A stretch of 64,000 bases of DNA. Source: Thermaerobacter subterraneus DSM 13965 (GTDB taxonomy: Bacteria; Bacillota; Sulfobacillia; Thermaerobacterales; Thermaerobacteraceae). Position 1 is the first letter of the stretch; each line of letters starts with the position of its first letter. This document shows, one piece after another, positions 1-64,000 of the stretch. The stretch is from positions 1,355,890 through 1,419,889 of the forward strand of contig NZ_JH976535.1 in NCBI RefSeq assembly GCF_000183545.2. Reading direction: 5' to 3'. The notes beneath the pieces were generated by a model. The model made no database searches, was not told where the DNA came from, and worked only from the letters and a program-made list of their open reading frames with translations. A program made the position numbers and the translations under genes.

Positions 1-8
1 CCTCGGGC

Positions 9-371
9 TTACCAGCGCTCGAGCCGGGCGTCGCGCAACTTCTTCTCCGACTGCTTCAGGAAGTCGGCCAGCTTGCGCTCGAAGTCGCGATTGTCGCGCC
101 GGGGCCGGCGGCCGCCGTCAGCCGGCGCCGGCTGGGTCGCCTTGATGGACAGGGCGATCTTGTTGTTGGCCTCGTCGATGCGCAGGATCTTGACCTTCAC
201 CGTGTCGCCCACCGAAAGGTGGTCGCTGACGTTTTCAACCCACCCGTGGGCGACTTCCGAGATGTGGACCAGCCCGGTCCGCCCATCGGGCAGCTTGACA
301 AAGGCGCCGAAGCCGGTGATCCCGTCCACCGTGCCCTCGACGATGTCCCCGACCGAATATGCTTCCGCCAT
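9..371 (-). CDS. S1 RNA-binding domain protein, YabR/GSP13-like
   Basis: A 120-residue protein with one S1 (OB-fold) RNA-binding domain at about residues 4-77, recognisable from the VGDIVEGTVDGITGFGAFV start and the GLVHISEV core. A basic tail of about 40 residues follows. In Firmicutes, YabR/GSP13-type proteins of this size associate with RNA or ribosomes and often lie near divIC. The ATG at 371 follows a clear TAGGAGG Shine-Dalgarno. The gene is complete, with its stop at the extreme left of the window. An insertion-sequence remnant begins only about 70 bases upstream, next to the presumed promoter. Family assignment is firm; cellular role is inferred. Confidence 0.9.
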   Translation of the reverse strand: MAEAYSVGDIVEGTVDGITGFGAFVKLPDGRTGLVHISEVAHGWVENVSDHLSVGDTVKVKILRIDEANNKIALSIKATQPAPADGGRRPRRDNRDFERKLADFLKQSEKKLRDARLERW

Positions 372-401
372 GCCGCGCCTCCTAGATGCCAGGATGGGCC
401 T

Positions 402-410
402 ATTATCTCA
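402..410 (-). promoter_or_regulatory. Extended -10 promoter of the S1-domain gene
   Basis: On the minus strand the sequence reads TGAGATAAT, a TGn extended -10 with GATAAT, 31 bases before the ATG at 371. The -35 region at about 425-430 is poor (TTCAGT), which an extended -10 can tolerate. The insertion-sequence end starts within about 15 bases upstream of that -35 region. Confidence 0.45.
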
Positions 411-440
411 CATCCGGGCGCGGAACTGAAGAGGACGCAA

Positions 441-1748
441 TCACTCAGCCAAAATGTAACCGAAGGGGTCCCGGATCACTCACGGAGAAATCTTACCGAA
501 GGGACGTGCTGTGCCGATGTCACTCGCCAGCCGCCGCGAGTATCTCGCCACCATGCGAGAACGGTACTGGGCGGCCCGAACCCGCCGGGAACGCACCGAG
601 ATCCTGAACGAAGTCCAGCAAGTCTGTGGTTACCACCGCAAGTACACGATCCGGGTCCTCCGACAGGCCACGCCGCCGGCCCCGGCCAAGCGCCGTCGCA
701 AGCGGGCCCTGCGCTACCTCGAGGCCTTGCCGGTCATCGCACGGATCTGGGAAGCACTGGACTACCCTTGCGCCGAACGGCTTCACCCGGTGCTCTTGCC
801 CATGGCCGAGCACCTGGCCGCCCACGGGGAAGTCGTCCTCACAGACGCCGTGCGCGAGGCCCTCCGGAAGATCAGCCGGGCCACCCTGGCCCGCCGCCTC
901 GCTGCGATGCCCTCGCCCAAGCCGCGCCGCCGGCTTCCTCGTCCGCGACCGGGGCTGCTGCAAAGCCAGATCCCCATGGCCACCTACGACTGGGACGAAG
1001 CCCGCCCCGGGGGCCTTGGAGGTCGATCTGGTTGAACACAACGGCGGCTCGACCGCCGGCCAGTACGCGTACACCCTCAGCATGGTCGACATCGTGACGG
1101 GGCGGGAGCCGCCCGCCGGGCCCCTTGGTTGGCCGAAAGCCAGCGCGCCCGTTCCACGAAAGCCATCCAGGAACCTGATCGCCCAATGGCCCTATCCCGT
1201 CTGGGGCCTGCACACCGACAACGGTGCCGAGTTCGTCAACCATCACCTGCAGCGGTACGCCAAGGTACACCACCTGACGTTCACCCGCAGCCGCCCCTAT
1301 CGCAAGAACGACAACGCCCACGTCGAGCAGCGCAACCGCCAGCTGGTCCGGGAGATCGTCGGCTACGCCCGCTACGACCGCCCCGAGCAAGTCGAACAGC
1401 TCAACCGGCTCTACGCCCGCTTGGACCTCTACGCCAACCTGTTCCTCCCAACCCGGAAGCTCAAGAACAAGGTCCGGGACGGCGCCCGGGTGCGCAAATC
1501 CTACGACGCCGCCCGGCCCCCGCTGGATCGCATCCTCGAGCGCGACGTGCTCTCGCCCGAGGAACGGGCGCGCTGGCTGGCCCTACGGCAGTCCCTCAAC
1601 CCGCTGCAACTCCATCGGGAGTTGGATGAGCTCATCGCGGGCCTGCAGCATCCCCCGGAAACGGCCATGTCCGCCGATTGAGGCGTTCGGTGACATTCTT
1701 ACGTGAGTGATCAGGACCCGTTGGGTAACATTTTTAGCTGAGTTGACA
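441..1748 (+). mobile_element. Degenerate insertion sequence with repeated-unit terminal inverted repeats
   Basis: A transposase remnant is flanked by long imperfect inverted repeats. The left end covers about 441-503 and the right end about 1684-1748. Each end holds two similar 28-base units in direct orientation, about 35 bases apart. At the left, TCACTCA...ACCGAAGGG occurs at 441-467 and again at 476-503. The right end read in reverse shows ACTCAGC...ACCCAACGGG and then TCACTCAC...CACCGAACG. Paired units at both ends look like transposase-binding sites. The exact outer edges and a target duplication could not be fixed. The element lies between the S1 gene and bshA. Confidence 0.8.
511..1681 (+). 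pseudogene. Frameshifted rve/DDE integrase-core transposase
   Basis: The N-terminal helix-turn-helix part runs in one frame from a GTG at 511 to about 1009, ending MATYDWDEARPG. The catalytic part then continues in the +1 frame from DLVEHNGG to the stop at 1681. DDE-type residues are visible: D in VDLVEH, D in LHTDNGAEF and E in HVEQRN. The first shift falls in a run of five G at 1009-1013. Between about 1100 and 1176 the expected sequence (LAESQRA..STKAIQE) appears in a third reading before returning, so at least three shifts are needed to restore it. This looks like decay rather than programmed frameshifting. The exact IS family was not assigned. Confidence 0.85.
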
Positions 1749-2928
1749 CGGAGGAGGGGCCCGAGGAGGGGCCGTCCTCGCCCAGCAGGCGCCGGTAGAG
1801 GGCTTCGTAGCGCGGGATTACGGTCCCTGCCGCGAAACGGCGGTGGGCGGACCGGGCGGCGGCGCGGGAGAAGACCGCGTGGCGGGCGGGATCCTGCAGC
1901 AGTTCCAGGGCGCGGCGGGCCATGCCCTCCACGTCCCCGGGCGGCAGCAGGTAGCCCGTGCGGCCGTGTTCGACCACCTCGGGCAGGCCCCCGGTGCGGG
2001 CGGCGATCACCGGTACGCCGCACGCCATGGCCTCCAGGGCGGCAAGGCCGAAGGCCTCCTGTCGGGACGGCAGCAGGAAGAGGTCCGCGGCCGCCAGCAG
2101 GCGGGCCACGTCGGTATGCTCGCCGAGAAAACGCACCCGGTCTGCGATTCCCAGCCGCCGGGCCATGTGGGCGCAGCGGTCCACGTCGGGACCGTGGCCG
2201 ATGAGCAGCAGGCGGGCCGGCACCTCCCGGCACACCCGGGCGAAGACCGCGATGACCGCCGGGGCATCCTTGGCCGGGCGGAAATTGGAGATGTGCACCA
2301 GCACCCGCTCCCCTGGCTCGGCCAGGCCGCGGCGCAGGGCCGGATCGCCGCGCCGCCCGGGATGGAAGACGGCCGGATCCACGAAGTTGGGGATGACCTC
2401 CAGCTCCCGTTCCACCCGGAAGGCGGCCAGGGTGGCCTCCCGCAGGTGGTGGGATACAACTGTCACCGCGTCGGACTGGTTGATGCTAAACTCCACGATC
2501 CGCTGGAAGGACGGGTGGGTGCCCAGCAAGGTGATGTCGGTGCCGTGCAGGGTCGTCACCACCCGCACGGGGCGCCGGGGCGCCAGCATGGCCCGCGCCA
2601 GGTAAGCGGCGGTGGCGTGGGGAATGGCGTAATGGACGTGGAGCAGGTCCAGCTGCCGTTCCTCGGCCACCGCGGCCATCTGGCTGGCCAGGGCCAGGTC
2701 GTAGGGCGGGTAGGTGAACAGCGGGTAGGAGGGGACCTCCACGGGGTGGAAGTGGATCCCCGGCCGGGTCAGGTCCAGGCGGAAGGGCACGTCGTGGCTG
2801 ATGAAGTGGACCTGGTGGCCCCGGGCGGCCAGCTGGTGGCCCAGTTCGGTGGCCACCACGCCGCTGCCCCCGGAGGAGGGATAGCAGCTGATGCCGATGC
2901 GCAGGGAGCGTGCCGCTCCGGGGGCCAA
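1711..2928 (-). CDS. bshA: N-acetyl-alpha-D-glucosaminyl L-malate synthase (bacillithiol step 1)
   Basis: A GT4-family glycosyltransferase of about 405 residues. The N-terminus RIGISCYPSSGGSGVVATE is the BshA signature, and the donor-binding EAFGLAALEAMACGVPVIA motif follows near the C-terminus. BshA joins UDP-GlcNAc to L-malate, the first step of bacillithiol synthesis, in the cytoplasm. I chose the TTG at 2928 because GGGAGGTGG lies 6 bases upstream and the conserved core begins about 10 residues later. The open frame extends further, but as low-complexity sequence. The last codons (STQLKMLPNGS and the stop) lie inside the adjacent IS end, so the native C-terminus appears to have been replaced. 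bshB and bshC are not in the window. Confidence 0.88.
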   Translation of the reverse strand: MAPGAARSLRIGISCYPSSGGSGVVATELGHQLAARGHQVHFISHDVPFRLDLTRPGIHFHPVEVPSYPLFTYPPYDLALASQMAAVAEERQLDLLHVHYAIPHATAAYLARAMLAPRRPVRVVTTLHGTDITLLGTHPSFQRIVEFSINQSDAVTVVSHHLREATLAAFRVERELEVIPNFVDPAVFHPGRRGDPALRRGLAEPGERVLVHISNFRPAKDAPAVIAVFARVCREVPARLLLIGHGPDVDRCAHMARRLGIADRVRFLGEHTDVARLLAAADLFLLPSRQEAFGLAALEAMACGVPVIAARTGGLPEVVEHGRTGYLLPPGDVEGMARRALELLQDPARHAVFSRAAARSAHRRFAAGTVIPRYEALYRRLLGEDGPSSGPSSVSTQLKMLPNGS

Positions 2929-3110
2929 AGGCGCCCACCTCCCGACCTGACCCTGGCCCGCAGGAACCCCGGTGCGGGGACCGGCCCTCCGGGGGGTTGC
3001 GGGTTTTCCGCCGCCATTGTACCAGCAGGCGGCCTGCCAACAACCGCTGGCGTCGCCCCGGCGGGCCGGCAAGGGCCGCCCGCGACGGCGGCGAAGGGAG
3101 GGAGAGCACG

Positions 3111-4409
3111 GTGCAAGAACCCCCGCGGGACGAACCGGCATCCTCCGCCGGGCCGGCTCCGGCGGGCGCCCCGGCCCGGACCGCCGTGCCGCCGCGGGCC
3201 GCCGCCCCGGCCGCCATCCGGGCCCTCCTGCCCAGGCTGGAAGGGGCCCTTCCCCGGCAGGAGCTGGTCCCGCTGGCCCAGGCGCTGATCCGCGCCCGGA
3301 CCGTCAACCCGCCGGGCGGCGAGGCCCAGGCGGCGGCCGTGGCCGTGCCCTGGCTGCAGCGCTACGGTTTTGACGTGGCAACCTACGAGCCCCGTCCCGG
3401 GCGGACCAGCCTGATCGCCCGCCGCCAGGGCGCCGAGCCCGGACCCACCCTGCTCTGGTGCGGGCACCTGGACGTGGTCGAGGCGGGGGACCCGGCCGGC
3501 TGGCCCCATCCCCCCTTCGCCGGGGTTCTGGACGGCGGCCGGATCTACGGCCGCGGGGCGGTGGACATGAAGGGGCCGGTGGCGGCTGCCCTGGCGGCGG
3601 CTGCGGCCGTCGCCCGCCTGGGCGGCCCCCGGCGCGGCCAGCTGGTGCTGGCCCTGGTGGCCGACGAGGAGGCCATGGGACGTCATGGCGCGGGCTGGCT
3701 GGCCCGGCGCGGGCTGCTGCGGGCCGACGGCGCCATCGTGGGCGAGCCCACGCGCCTGCACCTGGTCCGGGCCCAGCGGGGGGCGGCCTGGATCCACCTG
3801 CGCCTGCAGGGGCGGCCCGCCCATGCCGCCGTGCCCCACCTGGGGGCCAGCGCGGTGGCGGCCGCTGCCCGGCTGGTGCTGGCCCTGGAGGAGCGGGTCT
3901 GGGACGCCTTCCACCCCCTGCTCGGCCCACCCACGGCCAGCGTGGGCCGCATCCGCGGCGGCGACAGTCCCAACCGGGTCCCCGAGCGCTGCGAGCTGGT
4001 GATCGACCGGCGAGCGGTGCCGGGGGAGACCGCAGGGTCGGTGCGCCAGGAGGTGGAAGCCGTGGTGGCCGAGGTGCTGGCCCGCCATCCCGGCGTGACG
4101 GCCGCCATCACCCGCTGGCAATGGGCCGAGCCGGCCGAAACTCCCGCGGATGCGGCCATCGTGGAGCTCGTCCGGGCGGCGGGACTGGCGGTCACGGGCC
4201 AGGACATGCCCGAAGCCGGGACGGTGGCGGTAACGGACATGCGTTACCTGGTGGCCGCGGGCATCCCCACGGTGATCGCGGGACCAGGCCGGCCCGATCT
4301 GGCCCATGCCCCCGGCGAGTTCATCACCGTGGACGAACTGGTTCAGGGCGCCCTTTTCTATGCGGCGGCCTTTGCCGGGTGGCTCGGCGTCGCCGGATGG
4401 CCGGCGTGA
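3111..4409 (+). CDS. M20-family metallopeptidase (ArgE/DapE/ACY1-like)
   Basis: A 432-residue dizinc amidohydrolase. Visible metal and catalytic motifs are CGHLDVVEAGD, GRGAVDMKGPVAA, ADEEAMG, GEPTRLH and the C-terminal AHAPGEFI. The small dimerisation domain lies in between (RAQRGAAWIHLRLQGRPAHAA, broken here as a landmark). Relatives deacylate N-acyl amino acids or small peptides (acetylornithine, succinyl-DAP and others); the substrate cannot be read from the sequence. The GTG at 3111 follows GGGAGGGAG, and about 45 low-complexity residues precede the domain. The gene is divergent from bshA and heads a co-directional run through the DUF1232 gene. Confidence 0.88.
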   Translation: MQEPPRDEPASSAGPAPAGAPARTAVPPRAAAPAAIRALLPRLEGALPRQELVPLAQALIRARTVNPPGGEAQAAAVAVPWLQRYGFDVATYEPRPGRTSLIARRQGAEPGPTLLWCGHLDVVEAGDPAGWPHPPFAGVLDGGRIYGRGAVDMKGPVAAALAAAAAVARLGGPRRGQLVLALVADEEAMGRHGAGWLARRGLLRADGAIVGEPTRLHLVRAQRGAAWIHLRLQGRPAHAAVPHLGASAVAAAARLVLALEERVWDAFHPLLGPPTASVGRIRGGDSPNRVPERCELVIDRRAVPGETAGSVRQEVEAVVAEVLARHPGVTAAITRWQWAEPAETPADAAIVELVRAAGLAVTGQDMPEAGTVAVTDMRYLVAAGIPTVIAGPGRPDLAHAPGEFITVDELVQGALFYAAAFAGWLGVAGWPA

Positions 4410-4501
4410 GGGGCAGGCGCGTGCCCGGCACTCCCCGGGCCGCCAGGTGCCCCGTGGGGTCCGGACCGGCCATGCCTGCAGCGGAACGGGGGAGGGTGAG
4501 G

Positions 4502-5404
4502 ATGGACAGGCCGTCCGGAGGCGTCCAGGCGGCAGGCGGTGCCGGGCTGCGGGCGCCGGCCGGGCATGGCGCCGCCCGGCCCGTGGCCGGAGCGGAGGCC
4601 CGGGGGACCGGCCACGCCCCGAAGGGGGCGGGGTCCGGCCGGCAGGGCGCCCGTGCGCGGCCGGTGGGTCCGCGGGCCGCCACGGCGCCACCGGCGCCCG
4701 GGCCGGTTCGTCCCGTGGTCCTGAGCTGGAGCGGTGGCAAGGACTCGGCCCTGGCCCTGGCACGTCTGGCCGCCGACCCGCAGGTCCGGGTGGCGGGCCT
4801 GCTGGCCACCGGCAACGAGGTCACGGGGCGGATCAGCATCCATGGGGTCCGCCGGGCGCTGGTGGAGGCCCAGGCCCGGGCCCTGGGCCTGCCCTTGTGG
4901 TGGGTACCCCTGTCCGACCCCTGTTCCAATGCCGACTACGAAGAACGGATGGCCCGCGCCCTCGCCCGGCTGGCAGGCCAGGGCGTCCGCACCGTCGCCT
5001 TCGGCGACCTCTTCCTGGCCGACATCCGCGCCTACCGGGAACGGCAACTGGCCCGGGCGGGGATGACCGCCCTGTTTCCCCTGTGGGGGAAAGATACCCG
5101 GGAACTGGCGGCCGAGGTGGTGGCGTCGGGGATCCGCGCGGTGGTGGTGGCGTCGGGTCCGGAGCTCGGGCCCCGGTGGCTGGGCCGGCCCTACGACGCC
5201 CGGTTGCTCGCGGAGCTGCCGGCCGCCGTGGACCCTTGCGGCGAGCGGGGCGAGTTCCACACCTTTGTCTATGACGGGCCCGCCTTCCGGGAGCCGGTGG
5301 CCTTCCGCCCCGGAGAGCGGGTGGAACGCGGCGGCTTCTGGTACCTGGATCTGCTGCCGGCGGCGCCGGGGGAACCTGACGGGCCGCCGGGGAGGGCGCT
5401 TTGA
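4502..5404 (+). CDS. Dph6/MJ0570-like PP-loop ATP-binding protein (diphthine-ammonia ligase family)
   Basis: A 300-residue protein whose first 75 residues are Gly/Ala/Pro-rich. It continues with an adenine-nucleotide alpha-hydrolase fold that opens with the PP-loop VVLSWSGGKDSALALAR. Family features follow: ISIHGVRRALVEAQARALGL, FGDLFLADIRAYRE, and GERGEFHTFVYDGP near the end. In eukaryotes and archaea the family amidates diphthine on EF2. Bacteria lack diphthamide, so the bacterial substrate is unknown. The ATG at 4502 follows GGAGGGTGAGG. It sits between the M20 peptidase and the UbiB-like kinase in the same direction. Confidence 0.82.
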   Translation: MDRPSGGVQAAGGAGLRAPAGHGAARPVAGAEARGTGHAPKGAGSGRQGARARPVGPRAATAPPAPGPVRPVVLSWSGGKDSALALARLAADPQVRVAGLLATGNEVTGRISIHGVRRALVEAQARALGLPLWWVPLSDPCSNADYEERMARALARLAGQGVRTVAFGDLFLADIRAYRERQLARAGMTALFPLWGKDTRELAAEVVASGIRAVVVASGPELGPRWLGRPYDARLLAELPAAVDPCGERGEFHTFVYDGPAFREPVAFRPGERVERGGFWYLDLLPAAPGEPDGPPGRAL

Positions 5405-5441
5405 CCCGCCCCGCCCCAGGGGCCGGCGAGGAGGCGGAGGG

Positions 5442-7310
5442 ATGGCGGCGACCAGCCGTTACCAGCGGTTGCGCAACCTGCGGCGGTACCGGGAGATTGC
5501 GGCCGTCCTGGCCCGCCACGGCCTGACGGTGCTGGTGGAACAGGCCGGCCTGCCCCGCCAGGGACGGCGGGACCGCTGGCCCTGGCTGCGGCGCCGGTGG
5601 CGCCTCCGGCGCGACGGCACGGCGGCGGTGCCGCCGGCAGGGGCGGCCGCCTCGCAGACCGGGGGGCCGGGGGGGCGGGGCGGGCCAGGGGCAGCGGAAT
5701 CCGTCACCCAGGGGGTGCCGGGGGCCGGAACCGCCGGCGACGGGACGGTTCCGGCCACGGCCGCGGCAGGGGCGGCCGCGGCCGCAGAGGGAGGCCGCAG
5801 ATTTGGCGTCCACCTGCGCCAGGCCCTGGAAGAGCTGGGGCCGACCTTTGTCAAGCTGGGGCAGCTGCTCAGCACGCGGCCCGACCTCCTGCCTCCCGAC
5901 GTGCTGCGGGAGCTGGAGCGGCTGCAGGACCGGGTGCCGCCCTTTCCCTTCGAGGAGGCCGCCGCCCAGATCGAGCAGGAGCTGGGGCGTCCCCTCCACC
6001 AGCTGTTCCGCCGTTTCGACCCGCGCCCCCTGGCCGCCGCCTCCATCGGCCAGGTCCACGCCGCCCAGCTGCCCGACGGCCGGGCGGTGGTGGTCAAGGT
6101 CCAGCGGCCCGGGATCCGCCGCACCGTCGAAGCCGATCTGGCCCTGCTCATGGATCTGGCCGAACTGGCCGAGCGCTACAGCCCCTGGGCGGCCTTCTAC
6201 CCCTTCCGCGACATCGCCGCGGAGCTGGCCGCCAGCCTGAGGGCCGAGCTGGACTTCGTCCGGGAGGCGCGGAACGCGCAGCGACTGGCGCGGCTTCTGG
6301 CCGGCCGGCCGGGAATCCAGGTGCCCCAGGTGATCTGGGAGTACACCACGCCGCGGGTCCTCACCCTGGAACGGCTGGAGGGCGTCCGCCTGGCGGAGGC
6401 GGGGCGGCTGGAGCCCGCCGGGGCCCGTCGCCTGGCCCGCACCCTGGTCGATGCGGTGCTGGACCCCCTCTTCCGGGCCGGGTTCTTCCACGCCGACCCG
6501 CACCCGGGCAACATCCTGGTGCTTCCCGGGGGCCGGGTGGGCCTGGTGGATTTCGGTATCACCGGACAGCTGGACCGCATCACCCGCCGGCGACTGGCCG
6601 CCATGGTGATCGCCCTCTGGCGCGGCGACGCGGGCGGGCTGCTGCAGGCGGTGGAAGGCCTGGCCGTCATTCCGCCGGGTACGGACCGGCGCCTGCTGCG
6701 CCGCGACCTGGAGCTGCTCCTCGACCGGTACCTGGACGTTCCCCTGAGCCGGCTCGACCTGGGGGAGATCCTGCCGGTCTTCTTCGACCTGTTGCGCCGC
6801 TACCGCATCCGGGTTCCGGCCGATCTGGCCCTGGTGGGCAAGACCCTGCTGGCCCTGCAGGGCGTAGTGCGGGCCATCGACCCCGACCTGGCGGTGCTGG
6901 ACCTGGCCCGGCCCCTGGGGCGGCGCCTGCTGCGCCATTACCTCTCGCCGGCCGAGGTGGGCCGCCGCTGGCTGGACCGCTGGGAAGAACGGGCCGAGCC
7001 CCTGCTGGACCTGCCCGCGCAGCTCCATGCCCTGCTGGTGCAGGCACGGGCGGGGCGCCCGGTCTTCAAGGTGGAGGTTGTGGAGCGGGAGGAGTTCCAC
7101 CAGGGGCTGAGCCGGCTGGTCAACCGCCTGGCCTTCAGCGTGCTCCTGCTTTCCTTTACTATCTTGATGGCGGCGCTGGTGTTGGCGGGCGCCTTGCTGG
7201 GCCGCAGCGAGCCGGTGTTGCGCTTTCCCTTCCTGGAGGTGGGGGTGGCGGTGCTGGCCCTGGCCACGGCGGCGCTGCTGTGGGCCATCGTGCGGTCGGG
7301 GCGGCTTTGA
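5442..7310 (+). CDS. ABC1/UbiB-family atypical kinase, membrane anchored
   Basis: A 622-residue protein. The KxGQ-containing signature GPTFVKLGQLLSTRPDLLP and the alanine-rich loop AAASIGQVHAAQLPDGR identify the ABC1/ADCK/UbiB family. VVVKVQRPG carries the ATP-site lysine, HADPHPGN the catalytic loop and VDFGITG the metal motif. Two C-terminal hydrophobic segments (about residues 565-590 and 597-618) anchor it in the membrane. UbiB-like proteins support isoprenoid-quinone biology and have ATPase activity; the exact role in Gram-positives is unclear. About 75 low-complexity residues (near 50-120) interrupt the N-terminus. The ATG at 5442 follows GGCGGAGGG. Confidence 0.9.
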   Translation: MAATSRYQRLRNLRRYREIAAVLARHGLTVLVEQAGLPRQGRRDRWPWLRRRWRLRRDGTAAVPPAGAAASQTGGPGGRGGPGAAESVTQGVPGAGTAGDGTVPATAAAGAAAAAEGGRRFGVHLRQALEELGPTFVKLGQLLSTRPDLLPPDVLRELERLQDRVPPFPFEEAAAQIEQELGRPLHQLFRRFDPRPLAAASIGQVHAAQLPDGRAVVVKVQRPGIRRTVEADLALLMDLAELAERYSPWAAFYPFRDIAAELAASLRAELDFVREARNAQRLARLLAGRPGIQVPQVIWEYTTPRVLTLERLEGVRLAEAGRLEPAGARRLARTLVDAVLDPLFRAGFFHADPHPGNILVLPGGRVGLVDFGITGQLDRITRRRLAAMVIALWRGDAGGLLQAVEGLAVIPPGTDRRLLRRDLELLLDRYLDVPLSRLDLGEILPVFFDLLRRYRIRVPADLALVGKTLLALQGVVRAIDPDLAVLDLARPLGRRLLRHYLSPAEVGRRWLDRWEERAEPLLDLPAQLHALLVQARAGRPVFKVEVVEREEFHQGLSRLVNRLAFSVLLLSFTILMAALVLAGALLGRSEPVLRFPFLEVGVAVLALATAALLWAIVRSGRL

Positions 7311-7360
7311 GCCGCAGCACCAGGGTGGCCTCGGGGCCGGCAGGAAGGAGCCGTGGATCC

Positions 7361-7666
7361 ATGCAGCGGTGGCGTGGCACCCGCCCCCGGCCGGGGTGGC
7401 GGGAATGGGTGGAGATCGTCCGGCTGCTGAAGGACCCCCAGGCGGGCACCGCCTCGCGCCTGGCGGTGCTGCTGGCGGCCCTGTACCTGGTCTGGCCGGC
7501 GGACCTGCTGCCGGGCCTGCCACCCGCCTCCTGGCTGGATGACGCCACCGTGTTGTGGCTGGCCTATCTCTTCCTTCGCCGGCAGCTGGAGCGGCGTCGC
7601 CAGGGGGATCGCCGGGGAGGAAGAGGCCCCGGCCGGGCGGGCGGGCCGGACCCCGCCGGGGGATAG
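7361..7666 (+). CDS. DUF1232 (YkvA-like) small membrane protein
   Basis: A 101-residue protein with the DUF1232 core: a short amphipathic N-terminus, then a hydrophobic hairpin LAVLLAALYLVWPADLLPG...WLDDATVLWLAYLFL. The PxDLxP..GxxDD pattern is diagnostic of the family. The C-terminus is basic and glycine-rich. The ATG at 7361 lies after GGAAGGAG. It follows the ABC1 kinase by 50 bases in the same direction, so co-transcription is likely. Function of the family is unknown. Confidence 0.8.
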   Translation: MQRWRGTRPRPGWREWVEIVRLLKDPQAGTASRLAVLLAALYLVWPADLLPGLPPASWLDDATVLWLAYLFLRRQLERRRQGDRRGGRGPGRAGGPDPAGG

Positions 7667-7812
7667 GCCCCCGGCCTCCCGGCGGTGCCGGGATCCCGGA
7701 CACCGGGGCGCCGGCTGCGGCGCGACTCCCAAGGGCTGGCGGCGGGGGCGGGACGTTCCCGGCGGGGGCGGTATGGCGCCGGGCCGCCGGCCGCCGCCGG
7801 AGCTGCTGGCCT

Positions 7813-8601
7813 TCACCGCCGGTCGGGCCGGGTGGGCGGTTCGTCCAGCAGGCGCCGGCGCACCGGCTCCCGGAGCCGGCGCACGGCCTGCTCCAGCTCC
7901 TGGCGCTGGCCGGGGGAGAGGTCCCGCATGTGGGCCACGTCGTTGCGGGCATGGCGCAGCCGGTCGAGCAGGTCCAGGGCCGCGCCCAGGTCCAGGGGAC
8001 TCAGCCAGGACCGGAACCACCGGTCCCAGCCGGCTTCCACCAGCTGGCGCAGGTCGTAGAGGTCGACGTAATCCAGCGGGTCCGACCCGCCGTCCCGGCG
8101 GCAGTACTCCTCGATCCGCCGGGCCTGGGCGGGCGGCAGCAGGGCGAGCCAGCCGCCGCGGGGGCCCGAGGCTTCGAGGCAGTACAGGAGGGCCCGCAGG
8201 ACCTGCTCCAGCTCCCGCAGCCAGAGGTAGGGCGCCGCGTCGCGGACCACGTCGACGTAGGTGATGATCCCGGGTGGCCGGCCGGGGGCGGCCACCACCA
8301 CGGCGGGAGCGCGGGCGAGCCCGTCCAGCACCTCCAGCAGGCCGGCGGCGGGCGTCACCTGGGGCAGGGGCGGCTCCTGCACCTGCGCGGCCGTCACCCG
8401 GTCCGGATCGAGTCCTTCGAATAGCAGGCGCTGCCAGGTGCGGGCGGTCAGGGCGCCGGTGACCTGCCGGCCGTCCCATACGGGCGCCCGGCTGAAGCCG
8501 GCCTGCTTGAGGGCCGCCAGCACCCGGCCCACGGGGTCCTGGGGCCGGGCATAAAGGGCGGGGCGGGCGATGCGACCTGCCTGCCAGAGGGTCGTGGGCA
8601 T
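7813..8601 (-). CDS. CBS-domain pair fused to a HEPN-like domain
   Basis: A 262-residue protein. Residues about 5-125 form two CBS motifs (RPQDPVGRVLAALKQAGFSR and TPAAGLLEVLDGL..GIITYVDVV), which normally bind adenine nucleotides. The helical C-terminal half (130-235) ends in RLRHARNDVAHMRDLS. This contains an R-x4-H motif (Arg219, His224) of the kind found in HEPN domains such as Swt1-like HEPN. HEPN domains are often RNases in toxin, antiviral or stress proteins, but non-catalytic forms exist. The ATG at 8601 follows AAGGAGGTC at ideal spacing. The gene is convergent with the DUF1232 gene and divergent from the molybdoprotein. Activity is not demonstrated. Confidence 0.75.
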   Translation of the reverse strand: MPTTLWQAGRIARPALYARPQDPVGRVLAALKQAGFSRAPVWDGRQVTGALTARTWQRLLFEGLDPDRVTAAQVQEPPLPQVTPAAGLLEVLDGLARAPAVVVAAPGRPPGIITYVDVVRDAAPYLWLRELEQVLRALLYCLEASGPRGGWLALLPPAQARRIEEYCRRDGGSDPLDYVDLYDLRQLVEAGWDRWFRSWLSPLDLGAALDLLDRLRHARNDVAHMRDLSPGQRQELEQAVRRLREPVRRRLLDEPPTRPDRR

Positions 8602-8764
8602 GGGCGTCGACCTCCTTCGGCCAGGTTGATTGTTCCCCGCCGGGCCCCTGCGGTCCTGGGCCCTGGCGCACCCCCCGGCCCCGGCGGGACCGGCTCCGGC
8701 AGTGGCGCCTGCGGCGGGGCGGGCTCCGGCGGCCTGGAGAGACTAGGCAGCGGAGGTGAAGGCG

Positions 8765-9349
8765 TTGGCCGAAACCAGCGTACGGGACCGGGTGCCGCCC
8801 GGCCAGGTGGTGACCGAGAAGTTTCCGGTCCTGCACACGGGCCAGGTGCCCCGCTACCGGGATGACCTGAGCGACTGGAGCTTTCGCGTCTTCGGCCAAG
8901 TGGAGCGGCCCGTCACCCTGACCTGGGACCAGTTCCGCCGCCTCCCTGCCCGAGAGGTGGTGGTGGACATCCACTGCGTGACCCGCTGGAGCAAGCTGGG
9001 CACCCGCTGGCGCGGCGTCCCGGCGGCCCGGGTCCTGGAGGAAGCCGGGGTCAAGCCGGAGGCCCGGTTCGTCCTGGTCCACGCCGACCCGGACTACACC
9101 ACCAACCTGCCCCTGGCCGACCTGTACCGCGACGACGTGCTCCTGGCCTTCGAGTTCGACGGCCGGCCCCTGGCGCCGGAACACGGCTACCCGGTGCGGC
9201 TCCTGGTGCCCCACCGGTACTTCTGGAAGAGCGCCAAGTGGGTGCGGGGCTTCGAACTGCTCCCCCAGGACCGGCCGGGCTACTGGGAGGAACGCGGCTA
9301 CCACAACGAGGCCGACCCCTGGAAGGAGCAGCGGTACGGCTTCTTTTAA
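8765..9349 (+). CDS. Sulfite-oxidase-like molybdopterin-dependent oxidoreductase (YuiH type)
   Basis: A 194-residue, single-domain protein of the oxidoreductase molybdopterin-binding superfamily. Diagnostic stretches are FGQVERPVTLTWDQFRRLP, VDIHCVTRWSKLGTRWRGV (the Cys that ligates molybdenum), YPVRLLVPHRYFWKSAKWV and the aromatic C-terminus. I chose the TTG at 8765 because GGAGGTGA lies 5 bases upstream. An in-frame GTG at 8756 is part of that Shine-Dalgarno. There is no signal peptide or haem domain, so it is probably cytoplasmic. The redox substrate is unknown. It is 60 bases upstream of a response regulator. Confidence 0.88.
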   Translation: MAETSVRDRVPPGQVVTEKFPVLHTGQVPRYRDDLSDWSFRVFGQVERPVTLTWDQFRRLPAREVVVDIHCVTRWSKLGTRWRGVPAARVLEEAGVKPEARFVLVHADPDYTTNLPLADLYRDDVLLAFEFDGRPLAPEHGYPVRLLVPHRYFWKSAKWVRGFELLPQDRPGYWEERGYHNEADPWKEQRYGFF

Positions 9350-9409
9350 GCAGGAGCAAGGACGAGGCACCGGCCGCCGCAACGGCGGCAGGGCGGGGAG
9401 GGCCGGGGC

Positions 9410-10108
9410 GTGCCGGGGGAGCACATCCTGGTGGTGGACGACGAGCCGGGGATCCGGGAGGTCTGCCGGCTCTACCTGGAGCGGGAAGGGTTCGCCGTGC
9501 GGGAAGCGGCCAGCCTGGCGGGGGCCCGCGCCGCCCTGCGGGGCGAAGCGCCGGCGCTGGTCGTCCTGGACCTGATGCTGCCCGACGGCAGCGGCCTCGA
9601 CCTGTGCCGGGAGCTGGTGGAGGCCGGGACTCCGGTGGTCTGCCTGACCGCCCGGGCCGACGAGACGGACCGGGTCCTGGGCCTGGAGCTGGGCGCCGAC
9701 GATTACGTGACCAAGCCCTTCAGTCCCCGCGAGCTGGTGGCCCGGGTCCGGGCCGTGCTGCGCCGGGCCCGGGCCGCCAAAGAGCCGGCGCCGGTCACCG
9801 TGCGGTTCGGCCGGTGCGCCGTCGACCTGGCCGCCCGGCGCCTTTGGGTGGGCGGCCGGGAGGTGGCCTGCACCCCCAAGGAATTCGACCTTCTGGCCCT
9901 GTTCGTCACCCACCCCCACCGGGTCTTCACCCGCCAGCAGCTGCTGGAGCGGGTCTGGGACTTCTCCTATGCCGGCGATACCCGCACCGTGGACGTCCAC
10001 GTGCAGCGGCTGCGGCGGAAGATCGAGCCCGATCCCCAGCACCCGCGCTATCTCAAGACGGTGTGGAGCGTGGGGTACCGGTTCGACCCCGAGGGCGAGG
10101 CGAGCTGA
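9410..10108 (+). CDS. OmpR/PhoB-family response regulator
   Basis: A 232-residue regulator with a receiver domain (residues 4-118) and a winged-helix DNA-binding domain (about 130-228). Acidic pocket D10/D11, phospho-acceptor D54 in VVLDLMLPDG, and the lysine in YVTKPFSPRELVARV are all present. The GTG at 9410 follows GGGGAGGG. The sensor kinase starts 1 base after its stop, so the two form a translationally coupled two-component system. The signal is not evident. Confidence 0.95.
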   Translation: MPGEHILVVDDEPGIREVCRLYLEREGFAVREAASLAGARAALRGEAPALVVLDLMLPDGSGLDLCRELVEAGTPVVCLTARADETDRVLGLELGADDYVTKPFSPRELVARVRAVLRRARAAKEPAPVTVRFGRCAVDLAARRLWVGGREVACTPKEFDLLALFVTHPHRVFTRQQLLERVWDFSYAGDTRTVDVHVQRLRRKIEPDPQHPRYLKTVWSVGYRFDPEGEAS

Positions 10109-10109
10109 C

Positions 10110-11675
10110 TTGCGGCTGGCCTGGCGCATGGCGCTGGTTTATGCCTCCATCCTGGTGGCGGTGGCCCTGCTGCTTCTGGTGGGCGCTCCCGCCCTGACCG
10201 AGCGGGCCATGGTGGACGCCCTGGGGCCCGTGCTGCTGCGCCAGGCCCGCAGCGTGGTGGCCCTTCTGGACGTGCAGGCGTTCCCCGGGCTGCCCGCCAC
10301 CTACCTGGCCGACCTGGCGGCGGTGCGGCTGTCGCGCCTTTATGTGGACGGGGAAGTGCTGGTGGTCGATCCGGCCGGGCGCATCCGCTGGAACTCCGCT
10401 ACCCTGGTGGGCGATCTGGAGGGCTGGCAGCTGGCGCCCGAGGTGATCCGGGGCATCCGGGCGCCCGGCTACGGCGTGCGGGAGATCCTGGCCAACGTGC
10501 CGGCAGTGGTGGCCGTGGCCCCGATTCCCGTGCCCGGCGGCCAGGGGAGCCTGGGCACCGTGGTGGTCTTCCGGCCCCTGCGGGAACTGGGTGGCGTGCG
10601 CCGGGAGATCGGCACCTGGCTCGCCCTGGGCACCGGGGCGGCCGTGGCCGTGGCCCTGGCGGCGGGCTGGGCCGTGGGCTACCGGATGGTGCGGCGGCTG
10701 GCGGCGATCCAGGAGGCGGCGGCGGCACTGGCCGCGGGCGACCTGTCCCGGCGCCTGCGGGTGGCCGGCCGGGACGAGATCGCCGGCCTGGCGGCCGGGT
10801 TCAACCACATGGCCGAGCGCATCGAGGGGCTGGTGGGCGAGCTGCGCCGCTCCCAGGCCCTGCGGCGGGCCATGCTGGCCACCATCTCCCATGAGCTGCG
10901 CACCCCGGTGACGGTGATCCGCGGGCTGGGGGAAGCCCTGAGGGACGGGCTGGTGGAAGCGGGACCCGCCGCCCGCCGCCAGGCGGGGCAGATCGTGGCC
11001 GAGGCCGAGCGGCTGGGCCGGCTGATCGACGACCTCTTCCAGCTGGCCCAGATCGAGACGGGCCAGCTGGACCTGCGGCTGGAGCGCTTTGCCGCGGGAC
11101 CGTGGCTGGAGGAACGGGCCACGGCCCTGGAGGCGCTGGTCCGGGAGCGGGGCGCCCGCTGGCAGGTACGGGTCGACCCGGGCCTGGCCGGGGCGTGGCT
11201 GGAAGCGGACCCCCACCGCCTGGCCCAGGTGCTGGGCAACCTGGTGGACAACGCCGCCCGGCACGCCGGCCCGGAGGGCCAGGTGAGGCTGGACGCGGTG
11301 CTGGTGCCCGGTGGGATCCGCATCGAGGTGGCCGACAACGGCCCGGGCATCGATCCCGCGGACCTGCCGCGGATCTTTGAGCCCTTTTACCGGGGCCGGG
11401 AGGCGGCCCGCAGCCGTGGTGCGGGCCTGGGGCTCAGCATCGTGCGGGCCCTGGTGGAAGCCCACGGGGGCCGGGTCGGCGTGGAATCCGCCCCCGGGCA
11501 GGGCACGCGCCTCTGGTTCGTCCTGCCCCGGGCCCCGGAACCCCGGGGCGGGTCCCGGGCACCGGAATCCCGGGGCGGGCGGTCCCCGGGAGCGGAAGCA
11601 CGGTCCGTGGGGGCGGAAGAGTCCGGGGCCGTCACGGGCTCCCCCGGCGATGGGGCCGGAGCCCCCGGTGGCTGA
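10110..11675 (+). CDS. Sensor histidine kinase, HAMP-containing
   Basis: About 521 residues. TM1 is near residues 8-28 and an extracytoplasmic sensor of about 140 residues follows. TM2 (LGTGAAVAVALAAGWAVGY) leads into a HAMP domain with AAALAAGDLSRRLRV. The dimerisation H-box ISHELRTPVTVIRG has phospho-acceptor His261. The ATPase domain has N-box NLVDNAARHAG, G1 VADNGPGID, F-box FEPFYRG and G2 GAGLGLSIV. The TTG at 10110 is 1 base after the regulator stop; an ATG at 10128 is an alternative. The last 40 residues are a degenerate GAP/E/S-rich repeat tail. Confidence 0.92.
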   Translation: MRLAWRMALVYASILVAVALLLLVGAPALTERAMVDALGPVLLRQARSVVALLDVQAFPGLPATYLADLAAVRLSRLYVDGEVLVVDPAGRIRWNSATLVGDLEGWQLAPEVIRGIRAPGYGVREILANVPAVVAVAPIPVPGGQGSLGTVVVFRPLRELGGVRREIGTWLALGTGAAVAVALAAGWAVGYRMVRRLAAIQEAAAALAAGDLSRRLRVAGRDEIAGLAAGFNHMAERIEGLVGELRRSQALRRAMLATISHELRTPVTVIRGLGEALRDGLVEAGPAARRQAGQIVAEAERLGRLIDDLFQLAQIETGQLDLRLERFAAGPWLEERATALEALVRERGARWQVRVDPGLAGAWLEADPHRLAQVLGNLVDNAARHAGPEGQVRLDAVLVPGGIRIEVADNGPGIDPADLPRIFEPFYRGREAARSRGAGLGLSIVRALVEAHGGRVGVESAPGQGTRLWFVLPRAPEPRGGSRAPESRGGRSPGAEARSVGAEESGAVTGSPGDGAGAPGG

Positions 11676-11677
11676 AG

Positions 11678-11746
11678 GTGGACGGACCCGGAGGCTTCCG
11701 GTGCATCGCCTGCGGGCACAAGGACCTGCGCCTGCCGTGGCGGTAG
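11678..11746 (+). CDS. Possible 22-residue CxxC micro-ORF
   Basis: A GTG-started 22-codon frame encoding GFRCIACGHKDLRLPWR after a short lead. CxxCG followed by charged residues resembles half of a zinc ribbon. It lies directly after the histidine kinase stop with only a weak Shine-Dalgarno-like GGTGGCTGAAGG. It could be chance in a GC-rich spacer. Confidence 0.2.
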   Translation: MDGPGGFRCIACGHKDLRLPWR

Positions 11747-11981
11747 GCCGGGGCAGGCCGCCGGCCTACCCGCCGGCACAGCGGCCGGCGCCGCTCCGGA
11801 CGGCGGAAGGACCCTGCTTAGCTCTCCGAACCCTGCCTCGCCCTGCGATTCGAGCGGCCGAGAGCACGGACCGGCCGCCCGCCGGACCCAGGGGGACGGC
11901 CCCGGGCCGGCGGGGGCGCAGCAGCCCTGGCAGGGCCACGGCGCCCCCACCCGCCGGGAGTCCCCTGTCAGCCGGAGGGCG
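11747..11981. other. Spacer without a recognised gene
   Basis: GC-rich spacer between the plus-strand histidine kinase and the minus-strand TusA-like gene, which are convergent. I see no credible coding frame and no clear hairpin with a T-tract. Confidence 0.5.
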
Positions 11982-12314
11982 TCACCGCCGGCGGATCAGG
12001 ATGCGGTAAAGGCCCGGCTCCTTTTCTTCGATGCGCAGCACCTCACCCAGGCCCGACCGCTCCACCGCGGCGGGGACGGTGTGGGTGGAGATGGTGTGAT
12101 CCGTCAGCTCGGCCAGCACCTGGCCCGGCGCCATCCGGGCCAGCGCCTCCAGGGCAGCGTCCACCGGGTAGGGGCAGATCTCGCCCGTGACGTCGATCTC
12201 CCGGTCGGCGGTGACGGCGGTGCCGGCGCCGGTCCGGTCCACCAGATTGGCCTGGCCCAGGGCCGCCAGCCGCTGGCGCGCCTGCTCCAGGTTGGGCCGC
12301 TTGAACAGGGCCAT
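11982..12314 (-). CDS. TusA/SirA-family sulfur carrier (TsuB/YeeD-like)
   Basis: A 110-residue protein. The family motif CPxP appears as GEICPYPVDAALEAL with Cys47, the residue that carries persulfide or thiosulfonate sulfur. The fold ends with ELTDHTISTHTVPAAVE, typical of TusA/YeeD. A 38-residue N-terminal extension precedes the domain. The ATG at 12314 follows GGGAGGTGG. It lies 32 bases downstream of the YeeE-like transporter, matching the known YeeE(TsuA)-YeeD(TsuB) pairing in which the carrier helps thiosulfate uptake. Role is inferred from that pairing. Confidence 0.88.
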   Translation of the reverse strand: MALFKRPNLEQARQRLAALGQANLVDRTGAGTAVTADREIDVTGEICPYPVDAALEALARMAPGQVLAELTDHTISTHTVPAAVERSGLGEVLRIEEKEPGLYRILIRRR

Positions 12315-12346
12315 GGTATCCACCTCCCTTGCCGTTCCCCGTGCCC

Positions 12347-13540
12347 TCAGATTCCCGCCGGCGGTGCCGCCGCAGGCTTCGCCGGCGTGCCGGTCCCCGT
12401 GCCGGCGGTCGCCGGCTCCACCCGGCACGAGCTCAGCAGGGCGGCCTGCCGCAGGTGGGCGATCTTCCACGCCGTGTAGATGCCCGCCGCGATGCCCGCC
12501 GAAGCCAGCAGGCTGTGCAGGGAGAGGGCGGGGAGGCCGCTCAGCAGGTTGCCGATGTTGCACCCCGGGGTGAGCCGGGAGGCGAAGGCCAGCAAGAAGC
12601 CTCCCGCCACGGCGTTGGGCAGCCGCCGCAGCCGCGGCCTGCGCCAGCGGAAGGTGCCGTTCAGCCGGGCCGACAGGGCGGCGCCGGCGATGATGCCGGC
12701 GATCAGCACTTCCTCCGGCCCGGGCACCAGGCCGGGGTAGCCGCGGAACAGGCTCGCCACGTACGGGTTGGCCGCGACGCGGGCCGGATCGTCCACGGCG
12801 GCCCAGGCCACGGCCACCCACCGGGTCTCGGGCCCGGTGATGCCCCAGATGGTCCACAGGCTGAACTGCAGCGTTGACACCAGGCCCAGCAGCAGCCCCA
12901 CCGCCCGGGTGTCCCAAGACCGCAGGCGGAGCAGCACGCCCGGCCCCTGCCGGAAGAACCCGGCCAGTTCCGCCAGCGAGCGGCGGATGGCGCCGGGCCC
13001 GGCCACCAGGGCCACGCCGGCCAGCAGCACGGCCACGGCCAGCAGGGCCGTCAGCAGCGGCGGCCAGGGCAGCAGGCGGTAGAGGGTCACGGGGCCCGCG
13101 ATCTGCAGCGGCTTGAAGAAGTGCGGTTGCAGGACCGTGGGGAAAAGGCGCAGGAAGGCGTAATAGCCGGCGCCCATGCCCAGCAGGGTGATCCAGAACT
13201 GCCCGTACCCCATGCCGGCGCGGTAGAGGGTGCCGGATGCGCAGCCGCCGGCGACATACATGGCGATGCCGAACAGGAAGCCGCCCAGCAGGCTGTTCCA
13301 CCCCACCGGCGGCACCCACAGCCGGTCGGGCGTGGCCCAGCCGGCGGACAGGGCGATCCCCCAGCCCAGGGTGGTCACCGCCACGGCCGTGACGATGCCC
13401 TGGAGCACCCGGGTGTGGCGGAAGGCGTACAGGTCGCGGAACGCCGAGGTGAAGCAGAAGTCGCCTCGCTGGAGCAGGAAGCCGTAGGCGAGACCGAAGG
13501 CCGCGCCCAGGAGCAAGAAGACCGGCCCGTGCAGATCCAT
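12347..13540 (-). CDS. YeeE/YedE-family sulfur-compound transporter (thiosulfate importer-like)
   Basis: A 397-residue polytopic membrane protein with two sulfur-transport domains (PF04143 type). Cysteine-containing signatures are RGDFCFTSAFRD near the N-terminus, VAGGCASGTLYRAG in the middle and RLTPGCNIGNLLSGLP near the C-terminus. In characterised YeeE such conserved cysteines line the thiosulfate path. The ATG at 13540 follows GGGGAG. A sigma-A-type promoter with an overlapping inverted repeat lies 115-158 bases upstream. It is co-directional with the TusA-like gene. Confidence 0.9.
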   Translation of the reverse strand: MDLHGPVFLLLGAAFGLAYGFLLQRGDFCFTSAFRDLYAFRHTRVLQGIVTAVAVTTLGWGIALSAGWATPDRLWVPPVGWNSLLGGFLFGIAMYVAGGCASGTLYRAGMGYGQFWITLLGMGAGYYAFLRLFPTVLQPHFFKPLQIAGPVTLYRLLPWPPLLTALLAVAVLLAGVALVAGPGAIRRSLAELAGFFRQGPGVLLRLRSWDTRAVGLLLGLVSTLQFSLWTIWGITGPETRWVAVAWAAVDDPARVAANPYVASLFRGYPGLVPGPEEVLIAGIIAGAALSARLNGTFRWRRPRLRRLPNAVAGGFLLAFASRLTPGCNIGNLLSGLPALSLHSLLASAGIAAGIYTAWKIAHLRQAALLSSCRVEPATAGTGTGTPAKPAAAPPAGI

Positions 13541-13654
13541 GGCGTTCTCCCCCGCTTCGCTGGAGGGTGCTGCAGGGCGCAGGGTCCCGAGCCGGGCCCA
13601 GAGGGGCCGGTGGCACCGCCCCACAGCGGAAGGCGAACCTGCAGGTTCAGGGCG

Positions 13655-13684
13655 ATTGTACCGGCGCCGCGGTGGCGATGTCAA
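13655..13684 (-). promoter_or_regulatory. Sigma-A promoter of the yeeE-tusA operon
   Basis: On the minus strand, a perfect -35 TTGACA (13684-13679), an 18-base spacer and a -10 TACAAT (13660-13655) precede the transporter. The predicted leader is about 105 bases. This is one of the best promoter matches in this GC-rich window. Confidence 0.75.
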
Positions 13685-13698
13685 TAATACCGATTGAC
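13680..13698. promoter_or_regulatory. Inverted repeat overlapping the -35, candidate operator
   Basis: GTCAAT-N7-ATTGAC is a perfect 6-base inverted repeat whose inner arm overlaps the -35 of the yeeE promoter. The position suits a repressor. The cognate regulator is unknown and no regulator gene is adjacent. Confidence 0.5.
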
Positions 13699-13964
13699 TA
13701 ACATGGGATTTGGTTCCCCGCCCGCCGGCCCGGAGGACCCTGGTCCTGAAGCGGAAGTCCTGTTGGACGGCCACCGGGGTAGGACTGCGGGTGCATATTC
13801 GGCCGCCGAACCTCAACGACCCCGCAAAGACCGCCGGTTCGTCCGAAAAATTGAAGGGAACGGGGAAGGAGGCCCCGGCGGGCGCCGGCCCGAGCCTGCC
13901 GAGGTCTTGAAGCCCGTCCTGCCGGGGTTCCTTCTCCGGCAAGAAGCCTTTGGGAGGTGGCGCG
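13699..13964. other. Leader/spacer before the secreted DUF5667-like gene
   Basis: About 265 bases between the divergent transporter promoter and the next plus-strand gene. I found no convincing plus-strand promoter or terminator. It ends in a strong GGGAGGTGG Shine-Dalgarno at 13952-13960. Confidence 0.4.
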
Positions 13965-15572
13965 ATGGTGGAACGCGACCCATGGCCGCGCAGGGCCACC
14001 CGGCGGGTGGCCGTCGCCCTGCTCTGGGTGCTGCTGACGATGACGGCTCTGCCGGGACTGGCCATGGCCTCGTCCGGTGATGGTGCAGTGGCCGGCCAGC
14101 CCGGGGCTTCTCAGGCCACGGCCGGCGTGCCGGCGGATGCGCCGGGCTCCTCCGGGGAGCCGGGGTGGTTCTTTGCTGTGGCCTACTACGCCCGTTACGC
14201 CTCCGAGCAGGTGCGCCTCTGGGTCAGCCGTGACCCGGCCGGCGACGCGGCGCTGGCGGCGTCCTTTGCCGCGCAGAGGGCCGGCCGCCTCGCCGAGCTG
14301 GCGCCGGCCTCGGCCTGGTTCGAGCGCCTGGCCGCCGACATCGCGGGGTACCTGCGCCTGGCCCAAGAGGGGCTGGTGCAGGCGCGGGCGGAAGGCGCGG
14401 CCACGGACCGGGCTGTCACCGCCCTGGAGGATGCCGTAGCCCGGGTGGAGGCCTTGCCGCAACGGGTGGCGGCAGGCCGGGACCGTGACCAGGGCGCCGT
14501 CGAGGCGGCGCCGGCCGCCGGCGACCAGGGCGACGGCGGGACCGGGGCCGAGGAGTCCCTGGCCGCGGAGCCCGTGGAGGGGGAGGCGGTCCCGGAGCAG
14601 GCGGCCTCTGACGGCAGCCCGGCAGGGGACACCGCCGAAGCGGGCGGCACCGGGGCCGCGGCGGAGGGCACCGGCGGCCAGGATCCCCTGGACCAGGCCC
14701 TGGAAGCCGCTGCGGAAGCCGAGCTGGTGGCCGGCTCGGTGGCCATGATGGAGCCCGCCGAGATCATCGCCCTGCGGGATCAGGGTTACGGTTACGGGCA
14801 GATCGCCCTGCTGTACGCCACCGCCCAGGCCATCCGCCAGGCCACCGGTGAGGAGGTGACGGCCGCGGACGTGGCGGCCCGGCTCGCTTCCCTGGCCGGC
14901 GGCGAGGGTGACACGGCCGAGCCCCAACCGGTTCCTGGGGAAGACGGGACTCCTTCGCCCACCGAAGACGGCGACGCCGGCACCCCGGAAGGAGAACCCG
15001 GTTCACCCGCAGGAGCAGGATCGGCCGGGACCGGCGAGGAAGCCACCGGCGGCGCGGGGACGGCCCTGGCCCAGGGGGTGGCCGCCAAGCCGGTGGTGAA
15101 GGTGAAGGCCTTCGGCCGGACGCTGAACGAGCTTCTGGCCCTCTACGGGATCCACCGCCGGGATCTGAAGCCCGGCCGCTGGATCTCTGCTGCCCACCGG
15201 CCGGCCGTGCAGCCGCCCGCGCAGGGGGAGCCGGAAGACACCGCGCCCGGTGAACCCGAGCCGGACAACAGCGGGGACGAGCAGCAGCCGGGCGACGCCG
15301 ACGAGGAGCAGCCCGGTCCGGGGGAGACGGAGGTCACGGCGCCGGGCTCGTCCCAGCCGGAGGAACCGGCCGCCGGAGAGGACGAGGAAGAGTTCCGGGA
15401 GGACGGCGACGAGGAGCAGGCCGCCACGACCGCCGCAGCCACCCTCCAGGAACAGGAGCGGGAAAAGGCCCCGGTCCAGCGGGAGCGCGAGGACCGGCCG
15501 GGACGCGGCCAGGGTTCGGCCCGCCACGGTGAAAGGGCCGGTTCGGCCCGGGGTGCCGGCGCAGGGCGTTAG
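13965..15572 (+). CDS. Secreted acidic protein with DUF5667-like domain
   Basis: A 535-residue protein with an N-terminal signal peptide (basic WPRRATRR, then a hydrophobic stretch ending GLAMASS). Residues about 60-165 contain helices like DUF5667 (EQVRLWVSRDPAGDAALAAS...RAGRLAEL...WFERLAADIAGYL). A conserved-looking island IIALRDQGYGYGQIALLYA is near 270. Another, VKAFGRTLNELLALYGIHRR, is near 385. Between and after these are long acidic Gly/Glu/Pro-rich disordered stretches, ending in a basic tail. The ATG at 13965 follows GGGAGGTGG. It is probably a cell-surface or extracellular protein; function is unknown. Confidence 0.75.
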   Translation: MVERDPWPRRATRRVAVALLWVLLTMTALPGLAMASSGDGAVAGQPGASQATAGVPADAPGSSGEPGWFFAVAYYARYASEQVRLWVSRDPAGDAALAASFAAQRAGRLAELAPASAWFERLAADIAGYLRLAQEGLVQARAEGAATDRAVTALEDAVARVEALPQRVAAGRDRDQGAVEAAPAAGDQGDGGTGAEESLAAEPVEGEAVPEQAASDGSPAGDTAEAGGTGAAAEGTGGQDPLDQALEAAAEAELVAGSVAMMEPAEIIALRDQGYGYGQIALLYATAQAIRQATGEEVTAADVAARLASLAGGEGDTAEPQPVPGEDGTPSPTEDGDAGTPEGEPGSPAGAGSAGTGEEATGGAGTALAQGVAAKPVVKVKAFGRTLNELLALYGIHRRDLKPGRWISAAHRPAVQPPAQGEPEDTAPGEPEPDNSGDEQQPGDADEEQPGPGETEVTAPGSSQPEEPAAGEDEEEFREDGDEEQAATTAAATLQEQEREKAPVQREREDRPGRGQGSARHGERAGSARGAGAGR

Positions 15573-15609
15573 GAAGCCGGCACAGCCGGGAACCATACAA
15601 GGCGTCCTT

Positions 15610-15657
15610 CCGGGCGGCAGGGTGCCCAGCCGGGGCATCCTGCCGCCCGGCTCTTGT
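15610..15657 (+). terminator. Hairpin terminator after the secreted protein gene
   Basis: A perfect 12-base stem, CCGGGCGGCAGG (15610-15621) with CCTGCCGCCCGG (15639-15650), has a 17-base loop and is followed by a short CTCTTGT tail. The T-tract is weak, which is common in GC-rich genomes. It sits 38 bases after the stop at 15572. Confidence 0.7.
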
Positions 15658-15680
15658 GGCGCAGCCTCCAGCGGGCCGTG

Positions 15681-15720
15681 CCCGGGGGGCGGCCCGGGGG
15701 GCGGCCCGGGGGGCGGCCCC
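15681..15720. repeat. Tandem 12-bp GC repeat, three copies
   Basis: The unit CCCGGGGGGCGG is repeated three times head to tail, followed by a partial fourth copy (CCCC). It lies in the non-coding spacer between the terminator at 15657 and the FAH-family gene. The rest of 15573-15913 holds no recognisable gene. Confidence 0.85.
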
Positions 15721-15913
15721 AGGGCCGGGGGTGCGGGGACGGTGCGGCCCTGCCGCAGGGCGCGGCACCGGCGGCAGGAGTGGCTGCCGCAGGGAGGGAA
15801 TTCCCTAGAGTTACCTGCCCAATCCCCGGTCACCGGTGTCCGGCCTTCCCGGACGGGTCGCATGTGGTCGGTGTCCCGGCAAGGCCCCGGTGCCCGCCCT
15901 GGAGGGATGAGGT

Positions 15914-16852
15914 TTGCGGTTTGTCCGGTTCGAGCGGGCCGGCCAGGTGCGGATCGGGCTGGCCGAGCTGGACGAGCAGGGGCGCCTGCGGCGGGTCCTG
16001 GACCTGGGGGCGGCCCAGGCGCGCTGGGGCGGCCCGCCGGTTCCTGAGGACATGGTCGCCTGGATCGCCCTGGGTGACGAAGCCGTGGCCGCCGCAAGGC
16101 GCTGGTGGGAGCGGGCTGCCGGTACCACCGGGGACGATGCCGGCTCCCTCTGGCATCCCGGCGACGGCGTGCGCCTGCTGGCACCCATCGCCCGGCCGCC
16201 CAAGAACGTCTTCGCCATCGGCCTGAACTACCGGGACCATGTGTTCGAGATCAGCGGCCGGGACGTACCCCAGCACCCCGTGGTGTTCACCAAGGCGGCG
16301 TCGGCGGTGCAGGGACCCGGCGACCCGATCTACCTCCACCCAGGGGTGACGGAGGCCGTCGACTATGAGGGCGAGCTGGCGGTGGTCATCGGGCGGCGGG
16401 GCCGTTCCATCCCCAGGGAGCGGGCCCGGGAGCACATCTTCGGCTACATGATCCTGAACGACGTCACGGCCCGGGACCTGCAGCGGCGGACCAGCCAGTG
16501 GCACCTGGGAAAGAGCCTGGACACCTTCTGCCCCACGGGGCCCTGCCTGGTGCACCGGGATGCGGTGGGCTGGCCCGTGGAGGTCGACGTCCGCACCTGG
16601 GTCAACGGCGAGCTGCGCCAGGAGGCCAACACCCGGCAGCTCATCTTCGACATCCCCACCTTGCTGGCCACCATCTCTGCCGGCATCACCCTGGAACCGG
16701 GCGACATCATCGCCACCGGAACGCCCAGCGGTGTGGGCATGGGGTTTGATCCACCCCGCTTCCTGCGGGCGGGCGACGTGGTCGAGATCGAGATCGCCGG
16801 GCTGGGCAGGCTGCGCAACCCGGTGGTCGACCGCTGGCCCGGTGACGCCTGA
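15914..16852 (+). CDS. Fumarylacetoacetate hydrolase (FAH)-family protein
   Basis: A 312-residue protein with the FAH catalytic domain at about residues 95-305. Motifs seen are KNVFAIGLNYRDH, the acidic metal site VDYEGELAVVIG, NDVTARDLQ and IATGTPSGVGMG. Members hydrolyse or decarboxylate acylpyruvates and ring-cleavage products (fumarylpyruvate, 2-hydroxyhepta-2,4-dienedioate, oxaloacetate). The substrate cannot be named. The TTG at 15914 follows GGAGGGATGAGG. A ketopantoate-reductase-like gene follows 160 bases downstream in the same direction. Confidence 0.92.
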   Translation: MRFVRFERAGQVRIGLAELDEQGRLRRVLDLGAAQARWGGPPVPEDMVAWIALGDEAVAAARRWWERAAGTTGDDAGSLWHPGDGVRLLAPIARPPKNVFAIGLNYRDHVFEISGRDVPQHPVVFTKAASAVQGPGDPIYLHPGVTEAVDYEGELAVVIGRRGRSIPRERAREHIFGYMILNDVTARDLQRRTSQWHLGKSLDTFCPTGPCLVHRDAVGWPVEVDVRTWVNGELRQEANTRQLIFDIPTLLATISAGITLEPGDIIATGTPSGVGMGFDPPRFLRAGDVVEIEIAGLGRLRNPVVDRWPGDA

Positions 16853-17021
16853 ACCGGCGGCCGGTGCCCGGAGGGGCACCCCTTGGGCGGCTGCCGGCGG
16901 GCGGGCCTGCGGGGCTCGCTGGGGGCGGGGTCGAAGCGCCGCCGGAGGCCAGGGGCCGTGCCGCCGCCCCGGGCGGGCTGGCACCGGTGGGCCACGACCG
17001 ACGTGAACGGGGGTGAACACC

Positions 17022-17999
17022 ATGCGGATTGCCGTGATCGGAGCCGGGGGCGTGGGAGGCTATTTCGGCGCCCTCCTGGCCCGGGCCGCCCAGTGGGCCG
17101 AGCCCGGTACCGCCCTGCACGGGGCACGGGTGGGGTTCTTGGCCCGCGGGCGGCACCTGCGGGTCATGCGGCGCAGTGGCCTGCACATCGAGAGCGTGCA
17201 CGGGCGCTTCAGCCTCCGGCCCGTGGCCACCGACCGGGGCCTGCGGCTGGCCGAGGAACTGGCCCTGCCGCCCGGCCAGGGGGCCGATCTGGTGCTGGTC
17301 ACCGTCAAGACCTACAGCCTGCCCGGGGTGCTGGACGAGATGGCCACCCTGGTGGGCAGCGAGACGGCCATCCTGCCCCTGATGAACGGGATCGACCACC
17401 TGGAGGTCCTGGCCGGCCGGTTCGGGCGCCCGCGGGTGCTGGGAGGCCTCTGCCACATCGAGACGGCCCTGGTCGAGCCCGGCAAGATCCGGCAGACCAG
17501 CGCCCGCCGCGACATCACCTTCGGCGAGCTGGACGGCCGGGTCACGCCCCGGGTGGAGCGCATCGCCGCCGCCTTCGCCGCCGCCGGGATCCCCCACCGG
17601 GTCTCCGACCGCATCCTGGCCGACATGTGGATGAAGCTGATCTTCATCTCGGCCATGGGCGGCATGACGGCGGCGGCCAACCGGCCCCTGGGAGCCGTGC
17701 TGGGCGATCCCGACGGCCGGGCGGTGTACGAGCGCATGGTGCAGGAGGCCGTGGCCGTGGCCCGGGCGGCCGGGGTCGAACTGCCGCCCGACGCCTTCGA
17801 GCAGGTGATGGCCACCACCCTGGGCATGGATCCCGCCATGACCTCATCCCTCCAGCGGGACCTGGCCGCCCGCCGGCCGGTGGAAGTGGACGCCCTGTGC
17901 GGCGCCGTGGTCCGCTACGGCCAGCGCTACGGAGTCGACACGCCTTGCCAGCGGGCCGTCACCGCTGCCATCCGGCTTCGGGCCGGTGCGGAGGCATGA
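17022..17999 (+). CDS. panE: 2-dehydropantoate 2-reductase (ketopantoate reductase family)
   Basis: A 325-residue NADPH-dependent dehydrogenase. The Rossmann fingerprint is IAVIGAGGVGGYFGALLAR, followed by LVTVKTYSLPG and the C-terminal helical domain with ADMWMKLIFISAMGG, which carries the catalytic lysine. The family reduces 2-dehydropantoate to pantoate for CoA synthesis, but paralogues act on other 2-keto acids. Without panB/panC nearby the precise substrate is open. The ATG at 17022 is preceded by GGGGGTGA. Its last 41 bases overlap the 3' end of the convergent adenine-deaminase-like gene. Confidence 0.85.
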   Translation: MRIAVIGAGGVGGYFGALLARAAQWAEPGTALHGARVGFLARGRHLRVMRRSGLHIESVHGRFSLRPVATDRGLRLAEELALPPGQGADLVLVTVKTYSLPGVLDEMATLVGSETAILPLMNGIDHLEVLAGRFGRPRVLGGLCHIETALVEPGKIRQTSARRDITFGELDGRVTPRVERIAAAFAAAGIPHRVSDRILADMWMKLIFISAMGGMTAAANRPLGAVLGDPDGRAVYERMVQEAVAVARAAGVELPPDAFEQVMATTLGMDPAMTSSLQRDLAARRPVEVDALCGAVVRYGQRYGVDTPCQRAVTAAIRLRAGAEA

Positions 18000-20046
18000 G
18001 ATCGCCCGCCGGTTCGGCCGGAACCAGCAGCCGGTGCCCCTTGACGTCCCACAGGCCCGCGGGCGTCAGCCGCGGGCCCGGCAGGTGGTCGGCGGTGAGG
18101 AACAGCAGGGAGTAGATGGGGTCGTGGAAGGGATGGCCCCGCTCCCGCAACAGGGCCGCCAGCTCCCGGCAGCGCCGGGCCAGCCGGGGCACGTCCAGGT
18201 CCGAAAGAAAGCCGCCGATGGGAAGCGGCAGGTGGAACAGGATCCGCTCACCCTCCACCAGCGCCATGCCCCCGCCGGCCACGCTCCCCGCGGCCCGGGC
18301 CATGGCCTCGGGATCCCGCCCCAGCACCAGGAGCCCGCCCGACATGGTGTAGGTGGTGGCGAGCCCTTGGATCCCCGCGCCGAACCCCGCCAGCAATGCC
18401 CGGGTCACGGTACCGCCTGCCGGGGCTCCGGCGCCGGGGTGGAACAGCACCGCGTAGAGCAGGTCCTCGCCGGGCGGCAGCACGGGCACCCCATGCGGGT
18501 TCAGCTCCACGTCCCGCCACTCCAGCCGGCCGATCACCGCGTTGAGCAGCCGGATCACGGGCAGGGCGACCCGGCCTGAGGGGTCCCCGGTCCCGGCACC
18601 CGGCACCACGCTCCGCCCGGGCCCGGCAGGTCGCCCGGGGGTCGCGGGCCCGCTTGGCCCGGTGGCCCCGGTACCCGGCGGCCGGGAGGGAGCCTTGGTC
18701 ACAGGGCGCAGGATGATGCGGCGGGCCAGGTCTTCGCCGGCCGGTAGCCGCCGCGGGCCCAGCCCCAGCGCCGCCCAGTCCAGGGGGGCCGGTTCGTCCA
18801 GCAGGCGCCCCTGCCGCGCCACCTGCCGTCCGTCGATCCACACCTCCACGGGGACGGGGTTACCCGGTTCGGACAGCAGGTTGATGTCGGCCAGCCGCCC
18901 GGGGGCGATGGCGCCCAGGTACCGGTCAAGGCCCAGGTACATGGCGGGGTTGACGGTCACCATCCGGTACGCCGCTTCCGGCGGCAGGCCCCCTTCCATG
19001 GCCACCCGCAGCGCCAGGTCGAGGAACCCTTCCTCCACCATCTGCGGGGTGGGGCCGTCGGTGGTCAGGGCCAGGCGGTGGCCGTAGCCGCGGTCGAAGG
19101 CCTCGCGGGCGGCGGCCACCAGTTCCGGCAGGTCGGGGCGTAAGGAACTGTGGCGCAGGACGGCGAAGAGACCCGCCCGCACCCGCTCCAGGACTTCCTC
19201 CGGCCGGATGCTCTCGTGGCAGTCCCCGACCCCGGCGGCGGCCAGGGCGGCCAGGGTTCGGGCCGAGGCGCCGGGAGCGTGGCCGTCCACGGGCAGCCCG
19301 CGCTCCAGGCCCGCGGCCAGCAGGGCAGGCAGCGGTTCCCCTCGCCGGAGGGTACCCGCCCAGTTGGTCCATTCGAAGATCTCCACCACCCGGGGATGAT
19401 GCAGCAGAGCGATCCCCTGCTCCACGGTCATGCCGTAGGCGGCGGTGAAGTCGGCGGCCCCCGCGGGGGAGCCGTCCTCCGTGGGGCGCTGGTCCTGCGG
19501 CAGGGACTCCGGCTCACCCTCCGGGCCCGCCGCGGCGGCCGGGGCCGGCCCCGCCCGCCCGGGGGTCATGGTCTGGGGGGCGACCCGCAGGCCCCACAGG
19601 TCCCGTACGGGCGCCAGCAGGCCGGCATCCAGGGCTTCGGCCAGGCGCGGGCCCATGATCTGACCCAGCAGGAGGGTGTCGCTGACCAGGGTGGTGGTGC
19701 CGCGGGGCGCTATGGCCGCGCCCAGCGCCCGCGGCGAGTACAGCTGGAAGGGGTGGGCGTGGATCTCCAGGTATCCCGGTACCAGGTAGAGGCCCCGGCA
19801 GTCGACGACGCGGGTGTCGGGCCCCGGTTTGGGCTCGTCGGGGCCCGTGTAGGCGATGCGCGGCCCCGCGACCCAAACCTCCGCCGGCTCCCAGCGGCCC
19901 GTGTAGACGTTCAGGATCGTCCCCCCGCGGAACCACACGTCGGGCGGCTCGTATCCCAGGGCGACGCGCACCGCCGCCTGCCGCAGGTCCGGCGACTCGT
20001 GGCGCCAGTCGCGGCCGGGGCGGGCCGGGCGGGTACCGGCTTGCAC
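17959..20046 (-). CDS. Adenine-deaminase-like amidohydrolase
   Basis: A 695-residue metal-dependent hydrolase with the two-domain layout of bacterial adenine deaminases (Ade, usually about 570-600). Visible motifs are PGYLEIHAHPFQL (HxH), IAPRGTTTLVSD, VDGHAPGASARTLAALAAAG with DCHE, TTDGPTPQMVEEGFLDLALR and NPAMYLGLDRYLGAIAPGRLADI. A C-terminal Ade domain includes AGFGAGIQGLATTYTMSGG. Some signature residues differ from typical Ade (HAHPFQL instead of HVHIESS; TTDGPTP in place of the usual acidic motif), and two Pro/Gly-rich inserts lengthen it. The GTG at 20046 follows AAGGAGGTGG. It follows the HAD gene by 65 bases. The substrate may not be adenine. Confidence 0.8.
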   Translation of the reverse strand: MQAGTRPARPGRDWRHESPDLRQAAVRVALGYEPPDVWFRGGTILNVYTGRWEPAEVWVAGPRIAYTGPDEPKPGPDTRVVDCRGLYLVPGYLEIHAHPFQLYSPRALGAAIAPRGTTTLVSDTLLLGQIMGPRLAEALDAGLLAPVRDLWGLRVAPQTMTPGRAGPAPAAAAGPEGEPESLPQDQRPTEDGSPAGAADFTAAYGMTVEQGIALLHHPRVVEIFEWTNWAGTLRRGEPLPALLAAGLERGLPVDGHAPGASARTLAALAAAGVGDCHESIRPEEVLERVRAGLFAVLRHSSLRPDLPELVAAAREAFDRGYGHRLALTTDGPTPQMVEEGFLDLALRVAMEGGLPPEAAYRMVTVNPAMYLGLDRYLGAIAPGRLADINLLSEPGNPVPVEVWIDGRQVARQGRLLDEPAPLDWAALGLGPRRLPAGEDLARRIILRPVTKAPSRPPGTGATGPSGPATPGRPAGPGRSVVPGAGTGDPSGRVALPVIRLLNAVIGRLEWRDVELNPHGVPVLPPGEDLLYAVLFHPGAGAPAGGTVTRALLAGFGAGIQGLATTYTMSGGLLVLGRDPEAMARAAGSVAGGGMALVEGERILFHLPLPIGGFLSDLDVPRLARRCRELAALLRERGHPFHDPIYSLLFLTADHLPGPRLTPAGLWDVKGHRLLVPAEPAGDLMPPHRPEAGWQR

Positions 20047-20111
20047 CCGCGCCACCTCCTTCGAACTTGCGCAAGGGAACACCGGCCGGGGCATACCGGC
20101 CGGCGCCCGGG

Positions 20112-20996
20112 TCAGGCCTGGCGGCGCCGGGCCGCCACCACGGCGCGCAGGAAGCGGGCGACCCCTTCCTCGGCGTGGTGGCTGATGACCAGGCGGGCGG
20201 CCGCCCGCACCTCGGGCCGGGCGTTGGCGACCGCCACGCCCAGCCCCGCCCAGCGGATCATACCCAGGTCGTTCTCGCCGTCCCCGATGGCGATGACCTG
20301 TTCCCGCACGGTGCCCAGCAGGCGGCAGAGTTCGGCCAGGGCCGCTTCCTTGGTGGCGTCGGGCCGGATGATCTCCAGCAGCCCGGGCAGCGTGGCCACG
20401 ACGGCGGCGGGAAGTCCCTCCAGCCCGCGTTCCACCGCCGGGCGAGCGGCATCCGCAGCCTGGGGCTCGCCGGCCAGCACCACCTTGAAGACCCGGCCCC
20501 GCTCCCAGGCGGCCAAGCCCGCCGCGGCCGCCGGATCCTCCGCGATGACGGGAATGGGGATCTCGTTGAGATGGGCCAGCCGGTCCCGCCAGGGGTGGCG
20601 GCGACCGGTCACGATGGCTCCGGCGCCGTACAGGAAGGGGATCAGATCGAGCTGGCGGGCCAGCTCCAGGGCCCGGTCGACCACCTGGGGTGCCAGCGGG
20701 CGCTCCCACAGCGGCCGGCCGGCACTAGGCCAGGCGATGACGGCCCCGCCGCAGGCGATCACCGGCCGGGTCAGCCCGGCCCGCAGCCACACGCCCATGG
20801 CGGCGGGCAGCGCCCGGCCCGTCACGATCACGGGGTGAAGACCGGCCTGCTCGGCGGCCTGCAGGGCTTGCAGCCCTTCGGGGCTCACCCGCCCGTCCGG
20901 ACCGGCAGCCGTGCCGTCCAGGTCGACCGCCACCAGCCGGAAGGCGTTCCAGTCGATGCCGGCCGGCAGCTCTGGCATGTTCTGGGCGTCGCTCAT
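20112..20996 (-). CDS. Cof-type HAD-IIB phosphatase
   Basis: A 294-residue haloacid-dehalogenase-superfamily protein. Motif I is LVAVDLDGTAAGPDG and motif II is PVIVTGRA. The C2B cap lies in the middle, and motif IV is VIAIGDGENDLGMIRWAG. Cof-type enzymes dephosphorylate sugar phosphates, pyridoxal phosphate or FMN; specificity is not predictable. The ATG at 20996 has only a weak Shine-Dalgarno (GGGAC). It sits between the Spo0E-like gene (76 bases upstream) and the adenine-deaminase-like gene, probably in one transcript. Confidence 0.92.
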   Translation of the reverse strand: MSDAQNMPELPAGIDWNAFRLVAVDLDGTAAGPDGRVSPEGLQALQAAEQAGLHPVIVTGRALPAAMGVWLRAGLTRPVIACGGAVIAWPSAGRPLWERPLAPQVVDRALELARQLDLIPFLYGAGAIVTGRRHPWRDRLAHLNEIPIPVIAEDPAAAAGLAAWERGRVFKVVLAGEPQAADAARPAVERGLEGLPAAVVATLPGLLEIIRPDATKEAALAELCRLLGTVREQVIAIGDGENDLGMIRWAGLGVAVANARPEVRAAARLVISHHAEEGVARFLRAVVAARRRQA

Positions 20997-21072
20997 GTCC
21001 CGATTCTACCACGGCGGGGGAACCGGGGGGTGCGGCGGGGCGCGGGACGGCGAGGGCAGCGGACCCGCCGGG

Positions 21073-21303
21073 CTAGGGCAGCGGGCCCGCAGCGGGCCGG
21101 GGCCGGCCCCTGCCAAAGCGCCGGTGCCAGCCGACGATCAGATCGTCCAGGCGGCGGCTGAGTTCGACCACCTGAGGGTCGGCGTAGCCCCGCCGCCGGG
21201 CCAGGCGGTAGAGTTCCCGGCGCATGGCTTCGATCTCCGCCTGGTGCGCAAGCGCCGGCTGCAGGTGTCGCGGCCGCGACCCGGCGGGTCGAGGAGCAGC
21301 CAC
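21073..21303 (-). CDS. Spo0E-like aspartyl-phosphate phosphatase
   Basis: A 76-residue protein. The C-terminal two-thirds matches the Spo0E/YnzD helical hairpin: QAEIEAMRRELYRLARR, then DPQVVELSRRLDDLIVGWHRR. The SxxLDxxI motif of the family is present as SRRLDDLI. Such proteins dephosphorylate Spo0A-P and hold back sporulation. The GTG at 21303 follows GGGAGGTG by 6 bases. Upstream lies a long non-coding region containing phased DnaA-box-like 9-mers. This gene is direct support for a spore-forming host lineage. Confidence 0.82.
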   Translation of the reverse strand: MAAPRPAGSRPRHLQPALAHQAEIEAMRRELYRLARRRGYADPQVVELSRRLDDLIVGWHRRFGRGRPRPAAGPLP

Positions 21304-21457
21304 GGGAAGCACCTCCCACGGGCGAGGAACACCGCCCGCTCGCTGCAGAACCGGGCCGGAGGCCGCCCGCCCTCCCCCTGGGCGCCTCCAGCCCGGCGTG
21401 CAGGCCGCTACCGCCCTGTCCATTCTTGCGCCCTGCTGTCGCTCCTTGTTGACAAGC

Positions 21458-21562
21458 TGTGGGCAACTGTCGATTCCTGGGGATATCGGCCGCCCGGATG
21501 GGGATAACCTGCCCCGGATCTGGGGATGACAAGCCCCTTTTTGTGGATAGGGGAGTGGATAC
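21458..21562 (-). promoter_or_regulatory. Phased cluster of DnaA-box-like 9-mers
   Basis: Read on the minus strand, near-consensus DnaA boxes (TTATCCACA) recur in one orientation. They are TTGCCCACA at 21458-21466, ATATCCCCA at 21478-21486, TTATCCCCA at 21499-21507, TCATCCCCA at 21521-21529 and CTATCCACA at 21542-21550. GTATCCACT at 21554-21562 is a sixth. Each matches 7 or 8 of 9 positions. The first five starts are 20, 21, 22 and 21 bases apart, about two helical turns. The array lies 155-260 bases upstream of the Spo0E-like gene and 340-440 bases upstream of the arginine decarboxylase. DnaA binding is inferred. Confidence 0.5.
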
Positions 21563-21899
21563 CGGGGCGGGGATGCCGGCCGGGATACCGGCCGGGGCCG
21601 AGCCTGCGGCCGGGCAGGGACCGGCACCCCCGGCCCGCCGGCGCCATACCATGGGCGTGAATCGCGCCGGTCCCGGGGAGGGTCAAAGGCCAAAAGGAGG
21701 TGCCGGGCCGGAGCAGGCCAGGGGGTAACTGCCGGGGCGGGCGGCGGGGCGGCCGCAGGCCGGGGACCGCCGGGTGCCGCGGGCTGCTGCCGGCGGTCCC
21801 TCGTGCCCGCCGGCCATCCTGCTGGGCCGCTCGCCCGGCGAGCTCCCGGCGACCCGGGGGCCGTCCCGGGGCCGGCGCCACGGCCGGGAGGTGTTTGGC
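21563..21899. other. Non-coding spacer before the arginine decarboxylase
   Basis: No credible gene. It continues the GGGAT-rich character of the upstream array, including a GCCGGGATACCGGC-like palindromic stretch near 21580. It ends in a strong GGGAGGTG Shine-Dalgarno at 21886-21893. Confidence 0.4.
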
Positions 21900-22367
21900 A
21901 TGTTGCCGGTTCCCAACCGGTTTGCCCTGGTCACGGGCCGGGCGGAGGGCGAGACCCCCCTGACCGCCTTCGATGCGGCGCTGCTCGACGCCGGGGTGGC
22001 CAACGTCAACCTGATCAAGGTCTCAAGCATTCTGCCGCCCCATGCCCAACCGCTGGCCGAACTGGTCCTCCCCCCGGGCGCCCTGGTTCCCATCGCCTAC
22101 GGCCGGCTGGTGTCCGCCGAGCCCGGTACCCGGATCGCGGCGGCCGTCGCCGTGGGACGGGACGAACCCGGCCGGTTCGGCATGATCATGGAGCACACGG
22201 CATATGCCAGTGCCAGCGAGGTGGAAGCGACCATCCGCCGCATGGTGGAGGAGAGCTTCACCATTCGCGGGGGCCGCCCCAGGGAGATCCTGGTGCGTTC
22301 CGTCGAGCACGTGGTCGAGCGGTGTGGCTGCGTCTTCGCCGGGTGTGTCCTCTGGTACGGAGGCTAG
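21900..22367 (+). CDS. pdaD: Pyruvoyl-dependent arginine decarboxylase
   Basis: A 155-residue proenzyme of the PvlArgDC family. The self-cleavage region is NVNLIKVSSILPPHA. Cleavage between Ser42 and Ser43 would give the small beta chain and a pyruvoyl-capped alpha chain. Also typical are YGRLVSAEPGTRIAAAVAVG and the C-terminal GCVFAGCVLWY. The enzyme makes agmatine from arginine for polyamine synthesis. The ATG at 21900 follows GGGAGGTG by 6 bases. No agmatinase or aminopropyltransferase gene is in the window. Confidence 0.9.
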   Translation: MLPVPNRFALVTGRAEGETPLTAFDAALLDAGVANVNLIKVSSILPPHAQPLAELVLPPGALVPIAYGRLVSAEPGTRIAAAVAVGRDEPGRFGMIMEHTAYASASEVEATIRRMVEESFTIRGGRPREILVRSVEHVVERCGCVFAGCVLWYGG

Positions 22368-23047
22368 CGCTTCCCGGCCGGGCCGGCCGCCGGCAAGCGC
22401 CGCCCCGGCCGGCGTGACCGGCAGCCCGCCGCCACCCGCTGTCGTTGGCGCCCGGATTTGTGGCCGCCACCGGGCGGCACCGGCACGGGCGGTGCCACGG
22501 GGCGACGGGCGGGCCGGGTGACGGGGGCGGGCGGGACCGCATTGCTCATGGTCCGGCCTGCCCCGCCCCGGGCGGGCTCCCTACCGGGGGGAGCAGGCTG
22601 GTGGAGCGCCGGCACGCGTCCAGGAACCCCGTGCCGCCGGGCCGGCGAGCAGCCGGTGCCCTGTCGTCCCGGCTTCCGGGCGGGGAGGGGGGACAGGGTG
22701 CGGCGGCCGGCCGGGGATGCCCCGAATCCCCGGCCCCGGTGGCCTTCAGGGAGGCGCCTTGGGCCGGAGACCCGCCGGCGCGGCAAAGGGCCGGCCCGGC
22801 GGCCGGTTCGGCCCCCTGGCCCCGGGGCGGACTGGCGGGTGGCGCCCGGGGGTGGGGCCTCTGGCTGCGGCGGGCCCTTGCGGCCGCCGGGGCCCAGGGG
22901 GAGGCATCCCAAGCCCCCGCCCGGGGACATGGACCCGCAGGGCGCCCGGCAGGGGACCGCCCCTCCACCGGGCGGTGGAGAGCCAAGGGCCGTCCCGGCT
23001 CGAGCGGGCCGGGACGGGACGGGCTCCGTCCCCTGCCCTGGCTCCCT
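22368..23047. other. 680-bp stretch without a supported gene
   Basis: Extremely GC-rich sequence. Open frames exist on both strands but encode only Gly/Pro/Arg/Ala-rich low-complexity peptides without domains or convincing start signals. One plus-strand frame is continuous with the amidase downstream, so a longer amidase N-terminus cannot be excluded. Confidence 0.5.
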
Positions 23048-23710
23048 GTGGCCATCCTGGCCGGCCTGCTCCTCCTGGCCCTGGGACGGGTGGCCGGAGT
23101 GGCCGCCTCGCCCGGAGAGAGCCCGCTGGCCGGCACCCTGATCGTGGTCGACCCCGGTCACGGCGGCATCGACCGGGGCGCCTGCCACCTGCCGTCGAAC
23201 ACCATCGAAAGCGAGATCAACCTGGAGTTCTCCTTCCTGCTGCGCGACCTCTTGCGGCAGCAGGGCGCCCGCGTGCTGCTCACCCGGACCACCGACGAAG
23301 ACCTGGACCTTGATCCGCGGATCGAGATCGCCAATGCCAACGGAGCGGACTACTTCCTCAGCATCCACGTCAACTGGTTCCCGGATCCCACCTGCTTCGG
23401 TGCCCAGACCTTCTACTTCCCAGGGCGGGAGGAGAGCCGCCGCCTTGCCCTGCTGGTCCAGGACGAGCTCAAGAAGGTCGACCCCGCCAACTACCGGGAG
23501 ATCCAGACGGGCCGTTACCGCGTGCTGCGCCTGACCCGCATGCCCGGCGTGCTGGTCGAACTCGGCTTCGTGGACAGCCCCCACGACCGCGCCATCCTGC
23601 ACGACCCCTCCCGGCGACGGGCCCTGGCCGAGGCCATCGTGCGCGGCGTGATCCGCCACCACCGTGGCGAGCCGGGGCCGGAACCGGCCCCGGATTTGCG
23701 CGACCGCTGA
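23048..23710 (+). CDS. N-acetylmuramoyl-L-alanine amidase (Amidase_3, CwlD-like)
   Basis: A 220-residue protein. An N-terminal hydrophobic signal/anchor (VAILAGLLLLALGRVAGVA) is followed by a zinc amidase domain. Motifs are IVVDPGHGGIDRGA (first His), ESEINLEFSFLLRDLL (Glu), FLSIHVNWF (second His) and VLVELGFVDSPHDRAIL (catalytic Glu). CwlD acts on the lactam peptidoglycan of spore cortex; the short single-domain layout fits this but is not proof. The GTG at 23048 is a conservative start with no good Shine-Dalgarno. The frame is open back to 22445, so the start is uncertain. Confidence 0.82.
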   Translation: MAILAGLLLLALGRVAGVAASPGESPLAGTLIVVDPGHGGIDRGACHLPSNTIESEINLEFSFLLRDLLRQQGARVLLTRTTDEDLDLDPRIEIANANGADYFLSIHVNWFPDPTCFGAQTFYFPGREESRRLALLVQDELKKVDPANYREIQTGRYRVLRLTRMPGVLVELGFVDSPHDRAILHDPSRRRALAEAIVRGVIRHHRGEPGPEPAPDLRDR

Positions 23711-23969
23711 CCCGGCGCCGCCAGCCGGCCCGTCCGGGCCGGCGGCCTGCGCGCTGCGGGCGCGGTGGCCCACCGACCAGAGCCGACCCGCCCCTGCCCG
23801 CCACAGGCCCGCCCCCGGACGGTGGCCGGCAGGCCCCCGGTCCCGGCCTGCACCCCTCGTGACGGCCGGCCCGGCCCCTGCATATGGTGCGGATGCGCCG
23901 CGCCGGGCGAATGTCCCAACAGGTTCCCCCGGTGTCCCGGCCCGAGCGCGGTGCAGGGGAGGAACGACC

Positions 23970-24782
23970 TTGCGCTGGCTGGCATGGACCCTGGCCGGCC
24001 TGGCCGCCGGTCCGGCGGCCCTGGCCCTCTACATCCGCCGCCAGGGCGACGCCGACGTGCGGGTCGACGCCCGCGGCGTGACGATCCTTGACACCCACCG
24101 CGACGCGGGCCGCTGGCAAGTCCGCTTCCGCCTGCCGGTGGTCAACCGGGGCCGGCAGAAGGGGATGCTCTACGAGATCCTGGTGCGGCCCGAGTTCCCC
24201 GGGCGATGGGCCGCTCCGGCCCGCTGGTCCGTCGCCTTCTTCTGGCCCGGGGTGCAGGAGACCGGGTACTGGAGCGCCACCTTGCTCAAGCCGGGACAGG
24301 AGGTCCCCCTGGAGATCGAGCTGACGGCCTACGGGCCCGAGGAGGTCCTGGACCGCCTGGCCCGGCTGGAACGGCTGGACCTGGTGGTCCGCCACGGGGT
24401 GATCGGGCGGACTCCCTTGCGCTGGTATCTCACCGACGTCCACCTGCCCCTTGCGGGGGCCGGGGTGGCGAAGGCACCGCAGCCGTTCCGGGCGGCCGAA
24501 GAGCCGCCGGCGACCTGGGGTTCGGTCCCCGGCGGGCGGCCGCCTGCCCCAGCCGGTGGAGCCGGACGGGCCGCCTCGCCTGCCATCTCGCCCGGCGACC
24601 GGCGGGGACGGCCGCGGCCCACCCTGACGGTGGTCGCCCGCCGCGCTCCCGCCCCGGTGCCGCCCGCCCGGTCCCCGGTCCCGCCGCCGGCATGGCCTCG
24701 GGAGGATGCCGCGGCCCGCCCCGGAGTGGCGCCCGGCCGGGCTGCGGCGGCCGGGAGGAGGGGATCGCCATGGCCGCGGTGA
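23970..24782 (+). CDS. Membrane-anchored protein of unknown function
   Basis: A 270-residue protein I do not recognise. It has an N-terminal transmembrane anchor (LRWLAWTLAGLAAGPAALALYI). A beta-rich domain of about 130 residues follows (VRVDARGVTILDTHRDAGRW, VRFRLPVVNRGRQKGMLYEI, LKPGQEVPLEIELTAYGP). The C-terminus is a Pro/Ala/Arg-rich tail of about 100 residues. The middle resembles an immunoglobulin-like or LEA-type extracytoplasmic domain (inference). The TTG at 23970 follows GGGGAGGA. Its 3' end overlaps the CofE-like gene by 13 bases, suggesting coupling. Confidence 0.7.
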   Translation: MRWLAWTLAGLAAGPAALALYIRRQGDADVRVDARGVTILDTHRDAGRWQVRFRLPVVNRGRQKGMLYEILVRPEFPGRWAAPARWSVAFFWPGVQETGYWSATLLKPGQEVPLEIELTAYGPEEVLDRLARLERLDLVVRHGVIGRTPLRWYLTDVHLPLAGAGVAKAPQPFRAAEEPPATWGSVPGGRPPAPAGGAGRAASPAISPGDRRGRPRPTLTVVARRAPAPVPPARSPVPPPAWPREDAAARPGVAPGRAAAAGRRGSPWPR

Positions 24783-25576
24783 GGGGAAGGGCGGGCGGCC
24801 GCCGGGCCGCCGGGGCGGCCGGTTCGTCCCGCTTTGACGTCGAGGTGATCCGGACGGAGATCATCACCCCCCGCCACGACCTGGAGGAGGTGGTGACGCG
24901 GTATACCCGCGACCGGCTGCGGCCGGGGGACGTGGTGGCCGTTTCGACCAAGATCGTGTCCATCACCCAGGGGCGCCTGCTCCGTCCGGAAGATCTCCGG
25001 CCGGGGACCCTGGCCCGGCTGGTCTCGCGGTTCATCGACCAGGAGGGAAGTTGCTCCTCGCCCTACTCGCTGCAGGCGGTGATCGAGCACACGGGCCGCC
25101 TCCGGATCGCCCTGGCCTTCCTGGTGGGCGGGCTGAGCCGGCTCCTGCTGTGCCGCAGCGGCGACTTCTACCGCATCGCCGGCTACTACGCCCGGGTGAT
25201 CGACGACGTGATGGGCACCCTGCCGCCCTTCGACAAGCACATCGTCCTGCCGCCGGCGGACCCCGACGGGGTGGCCGCCCGCCTGGCCCGGGCCCTGGGA
25301 CCCGGGATCGGCGCCTGCATCATCGATGCCAACGACCTGGGCAAGGCGGAGGTGGTGGGGGCGAGCCCGGGCGTCGACCGGGACGCCGTGCGGGCCGTGA
25401 TGTGCTCCAACCCCTGGGGCAACACGGACCAGCAGGCGCCGCTGGCCATCCTCCGGCCCCGCCGGGACGAGCCCGGTCCCGGCGCCCAGACCGGCGCCGC
25501 CGCGGGCGGGCCCCTGACCGGAGGGGAGCCGCCCGGCCGCGCAAGCTCGCCGCGGTCCGGGAAGGGGAGGGCATGA
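24770..25576 (+). CDS. CofE-like (F420-0:gamma-glutamyl ligase family) protein
   Basis: A 268-residue protein of the F420 ligase superfamily (PF01996 type). Landmarks are GDVVAVSTKIVSITQGRLL, SPYSLQAVIEHTGRLRIALAFLVGG, CIIDANDLGKAEVVGAS and MCSNPWGNTDQQAPLAILR. True CofE adds glutamates to F420-0. No other F420 genes are visible here, so this is a family assignment only. The ATG at 24770 follows GGGAGGAGG. The last 45 residues are low complexity. Confidence 0.8.
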   Translation: MAAVRGRAGGRRAAGAAGSSRFDVEVIRTEIITPRHDLEEVVTRYTRDRLRPGDVVAVSTKIVSITQGRLLRPEDLRPGTLARLVSRFIDQEGSCSSPYSLQAVIEHTGRLRIALAFLVGGLSRLLLCRSGDFYRIAGYYARVIDDVMGTLPPFDKHIVLPPADPDGVAARLARALGPGIGACIIDANDLGKAEVVGASPGVDRDAVRAVMCSNPWGNTDQQAPLAILRPRRDEPGPGAQTGAAAGGPLTGGEPPGRASSPRSGKGRA

Positions 25577-25663
25577 AAGGCGGGCAGGTTTCTGCTCCCA
25601 AGCCGCGAATTCCGTAAACGAGGTGGCGGTTGCGGAGCCATTCGTGCGGGAGGGGGCCTCAGT

Positions 25664-27325
25664 ATGGCGGAAAAGGTGTGGCTCAAGCACTACCCGGCCA
25701 ACGTGCCGGCCCACCTGGACTATCCGGAAATACCACTTCACGAGCTGCTGGCCCGGACGGTCCGGGAACATCCGGACTTACCGGCCCTGCGGTATTACAT
25801 GGTCCGCATGACCTACGCCGAACTCTGGGAGCGGGTCAATCGTTGCGCCGCGGCCCTGGCCTCCCTGGGGGTGCAAAAGGGCGACCGCGTGGCCATCATG
25901 CTGCCCAACTGCCCCCAGTACGTCATCAGCTATTACGCCACGCTGCGGCTGGGGGCCATCGTGGCCCAGGTCAACCCGCTCTACACGCCCCGCGAGCTGG
26001 CCTACCTGGTCACGGACAGCGGCAGCAAGGTCCTGATCGTGGGCGACGCCCTCTATCCGGCGGTCCAGGCGGCCCTGCCCGACCTGGAGCTGGAACACAT
26101 CCTGGTGGTGCGCCTGCTGGGCAATGTCCGGCCGGGGCCCGAAGCCCGGTCCTTCGAGGAACTGCTGGCGGGGGCGGGCGGCGAGCCGCCGGCGGTGGAC
26201 GTAAGCCCCCGGGACGACGTGGCGGTGCTCCAGTACACCGGCGGCACCACGGGCCGCTCGAAGGGCGCCATGCTGACCCACTTCAACCTGGTGGCCAACG
26301 TGGTCCAGGTCCGGCACTGGTTCCCTGCCGAGGAGCGGAAGAAGCCGGGGGAGGGCCGCATCCTGACCATCCTGCCCCTCTTCCACTCCTACGGCATGAC
26401 CGTGTGCATGAACTACGGCCTGGCGTCCGGATATGAGCTGATCCTGGTGCCCCGTTTCGAGCTGCCCGAGGTCATGGAGATCATCCGGGCGACCCGGCCC
26501 AACTTCTTCCCCGGCGTGCCCACGATGTACGTGGCGGTCAACAACTACCCCAAGGCCGAGGAATACGGGGTGGGCGCCATCGAGTTCTGCAACTCCGGCG
26601 GCGCGGCCATGCCCGTCGAGGTCATGAATGCCTTCGAGCGCCGTTTCGGGGCCCAGGTGCTGGAGGGTTACGGGCTGTCGGAGGCCTCGCCCGTCACCCA
26701 CTGCAACCCCGTCCATGGCCTGCGCAAGGCGGGCAGCATCGGCATTCCCTACCCCGACACCGACGCGGAGATCGTCGACGTGGAGACGGGGACCCGGGTG
26801 CTGGGACCGGGCGAGGCGGGCGAGCTGCGCATCCGCGGCCCGCAGGTGATGAAGGGATACTGGAACCGGCCCGAAGAGACGGCGGAGACGTTGCGGGACG
26901 GGTGGCTCTACACCGGCGACATCGCCACCATGGACGAAGACGGCTACTTCTACATCGTCGACCGCAAGAAGGACATGATCATCGCCTCGGGGTACAACGT
27001 GTACCCGCGGGAGGTCGAGGAGGTGCTCTACGAGCACCCCGCGGTCGCCGAGTGTTGCGTGGCGGGCGTGCCCGATCCCTACCGGGGCGAGACGGTGAAG
27101 GCGTACATCGTGCTGAAGCCCGGCGCCTCCGTCACCGCCGACGAGATCGTGGCCTTCTGCCGCGGCCGGCTGGCGGCCTACAAGGTGCCGAAGCTGGTCG
27201 AGTTCCGCGGCGAGCTGCCCAAGACGGCCGTCGGCAAGGTCCTGCGGCGGGTGCTGGTGGAGGAAGAACGGGCCCGCCTGGCGGCGGCCGGGGAGCCCGC
27301 CGGGGGTCAGGCCGGCGGCTCGTGA
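25664..27325 (+). CDS. Long-chain acyl-CoA synthetase (AMP-forming)
   Basis: A 553-residue ANL-superfamily ligase. Motifs in order are the P-loop YTGGTTGRSKGAMLTH, FNLVANVVQVRHW, the substrate region NSGGAAMPVEVMNAF, A5 GYGLSEASP, A7 YTGDIATMDEDGYFYIVDRKKDMI and A10 PKTAVGKVLRR with the catalytic lysine. It adenylates a fatty or other acyl acid and transfers it to CoA. The chain-length preference is unknown. The ATG at 25664 follows GGGAGGGGG. A ThDP lyase follows within 95 bases, so the pair may form an acyl activation and cleavage unit. Confidence 0.94.
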   Translation: MAEKVWLKHYPANVPAHLDYPEIPLHELLARTVREHPDLPALRYYMVRMTYAELWERVNRCAAALASLGVQKGDRVAIMLPNCPQYVISYYATLRLGAIVAQVNPLYTPRELAYLVTDSGSKVLIVGDALYPAVQAALPDLELEHILVVRLLGNVRPGPEARSFEELLAGAGGEPPAVDVSPRDDVAVLQYTGGTTGRSKGAMLTHFNLVANVVQVRHWFPAEERKKPGEGRILTILPLFHSYGMTVCMNYGLASGYELILVPRFELPEVMEIIRATRPNFFPGVPTMYVAVNNYPKAEEYGVGAIEFCNSGGAAMPVEVMNAFERRFGAQVLEGYGLSEASPVTHCNPVHGLRKAGSIGIPYPDTDAEIVDVETGTRVLGPGEAGELRIRGPQVMKGYWNRPEETAETLRDGWLYTGDIATMDEDGYFYIVDRKKDMIIASGYNVYPREVEEVLYEHPAVAECCVAGVPDPYRGETVKAYIVLKPGASVTADEIVAFCRGRLAAYKVPKLVEFRGELPKTAVGKVLRRVLVEEERARLAAAGEPAGGQAGGS

Positions 27326-27418
27326 GCCCGGCGGCGCCTCCTGCAGGCGGCGCCGGTGGCGCGGGCCGGGGAAACACCGCCCGGCAGCAGTCAACGCCAG
27401 AATCCAGGGGGAGTCGCC

Positions 27419-29062
27419 GTGGCCCATGTGCATGCGGGGCGCGTGATCGCCCAGGCCCTGGCCCGGGAAGGGGTGAGGGCGCTCTTCACCCTCTGCGGCG
27501 GGCACATCATGCCGATCTATGACGGCTGCCTGGACGAGGGGATCCGGGTGGTCGACGTACGCCACGAGCAGGCGGCCGTCTATGCCGCCGACGCCTATGC
27601 CCGCATCACCCGGCGGCCCGGCGTGGCGGCCGTGACGGCGGGGCCGGGGGTGATGAACGCCGTCACCGCCATCGCCAACGCCCACCGCGCCCAGTCGCCG
27701 GTGGTGATCCTGGGCGGGCAGGGGCCCCTGGAGCACGCCGGCCGGGGGAGCCTGCAGGAGATGGACCACCTGGGCGTGGTGCGGCCCATCACGAAATGGG
27801 CGGTGCAGGTCCAGGACCCCAAGCGGCTGCCGGAGATCCTCAATCTGGCCTTCCGGCGCAGCCTGCACGGGGTGCCCGGGCCGGTGTACGTGGAGATTCC
27901 GCTGGACGTGGTCTTCGCCCAGGTCGATCTGGAGGGCGTCCGCTTTCCGGCCCCCGTGCCCGGCCGTTCCGCCCTGCCCGCCGACCCCCGGGAGGTGGAG
28001 CGGGCCGCCGCCGTCCTGCGCCGGGCCCGCCGCCCCGTGGCCCTGGTGGGCAGCCAGGTGCACTGGTCCCCGGATCCCCAGGCGGTAAGCCGCTTCGCCG
28101 AGGCGGCCCAGGTGCCGGTGTTCACCAACGGGATGGCCCGCGGCGTGCTGGCGGCGGGCGACCCCTTCTTCTTCCAGTTGTGCCGCAAGCAGGCGCTGGC
28201 GGAGGCCGACGTGGTCCTGGTGGCGGGGACGCCCCTGGATTTCCGCCTGGACTACGGCCAGGCCATCCGGCGGGAAGCCCGGATCGTCCAGATCGACCTG
28301 GACCCCGGCGAGCTGGGCCGCAACCGGGACGTGGAAGCGGGCCTGGCCGGCGACACGGCCACCGTATTGGACCAGCTGCTTGAGGCAGGGCTCCGCCCGG
28401 ACGAACCCGCCGAGCGCCGCCAGTGGCTCGACCGCCTGCGGGAGGAGGAAGGCCGGCGGGCGGCCCGGATGCAGGCGGGCCTGACCAGCCACGCGGTGCC
28501 CGTCGACCCCCTGCGGCTGTGCGCCGAAATCGATGCCGCCCTCCCGCCGGGCGCCACCGTCATCGGCGACGGCGGTGATTTCATCGGTACCGCGGCCAAG
28601 ATCGTGCGGCCCCGCCGGTATCCGGCCGGCTGGCTCGACCCCGGGCCCCTGGGCACCCTGGGCGTCGGGATGGGCTTCGCCCTGGCCGCCCGGGTGCTCC
28701 GCCCGGACGACCCGGTGGTGGTGCTGCTGGGGGACGGGGCCGCAGGCCTCGACCTGCTGGAGTACGAGGCGGCCGTGCGCCTGGATCTTCCCTTCGTGGC
28801 GGTGGTGGGCAACGACGCCGCCTGGACCCAGATCCGGAGGCTCCAGGTCCAGCTTTTCGGCACCGACCGCGCCGTCGCCACCCAACTCAGCTATGCCCGC
28901 TACGACCAGGTGGTGGCGGCCCTGGGCGGCCACGGCGAGTGGGTCGAGCGGCCGGAGGAGGTCCGCCCGGCCATCGAGCGGGCCCTGGCCTCGGGCAGGC
29001 CGGCCCTGGTCAACGTGAAGATGGGGGTCAGTGATTTCCGGGCCGGTGCCATCGCGGTCTGA
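27419..29062 (+). CDS. ThDP-dependent enzyme, acetolactate synthase/2-hydroxyacyl-CoA lyase-like
   Basis: A 547-residue three-domain ThDP enzyme. The N-terminal Pyr domain contains the catalytic Glu in [21 protein letters not shown], then the central domain, then the PP domain with [21 protein letters not shown] and [12 protein letters not shown]. The C-terminal [20 protein letters not shown] and ALVNVKMG resemble IlvX/HACL-like proteins rather than classical IlvB, and no regulatory IlvN subunit is adjacent. The GTG at 27419 follows GGGGGAG. Placed behind an acyl-CoA synthetase, a 2-hydroxyacyl-CoA lyase role is attractive but unproven. Confidence 0.85.
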
Positions 29063-29083
29063 CGTCTCGCCTGCGAGTGCATG

Positions 29084-29127
29084 AAGGCCGGCAGCCGCAA
29101 GCGCGGTGGCCGGCCTTCGTTGCTTTC
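29084..29127 (+). terminator. Intrinsic terminator after the ThDP enzyme gene
   Basis: A perfect 9-base stem, AAGGCCGGC (29084-29092) with GCCGGCCTT (29109-29117), is followed by the T-rich CGTTGCTTTCCT. It lies 21 bases after the stop at 29062 and separates the acyl-CoA synthetase/lyase pair from the IclR-led cluster. Confidence 0.75.
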
Positions 29128-29174
29128 CTCTCCTGTGGATCCCTCAAAAGCCGCCGGACTTCAACAACCAACGA

Positions 29175-29203
29175 GTGCGCAAGTCGATCGTCCGCGTGCG
29201 CAA
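29175..29203. repeat. GTGCGCAA direct repeat, 21 bp apart, upstream of iclR-type gene
   Basis: The 8-mer GTGCGCAA occurs at 29175-29182 and again at 29196-29203, a spacing of two helical turns. A short TGAA-N7-TTCA dyad follows near 29267-29281, just before the regulator. These may be regulator-binding sites; no match to a known operator is claimed. Confidence 0.4.
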
Positions 29204-29313
29204 ACCCATCGCCGGCAGCAGGGATTTGACGCCGGGTGCCGAATCTTGTCCGCCAAACTCAAATAATGAACGTTTGTTTCAATATGTGGACCAAGTGTTT
29301 CCGGGGGATGACG

Positions 29314-30204
29314 ATGCCGCGGGACGGGCAAGGCGGGACTGTCGGCAAGGCGATCAACTTGCTGGACCTCTTCGACGAGTCCCGGCTCTCCATCAGCGCC
29401 GCGGAGGCGGCCCGGGCGACGGGGATGCCCAGGGCGACGGCGTACCGCTTGCTGGAGCAGATGGTGGCCGCGGGCCTGCTGACCAAGCGGAGAGTGGAAG
29501 GCGGGCGGGGTGCCCGCTATGCACCCGGTCTGCGGCTGCTGGAGCTGGGGAGGCTGGCGGCCCGGTCGCTGGATCCCGACGGGATCATCCGTGCCGCGAT
29601 GGAGAGGTTGCGAGACCGGTGCGGGGAATCGGTCCAGTTCGTTGTCGCCAGCGGGGATTCCGCCATCTACGCCCATGTGGTTCCGCCGCGGGCGCCCATC
29701 CACCTGTATGTCGCGTGGGGCCGCCGTGCTCCCCTCTACGCCGGCGCGTCGACGCGGCTCTTGCTGGCGTGGCAACCGGAGCAGGTCATCCGCCGGATCC
29801 TGGCAGGCCCGCTGGTGGCCTACACACCGCACACGCCGACGGACCCCAGGGACCTCCTGGCCCGGCTGGTGGAGATCCGGCGGACAGGGTATGCCGTGAG
29901 CTTCGGGGAGCTGGTCGAGCACACGGCAGAGATGGCGGCACCGGTCGTCGACGGTCAGGGAGTGATAGGCTCCCTGAGCCTGGCAGGTTTCGAGGAGCGC
30001 TACCGTGATCCGGCCACCGCCGCCGGGCTCAAGGACGAGCTCCTGGCGGCGGCGGAAGACCTGTCTCGCCGCCTCGGTTACCGGGGCCCGTGGCCCTACG
30101 TGGAGCCGGTGGCCGGCCGGCATTCAGTGGGCCATTCACCCTCGCCACGGGCAGGGCAGGAAGGGGGGAGCCACGCCAGTGGAGCCGCTTCTGGAAGTCC
30201 GTGA
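29314..30204 (+). CDS. IclR-family transcriptional regulator
   Basis: A 296-residue regulator. The N-terminal winged helix-turn-helix ([11 protein letters not shown], then [23 protein letters not shown]) is followed by the IclR effector-binding domain. That domain carries [48 protein letters not shown] and GSLSLAGF. The start was placed at the ATG at 29314, which has a GGGGG-type Shine-Dalgarno; the ATG at 29308 is too close to it. The gene overlaps the ABC ATPase gene by 26 bases and so leads the Opp-M14-Pxp cluster, which it probably regulates. Confidence 0.92.
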
Positions 30205-31165
30205 CCTCCAGGTTCAGTTCACCAGGGGAGGGCAAGCCGTCACGGCGGTCGACGGTGTGAGCTTTCACGTGGGCGCCGGGGAAACGGTCGCGCTGGTAGG
30301 CGAGTCGGGCTGCGGCAAGTCGGTCACTGCCCGGTCCATCCTGCGGCTGATCCGGCCCCCGGGCCGCATCACCGGTGGCCGGATCGTCTTCAAGGGACGC
30401 GACCTGCTGTCCTTGGGCGAGGCGGAAATGCGCCGGATCCGGGGCAACGCCATCGCCATGGTGTTCCAAGAGCCCATGACGTCCCTTAACCCCGTGTACA
30501 CCGTGGGCCGCCAGATCGTTGAGGCCTTACGGCTCCATCGGGGCCTGACGGGCTCCCGTGCCCTGGCCGAAGCCATCGACCTGCTGCGCAAGGTCCAGAT
30601 TGCCGACCCGGAGCGCAGAGTTCACGAATACCCTCACCAGCTGTCGGGGGGCATGCGCCAGCGGGTGATGATCGCCATGGCCCTCGCGTGCCGTCCCCAG
30701 CTGTTGATCGCGGACGAACCCACCACGGCCCTGGACGTCACCGTACAGGCGCAGATTCTGGAACTCATCCGCCAGTTGCAGGCCGAGTTCGGCATGGCCG
30801 TCCTCATGATTACCCACGACCTGGGCGTCGTGGCCGAGGTGGCCCAGCGGGTGGTGGTGATGTACGCCGGCAGGGTGGTCGAGGAAGGCACCGTGGCCGA
30901 GATATTCCGGCGCCCGGCCCATCCCTACACCATGGGGTTGTTGCACTCCGTGCCGCGGCTCGGCCAGGGCAAAGGGCGGCTGCAGCCGATTCCCGGCACC
31001 GTGCCCGATCCGGCCGCCTTGCCGGGCGGCTGCCGCTTTCACCCGCGCTGCCCGCTGGCGGACGAGCGGTGCCGCCTGGAGCCTCCGCCCCTCGAACCGC
31101 GGTCGGCAACGCACCGTGTCGCTTGCTGGTGGGCAGGGCAGACCACCGGTTCGGGGGTGGCATGA
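30179..31165 (+). CDS. Oligopeptide/dipeptide ABC transporter ATPase (OppD/DppD type)
   Basis: A 328-residue ATPase. Walker A is [11 protein letters not shown], the Q-loop is [11 protein letters not shown], the signature is [12 protein letters not shown], Walker B is [12 protein letters not shown] and the H-loop is MITHDL. The C-terminal oligopeptide-transporter domain has a four-cysteine motif (CRFHPRCP...CRLEPP...VACWW) of the type that binds an iron-sulfur cluster in some Dpp ATPases. The GTG at 30179 follows AAGGGGGGAG. Its TGA overlaps the ATG of the next ATPase (ATGA). Confidence 0.94.
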
Positions 31166-32193
31166 TGGGTGGCGTCAGCGACGGCATGGTGCGGCCGATT
31201 CTCGAGGTCCGGGACGTCAAGAAGTATTTCCCCACGGGCCGCCGCCGCCCGCCGGTCAAGGCCGTCGACGGCGTCAGCTTCCATGTCTATCCAGGGGAGA
31301 CCGTGGGACTGGTGGGGGAGTCGGGGTGCGGCAAGTCCACCCTGGCGCGGCTCATTGTGCGCCTTCTGACCCCGTCGTCGGGCACCATCCGCTTCGACGG
31401 CCAGGACGTGGTAGCCGCCGGTGGTTCCCAGCTGCGAAGGTTGCGGCGGGACCTGCAGATGGTCTTTCAGGATCCCTATTCCTCCCTCAATCCCCGTCTC
31501 ACGGTGCGGGAGATCGTCGGCGAGCCGCTGCTGGTCCACGGGGTCGCCCGGGGGCGCCAGATGGAACGGCAGGTGGAAGAGCTGCTGGAGGCTGTCGGGC
31601 TGCGGCCTGAACATGCCCGCCGGTATCCCCACGAGTTCTCGGGTGGCCAGCGCCAGCGAATCGTCATTGCCCGGGCGCTGGCCCTCAAGCCGCGCCTGGT
31701 GGTGTGCGACGAGCCCGTGTCTGCTTTGGACGTCTCGGTGCAGGCCCAGATCCTCAACCTTCTGCAGGACCTGCAGGACCGCTTCGGGCTGACCTATATC
31801 TTCATCGCCCACGACCTGGCCGTGGTACAGAACATCAGCGATCGCATCGGTGTGATGTACCTGGGCCGCCTGGTGGAACTGGCACGGGCGGACGAGCTGT
31901 TCGAGCGGCCGCTTCACCCGTACACCCGGGCCCTCATCTCCGCGGTACCCGTTCCCGACCCCGAGGCTGCGGCGCGGCGCGAGCGGATCGTCTTGCGCGG
32001 TGAAGTGCCGAGTCCGGCTCGCCCGCCGGCCGGGTGCAGGTTCCACACCCGCTGCCCGCTGGCGGTGGATCGTTGCCGGACCGAGGTGCCCGAGTGGCGG
32101 GAGGTTGGCCCCGGGCACTGGGTGGCCTGTCATCTGGCCGGCGAGGGTGAGGTCGCCGGGAGGGGGGTGACTGCGGCGCCGCCCGTCGCCTAG
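31162..32193 (+). CDS. Oligopeptide/dipeptide ABC transporter ATPase (OppF/DppF type)
   Basis: A 343-residue ATPase. Walker A is [13 protein letters not shown], the Q-loop is [15 protein letters not shown] (the OppF-type spelling), the signature is [15 protein letters not shown], Walker B is [12 protein letters not shown] and the H-loop is [11 protein letters not shown]-terminal cysteine motif ([14 protein letters not shown]...VACH) parallels its partner. It starts with ATGATG at 31162/31165, overlapping the upstream stop. It pairs with the preceding ATPase to energise the permeases encoded 2 kb downstream. Confidence 0.94.
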
Positions 32194-32322
32194 CGCCGGC
32201 GGTCCTACGTCCCGCCGGGAGGATGCGGCATTGCAGGGCGGCCGGGTACGACGTGCCACCGCGGTGCAGTTGACGACACTGCCGGGATGCCATTTTCGGC
32301 CCAAGGGGGTTTGGACCAAGTG

Positions 32323-33927
32323 ATGCAGCAGGCTTCGACGCGCCGTTCGGCCCTCCGCATCGCCGTCGGATTGATGCTGGTTGCCGCCCTTCTGCTCTCG
32401 GCGTGCGGGTCGGGAAGCGGCGGCGGGACCGCCGGCAGCGAGACACCGGCCGCGCAAGGGCCGAACCCGGCCAGCGAGCGCGGTAACCACCTGGTCGTGG
32501 CGCAAGCCCAGGACCCGGGCAATTGGGACCCCATCGATACGTTCTTCGTTGCCTGGGCTTCCGTGATGAACAACGTCTTCGAAGGGCTGGTGTTCCGGGG
32601 GCCCGATCTGAAGCTGCAGCCCGGCCTGGCGACCGAGTGGAAGTGGATCGACGAGGACACGTTGCAGTTTAAGCTGCGGCAGGGCGTTACCTTCCACAAC
32701 GGAGAGCCCTTCAACGCGGACGCGGTGGTGTTCACCTTCGAGCGCCTCCTCGGGGAGGAAGGTGCCAAGGGGCCGCAGCAGGGCAACTACGCCAGCATCG
32801 ACCGGGTCGAGAAGGTCGACGACTACACGGTCAACTTCCATATGAAGACCAAGGACCCGGTCATCCTGACCAAGCTGGCCGGGTACGGTGCCGTCATTGT
32901 TCCGCCCCGGTACCTCAAGGAACACGGCGACGAGTACTTCGACAAGCACCCGGTGGGTACCGGCCCGTACAAGGTGGTCGAATACAAGCAGGACGACCAC
33001 ATCACCCTCGAGCGTTTCGCCGACTACTGGCGCGGGCAGCCGAAGATCGAGAAGATCACCTACCGGTTCATCCCGGAGGAAGCCACGCGGATCGCCGAAC
33101 TGACCACGGGCCGGGTGGACATTGCCGTCATCAGCCCCAGCCAGGTGGACAATGTGAAGAACTCGGCCTTCCTGGAAATCGTCACCGCGGACAGTCCCAC
33201 CGTGTACGGGTTGCGCTTTGACGTCTCCAAGGACCCGGTCGACGACGTACGGGTGCGAAGGGCCATCGCCCAGGCCATTGACGCCCAGGCCATCATCGAC
33301 ACGATCCTGAATGGCTACGGGAAGCGCATCTCCACGTTCCAGAGCAGCCTTTCCTTCGGCAACGATCCGTCCCTGGAGCCGTATCCGTATGATCCGGAGG
33401 CCGCCAAGAAGCTGCTCCAGGAAGCGGGTGTGCAGCCGGGTACGAAACTCACCCTCAGCTATATCGGGACCGCGACCGTCTTCGGAGAGATCGCCCAGGC
33501 GGTCCAGTCGTACCTGAAAAACGTGGGCCTCGAGGTGGAGCTGAAGACCTACGAGACCAACACTTACTACAACGACATCATCCCCAATGCCCAGGCCGGC
33601 CACCTCTATCAGGAGGGCTGGGGCGGCTGGACCCTCGACTTCGACAATACGGCGTACCTGCTCTACGGAAAGGGCCAGTTCTGGAACCCCACCTTCTACG
33701 ACGAGGAAGTGCAACGCCTGTTGGAGGCGGAGCGCTCCACGTACGACCAGGACAAGCGATTGGAGATCTTCAAGCAGCTGGACCGCCGCCTGTACGAACT
33801 GGTGCCGACGGTTCCGCTGTATCAGGACGTAACCGTGTGGGCGGTGAACCGGCGGGTTCAGGACTTCGTACCGCCGCCCGATACCCGCTACTGGTTCTTC
33901 GAAACGTCCATCGCCTCGGACCAGTGA
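32323..33927 (+). CDS. Peptide-binding lipoprotein, SBP family 5
   Basis: About 534 residues. The lipoprotein signal peptide has the lipobox LLSAC, so the Cys is lipidated and the protein is held on the outer face of the membrane. The SBP_bac_5 fold follows: GNHLVVAQAQDPGNWDPIDT, FKLRQGVTFHNGEPFNADAV, PVGTGPYKVVEYKQDDH, VRRAIAQAIDAQAII and a C-terminal lobe. Family members bind peptides, nickel or other ligands. The M14 and Pxp neighbours suggest peptides. The ATG at 32323 was chosen; GTG at 32320 or ATG at 32287 are possible. Confidence 0.93.
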   Translation: MQQASTRRSALRIAVGLMLVAALLLSACGSGSGGGTAGSETPAAQGPNPASERGNHLVVAQAQDPGNWDPIDTFFVAWASVMNNVFEGLVFRGPDLKLQPGLATEWKWIDEDTLQFKLRQGVTFHNGEPFNADAVVFTFERLLGEEGAKGPQQGNYASIDRVEKVDDYTVNFHMKTKDPVILTKLAGYGAVIVPPRYLKEHGDEYFDKHPVGTGPYKVVEYKQDDHITLERFADYWRGQPKIEKITYRFIPEEATRIAELTTGRVDIAVISPSQVDNVKNSAFLEIVTADSPTVYGLRFDVSKDPVDDVRVRRAIAQAIDAQAIIDTILNGYGKRISTFQSSLSFGNDPSLEPYPYDPEAAKKLLQEAGVQPGTKLTLSYIGTATVFGEIAQAVQSYLKNVGLEVELKTYETNTYYNDIIPNAQAGHLYQEGWGGWTLDFDNTAYLLYGKGQFWNPTFYDEEVQRLLEAERSTYDQDKRLEIFKQLDRRLYELVPTVPLYQDVTVWAVNRRVQDFVPPPDTRYWFFETSIASDQ

Positions 33928-33968
33928 TGCGCCGACGGTGGCCGAGCCACGTGGCAGAGGGGCGCGGA

Positions 33969-34001
33969 GCGGGAGGGGCCGGCCAGGCCGGGCCCTCCCG
34001 C
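33969..34001 (+). other. Stem-loop between the binding-protein and permease genes
   Basis: GCGGGAGGG (33969-33977) pairs with CCCTCCCGC (33993-34001), and a GGCC-rich inner helix extends the stem. There is no T-tract. Such hairpins after a receptor gene commonly stabilise its mRNA and lower downstream permease expression; that role is inferred here. Confidence 0.6.
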
Positions 34002-34026
34002 CCTGCCGGAGGGGAGAGGAGTCCTC

Positions 34027-34965
34027 ATGTGGCGTTACGTGCTCCGGCGCCTGACGGGGGCAGTCGTGGTCCTGTTCCTGACCACCCTGTTTGTCGCTTA
34101 CGCGGTACGGCTCTCGGGCGACCCCACTGTGGCCATGTTCCAGGGCGGCTCCGCACCAACCCCCGACCAGTTGGCCCAGATGCGTGCCGCCCTCGGCATC
34201 GATCGCCCCTTCTGGCAGCAATACACGGATTTCGTCGTCGGAGCGGTGCAGGGCGACATGGGCACATCCTTCCGGACAGGGCAGCCGGTCTGGGCGATGA
34301 TCGTAGAGCGGTTGCCGGCCACGGTGATGCTGGCGGTCTCTGCCATGGCAGTCGCCATCCTGATCTCGTTCCCGTTGGGGGTGGCCGCTGCCCTCCGGCA
34401 CGGCCAGTGGGTCGACTCGTTCAGCCGCCTGCTCAGCCTGTTCGGGTTGTCCTTTCCCAACTTCTGGCTCGCCATCATGTTTATGCTGATCTTTGCCGTG
34501 CGCCTGGGGTGGTTCCCGCCATCAGGCTTTGACGGCTGGCGGTCCCTGGTGCTGCCCGCGGTCACCCTGGGCATCATCCTGTCGGCCACCCTGGTTCGCC
34601 TGGTGCGCTCCAGCATGCTGGAGGTCCTGGGCCAGCCCTACATCGAGACGGCGCGGGCCAAGGGCGTCCCGGAATGGCGGGTGGTGGTCGCCCACGGCTT
34701 GCGTAACGCCCTGATCCCCACCGTCACCTTCGTCGGGCTCCAGTTCGGGGCGTTGCTGGGCGGCACGGTGATCCTGGAAAAGGTGTTCGCCTGGCCCGGC
34801 CTGGGGCAGCTGGCCCTGGACGCCGTGGGCTACCGCGACTACCCCGTGGTGCAGGGTGTCGTCACGGTGCTGGCCGCCGTGACGGTGCTTACCAACCTGC
34901 TGGTCGACCTCAGCTACGGCCTGCTTGACCCGCGGGTGAAGGTCGAAGGGGGTGCCTCCTCGTGA
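34027..34965 (+). CDS. Peptide ABC transporter permease (DppB/OppB type)
   Basis: A 312-residue membrane protein with six predicted transmembrane segments. It starts with MWRYVLRRLTGAVVVLFLTT, typical of DppB. GDPTVAMFQGG and RAALGIDRPFWQQYTDF are in the first loop. The EAA-type coupling region reads YIETARAKGVPEWRVVVAHGLRNALIPTV (cited as landmark, split by the helix). The ATG at 34027 follows GGGGAGAGGAG. It overlaps the second permease start by 4 bases (GTGA). Confidence 0.94.
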   Translation: MWRYVLRRLTGAVVVLFLTTLFVAYAVRLSGDPTVAMFQGGSAPTPDQLAQMRAALGIDRPFWQQYTDFVVGAVQGDMGTSFRTGQPVWAMIVERLPATVMLAVSAMAVAILISFPLGVAAALRHGQWVDSFSRLLSLFGLSFPNFWLAIMFMLIFAVRLGWFPPSGFDGWRSLVLPAVTLGIILSATLVRLVRSSMLEVLGQPYIETARAKGVPEWRVVVAHGLRNALIPTVTFVGLQFGALLGGTVILEKVFAWPGLGQLALDAVGYRDYPVVQGVVTVLAAVTVLTNLLVDLSYGLLDPRVKVEGGASS

Positions 34966-35861
34966 GCGTCGCCCAAGGGCAGGCAGCGGCCCCCGTCGCG
35001 GTGCCGGCGAGGCGGGAGCGACGCTGGTATCGTTCCTTCGTCCGCCCCATGCCGATGCTGGGCGCCTTCCTGGTCACCGTGGCCGTGGTGGCGGCCCTGG
35101 CGGCACCTTACCTGGCGCCCTTCGACCCCGAGGTGGGCGAGCTGGGGAACCGGCTGCTGCCCCCCGCGTGGGCGGCGGACGAGCCGTCGCCTTTCCTGCT
35201 GGGGACGGACACCGTCGGGCGGGACCTCTTGAGCCGCATCATCTACGGGGCCCGGATCTCCCTGCTGGTGGGCATCTGTTCGGTCGGACTGTCCGTGCTG
35301 GTGGGCGTCTTGCTCGGCCTGGTGGCCGGGTATGCCGGCGGCCGCCTCGACGACCTGCTCATGCGGTTCGTCGACGTGCAGCTGTCCTTCCCCTTCATCC
35401 TGCTGGCCATTACCGTCATGGCCGTGCTGGGTCCCGGGTTATGGAAGGTCATCGTCCTGATGGCCATCGCCCAGTGGGGCCAGTATGCCCGGGTGGTGCG
35501 GGGCGAGGTGATGGTGGTCAAGCAGATGGGGTTCGTGGAGGCCGCGCGCTGCATCGGGACCCCGCCGTGGATGATCCTCCGGCGCCACATCCTGCCGAAC
35601 GTGGTGAACTCCGTCGTCGTGCTCGCCACGCTGAACATCGCCAACAACATCCTGCTGGAGGCCGGCCTGACCTTCCTGGGGCTGGGGGTCGACCCCTCGA
35701 CGCCGTCCTGGGGCGGTATGCTGGCCTCCGCCCGGGAGTACGTGACCACGGCGTGGTGGTTCGCCACCTTCCCGGGGCTGGCCATCATGCTCACCGTGCT
35801 CGGATTCAACCTGCTGGGCGACTGGCTCCGGGACGTCCTGGATCCGAAGCTGGACGCCTAG
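34962..35861 (+). CDS. Peptide ABC transporter permease (DppC/OppC type)
   Basis: A 299-residue membrane protein. The N-terminal OppC_N segment and the loop LGTDTVGRDLLSRIIYGARI are diagnostic of DppC/OppC. The EAA coupling loop includes GFVEAARCIGTPPWMILRRH. It ends with LGDWLRDVLDPKLDA, the usual DppC terminus. The GTG at 34962 overlaps the upstream permease stop. With the two ATPases and the lipoprotein it completes a five-gene importer. Confidence 0.94.
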   Translation: MSVAQGQAAAPVAVPARRERRWYRSFVRPMPMLGAFLVTVAVVAALAAPYLAPFDPEVGELGNRLLPPAWAADEPSPFLLGTDTVGRDLLSRIIYGARISLLVGICSVGLSVLVGVLLGLVAGYAGGRLDDLLMRFVDVQLSFPFILLAITVMAVLGPGLWKVIVLMAIAQWGQYARVVRGEVMVVKQMGFVEAARCIGTPPWMILRRHILPNVVNSVVVLATLNIANNILLEAGLTFLGLGVDPSTPSWGGMLASAREYVTTAWWFATFPGLAIMLTVLGFNLLGDWLRDVLDPKLDA

Positions 35862-35972
35862 CCGGGGCCCGCCGCGGGCGGCCGGTGTCCGGGCGGCCGG
35901 GAGTGGACGACTGCCGCCCGGAGCCGGTGGGGACGGCTGTGCCGCCGCGGGACTCCGACGGAGGGATCTGCG

Positions 35973-38900
35973 TTGAAGCTTGAGGAGCTCTTTGCGCCGG
36001 GCGGGTTGCTGGCCCCCGGCCGGAGCGAAGGTACAGGAGCCAGGATGCCCAGGGTCCAGTTCCTCCTGAGCGGGGAGGACGACGTATGGACCGGGCTGGC
36101 CATGGTCGAACTGGCTGCGCGCCTGGGATACGAGTGCGAGGCCGGCGATCCGGAACGCCTCGTGGTCCGGCCGGGCCAGCACCCGTCCGCCGGGGCGGTG
36201 CCCGTCGTCCTGCTGGCCGGGACGGGCGCGGCAGGCGGCCCCAGCGGGCGGTCCGGCCGGGCCGGGCCGGACGCCGGCTACGGGCGGGTCGAGGTGGTCC
36301 CTCAACTGGCCGGTGCCGAGTACGGCCTGCGCTTGTCTGCGGCCAGCCCTCGCGAGCTGTGGAAGCTGGCGGCCTGGCTGGCTGCCGTGGGGACCGAGTC
36401 CCTGGCCCCGGCCGGCGAGCCGGGGTGCGGCGGTGCCGGCAGCCCGGACCGTTCCCGGGACCTGGCTGCTGGCCGCAGTGCGGACCGTGGTCGTGGCCGG
36501 AAGGGGGACGCGGGGCCAGGGCAGGCCGCTGTACGTCTCGATGCCTCGGGGCGCCGGGCCGAGGTGGCCCTGCGGGGTATCCAGTGGGCGCCGTGGCAAC
36601 CGCGGGGCGATGGCAACTCCCGGGACATCCGCGAGGAGGGCCTGGATCTTGAGGAGGCCGCCATGCCCCTCGCCGACCTCTGGACGCCGCGAGGCTTTCT
36701 GGGCAGCAGCGACGGCCTGCAGCCCGACCGGGTGGCGGTGCACATCGAGCCCGATGCTGCCACGGGGACCTGGGATCCGGAAGAGCTGGCCGGCCTCATC
36801 ATGTTCGCCTTCCGGCTCGGTCTCGAGAGTACGGGCATGTCCTTTCCCCTGACGGCTGCCGGGTCGCTTGGCCGGCCCTTCCTCGTCAAACTGGCAGCCT
36901 CGCCGGCGCCGGATGGTGGTGGGGAACCCGGCGGCCGGGGCCACATCCGGCTTTACCGGCGGGCGGGCGGGGCGGTGCTTCGGATCACGGGCGATGCCGC
37001 CGGCCGCGGGCGCGCCCTCCAATGGCTCGCAACCGTTCACGCCAGTGAGGTCCTGCGGCCGGCGGGATCGCGGCGGCCTGCCCTTGACAGCCCGGTGGTC
37101 GCCCTTGAGCGGGAAGCCGCCCGCCACCGGCGGGAGGTCGCAGCCAGGCAGCGACCCCGCCTTCTGTTCGAGGCGGCCATCCCGCCTGAGGGAGAGCGGT
37201 TCCGGAGGGTGTGGTACGAGCGTGCCTTGCCGGCGATACGGGCGCGCTGCCGGCCCGATGACGAGGTGTGGGTGGACCTCCGTCTCGACCAGCCCGACGA
37301 TACGCTGCAGGAAGTGGCCGTGGAGGTCCATCGCTCCCTGACCCAACTTGGCTTCGCGCCGGACCGGGTGCACGTGCGCGGCTTGCCCGCGTTCCGCCAG
37401 GGGCTGTTCTGGCTGCTGCAAGTGGTGCCGCCGGTCGTGGCGCAGCATGCAGGGGCCCACACCGTCATCATCGAGTTTGCCCGCGTCGAGCCCGAGGCCC
37501 GCAGCGGGGTGGGCCAGGAGGGCCAGGTACGGGCGGGCGGGGAGTCGGATGCCGGTGCCCCGCATCTGGACCTCCCCATTCGGTGGTTGCAGCCCCTTTA
37601 CCCCGTGGACGAACTGCTGTCGGCTCGCACGGGCCTGCCCGTGGAGCGGATTGTCTTCCAGGCCATGGCGCCCTCCGGCGGGTCCGGGCCCACGTACCGC
37701 GTCACCGTCGCCGATGGGGATGGCCAGGCGGTCTGGCGAGGCGAGTTCCGGGTGGCAGCCCGCCGGCGGCCGTACCAGGACGTGAACCCCCACCTGGGTC
37801 ACGTCTACGTGGAGACAGGTCTTTGCCGTGTGGAGCGGGGCGATGGCGGCAGCGAAGGAGGGCGGCAGCCGGTCTTTGAGGAGCTCCTGCCCACGGGAGC
37901 CGAGTTGTTCTGGGACCGCTACCAGGCTGAGGCCCTTCCTCTCGTGGCCCGGCACCTGGAGGAGGCGCTGGGAGGGGACCTGGGGGCCCATCAGCAGCCC
38001 TTTTTCCTGACCCTGGAGGTCGACGTCCAGCTGGATACCCGGCCCGACGAGCCCTTGGGTGTCCGGCAGGAATCCCTGAGCCTGGCCGAGGGATTGCACG
38101 AGGATGTCTATTTCAACACCCTGGATTTCTTCGAGGAGTGGGGCAGGAAGCTGGCGGGAACACCCTTCACGGCACCGGGCAAAGTGGTGCCCCGCGTCCA
38201 GGCCCGGCCCGGCAAGGGCACCATGGCTAAGGTTCGCCTCACCGGTGTGGGCATCGGGGCCCGGCTTCTGGAAGCCGCCTCATCCGATGGGGGCCGGCCC
38301 CGCGTGAACGTCTACGGCGTGACCGTCGACGCCGCAGGGCGGGCGCGGGCGACGCTGGCTCGTGCCGGCGGCACCGCCCCGACGGACGCGACGGAAATGG
38401 ACTACGACGAAGCCGTCCAGCGGGCAGCCCGCGCCATCGGGGCACGCGTGGCCCAGGACTCGGCTCCCGCCGGCGGGGAGGCGGCTGTGTCCTGGCAACG
38501 GACCCTCTTCGACGACGAATCCCTGGGGCAGTGGTTGGCCGGGGGTGCAAATCGTTCCGTTCGCTGGTCCGTGGCGGGACATTCCTTCGAGGGGCGACCC
38601 TTGTACCACGTGTTTACGGTCGGCCCGGGGCGCGGCGGGATCCCTGCGCCGGTGCCCGGGCAGGGGGCGGATCCGCGGGACCCGGATGTCCTGGTGGTCC
38701 CGGCAAAGGCCACCCTCTTCCGCCCCACCGTACTGTTCAAGGCCCGGCACCATGCGAACGAGGTGTCGAGTACCAATGCATTGCTGGCGCTGGTGGAGCG
38801 GCACCTGGATGCCACGGCCGGGGTCAACTGCGTCATGATGCCCCTGGAGAACACCGACGGCGCCGCGCTCCACCGCCGGTTGAGCCAGGAAAACCCGCGT

Positions 38901-39671
38901 TGGAGCCTGCATAGCGCCAGGTACAATGCCTTGGGACAGGAGTACGCGGCGGAGTACTTCGGCGACAGGCCGCGAGCACCCGAGACCCGGGTGTTCCCCG
39001 ACCTGTGGTCGCGGTGGTTGCCCGACGTCGTGGTGGATGAGCACGGGGTACCGTCCCACGAGTGGGTTCAGCCCTTCGGCGCCCACGGCGGAGGTCGCAA
39101 GTTCACCTCCTACTGGCTGCCGCGAGCTCTGATCTACGGGATCCTGCCGGTGTTCGCCACGGAAGACGGGGACGGGTGGGGCGCCAGGCAAAACGAAATG
39201 GCCGAGTTCGTCGCCCGGTTCCTGGAGGACTGGCCGGTCATCGCCCGCGAGAACCGCCGCTGGCTGGCGGTCTACCGCAAGTACGCCGCCGACTGGCTCC
39301 CGGAGGTCTTCACGGTCGAGATGGTTCGGGCCTTCGTGTGCTACCGCTGGCCCGTGCGCCCCGATCCTGGCGGCCGCTACGCGATGCAGCGCCATCCGGA
39401 GATCACCGGGGTGGAGTTCATCACCGAGGCAGCCGACGAGACCGCCACGGGCCCCTACCTTGAAACCTGTGCCCTGGCGCACCTGGTCGTGGACCTGGCC
39501 ATACTGGCCTGGCTCAAGCGACAACCGGTGACCGTCGAAGAAACCGTGACAATCCGGGGCGAAAGGGTCCACCGGGAGCGCCGGCGCCGGCGCCCATGGC
39601 CAGCAGGATGCCGAGGGCCGGCGGATCCGGCGCGAGCCGGTGGATCCGCCGAAGGACGGTGGACGTCATGA
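35973..39671 (+). CDS. Very large protein with C-terminal M14-type zinc carboxypeptidase domain
   Basis: A 1,232-residue protein. The C-terminal part (about 840-1190) is a zinc-carboxypeptidase fold. It has the HxxE pair in KARHHANEVSS (His927, Glu930), a third His candidate in VVVDEHGVPSHEW (His1024) and a candidate catalytic Glu1064 in FATEDGDG. The 800 or so residues before it match nothing I recognise; they look globular and lack a signal peptide or transmembrane segment, so it is probably cytoplasmic. The TTG at 35973 follows GGAGGGATC. Its TGA overlaps the pxpA ATG. I infer trimming of imported peptides. Typical M14 enzymes are about 300-550 residues. Confidence 0.8.
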   Translation: MKLEELFAPGGLLAPGRSEGTGARMPRVQFLLSGEDDVWTGLAMVELAARLGYECEAGDPERLVVRPGQHPSAGAVPVVLLAGTGAAGGPSGRSGRAGPDAGYGRVEVVPQLAGAEYGLRLSAASPRELWKLAAWLAAVGTESLAPAGEPGCGGAGSPDRSRDLAAGRSADRGRGRKGDAGPGQAAVRLDASGRRAEVALRGIQWAPWQPRGDGNSRDIREEGLDLEEAAMPLADLWTPRGFLGSSDGLQPDRVAVHIEPDAATGTWDPEELAGLIMFAFRLGLESTGMSFPLTAAGSLGRPFLVKLAASPAPDGGGEPGGRGHIRLYRRAGGAVLRITGDAAGRGRALQWLATVHASEVLRPAGSRRPALDSPVVALEREAARHRREVAARQRPRLLFEAAIPPEGERFRRVWYERALPAIRARCRPDDEVWVDLRLDQPDDTLQEVAVEVHRSLTQLGFAPDRVHVRGLPAFRQGLFWLLQVVPPVVAQHAGAHTVIIEFARVEPEARSGVGQEGQVRAGGESDAGAPHLDLPIRWLQPLYPVDELLSARTGLPVERIVFQAMAPSGGSGPTYRVTVADGDGQAVWRGEFRVAARRRPYQDVNPHLGHVYVETGLCRVERGDGGSEGGRQPVFEELLPTGAELFWDRYQAEALPLVARHLEEALGGDLGAHQQPFFLTLEVDVQLDTRPDEPLGVRQESLSLAEGLHEDVYFNTLDFFEEWGRKLAGTPFTAPGKVVPRVQARPGKGTMAKVRLTGVGIGARLLEAASSDGGRPRVNVYGVTVDAAGRARATLARAGGTAPTDATEMDYDEAVQRAARAIGARVAQDSAPAGGEAAVSWQRTLFDDESLGQWLAGGANRSVRWSVAGHSFEGRPLYHVFTVGPGRGGIPAPVPGQGADPRDPDVLVVPAKATLFRPTVLFKARHHANEVSSTNALLALVERHLDATAGVNCVMMPLENTDGAALHRRLSQENPRWSLHSARYNALGQEYAAEYFGDRPRAPETRVFPDLWSRWLPDVVVDEHGVPSHEWVQPFGAHGGGRKFTSYWLPRALIYGILPVFATEDGDGWGARQNEMAEFVARFLEDWPVIARENRRWLAVYRKYAADWLPEVFTVEMVRAFVCYRWPVRPDPGGRYAMQRHPEITGVEFITEAADETATGPYLETCALAHLVVDLAILAWLKRQPVTVEETVTIRGERVHRERRRRRPWPAGCRGPADPARAGGSAEGRWTS

Positions 39672-40450
39672 ACGCCGCCATCGACCTGAACTGCGACCTG
39701 GGGGAGAGCTTCGGGCCCTACACCATCGGCATGGACGATGCCGTCCTGCCCCTGGTTACCTCCGCCAACATCGCCTGCGGGTTCCACGGCGGCGACCCGA
39801 GGGTGATGGAGCGCACGGTGGAACGGGCTGCGGAACTGGGGATCGGCATCGGCGCCCACGTGGGCTACCCCGACCGGGTGGGCTTCGGGCGGCGGGAAAT
39901 CCATGCCACGGCCGGCGAAGTCCGGACCGACGTGATCTACCAGATCGGGGCCCTGTACGCCTTCTGCCGGGCGCTCGGCGTGGAACTGCAGCACGTCAAG
40001 CCCCACGGCGCCCTGTACAACCAGGCCGCCCGCGACGCCGTGCTGGCCCAGGCGGTGGTCGCCGGGATCGCGGCCTTCGACCGCCGGCTCATCGTCCTGG
40101 CTCCGCCGGGGAGCCAGCTGGCCCGGGCGGCCGTCGCGGCGGGGCTGCCGGTGGCGCTGGAAGGTTTCGCCGACCGGGGCTACAACCCCGACGGCAGCCT
40201 GGTCAGCCGCCGCCAGGACGGGGCCGTGCTGCACGACCCCGCGGAGGTGGCGGCGCGCGCCCTGCGCATGGTGCGGGAAGGCAAGGTCCGGGCCGTCGAC
40301 GGCAGGGATGTGACCCTCACGGTGCAGAGCCTCTGCATCCACGGGGACAACCCCGCCTCGGTCAGCCTGGCCCGGGCCGTCCGCCAGCGCCTGGAGGCGG
40401 CGGGCGTGGCCATCCGGCCGCTGCGGGCCATCGTGGGCCACCAGGCGTAG
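39668..40450 (+). CDS. pxpA: 5-oxoprolinase subunit A (LamB/YcsF family)
   Basis: A 260-residue protein of the LamB/YcsF family. The start IDLNCDLGESFGPYTIG and the motif TSANIACGFHGGDP are diagnostic, followed by GAHVGYPDRVGFGRR, HVKPHGALYN and EGFADRGYNPDGSLVSR. PxpA with PxpB and PxpC hydrolyses 5-oxoproline (pyroglutamate) to glutamate with ATP. The ATG at 39668 overlaps the stop of the M14 gene (ATGA), which directly ties the peptidase to oxoproline breakdown. Confidence 0.95.
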   Translation: MNAAIDLNCDLGESFGPYTIGMDDAVLPLVTSANIACGFHGGDPRVMERTVERAAELGIGIGAHVGYPDRVGFGRREIHATAGEVRTDVIYQIGALYAFCRALGVELQHVKPHGALYNQAARDAVLAQAVVAGIAAFDRRLIVLAPPGSQLARAAVAAGLPVALEGFADRGYNPDGSLVSRRQDGAVLHDPAEVAARALRMVREGKVRAVDGRDVTLTVQSLCIHGDNPASVSLARAVRQRLEAAGVAIRPLRAIVGHQA

Positions 40451-40531
40451 CGGGCATGGTCCGGGCGTCACGACGCCTTGCCGGCCGAACCGCATTTCCA
40501 TGAGGCCTGCCAGGCCGTTGGGGGGAACCGG

Positions 40532-41335
40532 ATGACCGCAGGAACCGGCGGGGAGCCCGCCCGGGATGCGGGCGGGCGGGCGGAAGAACCCCGCTTTCTC
40601 CGGGCGGGTGATTGCGGCCTCTACGTGAGCTTCGCCCAGGTCATCGACCCCGCCGTCAACCGGCAGGTCCACCGGCTGGCCCGGACGGTGCAGTCCGGGC
40701 GCTGGCCGGGGGTGGTGGACCTGGTGCCGGCTTACGCCAGCCTGTACATCCGTTACGACCCGTTGACGGTCACCTTCGAAGAGCTGGTGCGCCGCTGCCG
40801 GGAGCAATTGGAGATCCGCAGCGAAGCTCCCCCCGAGCCGGCCTGCGTCTGCCTCCTGCCCACGGTGTACGGCGGCGAGTGGGGGCCCGATCTGGAGGAG
40901 GTGGCCCGGCAGCACCTCCTGACCCCCGCCGAGGTGGTGCGCCTGCACGCGGGCCGCGACTATTTCGTCTACTTTCTGGGCTTTACCCCGGGCTTTCCCT
41001 TCCTCGGGGGCCTCGACCCCAAGCTGGCGACCCCCCGTCGCCCGGTGCCCCGGACACGGGTTCCGGCCGGTTCGGTGGGCATCGCGGGTGCGCAGACGGG
41101 CGTCTACCCCGTGGAGAGCCCGGGCGGGTGGAACCTGATCGGCCGCACGCCGGTGCGGCTGTTTGACCCGGCCGCCTCGCCCCCGGCCCTGCTCAGGCCG
41201 GGCCACTTCGTCCGGTTCGTGCCCGTGGACGCCGAAGAATACCGCCGCATCGAGCGGGCCGTGGCCCTCGGCACCTACCGGCCCCAGTGGGTTCCGCGGG
41301 AGGTCCCGCACGAGGAACGGGACGACGGCGCATGA
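40532..41335 (+). CDS. pxpB: 5-oxoprolinase subunit B (KipI family)
   Basis: A 267-residue carboxyltransferase C/D-domain protein. RFLRAGDCGLYVSFAQVID, VVDLVPAYASLYIRYDP, FVYFLGFTPGFPFLGGLD and the conserved tract TRVPAGSVGIAGAQTGVYP identify the KipI/PxpB family. The ATG at 40532 follows GGGGGG; about 25 Gly/Ala-rich residues precede the domain. The stop overlaps the pxpC start (ATGATG). Older KipI annotation (inhibitor of KinA) is possible for the family, but the A-B-C gene set favours 5-oxoprolinase. Confidence 0.94.
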   Translation: MTAGTGGEPARDAGGRAEEPRFLRAGDCGLYVSFAQVIDPAVNRQVHRLARTVQSGRWPGVVDLVPAYASLYIRYDPLTVTFEELVRRCREQLEIRSEAPPEPACVCLLPTVYGGEWGPDLEEVARQHLLTPAEVVRLHAGRDYFVYFLGFTPGFPFLGGLDPKLATPRRPVPRTRVPAGSVGIAGAQTGVYPVESPGGWNLIGRTPVRLFDPAASPPALLRPGHFVRFVPVDAEEYRRIERAVALGTYRPQWVPREVPHEERDDGA

Positions 41336-42363
41336 TGGAGATCCTGAACCCCGGCCTGTACACCACCATCCAGGACCTGGGACGGCCCGGCCTGCAGCAC
41401 CTGGGCGTACCGGTGCAGGGGGCCGCCGACGTGGCCGCCCTGATCCTGGGCAATCGCCTGGTGGGCAACGAGCCCGGCGCGGCGGCTCTCGAAATCACCC
41501 TGCTGGGCCCGTCCATCCGGTTCCACGCGCCGGCGGCCATCGCCCTCACCGGGGCCGACCTGGGCCCCACCCTCGACGGCCGGCCGCTGCCCACCGGCCA
41601 GGTGGTCCTGGTGGAACGCGGTAACGTGCTGGCCTTCCGTGGCGGTACCCGGGGGTGCCGGGCCATGCTGTGCGTGGCGGGCGGCATTGCGGTGGAACCG
41701 GTGGCCGGCAGCCGCTCGTCGGATCCCCTGGGGCGCTTGGGCGGGCTGCCCGGACGGCCCGGCCTGCCCCTTAAGGCGGGCGACCGCCTTCCTCTGGGCC
41801 GGCCGGCGGTGCCTCTGGAAACCCTGGCCGGCCGGCGGGTGCGGTGGACCTTCGTCCCCGACGCCTTTGTGGCCCGGGTGGTGCCCGGCCCCCAGGCCGG
41901 GTTCTTCCCGCCGGAGGCCTGGAAGGTGTTCTGGGAAAGCGAGTATACGGTCACCGCCGCGTCGGACCGCATGGGCATCCGGCTGGAGGGACCCCCCGTG
42001 CCCCGGCCTCCCGGGGAGGTCCTCTCCGAAGGCCAGCCCCTGGGTGCCATCCAGGTACCGCCCAGCGGGCAGCCCATCGTGCTGCTGGCGGGCAGGGCCA
42101 CCGTGGGGGGCTACCCCAAGCTGGGAGTGGTGGTCACCCCGGACCTGCCGCTGCTGGCCCAGGCGCGGCCGGGCGACCGCATCCGCTTCCGCCCCATGGA
42201 CGGCTCGCGGGCGGAAGAACTGTACCGCCACTGGTGGAGGCTGCTGCACAGCCAGCGGGTGATCGTCCCGGGGCCCGCCACCGGCGACCAGAGGCCGGGC
42301 CCGGACCCCGGTGGCCGGGAGGGCCGGCTGCCCGGCGCCGGGCCGCCACCCCCGCTGTCGTAG
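41332..42363 (+). CDS. pxpC: 5-oxoprolinase subunit C (KipA family)
   Basis: A 343-residue carboxyltransferase A/B-domain protein. MEILNPGLYTTIQDLGRPG and QHLGVPVQGAADVAAL open the domain. GCRAMLCVAGGIAVEPVAGSRS, the split SEYTVTAASDRMGIRLEGP and IVLLAGRATVGGYPKLGVV complete it. It begins with ATGATG (41332/41335) overlapping pxpB. It is the last gene of the Opp-M14-Pxp run and is convergent with the DinB-like gene. No clear terminator follows. Confidence 0.94.
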   Translation: MMEILNPGLYTTIQDLGRPGLQHLGVPVQGAADVAALILGNRLVGNEPGAAALEITLLGPSIRFHAPAAIALTGADLGPTLDGRPLPTGQVVLVERGNVLAFRGGTRGCRAMLCVAGGIAVEPVAGSRSSDPLGRLGGLPGRPGLPLKAGDRLPLGRPAVPLETLAGRRVRWTFVPDAFVARVVPGPQAGFFPPEAWKVFWESEYTVTAASDRMGIRLEGPPVPRPPGEVLSEGQPLGAIQVPPSGQPIVLLAGRATVGGYPKLGVVVTPDLPLLAQARPGDRIRFRPMDGSRAEELYRHWWRLLHSQRVIVPGPATGDQRPGPDPGGREGRLPGAGPPPPLS

Positions 42364-42435
42364 CGGGCGCTCCCCGCCAGGACCGCCCCGGGCCCGTCAG
42401 GACCGCGCCGGGGTGACCCGGCCGGCCCCTCACCC

Positions 42436-42936
42436 TCACCCCAGGCCGCCCGGCTCCACGCCCATGAGCCGGGCCAGCATGCGCACCTGGCCGGCGTGGT
42501 AGGCGAAATGCTGGATCATCTGGTTGACGACCCACAGCACGGTCAGGTGTTCCGGCGGGGTGCCCCGGAAGCCCGGCGGCATGGTGCGCGGCTGCAGCAG
42601 GTAGTCCAGGTCCCACTCGGCCATCCGGGCGTCGGTGTGGGCCCACACCGCCTGCAGATAGCCGAAGAGGGCCTCCCGGGTGGCCAGCTCCCGCGACCGC
42701 CGGGGCTGCATGTTCTTCTGAAGGATCACCGCGTTGACGAACCAGTCCTCGGACTGGGCCAGATGGCGGACGCACCAGGCGGCGGAGTTGACCCCGCCCG
42801 GCGGCACCCAGTGGAGCTGCCGGTCGTCCATGGCCGCGGTACACTGCAGGAGCACCTGACGCCACCCGCGCAGGTTGGGCAAGAAGAGCTCCGCCGCGGT
42901 GAGCGGGCGGCCCTCCGTGGTTGCTGCCGTTGCCAT
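42436..42936 (-). CDS. DinB-superfamily protein
   Basis: A 166-residue four-helix DinB/YfiT-like protein. The three metal-binding histidines appear in WCVRHLAQSEDWF (one) and IQHFAYHAGQVRMLARLMG (two). DinB-fold proteins include thiol transferases for bacillithiol and mycothiol as well as proteins of unknown role. Presence of BshA in the window makes a bacillithiol-dependent activity possible. It lies 87 bases downstream of the APH-like gene on the same strand. Confidence 0.85.
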   Translation of the reverse strand: MATAATTEGRPLTAAELFLPNLRGWRQVLLQCTAAMDDRQLHWVPPGGVNSAAWCVRHLAQSEDWFVNAVILQKNMQPRRSRELATREALFGYLQAVWAHTDARMAEWDLDYLLQPRTMPPGFRGTPPEHLTVLWVVNQMIQHFAYHAGQVRMLARLMGVEPGGLG

Positions 42937-43023
42937 GCCTTCTCCCCCCGGTCAACAGTCTCATTTCCGGCCCTTGCCGAGAGCGCCCCCGGGACAGCCT
43001 GGACGGAGGGGCCGGGACTCGAC

Positions 43024-44142
43024 TCAAAGCAACCCCGCGCCCGCCCCGCGGCCGGCCGCCTCCGCCGCCAGCTCGATGAGGCCGCGGGCCATGGACCCGA
43101 AGCCGGCGAAGCGGGGGTCCCGGGTCTGCCCTGCCCTCCACCGGTAGTAGATCTGCTGAAGGATGACGGCCAGCTTGAAGTAGGCGAAGACCAGATACCA
43201 GCCGATGCCGCTCACGTCGCGGCCGGTGCGCAGGGCGTACCGGTGGACGAACTCGCCCCGCCGCAGAAAGCCCGGACAGGTGGTCACCGCAGGCAGGCCG
43301 TTGCGCAGGACCTCGGGATCGTCGGGGTGGACCCAGTAGCTCAGGCTGACCCCCAGGTCGAAAAGGGGATCCCCCACCGTGGCCATCTCCCAGTCCAGCA
43401 CCGCCACCACCCGGTCCAGGGACGGGTCGAGGATCATGTTGTTCAACTTGAAGTCGTTGTGGATCAGGGAGGTGCCCACCGGCTCGGGAACCCGTTCCTC
43501 CAGCCAGGGCAGCAGGCGCTCCAGGGCGGGGATGGGTTCCGTCTCCACCCGCCGCCAGCGGCCGGCCCAGCCCTCCAGTTGCCGGCGGACGAACCCCTCC
43601 GGCCGTCCCAACCCTGCCAGCCCCGCCTGGCGGTAGTCCACGGCGTGGAGATCGGCCAGGGTGTCCACCACCCGCTGGGCGATGCGCCGGCAGGTTTCGG
43701 GAGGCGGGGTCCGGCCGCCGGGGAACCGGTCGTCGACCACCACGCCGGGCCGGTATTCCATCACGTAAAAAGGCGCCCCCAGCACGGAGGGGTCGGGACA
43801 GACGGCCAGCGGCCGCGGCGCCAGGGGGAAGACGGGGTGCAGGTGGCGCAGGATGGTGGCCTCCCGCACCATGTCGTGGGCCCGGGGCGGCAGGGGGCCG
43901 AAGGGCGGCCGGCGCAGCACGGCCTGCCAATCCCCGGCCCGCAACCAGTAGGTCAGATTGGACGCCCCGGCGGGGAACTGCCTCGCTTCCACAGGAGGTC
44001 CCGGAAACGCGGGCACCTCCCGCTCCAGGAACGCCGTCACCGCATCCAGGTCCAGTTCCTCTCCCGGCCGCACGGGAATGGTGCCGGGCGGGAACCCATC
44101 CCCACCCGGACCGGCCAGGCGCCGGCTTTCCGGCTGGCTCAT
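43024..44142 (-). CDS. Aminoglycoside-phosphotransferase-like kinase (ACAD10/11-type)
   Basis: A 372-residue APH-fold kinase. The catalytic loop is SLIHNDFKLNNMILDP, the metal motif is VAVLDWEMATVGDPLFDLG, and EARQFPAGASNLTYWLRAGDW is the N-lobe. Bacterial genes of this type travel with acyl-CoA dehydrogenases; in mammals ACAD10/11 fuse the two and phosphorylate 4-hydroxyacyl-CoAs. Its ATG at 44142 overlaps the stop of the acyl-CoA dehydrogenase gene (ATGA), so the two are translationally coupled and the hydroxyacyl-CoA role is a reasonable inference. Antibiotic resistance is unlikely. Confidence 0.9.
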   Translation of the reverse strand: MSQPESRRLAGPGGDGFPPGTIPVRPGEELDLDAVTAFLEREVPAFPGPPVEARQFPAGASNLTYWLRAGDWQAVLRRPPFGPLPPRAHDMVREATILRHLHPVFPLAPRPLAVCPDPSVLGAPFYVMEYRPGVVVDDRFPGGRTPPPETCRRIAQRVVDTLADLHAVDYRQAGLAGLGRPEGFVRRQLEGWAGRWRRVETEPIPALERLLPWLEERVPEPVGTSLIHNDFKLNNMILDPSLDRVVAVLDWEMATVGDPLFDLGVSLSYWVHPDDPEVLRNGLPAVTTCPGFLRRGEFVHRYALRTGRDVSGIGWYLVFAYFKLAVILQQIYYRWRAGQTRDPRFAGFGSMARGLIELAAEAAGRGAGAGLL

Positions 44143-45332
44143 GGCTGGCCTCCCAATTCCTTGAAGATCCGCCGGGCCACCACCACCCGGTGGACCTCAT
44201 CGGGGCCGTCGTAGATGCGGGCCGCCCGCGCCTCGCGGTAGAACAGCTCCAGGGGCGTGTCCCGGGAGTAGCCCAGGGCTCCGTGCACCTGCAGGGCGCG
44301 GTCCACCACGCGGTGGAGTACCTGGGCCCCGAAGAACTTGATCAGCGAGATCTCCTTGCGGGCATCGAGCCCCTGATCCACGCGCCAGGCCGCATACAGG
44401 GTCAAGAGGCGTGCCGCCTGGATCTCGGCGTAGGAGTCGGCCACGAAGTTCTGGATGGTCTGGAACTCCGCCAGCTTCTGGCCGCGGGTCTCCCGGGTCA
44501 GGGCCCGCCGCACCATCAGCTCGAAGCTGCGGTTCATCACGCCGATCCAGCGCATGGCATGGGTGATCCGCCCGGGGCCCAGGCGGGCCTGGGCGATGCG
44601 GAAGCCCTCGCCCACGGGCCCCAGGGTGTTCGCCACGGGTACGCGGCAGTCCTCGAGGACGATCTCGTCATGGGTGCCCAGGCCACCCCCGTCGTCCATC
44701 ACGGGGATCTGGCGGACGATGCGGAAGCCCGGCGTGTCCGTCGGCACGATGATCATGGTGGCCCGCTGGTGGGGCGGCGCGCCGGGGTCGGTGACGGCCA
44801 TGACGATGGCAAAGGCCGACCGGGAGGCGTTGGTGATGAACCACTTGTGGCCGTTGATCACCCAGTGGTCGCCGTCGCGCACCGCCCGGGTCCGGATGGT
44901 GGTGGGATCGGAACCCGACACCTCGGGCTCGGTCATGGCGAAACAGCTGTAGATCTCGCCGGCCAGGTTGGGCCGGAGGAACCGTTCCTTCTGCTCGGGC
45001 GTGCCGAACATCCAGAGGATCTCCTGGTTGCCGGTGTCCGGGGCGCTGGTTCCGAAGGCCCGCGGCGCCAGGGGGCTCCGCCCCAGGATCTCGTTCATCA
45101 GCGCCAGGGTCACCATGCCCATGCCCAGGCCGCCGGCCTCCCTGGGCATGTGGGGGGCCCAGAGCCCCGCTTCCTTCACCGCCTGCTGGATGGCCTTCAT
45201 GCGCTCTTCGGGCAGCGTGCCGGTCCGGAAGAACTCGGCCTCGGCCGCGTAGACGTGCTCGTCCATGATGGCGCGGGTGCGTTCCAGGACGACTTCCTGC
45301 TCGGGGGTCGGCCGGAAATCGTACACGAGCAT
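44139..45332 (-). CDS. Acyl-CoA dehydrogenase
   Basis: A 397-residue FAD enzyme. Signatures are CFAMTEPEVSGSDPTTIRT (flavin/substrate binding), WVINGHKWFITNAS, GRITHAMRWIGVMNRSFELM and the C-terminal QVHGALGYSRDTPLELFYRE with IYDGPDEVHR. It oxidises acyl-CoA to enoyl-CoA. Coupled to the APH-like kinase, it resembles the bacterial ACAD11 system for hydroxy fatty acids. The ATG at 45332 is preceded by GGGGTG. It is divergent from the SDR gene. Confidence 0.94.
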   Translation of the reverse strand: MLVYDFRPTPEQEVVLERTRAIMDEHVYAAEAEFFRTGTLPEERMKAIQQAVKEAGLWAPHMPREAGGLGMGMVTLALMNEILGRSPLAPRAFGTSAPDTGNQEILWMFGTPEQKERFLRPNLAGEIYSCFAMTEPEVSGSDPTTIRTRAVRDGDHWVINGHKWFITNASRSAFAIVMAVTDPGAPPHQRATMIIVPTDTPGFRIVRQIPVMDDGGGLGTHDEIVLEDCRVPVANTLGPVGEGFRIAQARLGPGRITHAMRWIGVMNRSFELMVRRALTRETRGQKLAEFQTIQNFVADSYAEIQAARLLTLYAAWRVDQGLDARKEISLIKFFGAQVLHRVVDRALQVHGALGYSRDTPLELFYREARAARIYDGPDEVHRVVVARRIFKELGGQP

Positions 45333-45509
45333 CACCCCGGTGGCGCTTCGCGCAGCAGGACCCGCCCGAACCGCCGCCTTCCGGCGGGCGGGCCGCCTGG
45401 CGGTAGGAGTTGGCTTCGCTGCCGAGAAGGAAATACCTGCATGCCCGGCGCCGGCCGGGTGGCGGCCCGTCTCCGGCCGCCCGGCCGGGTGGAAGGAGGC
45501 GGCCGTCAC

Positions 45510-46286
<777 letters not shown>

Positions 46287-46502
46287 GGGCGCGGGCGGCC
46301 GGCGGCGGCCGGGCCGCGAGAGCCCGGTGGCCGGGGCAGGGCCCGGGCGGCGTCCCCGGCGGCGGGTGGCACGCACCGCCGGCACCGCCCGGGAGGGCCA
46401 CGGCCGCGAGGACACGGGCCAAGGCACACGGGCCCGGAGGGCCGGGGCCGCGCTTAGACCGCCCGCCCCCACTTCCCGGCCCGGCCCGGAGCCTGGCCGC
46501 CG
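46287..46502. other. Spacer between the SDR and the thiamine operon promoter
   Basis: GC-rich spacer with no recognisable gene. Small GC hairpins are possible but no T-tract marks a terminator. Confidence 0.4.
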
Positions 46503-46531
46503 TTGACGCCCGCCGTGCCCGGGCCCATGAT
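46503..46531 (+). promoter_or_regulatory. Promoter of the thiamine-salvage operon
   Basis: TTGACG (46503-46508), a 17-base spacer and CATGAT (46526-46531) lie 27 bases upstream of the riboswitch aptamer. The -10 matches 4 of 6 positions, but position and spacing fit the transcription start of a riboswitch leader. Confidence 0.5.
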
Positions 46532-46557
46532 CAGGGTGAACAAGATCATCGGGAAGT

Positions 46558-46664
46558 CGGTACCGGGGGTGCCCTCACGGGCTGAGAAGCGCCGGGAGCC
46601 GGGACGCGGCACCGCGCTACCCTTCGGACTCGATCCGGGTCATACCGGCGTGAGGAAGGTACCG
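46558..46664 (+). promoter_or_regulatory. TPP riboswitch (THI element)
   Basis: The aptamer shows the conserved TPP-sensing core in order: GGGGGTGCC, GCTGAGA, ACCCTT, then CGATCCGGGTCATACCGGCG and TGAGGAA. The closing P1 helix is CGGTACC (46558-46564) with GGTACCG (46658-46664). A variable GC-rich P3a-like arm lies between CTGAGA and ACCCTT. It binds thiamine pyrophosphate and should shut off the ykoE-ykoDC-tenA genes downstream, through the terminator at 46692-46724. Confidence 0.95.
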
Positions 46665-46691
46665 CATGACCGCCTGGGGCGGCTTCACGCG

Positions 46692-46724
46692 ACCCACCTC
46701 CAGCCGGGGGTGGGTTTTCTTTCC
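46692..46724 (+). terminator. Riboswitch-controlled intrinsic terminator
   Basis: ACCCACC (46692-46698) pairs with GGTGGGT (46709-46715), followed by TTTTCTTTCC. It lies 28 bases after the aptamer and 117 bases before the first gene, so it is the likely expression platform of the TPP riboswitch. Confidence 0.8.
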
Positions 46725-46840
46725 TCTGCCTCCCGCCGGACCGGAACGGGCAGGTTCTCCCTGCCGTCCCGGCCGGGGGGTGCGCCTCGCCGGCCCCGCG
46801 AGCCCCCGGTTCCGTCCCGGAACCGCAAGGGGGGCTCGCC

Positions 46841-47437
46841 ATGGCCGGTTCGTCCCGTCACCTGCAGTTCCGCGAGATCGTGATCCTCACGTTCATCGCG
46901 GCCGCCTGTTCCGTGGTGTTCATCAACGCCTGGACCCTGTGGTCGGTGGCCCAGGCCGTCCATCCCGTCCTGGCCGAAACCACCTACGGTATCTGGTTCG
47001 TCGCCAGCACCCTGGCCGCCTACATCATCCAGAAGCCAGGGGTGGCCTTCGTGGCGGAGCTGGCGGCGGCCGCGGGCGAGCTGGTCCTGGGCAGCCCGGA
47101 CGTGCTCTGGGTGCTGCTGTACGGTGGGCTGCAGGGGCTGGGGGCCGAGGCGGCCTTCGCCCTGCTCCGCTACCGGCGGTTCGACCTGCCGGTGCTGGCG
47201 CTGTCCGGCGCCCTGGCCGCCGTCGCCAGCATCCCGCTGGACGCCGTCACGGGGTACTTCACCGGCATGCAGCCCGGCGTGCTGGCGGGCGCCGTGGCCG
47301 TGCGGCTGCTCAGCGGCGCCGTGGTGGCCGGTGTCTTCACCAAGGTGCTGGTCGACGGCCTGGCCCGCACCGGGGCCCTCAACGGCTTTGCCGTGGTGAG
47401 GAACCGGCGGGACCGGGGCGCAGGGCTGGCGGGCTGA
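46841..47437 (+). CDS. ykoE: Thiamine/HMP ECF transporter S component (YkoE type)
   Basis: A 198-residue membrane protein with about six hydrophobic segments. It matches YkoE: FREIVILTFIAAACSVVFINAW, ETTYGIWFVASTLAAYIIQKPG, AAGELVLGSPDVLWVLLYGG and GLGAEAAFALLRYRR. YkoE binds thiamine or its pyrimidine precursor at the outer face. The ATG at 46841 follows AAGGGGGG. Its stop is 1 base before the ATPase-transmembrane fusion gene. The TPP riboswitch upstream fixes the vitamin identity. Confidence 0.93.
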   Translation: MAGSSRHLQFREIVILTFIAAACSVVFINAWTLWSVAQAVHPVLAETTYGIWFVASTLAAYIIQKPGVAFVAELAAAAGELVLGSPDVLWVLLYGGLQGLGAEAAFALLRYRRFDLPVLALSGALAAVASIPLDAVTGYFTGMQPGVLAGAVAVRLLSGAVVAGVFTKVLVDGLARTGALNGFAVVRNRRDRGAGLAG

Positions 47438-47438
47438 G

Positions 47439-50273
47439 ATGGGGCGGCATGCGGTGCGGCCGGGCGCCCCGGCGGGCCCGGCGGCCAACCCCCCGGCGGC
47501 CACCCCTGGGGCGGCCGGCGGCTCGACCCCGAACCCGGTGTCCCCGGGCCAGGGGCTGCCGGCGCCGTCGCGGGCGGCGGCAGCCTGCCGCGATCTGACC
47601 ATCCGCTACCCGGACCGGCGCGACCCGGCCGTGCGGGGCGTGAGCCTGTCCATACCCGCCGGGCAACGGGTGCTGCTGCTGGGCCCCAGCGGCTCCGGCA
47701 AGAGCACCCTGGCGCTGGCCCTGGCCGGATTGATCCCGACCGTGGTGGAGGCCGAGGTGAAGGGGGTCCTGGAACCGGCGCGGCAGGCCGGCGTGCTCTT
47801 CCAGGACCCCGAGGCCCAGTTCTGCCTGTTCACCGTGGACGAAGAGGTGGCGTTCGGCCTCGAGAACCGGTGCGTGCCACCGGCGGCCATGCCGGCCCGG
47901 GTGGCCCGGGCGCTGGCGGCCACGGGCCTCGACGTTCCCTTCGGGCATCCGATCCACGCCCTCTCGGGCGGGCAGAAGCAGCGCCTGGCCCTGGCGGCGG
48001 TGCTGGCGGTGGAGCCGGACATGCTCATCCTGGATGAGCCCACGGCCCAGCTGGATCCGGCAGGGCGGGCCCTGGTGCTGGAAAACCTCTACGGCCTGGG
48101 GCGGCAGGTCACCGTCCTGGTGGTCGAGCACAACCTGGACGGGGTGGTGGACTGGGTCGACCGCGTGGTACTGCTCGGCCCCTCGGGCACCCTCCTGGCC
48201 GACGGCCCTCCGGACCGGGTCCTGGCCGAGCAGCGGGCCGCCCTGGACGCCTTCGGCATCTGGCGGCCCCGCTCCTGGGGCCCCTTCTGGGCACCCCTGG
48301 TGGAGGCGTTCCGCCGGTCCGCCCCGCCTGCCGAGCCGCCCGCCGCCCTGCCCGGTGCCGCCTCCGGCCGGGCGTCGAGCCCGGCGCCGGCGGGAACGCA
48401 GCGGACCGGCGCGGGCGAGCAGTCCCTGGACGCCCCCACCGCCGCACCGCAGGCGGCGGTGCCTTCCGGTCTGGACGGCGCAGCCTCCCCAGGCTCTGGC
48501 CAAGGCTCCGCGGGGGCGGCGGCCGGCTTCCCCGGGGCGGGGAAGGGGCCCGCCGCGTGCCCGGACCGCACCGCCCTGCCCCTGGTGCGGATGGAGGGCG
48601 TCACTGCAGCCCACGGCTCGCGCACCGTCTGGTCGGGGGTCAGCCTGACCCTCCGGCCGGGGGAGTGGGTGGCCGTACTGGGCGCCAACGGCAGCGGCAA
48701 GTCGACCTTCCTGCAGGTGGCCGCGGGCCTGCACCCGCCCGCCGCCGGCCGGGTCGTCCACGGGCCGGCCCTCAACGGGCGGCGCGGCGAGACGTCCCGG
48801 ATCGGCTTCGTGTTCCAGAACCCCGAGCACCAGTTCGTCACGGACACCGTGCACGACGAGATCGCCCTGGCCGGGCGGCTCGCAGGCGTGCCGGAGGCGG
48901 AGCTGGCAGCCCGGGTGAAGGCCCTGGTCCAGCGCTTCGGGCTGGAGGGGCTGGAGGCCGTTCATCCCTACACCCTCTCCCAGGGCCAGAAGCGGCGCCT
49001 CAGCGTGGCCAGCATGCTGGTGGTGCCGCGGCCGCTGCTTTTCCTGGACGAACCCACCTTCGGCCAGGACGCCCGCACGGCGGCCGCCCTCGTAGGGGAA
49101 CTCGTGGAACTGTACCGGCAGGGAACCACCCTGGTCATGGCCACCCACGACCTGGAGCTGGCGCTGGCCGTGGCGACCCGGGTGCTGGTCTTCGGCCAGG
49201 GCCGGCTCGTCTATGACGGCCCGCCGGCAGGCCTGGCGGGCGATCCTGCGGCGGCCGCCGCCGCCGGGCTGAGGGGCCTGGCGGGCCCGGGGACGGTTCC
49301 CGGCGGCGCGGTGGCGCCCCCGGGGCGGGTTCCGGCCTGTTACGGGCCGCGCGTGGCGGGCTCCGGCCCGTCCCGGGCGGATCGGCCGGATCCGCCCCAC
49401 CGGGGCCGGCGGATGCCACCGGCGCGGTCACCGGAACCCGGGCCGGCGGGGTCGCCGGAACCCGGGCCGGGGGAGGCCGGCGCAGGGACCCCGGGCGGGC
49501 TGCCCGGGGCGGGTGGGCGGTCCTGGCTGGCCCGGGTTCATCCGGCGTGGAAGCTGGCGGCCCACCTGGCTGCTGCCGCCCTGGTGCTGGCGACGGGCGA
49601 GCCGGCGGCGCTGGCCCTGCTGCTGGCGGTGCCCTTGCTGCTGGGCTGGATCCTGGGCGGGCTGGGACTCCGGCGCTGGCTGGTGTCCATGGCGCCCTTC
49701 GTCCTGGTGGCCGCCACCCGCATCTGGACCCTGGGCGCCTTCGGTCGAGGCGAGCACGTGGTGGGGCAGGTGCTCTGGTACCGGTTCACGGCCGAGGGGC
49801 TGGAACACGGGCTGGTGGTGGGCCTGCGCCTGCTCACCCTGGGTGCCCTGGGCGTGCTCTACGCCCGTACCACCGGCCTCAGCGACCTGGTGCTGGGCCT
49901 GGTCCAGCAGTGGCGGTTGAGCCCCCGCTGGGCTTACGGCCTCCTGGCGGCCCTGCGCTTCGTGCCGCTGTTTCAGGAAGAGCTCGGCCGGGTGCGCCAG
50001 GCCTTCCGGGTACGGGGCCTGCTGGAGCGGGGTCCCGCCGGGCGCCTGCGGGCCCTCTATCGGTATAGCCTGGCCCTGCTGGTCCACGCCATCCGCACGG
50101 CCGAGGTGGTGGCCGTGGCCCTCCAGGCCCGGGGCTTCGACGGCAGCCGCCACCGCACGTACTATCGCACCCTGCCGGCAGGGTGGCGGGAAGCGGGGTA
50201 CGCCGTCCTGCTGCTGGGAGCCGGTGTGGCGGCCTTGATGGCCGCCCGCGGGCTGCAAGGGAGCTTGCCGTAG
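47439..50273 (+). CDS. Single-chain ECF module: two ATPase domains fused to the EcfT transmembrane domain (YkoD-YkoC fusion)
   Basis: A 944-residue fusion. ATPase 1 (about 48-285) has Walker A GPSGSGKST (82-90), signature LSGGQKQRLALAAVLA and Walker B MLILDEPTAQLD. An Ala/Pro/Gly linker of about 95 residues follows. ATPase 2 (about 380-600) has GANGSGKST (near 415) and LSQGQKRRLSVAS with LLFLDEPTFGQD. A second low-complexity linker leads to the EcfT-like domain (about 693-944), which ends with LQARGFDGSRHR, the ARG coupling motif. YkoD and YkoC are usually separate proteins. An internal ATG at 49414 could give a separate T subunit, but the frame is continuous. Confidence 0.88.
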   Translation: MGRHAVRPGAPAGPAANPPAATPGAAGGSTPNPVSPGQGLPAPSRAAAACRDLTIRYPDRRDPAVRGVSLSIPAGQRVLLLGPSGSGKSTLALALAGLIPTVVEAEVKGVLEPARQAGVLFQDPEAQFCLFTVDEEVAFGLENRCVPPAAMPARVARALAATGLDVPFGHPIHALSGGQKQRLALAAVLAVEPDMLILDEPTAQLDPAGRALVLENLYGLGRQVTVLVVEHNLDGVVDWVDRVVLLGPSGTLLADGPPDRVLAEQRAALDAFGIWRPRSWGPFWAPLVEAFRRSAPPAEPPAALPGAASGRASSPAPAGTQRTGAGEQSLDAPTAAPQAAVPSGLDGAASPGSGQGSAGAAAGFPGAGKGPAACPDRTALPLVRMEGVTAAHGSRTVWSGVSLTLRPGEWVAVLGANGSGKSTFLQVAAGLHPPAAGRVVHGPALNGRRGETSRIGFVFQNPEHQFVTDTVHDEIALAGRLAGVPEAELAARVKALVQRFGLEGLEAVHPYTLSQGQKRRLSVASMLVVPRPLLFLDEPTFGQDARTAAALVGELVELYRQGTTLVMATHDLELALAVATRVLVFGQGRLVYDGPPAGLAGDPAAAAAAGLRGLAGPGTVPGGAVAPPGRVPACYGPRVAGSGPSRADRPDPPHRGRRMPPARSPEPGPAGSPEPGPGEAGAGTPGGLPGAGGRSWLARVHPAWKLAAHLAAAALVLATGEPAALALLLAVPLLLGWILGGLGLRRWLVSMAPFVLVAATRIWTLGAFGRGEHVVGQVLWYRFTAEGLEHGLVVGLRLLTLGALGVLYARTTGLSDLVLGLVQQWRLSPRWAYGLLAALRFVPLFQEELGRVRQAFRVRGLLERGPAGRLRALYRYSLALLVHAIRTAEVVAVALQARGFDGSRHRTYYRTLPAGWREAGYAVLLLGAGVAALMAARGLQGSLP

Positions 50274-50307
50274 GGACGGGAGCTTGTCACAGGGGGGATG
50301 GGCTTTG

Positions 50308-51066
50308 ATGAACGGGCGCAGCGGGCAGGAAGGGAAAGGGCAGGGGCCCGGAGGGGGGCCGGACCGGCCGCCGTCGGGCCCGCCATCAGGCCGCCAGCAA
50401 GAGCGCGCCGGCGTGGAGCAGGGTGCCGGCGAGCCCGCAGGCCTGGCGGCCGAGCTCTGGCGCCAGAACCAGGACCTGGCGGCCGCCTGCCTGGACCATC
50501 CCTTCGTCCAGGGCATCGCCCGGGGCGACCTGCCCCGCAGCAAATTCATCTGGTACGTGGGCCAGGACGCGACCTACCTGGAGTCCTTTGCCCGCGCCTA
50601 TGCCCTGGCCATCGCCAAGGCGCCGGACCGGGAGACCATGGCGACCTTTCACCGCTTGCTGGAGGGCGTGCTGCAGGAGCTGCGGCTGCACCACGGCTAC
50701 GCCGCCCGCTGGGGAGCCGGCCTCCATCCCGAACCCTCCCTCGCCACCAGGGCCTACACCGGTTTCCTGCTGGACGTGGCCTGGTCCCGGGGCGTGGGGG
50801 CCATCGCGGCGGCCATGACCCCCTGCATGCGGCTCTATGCCTTCCTCGGCCGGTCCCTCCTGGACCGGGTCGCACCCGGCAACCCGTACCGGGAATGGGT
50901 GGAAACCTACGGCAGCCCGGATTTTGCGGCGCTGGCCGCGCAGCTGGAGGGAGTTCTCAACCGGTGGCACGGTGAGGCGGGCGGCCCGGCGGGGGTGGCC
51001 CCCCTCTACCGCACGGCCATGGAGCTGGAACGGGCCTTCTTCGATGCGGCATGGCACGCCGGCTAG
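50308..51066 (+). CDS. tenA: TenA-family aminopyrimidine aminohydrolase (thiaminase II)
   Basis: A 252-residue protein; the TenA fold spans about residues 35-250. LWRQNQDLAAACLDHPFVQGI, LPRSKFIWYVGQDATYLESFARAYA and the active-site AAMTPCMRLYAFLG with Cys173 are present. It hydrolyses degraded thiamine (aminomethyl-HMP) to HMP so that the pyrimidine can be reused. The ATG at 50308 follows AGGGGGG at 10 bases; the first 35 residues are low complexity. As the last gene of the TPP-riboswitch operon it matches a salvage role for pyrimidine imported by YkoEDC. Confidence 0.92.
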   Translation: MNGRSGQEGKGQGPGGGPDRPPSGPPSGRQQERAGVEQGAGEPAGLAAELWRQNQDLAAACLDHPFVQGIARGDLPRSKFIWYVGQDATYLESFARAYALAIAKAPDRETMATFHRLLEGVLQELRLHHGYAARWGAGLHPEPSLATRAYTGFLLDVAWSRGVGAIAAAMTPCMRLYAFLGRSLLDRVAPGNPYREWVETYGSPDFAALAAQLEGVLNRWHGEAGGPAGVAPLYRTAMELERAFFDAAWHAG

Positions 51067-51156
51067 CGGCCCGGCGGGCCGGCCGGGCGGTGCCGGGCTG
51101 CGCCTGGCGCGCCGGGGGGCCGGCGGTGGGGCGGAGCGGGGCCCATCGCCGGCTCC

Positions 51157-52293
51157 TCACCGCCCCTCTTCGCCCAGCACCAGTTCCAGCAGCACCAGCT
51201 CGGGCCGGCAGAGCAGCCGGATCCAGGGACGGGGGGTGCCCAGGCCCGCGGCGATGAACCACCAGGTGCCGCCAACCTGGAACCAGCCCCGGTCGTAGGT
51301 GGGGAACCAGCCCTGCCCGGGAATCCACAGGGCGCCCAGCAACGGCAGGCGAACCTGGCCGCCGTGGGTGTGGCCCGCCAGGACCAGCCCGGCGCCGAGG
51401 CCGGCGGCGGCCCGGCGGATGCCCCCGGCCGGCGCGTGGGCCAGCAGGACCACGGGCCATCCCGGCGGCGCCCCGGCCAGAGCGGCCCCCAGGTCGTCCC
51501 GGCCGGTATGGGGGTCGTCCACCCCCGCCAGATAGATCCCGACCGGCCCCTGTTCCAGGCGGGCTCCCTGGTTGACCAGGAGGTGGACGCCCGTCCCCTC
51601 CAGCTCACGGCGCAGGCGGCTCCACCCGTACAGGTGGTCGTGGTTGCCGGGGACCAGGTACACGGGCCACCGCCGCGCCAGCCGCCGCAGGAGCTCGACC
51701 CCCCGCCGGGCAGGGAGCCCCTTGCCCTCGGCCAGGTCGCCGGTGAAGACCACGGCATCGGGTTGCCACGCCTCGATCCAGCGGAGGAGCGCCGCCTCGG
51801 ACACCCGGTACACCGGTGCATGGAGGTCCGTCAGGTGGGCGAGGCGCAGCCGGGACGGCCGCGCTGCCGCGGCCCGCAGGGTGGCGGGCGATGCGGTGAC
51901 GCCCTCCCGGGCGGCAGGGGATGGAGGGGCGCCCTTGGCCGCCGGGCCAGCGGCCCGTGTGCTGCGGGACCCTACCGGCCGCTTTGGGGGCCGGGGGATC
52001 GGAAGGGGTACCGGCCGCCCGCCGCGGGCGTCGGCGCCCAGGGAGAGGCGGTAGGCGCGGACCCTGAGCCAGCGGGGCTCAACCAGATAGCCCCACGCCA
52101 CCACCGCCAGGACGAACACGGCCAGGAGCCGCAACAGATCCGGCAAGGCGCTGCCGGCCCAGAAGGCCGGTACCGCCAGGGCGTGGATGCCCAGGCCCGG
52201 GATCCCCTGGGCGGGGACGGTCCGGGGATGCAGCCCGGGGGTGGGACATGCCGAGGCCGGGGACACCCAGGTGGGGATGCCCGGTGCCCTCAC
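51157..52293 (-). CDS. Membrane-anchored metallophosphoesterase (YkuE/YaeI-like)
   Basis: A 378-residue protein. An N-terminal transmembrane helix (LLRLLAVFVLAVVAWGYLVEP, near 55-75) is followed by a low-complexity linker. The calcineurin-like domain has LAHLTDLHAP, VVFTGDLAEGKG, VPGNHDHLYG, VVLLAHAPAGG and VLAGHTHGGQVRLP. Relatives (YkuE, YaeI) act on UDP-sugars, phospholipid head groups or nucleotides. The GTG at 52293 overlaps the TGA of the upstream MGMT gene (GTGA), so the pair is coupled. A later start nearer the helix is possible. Confidence 0.9.
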   Translation of the reverse strand: MRAPGIPTWVSPASACPTPGLHPRTVPAQGIPGLGIHALAVPAFWAGSALPDLLRLLAVFVLAVVAWGYLVEPRWLRVRAYRLSLGADARGGRPVPLPIPRPPKRPVGSRSTRAAGPAAKGAPPSPAAREGVTASPATLRAAAARPSRLRLAHLTDLHAPVYRVSEAALLRWIEAWQPDAVVFTGDLAEGKGLPARRGVELLRRLARRWPVYLVPGNHDHLYGWSRLRRELEGTGVHLLVNQGARLEQGPVGIYLAGVDDPHTGRDDLGAALAGAPPGWPVVLLAHAPAGGIRRAAAGLGAGLVLAGHTHGGQVRLPLLGALWIPGQGWFPTYDRGWFQVGGTWWFIAAGLGTPRPWIRLLCRPELVLLELVLGEEGR

Positions 52294-53093
52294 CCGGCGC
52301 TCCTCCCGCCGGCGGGGACGGGGGCCTGCAGGAGGCTCGCCCCTCCGGCGCCCGTCCCCTCACGGGGCCCCTCTCCCCGTCCCGCCAGGTGACCGGCCTC
52401 TCCCCGGGGCGGGCGCCCTGCCCCCGGGGTGCCTTCCGGGGGCCAGGCACCCTCCAGGCGCAGAAGGCGTTCCTTCACGGCAGGCCCTCCGCCCGAGTAC
52501 TGCCCCAGCCGGCCCCCAGCGCCCACCACCCGGTGACACGGGACGAGCAGGGCGATGGGGTTGGCGGCCACGGCGTTGCCCACGGCCCGCGCGGCGCCGG
52601 GGCGCCCCACGGCCCGGGCGATCTCGCCGTAGGTACGGACCTGCCCCCGGGGAATTCGGTGCACCTCCTCCAGGACCTTCCGGGTGAAGGTAGAAAGTCC
52701 CGCGCCCTCCAGATCGAGGGTCACCGGGACGGGCTTGCCGGCAAACCACGCATCCAGCAAGGCTTGCCAGTAGGGACGGCGGCTGTCGTCCCGCCGGGCA
52801 CCGGCCGCCCACCGGCCTCGCGCCGAATCGGTGCGCGGAACGGGCCTGGCCGCCCCGCAGGGCCTGCCACCGGCCGGTCCGGGCGCCGGTTGCCCGGCCG
52901 GGGAGGGTTCCTGGACGGGCCCGCCGGTACGGCCGCCGCCGCGGGCCGGGCGGCCGGGTTCCTCCAGCTCCAGGGCCCGCAAGCCCCGCGGGGACCAGAC
53001 CACCCGGGCAAGGCCCACGGGGGTGGAAACCACCGTATACCGCAAGTCGCCTTCTGCCGCGGGACGGGATGCCTGGCTGCCGTTCTTGCCCAT
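52290..53093 (-). CDS. ogt: Methylated-DNA-[protein]-cysteine S-methyltransferase
   Basis: A 267-residue protein. The C-terminal MGMT domain has FTRKVLEEVHRIPRGQVRTY, YGEIARAVGRPGAARAVG, the active site IALLVPCHRVVGAGG and YSGGGPAVKERLLRLEG. The cysteine in PCHRV takes the alkyl group from O6-alkylguanine. The N-terminal domain (YTVVSTPVGLARVVWSPRGL) is separated from it by an inserted Gly/Pro/Arg-rich segment, making the protein about 90 residues longer than usual. The ATG at 53093 follows GGGAGGGA. Confidence 0.94.
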   Translation of the reverse strand: MGKNGSQASRPAAEGDLRYTVVSTPVGLARVVWSPRGLRALELEEPGRPARGGGRTGGPVQEPSPAGQPAPGPAGGRPCGAARPVPRTDSARGRWAAGARRDDSRRPYWQALLDAWFAGKPVPVTLDLEGAGLSTFTRKVLEEVHRIPRGQVRTYGEIARAVGRPGAARAVGNAVAANPIALLVPCHRVVGAGGRLGQYSGGGPAVKERLLRLEGAWPPEGTPGAGRPPRGEAGHLAGRGEGPREGTGAGGASLLQAPVPAGGRSAG

Positions 53094-53281
53094 GAAAGGG
53101 TCCCTCCCACCCGGCGATCCCCGCGGCCGGCCACCCGGGCCACCCGGGCCCTTGGCCCGGAGGCGGCCGGCGCCAGGCGGCCGGCCGCGGCAGGACCTGC
53201 CTTGCCGGAATCGAACCTTCCTGCGGAAACCCGAGCGCCTGGGCGCAGGGTCACAACCTGGAGGGGTCGGAATCCACCGCC

Positions 53282-53620
53282 ATGGTCGAATCCATCCTGC
53301 ACAAACTCTTCGCCTGGGGGTGCGCCATGTACCTGCCGCCCGAGCCGGAGGAAGACGCCTTTTTCCGCGCTCGCTACTACGCCGTGTACCGGTTCCTCCA
53401 CCGCAACGACGTCACCATCGTGCAGGACCGGGAACGGCGCTACTTCCTCTGGGAAGGGGGACCCGAGCTGCGGCAGGTCGGGATGGAAGAACTGGGCCGG
53501 CTGCTTTTGGCCGGTGCCGTCCTGCCCATGTCGGAACCCCAGCCCCTGCCCGGACTTTACGCCCACATGCGGCCTGTCTACAACCCCATGCGGCGTACCT
53601 TCGAGTTCCGCCGGCGGTGA
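53282..53620 (+). CDS. Small conserved-looking protein of unknown function
   Basis: A 112-residue protein I do not recognise. It is rich in aromatic residues (FFRARYYAVYRFLHRNDV, then ERRYFLWEGG), has a leucine-rich helix (MEELGRLLLAGAVLP) and ends YNPMRRTFEFRRR. Unlike shadow frames in this genome it has balanced composition, so it is likely real. An internal ATG at 53327 with GGGGGTG in front is an alternative start (97 residues). No signal peptide or transmembrane segment is seen. Its neighbours on both sides are on the opposite strand. Confidence 0.65.
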   Translation: MVESILHKLFAWGCAMYLPPEPEEDAFFRARYYAVYRFLHRNDVTIVQDRERRYFLWEGGPELRQVGMEELGRLLLAGAVLPMSEPQPLPGLYAHMRPVYNPMRRTFEFRRR

Positions 53621-53845
53621 GGGAGCCGGAGCCGGGTCCCGGCCGGAGCCCTCCCGCGCCGTGGGGGAACCTTGGCGCCCCGCTGCCGCCGAGGGGGGCG
53701 CGGCCAGGGCCCGCCCGCGGGCCGGAGCAGCCGGGCCGTCCTGGACGCGGGCCGGGGGCGGAGCCGCGGCGCAGGGGATAAGGGGCGAGGGGGGCGGTGG
53801 CGCGGGCGCTGCAGGCGGCCCCGCCCGGATGCTCCGGCGGGGTGC

Positions 53846-54520
53846 TCAGGCCGGCGCCACCACGTCGCCCGCTCCGCCGCCGGCCTCGCCCAGGCCGCGC
53901 CACCGGGCCGGTCCGGGGAAGTACCGCTGGCGGAACCGGCGTGCCAGCTGCACGGCGCGCCGGGCCGCCTCTTCCGGCGTGGCGGCGAACTCCAGCGGGA
54001 TGGTGCGGCGGTGGTCGAGGAACCGGCCGTCGGTGAGCACCGTCCGGATCCGGTCGGACCAGCCGCCGGTCCCGGCCAGGACCACCACGGGACGCCCGTT
54101 AAGATAGGAAGCGGACAGCTCGCCCAGGGTGCCGTTGCCGCCGCCCATCATGAGGACGGCGTCGGCGCTGTGGACCAGCACCAGGCTCCGCCACTCCATG
54201 CCGAGCCCCGTGGTCAGGGGAACGGCCAGCCAGGCGTTCCCCTCCCGGGGGTCGTCACCCGGCAGGATGCCCACCGTCAGGCCCCCGGCTTCCCAGGCGC
54301 CCCGGGACACGGCGGCCATCACCCCGTCGCGCCCTCCGCTCAGCACCACCGCCCCCAGGCGGGCCAGGGCGGCCCCCGCCTCCACCGCCGCCCGGTGGAG
54401 GTCCGCCGGGATGGCGCCCGAATCGCCGATCACCGCCACCCGCAGCGGTGGCTGGGCGGGGGGCATGCCTCCAAGGTGGGCGGGCAGGTCGTCCTGCCGG
54501 TACTCCACAGGGTGATCCAC
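53846..54520 (-). CDS. LOG/SLOG-fold protein (TIGR00725-like)
   Basis: A 224-residue protein with a Rossmann-like SLOG fold. RVAVIGDSGAIP opens the domain, followed by LGAVVLSGGRDGVMAAVSRGA, GLTVGILPGDD and LMMGGGNGTLGELSASYLNGRPVVVL, landmarks of the TIGR00725 group (quoted in part). These resemble, but are distinct from, LOG cytokinin phosphoribohydrolases and may bind nucleotides or molybdopterin. I chose the GTG at 54520 because AAGGAGG is 7 bases upstream; a TTG at 54526 abuts it. It is 18 bases downstream of the ABC exporter gene. Confidence 0.82.
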   Translation of the reverse strand: MDHPVEYRQDDLPAHLGGMPPAQPPLRVAVIGDSGAIPADLHRAAVEAGAALARLGAVVLSGGRDGVMAAVSRGAWEAGGLTVGILPGDDPREGNAWLAVPLTTGLGMEWRSLVLVHSADAVLMMGGGNGTLGELSASYLNGRPVVVLAGTGGWSDRIRTVLTDGRFLDHRRTIPLEFAATPEEAARRAVQLARRFRQRYFPGPARWRGLGEAGGGAGDVVAPA

Positions 54521-54538
54521 GGGCAACCCTCCTTGCCG

Positions 54539-56722
54539 TCAGGCGTCGCGCCGGGCCCGCCCTTCGGCCCCGGCGGCCAGTTCTTCCTGCTCGCCGTGCT
54601 GCAGCAGCCAGAGGCGGTGGTAGAGGCCACCCCGGGCCAGCAGCTCCCGGTGGGTGCCCACCTCCCGGATGCGTCCCCGGTGCAGCACGATGATGCGGTC
54701 CGCGTGCTGGATGGTGGAGAGCCGGTGGGCGACGATCAGCGTGGTCCGGCCCCGGGTCAGCTGCCGCAGCGCCTCCTGGATCAGCTGCTCCGTCTCCGTG
54801 TCGATGTTGGCCGTGGCCTCGTCCAGCACCAGGATGGTGGGATCGTACGCCAGGGCGCGGGCGAAGGCCAGCAGCTGGCGCTGGCCCGCCGACAGGGTCG
54901 AACCCCGCTCCGTCACGGGCTCGTCGTAGCCCCGCGGCAGGCGCCGGATGAACTCGTCGGCCCGGGTGAGCCGGGCGGCCCGCTCCACGGCGGCGTCGGA
55001 GATGGCCGGGTTCCAGAGGCGGATGTTGTCGCGGATGGTGCCGGTGAACAGGAACACGTCCTGCTGGACCACGGCGATGTGGCGGCGCAGCTCCTCCTGG
55101 GGCCATTCCCGCACATCGATGCCGTCCACCCGCACGGCGCCCCGCTGGACGTCGTAGAAGCGGGCCATCAGGCTGAGGATCGACGTCTTGCCGGCGCCCG
55201 TGTGGCCGACGAAGGCCACCGTCTCGCCGGGTTCGACCCGGAAGGACACGTCCTGCAGCACCCACTCCTCGTCCCGGTAGGCGAACCAGACGTGATCGAA
55301 CTCCACGGCTCCCCGCACCCGGGCCGGCACCCGGGGACGGGCGGGGTCGACCACCGCCGGCGGCGTGTCCAGGACCCCGAAGATGCGCTCCGCCGAGGCC
55401 ATGGCGGACTGGAGGATGTTGAACTTCTCGGCCAGCTCGGTGATGGGCCGGAAGAACCGCTGCACGTACTGGATGAAGGCCACCAGGACGCCCAGCTCCA
55501 GCTGCCGGCCCAGCACCTGGGCGCCGCCGTAGGCCACCACCAGGGCCAGGGCCAGGGACGACAGGAAGTCGATCACCGGGCGGAACACGGCGAAGATGGT
55601 GACCTGGCGCATGGTGGCCTGGAAGTAGGACCGGTTGATCTGGTCGAACTCGGCGAACTGCTCCCGCTCCCGGCGGAAGACCTGGATGATCCGCATCCCC
55701 GAGATGTTCTCGGACAGGAAGGCGTTGATCCGGGCCAGCCGCACCCGCACCTGGCGGTAGGCCGCCCGCGCCTGGGTGCGGAACACGGCCGCCGCCACCA
55801 CCACCAGGGGCAGCACGGCAAAGGCGGTCAGGGCCAGGCGGGCGTTGTAGGCCAGCATGATGCCGGCGATGCCCAAGAGCACGAACAGGTCGCGGAAGAG
55901 GTTGACCACCACGCTGGTGTACATCTCGTTGAGGGTCTCCACGTCGTTGGTGACCCGGGTGACGAGCCGCCCCACGGGGTTGCGGTCGAAGTAGCCCAGG
56001 TGCATCCGCTGCAGGTGGCCGAAGACCTGGCGGCGGATCTCGGCCACGATCCGCTGGGCCGTCCGGTGCAGCAGGTAGCCCTGGGTGTAGGCCAGCAGGA
56101 AGGCCGTGGCCGCCAGCGCCAGGTAGAGCCCGGCGATGCGGGCCACGGCGGCCCGTTCGGGCTGGCGGAACTGGTGCAGCTCCGTCCGGCTGAGCAGCCG
56201 CGCCGGCAGGGCCCGGGGCGCCGCGCCTGGACCGTCTCCCGCCCCCGCGGGGGCGAGGATCACCGTCTGGCCGCCGGCCTCCGCTACCTGGAGGCGGGCG
56301 GGCGGTGCGGTGACCGGTTCGTCCCCGACCTGGACCAGGTAGTGCTGGCCGCCCTGGGCCTCCAGGACCTGGTATCGGCCGGCGGCGCGCTGGGCGGGGC
56401 CCAGGAAGCCGTCCGGCAGGCGGTCTTCCCGCAGGAAGAACCGGCCCTCGAAGGCCACGGCCTCGCGCTGCAGGCCCTCGGGCAGCTGCTCCAGGGCCGC
56501 GGGGGCCAGGGCGATGCGCGGCCGGTCGGCCGCCCGCAGGTGGTGGTCGATGGCCGTACGGATGAGCAACGGACCCGCCAGGTCGGCGGCCGTCACCAGA
56601 AGGAGCAGGCCGATGCTGACCAGGATCCACCCCAGGTGCGGCCGCGCATAACCCAGCAGGCGCCGCATCAGGCGACCGTCGTAGATCTTGCCGAGATGCT
56701 CGTCTTCCCGGTAGTCCTCCAT
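54539..56722 (-). CDS. Heterodimeric ABC exporter subunit with consensus ATP site (TM288/BmrD-like)
   Basis: A 727-residue half-transporter: six transmembrane helices then an ATPase domain. Walker A is GHTGAGKTSI, the signature is LSAGQRQLLAFARAL (variant), Walker B with catalytic Glu is ILVLDEATANID, and the switch is VAHRL. Between TM1 (about 30-52) and TM2 (about 197-218) lies an insert of about 130 residues with beta-rich sequence (VAFEGRFFLREDRLP, YQVLEAQGGQHYLVQVGDE), probably extracytoplasmic. The partner gene is directly upstream. Such pairs export drugs or lipids. Confidence 0.92.
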   Translation of the reverse strand: MEDYREDEHLGKIYDGRLMRRLLGYARPHLGWILVSIGLLLLVTAADLAGPLLIRTAIDHHLRAADRPRIALAPAALEQLPEGLQREAVAFEGRFFLREDRLPDGFLGPAQRAAGRYQVLEAQGGQHYLVQVGDEPVTAPPARLQVAEAGGQTVILAPAGAGDGPGAAPRALPARLLSRTELHQFRQPERAAVARIAGLYLALAATAFLLAYTQGYLLHRTAQRIVAEIRRQVFGHLQRMHLGYFDRNPVGRLVTRVTNDVETLNEMYTSVVVNLFRDLFVLLGIAGIMLAYNARLALTAFAVLPLVVVAAAVFRTQARAAYRQVRVRLARINAFLSENISGMRIIQVFRREREQFAEFDQINRSYFQATMRQVTIFAVFRPVIDFLSSLALALVVAYGGAQVLGRQLELGVLVAFIQYVQRFFRPITELAEKFNILQSAMASAERIFGVLDTPPAVVDPARPRVPARVRGAVEFDHVWFAYRDEEWVLQDVSFRVEPGETVAFVGHTGAGKTSILSLMARFYDVQRGAVRVDGIDVREWPQEELRRHIAVVQQDVFLFTGTIRDNIRLWNPAISDAAVERAARLTRADEFIRRLPRGYDEPVTERGSTLSAGQRQLLAFARALAYDPTILVLDEATANIDTETEQLIQEALRQLTRGRTTLIVAHRLSTIQHADRIIVLHRGRIREVGTHRELLARGGLYHRLWLLQHGEQEELAAGAEGRARRDA

Positions 56723-56840
56723 GATGCCGCAAAGGCTCCTCTCTCGCTGCCATGCCCTCCGCGGCGGGCTCCTGCCCGCGGCTTTGGCCCCGGCACCGGC
56801 CGCAGGTCCAGGCGCCGGCAGGCCGCCGGGGCGGGTGCCG

Positions 56841-58592
56841 TCACTCCGCGGCGATCTGTTCCTCCAGCCGCTGGCGGCGGTAGAGCCGGTAGTACTCGCC
56901 GCGGCGGGCCAGCAGCTCCTGATGGGTGCCCCGTTCGATGACCCGCCCGCCGTCCAGCACCAGGATCTCGTCGGCGTGCTGGACCGTCGAGACCCGGTGG
57001 GAGATCAGGATGGTGGTGCGGCGGGCCATGATCTCCCGCAGCCGCTGCAGGATGCGGCTCTCCGTCTGGCTGTCCACGGCGGAGAGGCAGTCGTCCAGGA
57101 TCAGGATCGGCGGGTCCTTGAGCAGCGCCCGGGCGATGCTGATCCGCTGGCGCTGGCCGCCGGAGAGGGTGACCCCGCGCTCGCCCACCGGCGTGTCGAA
57201 GCCCCGGGGAAAACCGCGGATGTCCTCTTCCACCTGGGCGTCGCGGGCCGCCGCCACCACGGCCTCCCGGGACCACTGGCCGGGGGCGAAGGCGATGTTC
57301 TCCGCGATGGTCTTCGAGAAAAGGAAGTGATCCTGGGGCACGTAACCGATGTCCCGGCGCAGCACCTCCAGCGGGATCTGGCGCACGTCGACGCCGTCGA
57401 TGAACACCGTGCCGGCGGGCGGGTCGTAGACCCGGACCAGCAGGTTGGCCAGGGTGGTCTTGCCGGAGCCCGTGCGCCCGATCAGAGCCAGGGTGCGGCC
57501 GGGCTCGACCGTCACCGTCAGGTCCTGCAGGGCCGGGGGCAGCTCGGGGCGGTAGCGGAAGGTGAGGCCGCGGATCTCGATGCGGCCGGCCAGGCGCTCC
57601 ACGGGGGCCGGCCGGGGAGCGTCGGTGATCTCGGGCCGCTCGGCCAGGATGGCATCGATCCGCTCCATGGAGGCGGCGCCGCGCTCCAGCAGGTTGACCA
57701 CCCAGCCCACCGCCAGCATGGGCCACACCAGCATGCCCAGGTAGCTGATGAAGGCGACGAAGTCGCCCAGGCTGATGATCCCGTCCAGCACCAGCGACCC
57801 GCCGTAACCCACCACGATGACGAAGCCCAGGCCGGCCAGGAAGTCGATCAGGGGGTCGAAGGCGGCATCCACCCGGTGGAGGTGCAGGTTGGCCTCCAGG
57901 TAGCGCCGGTTGACCCGCTCGAAGGCCTGTTCTTCCGCCTGGGTGCGGGAGAAGGCTTTCACCACGCGGATGCCCGAGAGGTTCTCCTGCACCCGGTCGG
58001 TGAGGTCGCTGAAGATGTCCTGGACGCGGCGGAACCGGGCATGGATCGCCCGGCCCAGCCCCCAGGAAGACAGGGCCAGCAGGGGCAGGGGGGCCAGGCC
58101 CAGCAGGGTCAGCCGCCAGTCGATGGTCAGCAGCATCACCGCCAGGGTGCCGGTGCTCATCATGAGCGAGTCGGCGAGCATCAGCACGCCGGGGCCCACG
58201 GCCATGCGCACCGCCTGCAGGTCGTTGGTGGCGTGGGCCATGAGGTCGCCCGTCTTGTGATGATTGAAGTAGTTGGCGGAGAGGCCCAGCAGGTGGCCGA
58301 ACAGGCGCTCCCGCAGCTCGCGCTCGATCCGCCACGAGGTCCCGAACACGTAGATCCGCCAGAAATAGCGAAAGATTCCCACGCCGATGGCCAGGCCGAC
58401 GATGAGCCCGGCGTAGCGCAGGACGCCCGCCATGTCCAGGGCGCCGCGGTCCAGGGCGTCGGTGAAGCCGCCCACCAGCCGGGGAATCACCAGCTGCAGG
58501 ACGTCGGTGGCCAGCAGGGCACCCACACCCAGGGCATAGCGGTGCCAGTGGGGGCGGATGAGGCGAAGGAGGAAGGTCATGCGCTTGCCCAA
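56841..58592 (-). CDS. Heterodimeric ABC exporter subunit with degenerate ATP site (TM287/BmrC-like)
   Basis: A half-transporter of about 583 residues with six transmembrane helices and an ATPase domain. Walker A is GRTGSGKTTLAN and the signature is the canonical [16 protein letters not shown]. Walker B reads ILILDDCLSAVD, with Asp in place of the catalytic Glu, the degenerate-site hallmark of TM287/BmrC-type partners. It pairs with the downstream subunit, which has the normal Glu and the variant signature. The TTG at 58592 follows GGATGGAG at 5 bases; the ATG at 58580 is an alternative. An extended -10 promoter lies 55 bases upstream. Confidence 0.92.
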   Translation of the reverse strand: MGKRMTFLLRLIRPHWHRYALGVGALLATDVLQLVIPRLVGGFTDALDRGALDMAGVLRYAGLIVGLAIGVGIFRYFWRIYVFGTSWRIERELRERLFGHLLGLSANYFNHHKTGDLMAHATNDLQAVRMAVGPGVLMLADSLMMSTGTLAVMLLTIDWRLTLLGLAPLPLLALSSWGLGRAIHARFRRVQDIFSDLTDRVQENLSGIRVVKAFSRTQAEEQAFERVNRRYLEANLHLHRVDAAFDPLIDFLAGLGFVIVVGYGGSLVLDGIISLGDFVAFISYLGMLVWPMLAVGWVVNLLERGAASMERIDAILAERPEITDAPRPAPVERLAGRIEIRGLTFRYRPELPPALQDLTVTVEPGRTLALIGRTGSGKTTLANLLVRVYDPPAGTVFIDGVDVRQIPLEVLRRDIGYVPQDHFLFSKTIAENIAFAPGQWSREAVVAAARDAQVEEDIRGFPRGFDTPVGERGVTLSGGQRQRISIARALLKDPPILILDDCLSAVDSQTESRILQRLREIMARRTTILISHRVSTVQHADEILVLDGGRVIERGTHQELLARRGEYYRLYRRQRLEEQIAAE

Positions 58593-58646
58593 GGGGGCTC
58601 CATCCTTTCCCGTTCTCCCGGCTCCCGAAAATTCCGGCAAGCTATG

Positions 58647-58655
58647 AGTATAGCA
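58647..58655 (-). promoter_or_regulatory. Extended -10 promoter of the ABC exporter operon
   Basis: The minus strand reads TGCTATACT, an extended -10 with TATACT, in an A/T-rich island unusual for this region. No good -35 is present 17 bases upstream. Transcription would start about 45 bases before the exporter TTG. Confidence 0.55.
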
Positions 58656-58796
58656 CAGGAACCGGACCCTTTCGGGGCGGCGACCCCCTCATTGCCCGGC
58701 GGTCCTGCGAAGGTTATCGGTAAGCGGCCGGGGCCGGTCGTCCCGGCCGGGCCCATCGGCTGCGATGGTCCACCCCCCAGGGTACTCCCCCTGTCT

Positions 58797-58835
58797 CGCG
58801 CGAAGGGGGCCGCCGGCGGCGGTCCCCTTCGCGCG
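58797..58835 (-). terminator. Perfect 12-bp hairpin after the nucleoside transporter operon
   Basis: CGCGCGAAGGGG (58797-58808) pairs perfectly with CCCCTTCGCGCG (58824-58835). The 15-base loop can itself fold (GCCGCC/GGCGGC). It lies 125 bases beyond the stop of the last nucleoside-permease gene, as read on the minus strand. There is no T-tract, so factor-independent termination is uncertain. The rest of 58593-58959 holds no gene. Confidence 0.55.
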
Positions 58836-58959
58836 CATCGTTCTCGGTTGTGCCCCGGTTTCGAGGGCGGTGGCGCATCCTGCCGGCCCGCGGGCCCCGC
58901 CTTGACGGCGCCCCCGCAGGCATCGCACGGGAGCCGGCCCGCCCGGGCCGGCGGCCGGC

Positions 58960-59874
58960 CTACTCCTCGCCGCGGCTGTAGTGGGTTCCCACCGCCGCCG
59001 GCGGGGTCGACCGCCGCATCACCCCGGCCAGCACCAGCAGGGTCACCACGTAGGGCACCATCTCGAGGAACTGGTAGGGAATGGCCACGTTGGCCTGGAT
59101 AGAGAGCGCCTCGGCGGCGCCGAACAAAAGGGAGGCCAGGGCGGCGCCCACCGGGGACCAGTTACCGAAGATCATGGCGGCCAGGGCGACGAAACCCCGG
59201 CCCTGGGTCATCCCCTCCACGTACACGTGGTTGAGCTCGACCACCAGATAGGATCCGGCCAGCCCGGCGAACAGGCCGCTCAGCACCACGCCGGTGATGC
59301 GCATGGCCTCCACGTTGACCCCCAGGGTGTCGGCCGCCAGGGGGTTCTCGCCGCACGCCCTCAGGCGCAGGCCGAAGGGGGTCCGTTGCTGGACGTACCA
59401 CACCAGCAGGATCAACAGCAGGCCCGCCGGGACCAGCGGCGAGATGTCCCCCAGGTAGGGTACGGGCAGCGCCGGCAGCCCTTCGACCCGGGGGGACGTG
59501 GTGGCCGTGCCGAAGGCCCGGTAGCTGCCGATGCGCACCAGGCCCGCGGCCAGCAGGTTGATCGCCACGCCGCTGACGATGTGGTCGATGCGGAAGCGGA
59601 CGGCGGCCACGGCGTGCACCACGGCCAGGGCGGCGCCCGCCAGGGCGCCCGCCACGATGCCGGCCAGCGGCCCGGCGGTGATGCCCACCCAGGCGGAGCA
59701 GAAGGCTCCGAACAGCATCATGCCCTCGAGGCCGATGTTCACCACGCCGCCCAGCTCGGTGAAGGTGGCGCCCACGCTGGTGATCAGCACGGGCAGGGCC
59801 AGGCGCAGGGTGGCGGCGATGAGGGCCACCAGAGCCACCAGCAGGGCCGGGGACGACGCGTCAGGCGCCGGCAT
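58960..59874 (-). CDS. Nucleoside ABC transporter permease 2 (NupQ/YufQ-like)
   Basis: A 304-residue polytopic permease of the BPD_transp_2 family. LPVLITSVGATFTELGGVVN, IGLEGMMLFGAFCSAWVG, RIDHIVSGVAINLLAAGL and the conserved LRLRACGENPLAADTLGVNV are typical of the second nucleoside permease. The ATG at 59874 overlaps the 3' end of the first permease by 14 bases. It is the last gene of the BMP-ATPase-permease-permease operon. Confidence 0.93.
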   Translation of the reverse strand: MPAPDASSPALLVALVALIAATLRLALPVLITSVGATFTELGGVVNIGLEGMMLFGAFCSAWVGITAGPLAGIVAGALAGAALAVVHAVAAVRFRIDHIVSGVAINLLAAGLVRIGSYRAFGTATTSPRVEGLPALPVPYLGDISPLVPAGLLLILLVWYVQQRTPFGLRLRACGENPLAADTLGVNVEAMRITGVVLSGLFAGLAGSYLVVELNHVYVEGMTQGRGFVALAAMIFGNWSPVGAALASLLFGAAEALSIQANVAIPYQFLEMVPYVVTLLVLAGVMRRSTPPAAVGTHYSRGEE

Positions 59875-61105
59875 GGTGTCCCTCCTCTCCCGTGGCGGCG
59901 GCCGCCTGGGCCTCCCCGCCGGAACGCGGCCGGGCTTCGCCGGGCCGCCCCGCCTGCGGGCCGGCGGCCAGGGAGCCCGTTCCTCCCGCGCCGGTGGCGC
60001 CCCGTTCCTGGCCGGCCAGGATGCGAGCCCGCTCCCAGCGGCGCAGCCAGCGGCCCGCCACGGCCGAGGTGATCAGCATGGTCAGGATGATGACGCCTTC
60101 CATCACCGTGATGACCTCGCGCGGCACGTCGGCCAGGGCCTGCACGCCCAGGCCGCCCCGCTGCAGGAACGCGAAGAGGAACGACGCCAGCACGATGCCC
60201 GCAGGGTGGTTCGCGCCCAAAAGGGCGACGGCGATCCCCGTGAAGCCGTAACCGCGCGGGAAATCGATGTCCAGGTAACCGAAGTAGCCCAGCAGGTCCG
60301 ACATGCCGACCAGGCCGGCCAGCGCGCCGCTGAGCAGGAGGGCCCGGCGCTGCACGGCGGGCACGGGGATCCCGGCCGCCCGGGCGGCCTCGGGGTTGAG
60401 TCCCACGGACCGCAATTCGAAGCCCAGGGGGGTCCGCCAGAGCAGCAGGTAGACCACCAGGGCCATGGCCAGGGCCACGGGGAAGAACCAGTCCAGAGCC
60501 ACCGACGGGCGCAGGTGGATGCCCAGCGCCTCGGCCAGCCCGTGGATGCGCGGGATGCGGGCCGTGGCGGCGATCTCGGGCATGCGGACACGCGTGGTGC
60601 CCGCCTGGCTGGGGTCGCGGAAGACGTCCCCGATCAGCCAGAGCAGCAGCGACGTGGCGATGAAGTTCAGCATGATGGTGCTGATGACCTCGTGCACCCC
60701 GCGCCGCACCTTGAGCTCCGCAGGCAGCCAGGCCCACAGGGCCCCGCCGGCCACGCCCGCCAGGACGGTCAGGGGCAGGTGCAGCACCGCCGGCAGGCCC
60801 GCCAGGTAGATGCCGGCCAGGGAGGCGGTGAAGGCGGCGATGAGGTACTGGCCTTCCACCCCGATGTTGAACAGGCCGGCGCGGAAGCTCAGGGCGACGG
60901 CCAGGCCCGACAGGATCAGGGGGGTCATGCGCGACAGGACGCCGGCGATGCTGTCGGCGCTGGAGAGGTTGTAGGTCAGCATCACCTGGAGGACTTCCAG
61001 GGGATGGCCGCCCGTCAGCAGCACCACCACGGCCCCGATGAGCCCCGCCAGCACCAGGGCCACCACGGGGACTGCGGCGTAGAGCAGCGTGCGGGCTACC
61101 TTCAT
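59861..61105 (-). CDS. Nucleoside ABC transporter permease 1 (NupP/YufP-like)
   Basis: A 414-residue permease of the BPD_transp_2 family. SRMTPLILSGLAVALSFRAG, FNIGVEGQYLIAAFTASLAG, VHEVISTIMLNFIATSLLLW and LRSVGLNPEAARAAGIPV are family signatures. The C-terminal 50 residues are Gly/Ala-rich and hydrophilic. Its ATG at 61105 overlaps the stop of the ATPase gene (ATGA). Confidence 0.93.
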   Translation of the reverse strand: MKVARTLLYAAVPVVALVLAGLIGAVVVLLTGGHPLEVLQVMLTYNLSSADSIAGVLSRMTPLILSGLAVALSFRAGLFNIGVEGQYLIAAFTASLAGIYLAGLPAVLHLPLTVLAGVAGGALWAWLPAELKVRRGVHEVISTIMLNFIATSLLLWLIGDVFRDPSQAGTTRVRMPEIAATARIPRIHGLAEALGIHLRPSVALDWFFPVALAMALVVYLLLWRTPLGFELRSVGLNPEAARAAGIPVPAVQRRALLLSGALAGLVGMSDLLGYFGYLDIDFPRGYGFTGIAVALLGANHPAGIVLASFLFAFLQRGGLGVQALADVPREVITVMEGVIILTMLITSAVAGRWLRRWERARILAGQERGATGAGGTGSLAAGPQAGRPGEARPRSGGEAQAAAATGEEGHHAGA

Positions 61106-62631
61106 GCCGTCTCACCCCCCGCCAGCATCAACCGGCCCAGCCGCTCGGCCGTGGCCTCTTCCCGGGAGAGCTCGCCCGCCAGCCGGCCCCGCACCAGCAC
61201 GCCCACCCGATCGGCGAGGGCCAGGATCTCCTCCAGGTCCGCCGAGATCAAGAGGATCCCCAGCCCGCGGGCCCGGGCGGCCAGCAACTGCCCCCAGACG
61301 AACTCGATGGCACCCACGTCCAGGCCGCGGGTGGGCTGGGCCGCCACGATCAGCCGGGGCTGCCGTTCCAGCTCCCGGGCCAGGATCAGCTTCTGCTGGT
61401 TGCCCCCCGAGAGGGCGGCGGCGGGCACGTCGAGGGAAGGGGTGCGCACGTCGTAGCGGGCCACGTACCGGGCGACCCGCTCCCGGATGGAGCGGGGGTG
61501 GTAGAACCAGCCGCGGCGCCAGGTGCGGTCGCGGTGGCTGCCCAGCATGGCGTTCTCCCACAGGGTCATGGGCAAGACCAGCGCCTGGCGGTGGCGGTCT
61601 TCGGGAATCACCGCCACGCCCTCGGCCCGGCGCCGGGCCACGCTCCACCCCGAGGCGTCCCGGCCGAAGATCTCGACCCGCCCGCGGGTCACCGGGCGCA
61701 GTCCGGTGACCACCTGGACCAGCTCCGCCTGGCCGTTGCCCTCCACCCCGGCGATGGCGTAGATCTCGCCGGGGTACACCGTGATGCGGATGTCCTCAAG
61801 CACGGTGCGCGACCCCTCGACGCAGGTCACGTCCTGCAGGGAGAGGAGGGGTGCCGGTTCTTGCTGCGGCGGCGGCGCGGGCCGGTCCAGGTGGAAGAGC
61901 ACCGGGCGCCCCACCATCATCTCGGCCAGATGGGGCTTGGTGGCTTCCCGGGCCTCCACCGTCCCGATCACCCGGCCGCGGCGCAGCACCGTGATGCGGT
62001 CGGCGATGGCCAGCACCTCGTCCAGCTTGTGGCTGATGAAGAGCACCGTCTTCCCCTGCTGGCGCAGCTCCCTGAGGTGGCGGAAGAGCTCCTCCACCTC
62101 CTGGGGCACCAGCACCGCCGTGGGCTCGTCAAGGATGAGCAGCTGGGCGCCCCGGTAGAGCACCTTGAGGATCTCCACCCGCTGCTGCTGGCCCACGGAA
62201 AGCCCGGCTACCCGGGCATCGGGGTCCACGTCCAGATGGTAGCGGCGGGCGAGCTCGGCCACCCGGGCCCGGGCGGCCGCCAGGTCCAGCCGGGCCGCGG
62301 ATCCCGGCTCGCTGCCGAGCACCACGTTCTCCGTCACGGTGAAGCGCGGCACCAGCATGAAGTGCTGGTGGACCATGCCGATGCCCAGCTGGGCCGCGTG
62401 GCGCGGGCCGCGCAGGCGTACCGGCCGCCCCTCTAGGCGCACCTCCCCGGCATCGGGCTCGTACAGCCCGGCCAGGATCTTCATCAGGGTCGACTTGCCG
62501 GCGCCGTTTTCGCCTACGATGGCGTGGATCTCACCGCGGCGGACGGCAAAGCTGATGTCGTCGTTGGCCACCAGGCCCGGAAAGCGCTTGGTGATGTGGC
62601 GGACCTCCAGCATCCACTCCGCGTCGGGCAC
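61102..62631 (-). CDS. Nucleoside ABC transporter ATPase, tandem domains (NupO/YufO-like)
   Basis: About 509 residues with two fused ATPase domains. The first has Walker A GENGAGKSTLMK, LSVGQQQRVEILKVLY and LLILDEPTAVLVPQE. The second has the degenerate GVEGNGQAEL in place of Walker A, then LSGGNQQKLILAREL and the variant LIVAAQPTRGLD, as in sugar/nucleoside importers. The GTG at 62631 was chosen because GGGAGG lies 8 bases upstream; the GTG at 62640 overlaps that Shine-Dalgarno. Confidence 0.93.
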   Translation of the reverse strand: MPDAEWMLEVRHITKRFPGLVANDDISFAVRRGEIHAIVGENGAGKSTLMKILAGLYEPDAGEVRLEGRPVRLRGPRHAAQLGIGMVHQHFMLVPRFTVTENVVLGSEPGSAARLDLAAARARVAELARRYHLDVDPDARVAGLSVGQQQRVEILKVLYRGAQLLILDEPTAVLVPQEVEELFRHLRELRQQGKTVLFISHKLDEVLAIADRITVLRRGRVIGTVEAREATKPHLAEMMVGRPVLFHLDRPAPPPQQEPAPLLSLQDVTCVEGSRTVLEDIRITVYPGEIYAIAGVEGNGQAELVQVVTGLRPVTRGRVEIFGRDASGWSVARRRAEGVAVIPEDRHRQALVLPMTLWENAMLGSHRDRTWRRGWFYHPRSIRERVARYVARYDVRTPSLDVPAAALSGGNQQKLILARELERQPRLIVAAQPTRGLDVGAIEFVWGQLLAARARGLGILLISADLEEILALADRVGVLVRGRLAGELSREEATAERLGRLMLAGGETA

Positions 62632-62772
62632 GACCGGCACCTCCCTGCGCCGCTGCCGCCGGGCACGGGCAGGGGACGGCCCCGTGCCGTCCCCTGCGGT
62701 GGAATCCGGCCAGAGGTTCCCTGCCCCGGCCGCAGCGCGCTGTGCCCGGCACGCCTGCAGCGGCCGCGCGGC

Positions 62773-63849
62773 TCACACGTCGCCCGGCGTCTCGGGCACC
62801 TGAATCTCGCCGCTGATGATCTTCTCCTTGAGCTCGTCCAGCTGGGCGGTGATGTCCTCGATCAGGGAGCGGTTCTTGTCGTTGACGGCGTAGCCGACGC
62901 CGTCTTCCTTCAGGCCGTAGGCGTGGAGGCCGGCCTTGAAGTTGTCTTCCACCACGGAGCGGATGACGTCGTAGACGGCCACGTCGACCCGCTTCACCAT
63001 GGAGGTCAGGATCACGTCGGCGTAGTCCGGCGCCGTCAGCGACTGGTCGGCGTCGACGCCGATGGCCAGCTTGCCCTGCTGCTTGACGGCCTCGAACACG
63101 CCCTTGCCGGTGCCGCCGGCCGCGTGGTAGATCACGTCGGCGCCCTGCTGGATCTGGGCCAGGGCCAGCTCGCGGCCCTTGGTGGGATTGTTGAACGCTT
63201 CGCCGGTGGTGCCGGCGTAGTCGGACAGGACCTTGATGTCCGGGTTGATGTACTTGGCACCGGCCCGGTAGCCGGCCTCGAACCGCTCGATCAGAGGCGT
63301 CTTCATGCCGCCCACGAAGCCGATGGTGCCGGTCTGGGTCTTGAGGGCCGCGGCCGCGCCGACCAGGAAGGAGCCTTCATGTTCCTTGAAGGTCAGGCAG
63401 GCCACGTTGTCCAGGGGCTCCTCGGGGCAGGAGTCGACGATGGCGAACTTGACCTCCGGATATTCCTTCGCCACGGCGGTGATGGCATCGGTGAAGAGGA
63501 AGCCGACGCCGATCACCAGGTCATAGCCCTGGTCTGCAAAAGTCCGCAGCAGGTCTTCCCGGTTCTGGCCGCCGGCGTCGGGTTCGGCGTCCTGGGCCTC
63601 GACCTTGTCGCCGAACTCCTGGATCGCCTTTTCCAGGCCGGCGTAGGCCATGTCGTTGAACGACTGGTCGCCCCGGCCGCCCACGTCGTACACCAGGCCG
63701 ACGCGCACCTTGGTTTCCTGGCCGCCGCCGCCGCCGTTGCCACCCTGGTCCTGGGAGCCGCCTCCACCCCCGCCGCACGCGGAGAGGATGAGGGATCCCG
63801 CCACCATGAGGGCCAGACCTAGCGTCCGGCCTCGGGCTCGCCCGCGCAT
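62773..63849 (-). CDS. BMP-family nucleoside-binding lipoprotein (BmpA/PnrA/NupN-like)
   Basis: A 358-residue lipoprotein. The signal peptide has lipobox LILSAC followed by a glycine-rich tether. The Bmp domain contains VGLVYDVGGRGDQSFNDMAY, the split DLVIGVGFLFTDAITAVA, KFAIVDSC, FKEHEGSFLVGAAAALKT, FVGGMKTPLIERFEAGYRAG and VIYHAAGGTGKGVFEA. It delivers purine or other nucleosides to the permeases encoded downstream. The ATG at 63849 follows GGGGGG by 6 bases. It heads the operon; the remaining 151 bases to the window edge show no clear promoter. Confidence 0.95.
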   Translation of the reverse strand: MRGRARGRTLGLALMVAGSLILSACGGGGGGSQDQGGNGGGGGQETKVRVGLVYDVGGRGDQSFNDMAYAGLEKAIQEFGDKVEAQDAEPDAGGQNREDLLRTFADQGYDLVIGVGFLFTDAITAVAKEYPEVKFAIVDSCPEEPLDNVACLTFKEHEGSFLVGAAAALKTQTGTIGFVGGMKTPLIERFEAGYRAGAKYINPDIKVLSDYAGTTGEAFNNPTKGRELALAQIQQGADVIYHAAGGTGKGVFEAVKQQGKLAIGVDADQSLTAPDYADVILTSMVKRVDVAVYDVIRSVVEDNFKAGLHAYGLKEDGVGYAVNDKNRSLIEDITAQLDELKEKIISGEIQVPETPGDV

Positions 63850-64000
63850 AGAAAACCCCCCGTCGAAGGCTTTGATGCTGACGCGCGGCTCCGCGAAGGA
63901 TGTCGAAGCCGCAAACCATGGACGTGTTCCCCGCGCCGAACCAAACTCCTGCCACCATGCCGTTCGCGCACGCCAGAACATTCTGGGGCGTGTGGCGGGG

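Follow-up and report, generated by a model that had tools for sequence, protein, structure and literature searches.

A helically phased array of DnaA-type boxes beside the putative promoter of a Spo0E-like gene in Thermaerobacter

A 116-bp array of seven DnaA-box-like 9-mers, all in one orientation, lies upstream of a Spo0E-like gene in the source genome (positions 21447–21562, minus strand, of the 64 kb window, the whole stretch of DNA that was analysed). The balance of the evidence leans, though not far, towards binding of DnaA to this helically phased array and, through it, control of the Spo0E-like gene. Judged from its boxes, spacing and surroundings, the array is best read as a DnaA-responsive promoter of a predicted Spo0A~P phosphatase, which would resemble the sda promoter of Bacillus subtilis in its working without being homologous to it.

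Architecture of the array

Five 9-mers in the same orientation, with starts 20, 21, 22 and 21 bp apart, had been reported in a preliminary description of this DNA and lie exactly so, at 21458, 21478, 21499, 21521 and 21542 (Table 1). The sixth box reported after them is present at 21554 (GTATCCACT), and a seventh, TTGTCAACA at 21447, 11 bp from its neighbour, had been overlooked. This promoter-proximal box doubles as a palindrome, TTGTCAACAA (21446–21455); a TGTCGAT lies near it, and the two might make up a Spo0A-type site beside the DnaA-type boxes.

Table 1 Features of the array and its surroundings in the window
Feature	Position	Strand	Remarks
Spo0E-like gene	21073–21303	−	GTG start after ribosome-binding site GGGAGGTG; SRRLD signature
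Possible GC-rich leader hairpin between promoter and gene	21358–21389	−	Kept in four species
Putative sigma-H-type promoter	21422–21446	−	AGGA (21446–21443), N17, GAAT (21425–21422)
Promoter-proximal box TTGTCAACA	21447–21455	−	Abuts AGGA directly; identical in all four species
Box TTGCCCACA	21458–21466	−	11 bp from proximal box; TTGTCCACA in T. marianensis
Box ATATCCCCA	21478–21486	−	20 bp step; TTATCCCCA in G001 and G003
Box TTATCCCCA	21499–21507	−	21 bp step; TTGTCCTCA in G001, TTATCCCCA in G003
Box TCATCCCCA	21521–21529	−	22 bp step; identical in all four species
Box CTATCCACA	21542–21550	−	21 bp step; ATGTCCACA in G001, TCGTCCACA in G003
Extra box-like 9-mer GTATCCACT	21554–21562	−	12 bp step; only in the source species and G002
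Divergent pyruvoyl-dependent arginine decarboxylase (PvlArgDC) gene	21900–22367	+	Pfam PF01862, 4.3e-43; synteny in all four species

Because single degenerate boxes are common (44 with at most two mismatches in the window, against 35 expected), the phased run rather than the number of boxes is the unusual feature. The run comprises five boxes at 20–23 bp steps, or seven if 10–12 bp steps are counted, and none of 300 simulated windows (first-order Markov, with the composition of the window) had a phased run exceeding two boxes, which bears out the earlier judgement that regular two-turn phasing is unlikely to arise by chance. Uniqueness was assessed by a pattern search for the TCCMCA triplet: in the 2.89 Mb source genome (two contigs), TCCMCA-N14..17-TCCMCA-N14..17-TCCMCA matched only at the array, with two overlapping matches, and the reversed control pattern gave none.

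Conservation in Thermaerobacter

The array was compared in four species (the source genome, G000, and G001, which is T. marianensis, G002 and G003), with G000, G001 and G003 representing independent lineages. Six boxes are kept in all four, at steps of 21–22, 21–22, 21–22, 20 and 11 bp, within the invariant gene order PvlArgDC (divergent), array, Spo0E-like gene and HAD hydrolase gene; the array thus stands before every orthologous Spo0E-like gene of the genus compared here, a check that had been proposed for it. Between any two of the three lineages, 48–50 of the 54 box bases (approximately 90%) are identical, whereas in the three outer spacers no more than 14–17 of 36–37 positions (approximately 40%) match. 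The promoter-proximal stretch, from the last TCCCCA box up to and including TTGTCAACAAGGAGCGACA, is conserved as a block, and a search with the 19-mer TTGTCAACAAGGAGCGACA of a set of genome contigs from which near relatives may be missing gave a single match outside the genus, attributable to chance. Other Spo0E-like genes scanned in the class, including a second copy in G003 and the copy in the sister genus (G004), lack the array.

A chance resemblance devoid of function, which the abundance of degenerate single boxes might suggest, is extremely improbable, given that the phased run is absent from the 300 simulated windows and unique in the genome, and that the boxes were kept in three lineages while their spacers diverged; the conservation of the array already refutes it.

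Relation to the replication origin

In the genus, oriC flanks dnaA on either side and contains TTATCCACA, CTATCCACA, TCATCCACA, TTGTCCACG and [CG]TATCAACA, with steps of 11 bp between several of these boxes and some 11 bp-spaced triplets, as well as CTATCAACA/GTATCAACA. In the dnaA–dnaN gap of G000 and G002 the order is TTGTCCCCA-21-TTGTCCACG-11-CTTTCCACA. Origin boxes that differed from the array's 9-mers had been named as evidence that would speak against DnaA; most origin boxes are indeed of the TCCACA type, but TTGTCCCCA and [CG]TATCAACA are also there, in the array-like 21/11 bp spacing. The array (TCCCCA-20-TTGYCCACA-11-TTGTCAACA) and oriC contain a like mixture of variants and combine two-turn with one-turn phasing in the same way.

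A matrix trained on the oriC boxes of the genus alone placed three of its five top-scoring sites in the 64 kb window within the array (CTATCCACA, 16.1; TTGTCAACA, 14.1; TTATCCCCA, 12.6); the remaining array boxes score weakly, at 5.4–8.6. In several of the boxes position 7 is C rather than A, which places them in a weak site class and counts against the DnaA reading. TCCCCA is the consensus of the weak DnaA W-boxes of the Caulobacter oriC (PMC4285127). The boxes are of DnaA type, as the preliminary description had it, and DnaA is the best-supported candidate ligand.

The search for the phased TCCMCA triplet was extended to 154 genomes of the class, irrespective of location. The triplet was found as the array in Thermaerobacter, and elsewhere often in origins, in one operon promoter, and in repeats, mobile elements or coding sequence; several matches of these last three kinds were set aside. 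Matches between dnaA and dnaN occur in G054, G078, G079, G022 and G146, and one upstream of dnaA in G100. The origins of G054, G078 and G079, the second assigned by its likeness to the other two, read TTGTCCACA-18-TTGTCCCCA-22-ATATCCCCA-23 followed by TTGTCCACA or TTATCCACA.

LytTR-type response regulators bind 9-bp direct repeats 21–22 bp apart, with a GTT consensus core. This geometry equals that of the array, and TTTGTCAAC and TGTCGAT beside the array resemble Spo0A boxes, so that the array might bind another regulator, such as Spo0A or a LytTR-type protein, and owe its DnaA-box likeness to convergence. We consider this quite unlikely. The GTT core is missing from the array boxes; the array region lacks an exact TGTCGAA box, near matches to TGTCGAA/TTCGACA being all that was found at the three loci searched (L045, L033 and L035). 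The variation among the boxes (TTR, YTA, TCAACA, TCCCCA) parallels that of the oriC boxes of the species, and the same phased pattern recurs at the oriC of relatives.

Chromosomal position and DnaA titration

The array resembles oriC arrays of bacteria, including those with the Caulobacter W-boxes, in box sequences, in the use of one strand, in spacing (roughly 11 and 21 bp) and in its mixture of strong and weak sites (PMC4285127), but it lies away from dnaA or dnaN, in the half of the chromosome nearer the terminus. With the terminus taken as the point opposite dnaA, it is found at approximately 85–90% of the oriC–terminus distance in G001, G002 and G003.

The preliminary description had offered DnaA titration as an alternative. 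A titration or inactivation site comparable to E. coli datA or the B. subtilis DBC, placed before the Spo0E-like gene by accident, would account for the clustering of strong and weak boxes, which is also seen in the B. subtilis DnaA-box clusters, and for the finding that, outside oriC, no other four-box cluster occurs in the 220 kb surrounding the origin of T. marianensis. Those known clusters likewise lie outside oriC, whereas the array is far from oriC and adjoins, at fixed spacing, a sequence that looks like a promoter, a geometry for which titration has no need, and a site near the terminus is a poor place for early titration. The titration proposal fits less well for these reasons, and we regard it as very unlikely. 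A three-box phased run at L159:10024 is coincidental, lying inside an apparent 16S rRNA gene.

Promoter region and the Spo0E-like gene

The array is adjoined in all four species by AGGA-N17-GAAK, which reads towards the Spo0E-like gene; the −10 element is GAAT in G000 and G002 and GAAG in G001 and G003. The SigH consensus is AGGA/GAAT with a spacer of 17–18 nt (PMC12456013), and AGGA-N17/18-GAAT occurs only twice in the window, counting both strands. The sequence fits this consensus and is a putative sigma-H-type promoter, with the reservation that the motif is short and that two lineages have GAAG. The upstream regions of Thermaerobacter spo0A, used to calibrate the motif, contain no comparable site, so it lacks support from that calibration. 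In the leader that follows, 34 pairs are predicted for the possible hairpin, 4 of them with a compensatory change, a weak signal from four sequences only; an Rfam scan of the leader gave no match.

The Spo0E-like gene starts approximately 145–180 nt from the array. Its identification in the preliminary description is confirmed by a match of its product to Pfam PF09388 (42.1 bits against a cut-off of 23; 8.5e-11), and the SxxxD signature of the family is present in the four orthologues as SRRLD or SRQLD. Thermaerobacter, a heat-loving genus, sporulates (PMC11008173, PMC3035304). Each Thermaerobacter genome encodes one Spo0A_C domain, and a search of seven genomes for Sda (PF08970) found none, although a protein so short may escape detection. 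In B. subtilis, Spo0E dephosphorylates Spo0A~P, and the Thermaerobacter protein is predicted to do the same.

The divergent decarboxylase gene

The main rival target, absent from the preliminary description, is the divergent PvlArgDC gene: the DnaA-bound array would serve polyamine synthesis, or both genes, instead of the Spo0E-like gene alone. The array sits between the two, and in two other families of the class (f7 and f41) similar boxes, oriented alike relative to the decarboxylase, are found before an Orn/Lys/Arg decarboxylase gene that is unrelated to PvlArgDC. However, PvlArgDC lies approximately 180 to 455 bp from the array, depending on the species, while the conserved flank and the promoter motif are on the Spo0E side, and none of 26 PvlArgDC loci scanned outside Thermaerobacter has such an array. 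The Spo0E-like gene is judged the likelier target because the promoter motif points to it, whereas PvlArgDC stands at a varying distance and has an upstream motif of its own; control of PvlArgDC is, in our estimation, unlikely.

That upstream motif, CAC-N17-CATANCATG (window 21625–21652, plus strand), is conserved in all four species and resembles promoters of mother-cell sporulation sigma factors (SigK-type), so that PvlArgDC might be a sporulation gene. Thermaerobacter genomes have two PvlArgDC genes, in the source genome at G000:C1:152158–152616 and at window positions 21900–22367, the latter beside the array.

The element of the other families consists of TTGTCAACA-12-TTATCCCCA-20-TTATCCACA and was found before the Orn/Lys/Arg decarboxylase gene at six f7 and two f41 loci (L117–L120, L125, L127, L129 and L131), with one base of TTGTCAACA changed at L120 (f7) and with CTATCCACA at L131 (f41). 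Its form TGTTGACAA-N3-TGGGGATAA-N11-TGTGGATAA is near-invariant and lies approximately 70–200 bp upstream of the OKR_DC_1 gene (for example, L091:1489–1529). It shares with the array three box sequences, their placement on one strand and similar steps of 12 and 20 bp; it differs in having three boxes only, in the genes downstream and in that no Spo0E-like gene was observed beside it. In f7 the decarboxylase is the first gene of a tmk-darA-holB-ricT-rsmI operon, which makes the replication genes the natural and likelier DnaA target there, and the set is likely a DnaA-controlled replication operon. This weakens the parallel with PvlArgDC. The closest box set outside the genus nevertheless precedes a decarboxylase-tmk-holB operon and not a Spo0E gene, which counts against the Spo0E-like target, and the presence of a decarboxylase at both the Thermaerobacter array locus and the f7 and f41 loci calls for caution in the same regard. 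In T. marianensis the tmk-holB operon is not preceded by an array.

A model for replication–sporulation coupling

In the favoured reading, control of the Spo0E-like gene by DnaA, the protein, probably in its ATP form, would bind the two strong boxes next to the promoter, TTGYCCACA-11-TTGTCAACA, and spread cooperatively, two helical turns per step, across the TCCCCA boxes, which are weaker. An oligomer would thus form on a single face of the helix, immediately upstream of the sigma-H-like −35 element, where it could contact RNA polymerase. Active DnaA, with replication initiating or stalled, would then change, and most likely raise, transcription of the Spo0E-like gene; activation is judged somewhat likelier than repression because the boxes abut the promoter and do not cover it. 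The Spo0E-like protein would act on Spo0A~P as a phosphatase and thereby delay sporulation, so that active DnaA would restrain sporulation by the same logic as at sda.

In B. subtilis, DnaA activates sda, whose promoter region contains several DnaA boxes before a gene that blocks Spo0A activation, and replication is thereby coupled to sporulation (PMC4447404, PMC8203912). The Thermaerobacter locus differs in that its gene is Spo0E-like, of the Spo0A~P phosphatase family PF09388, and not the kinase inhibitor Sda, and in its regularly phased boxes, some of them W-box-like TCCCCA sites, before a promoter of sigma-H-type appearance. The array is thus best regarded as working like the sda promoter while belonging by sequence to the DnaA-box clusters, with a regulated gene of a different family. 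The suggestion of an independently evolved Sda-like link stands as an analogy, with which the failure to find Sda in the genus is in keeping.

DNA replication may directly control spore formation in Thermaerobacter by a previously undescribed route; the literature searched contained no paper joining Spo0E with DnaA and a DnaA box. More tentatively, and with considerable doubt, we envisage an Sda-free coupling in which a DnaA oligomer drives a Spo0A~P phosphatase from a sigma-H promoter, together with a DnaA regulon of the class, marked by TTATCCCCA and TTGTCAACA, that would cover the tmk-holB operon elsewhere. If this coupling exists, checkpoints by which replication restrains sporulation arose on at least two occasions, both with DnaA as the sensor but with different outputs: Sda, an inhibitor of kinases, in Bacillus and a Spo0A~P phosphatase in Thermaerobacter. 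Such a coupling would also explain how a deep-branching spore former with no detectable Sda avoids sporulating during replication. With its two-turn phasing and its strong and weak boxes, the array offers a clean natural test case for DnaA oligomerisation on double-stranded DNA outside oriC.

Other phased TCCCCA sequences

Phased TCCCCA triplets that are conserved between two genera (AAATCCCCA, TTTTCCCCA and TCGTCCCCA) were seen at L092, L093 and L109 (G068 and G073). The triplet at L092 lies beside integrase and transposase genes, and such triplets may be the ends of a mobile element. One further member of the class has a 22-bp tandem repeat with TCCCCA in each unit (G143:C288:3615–3840).
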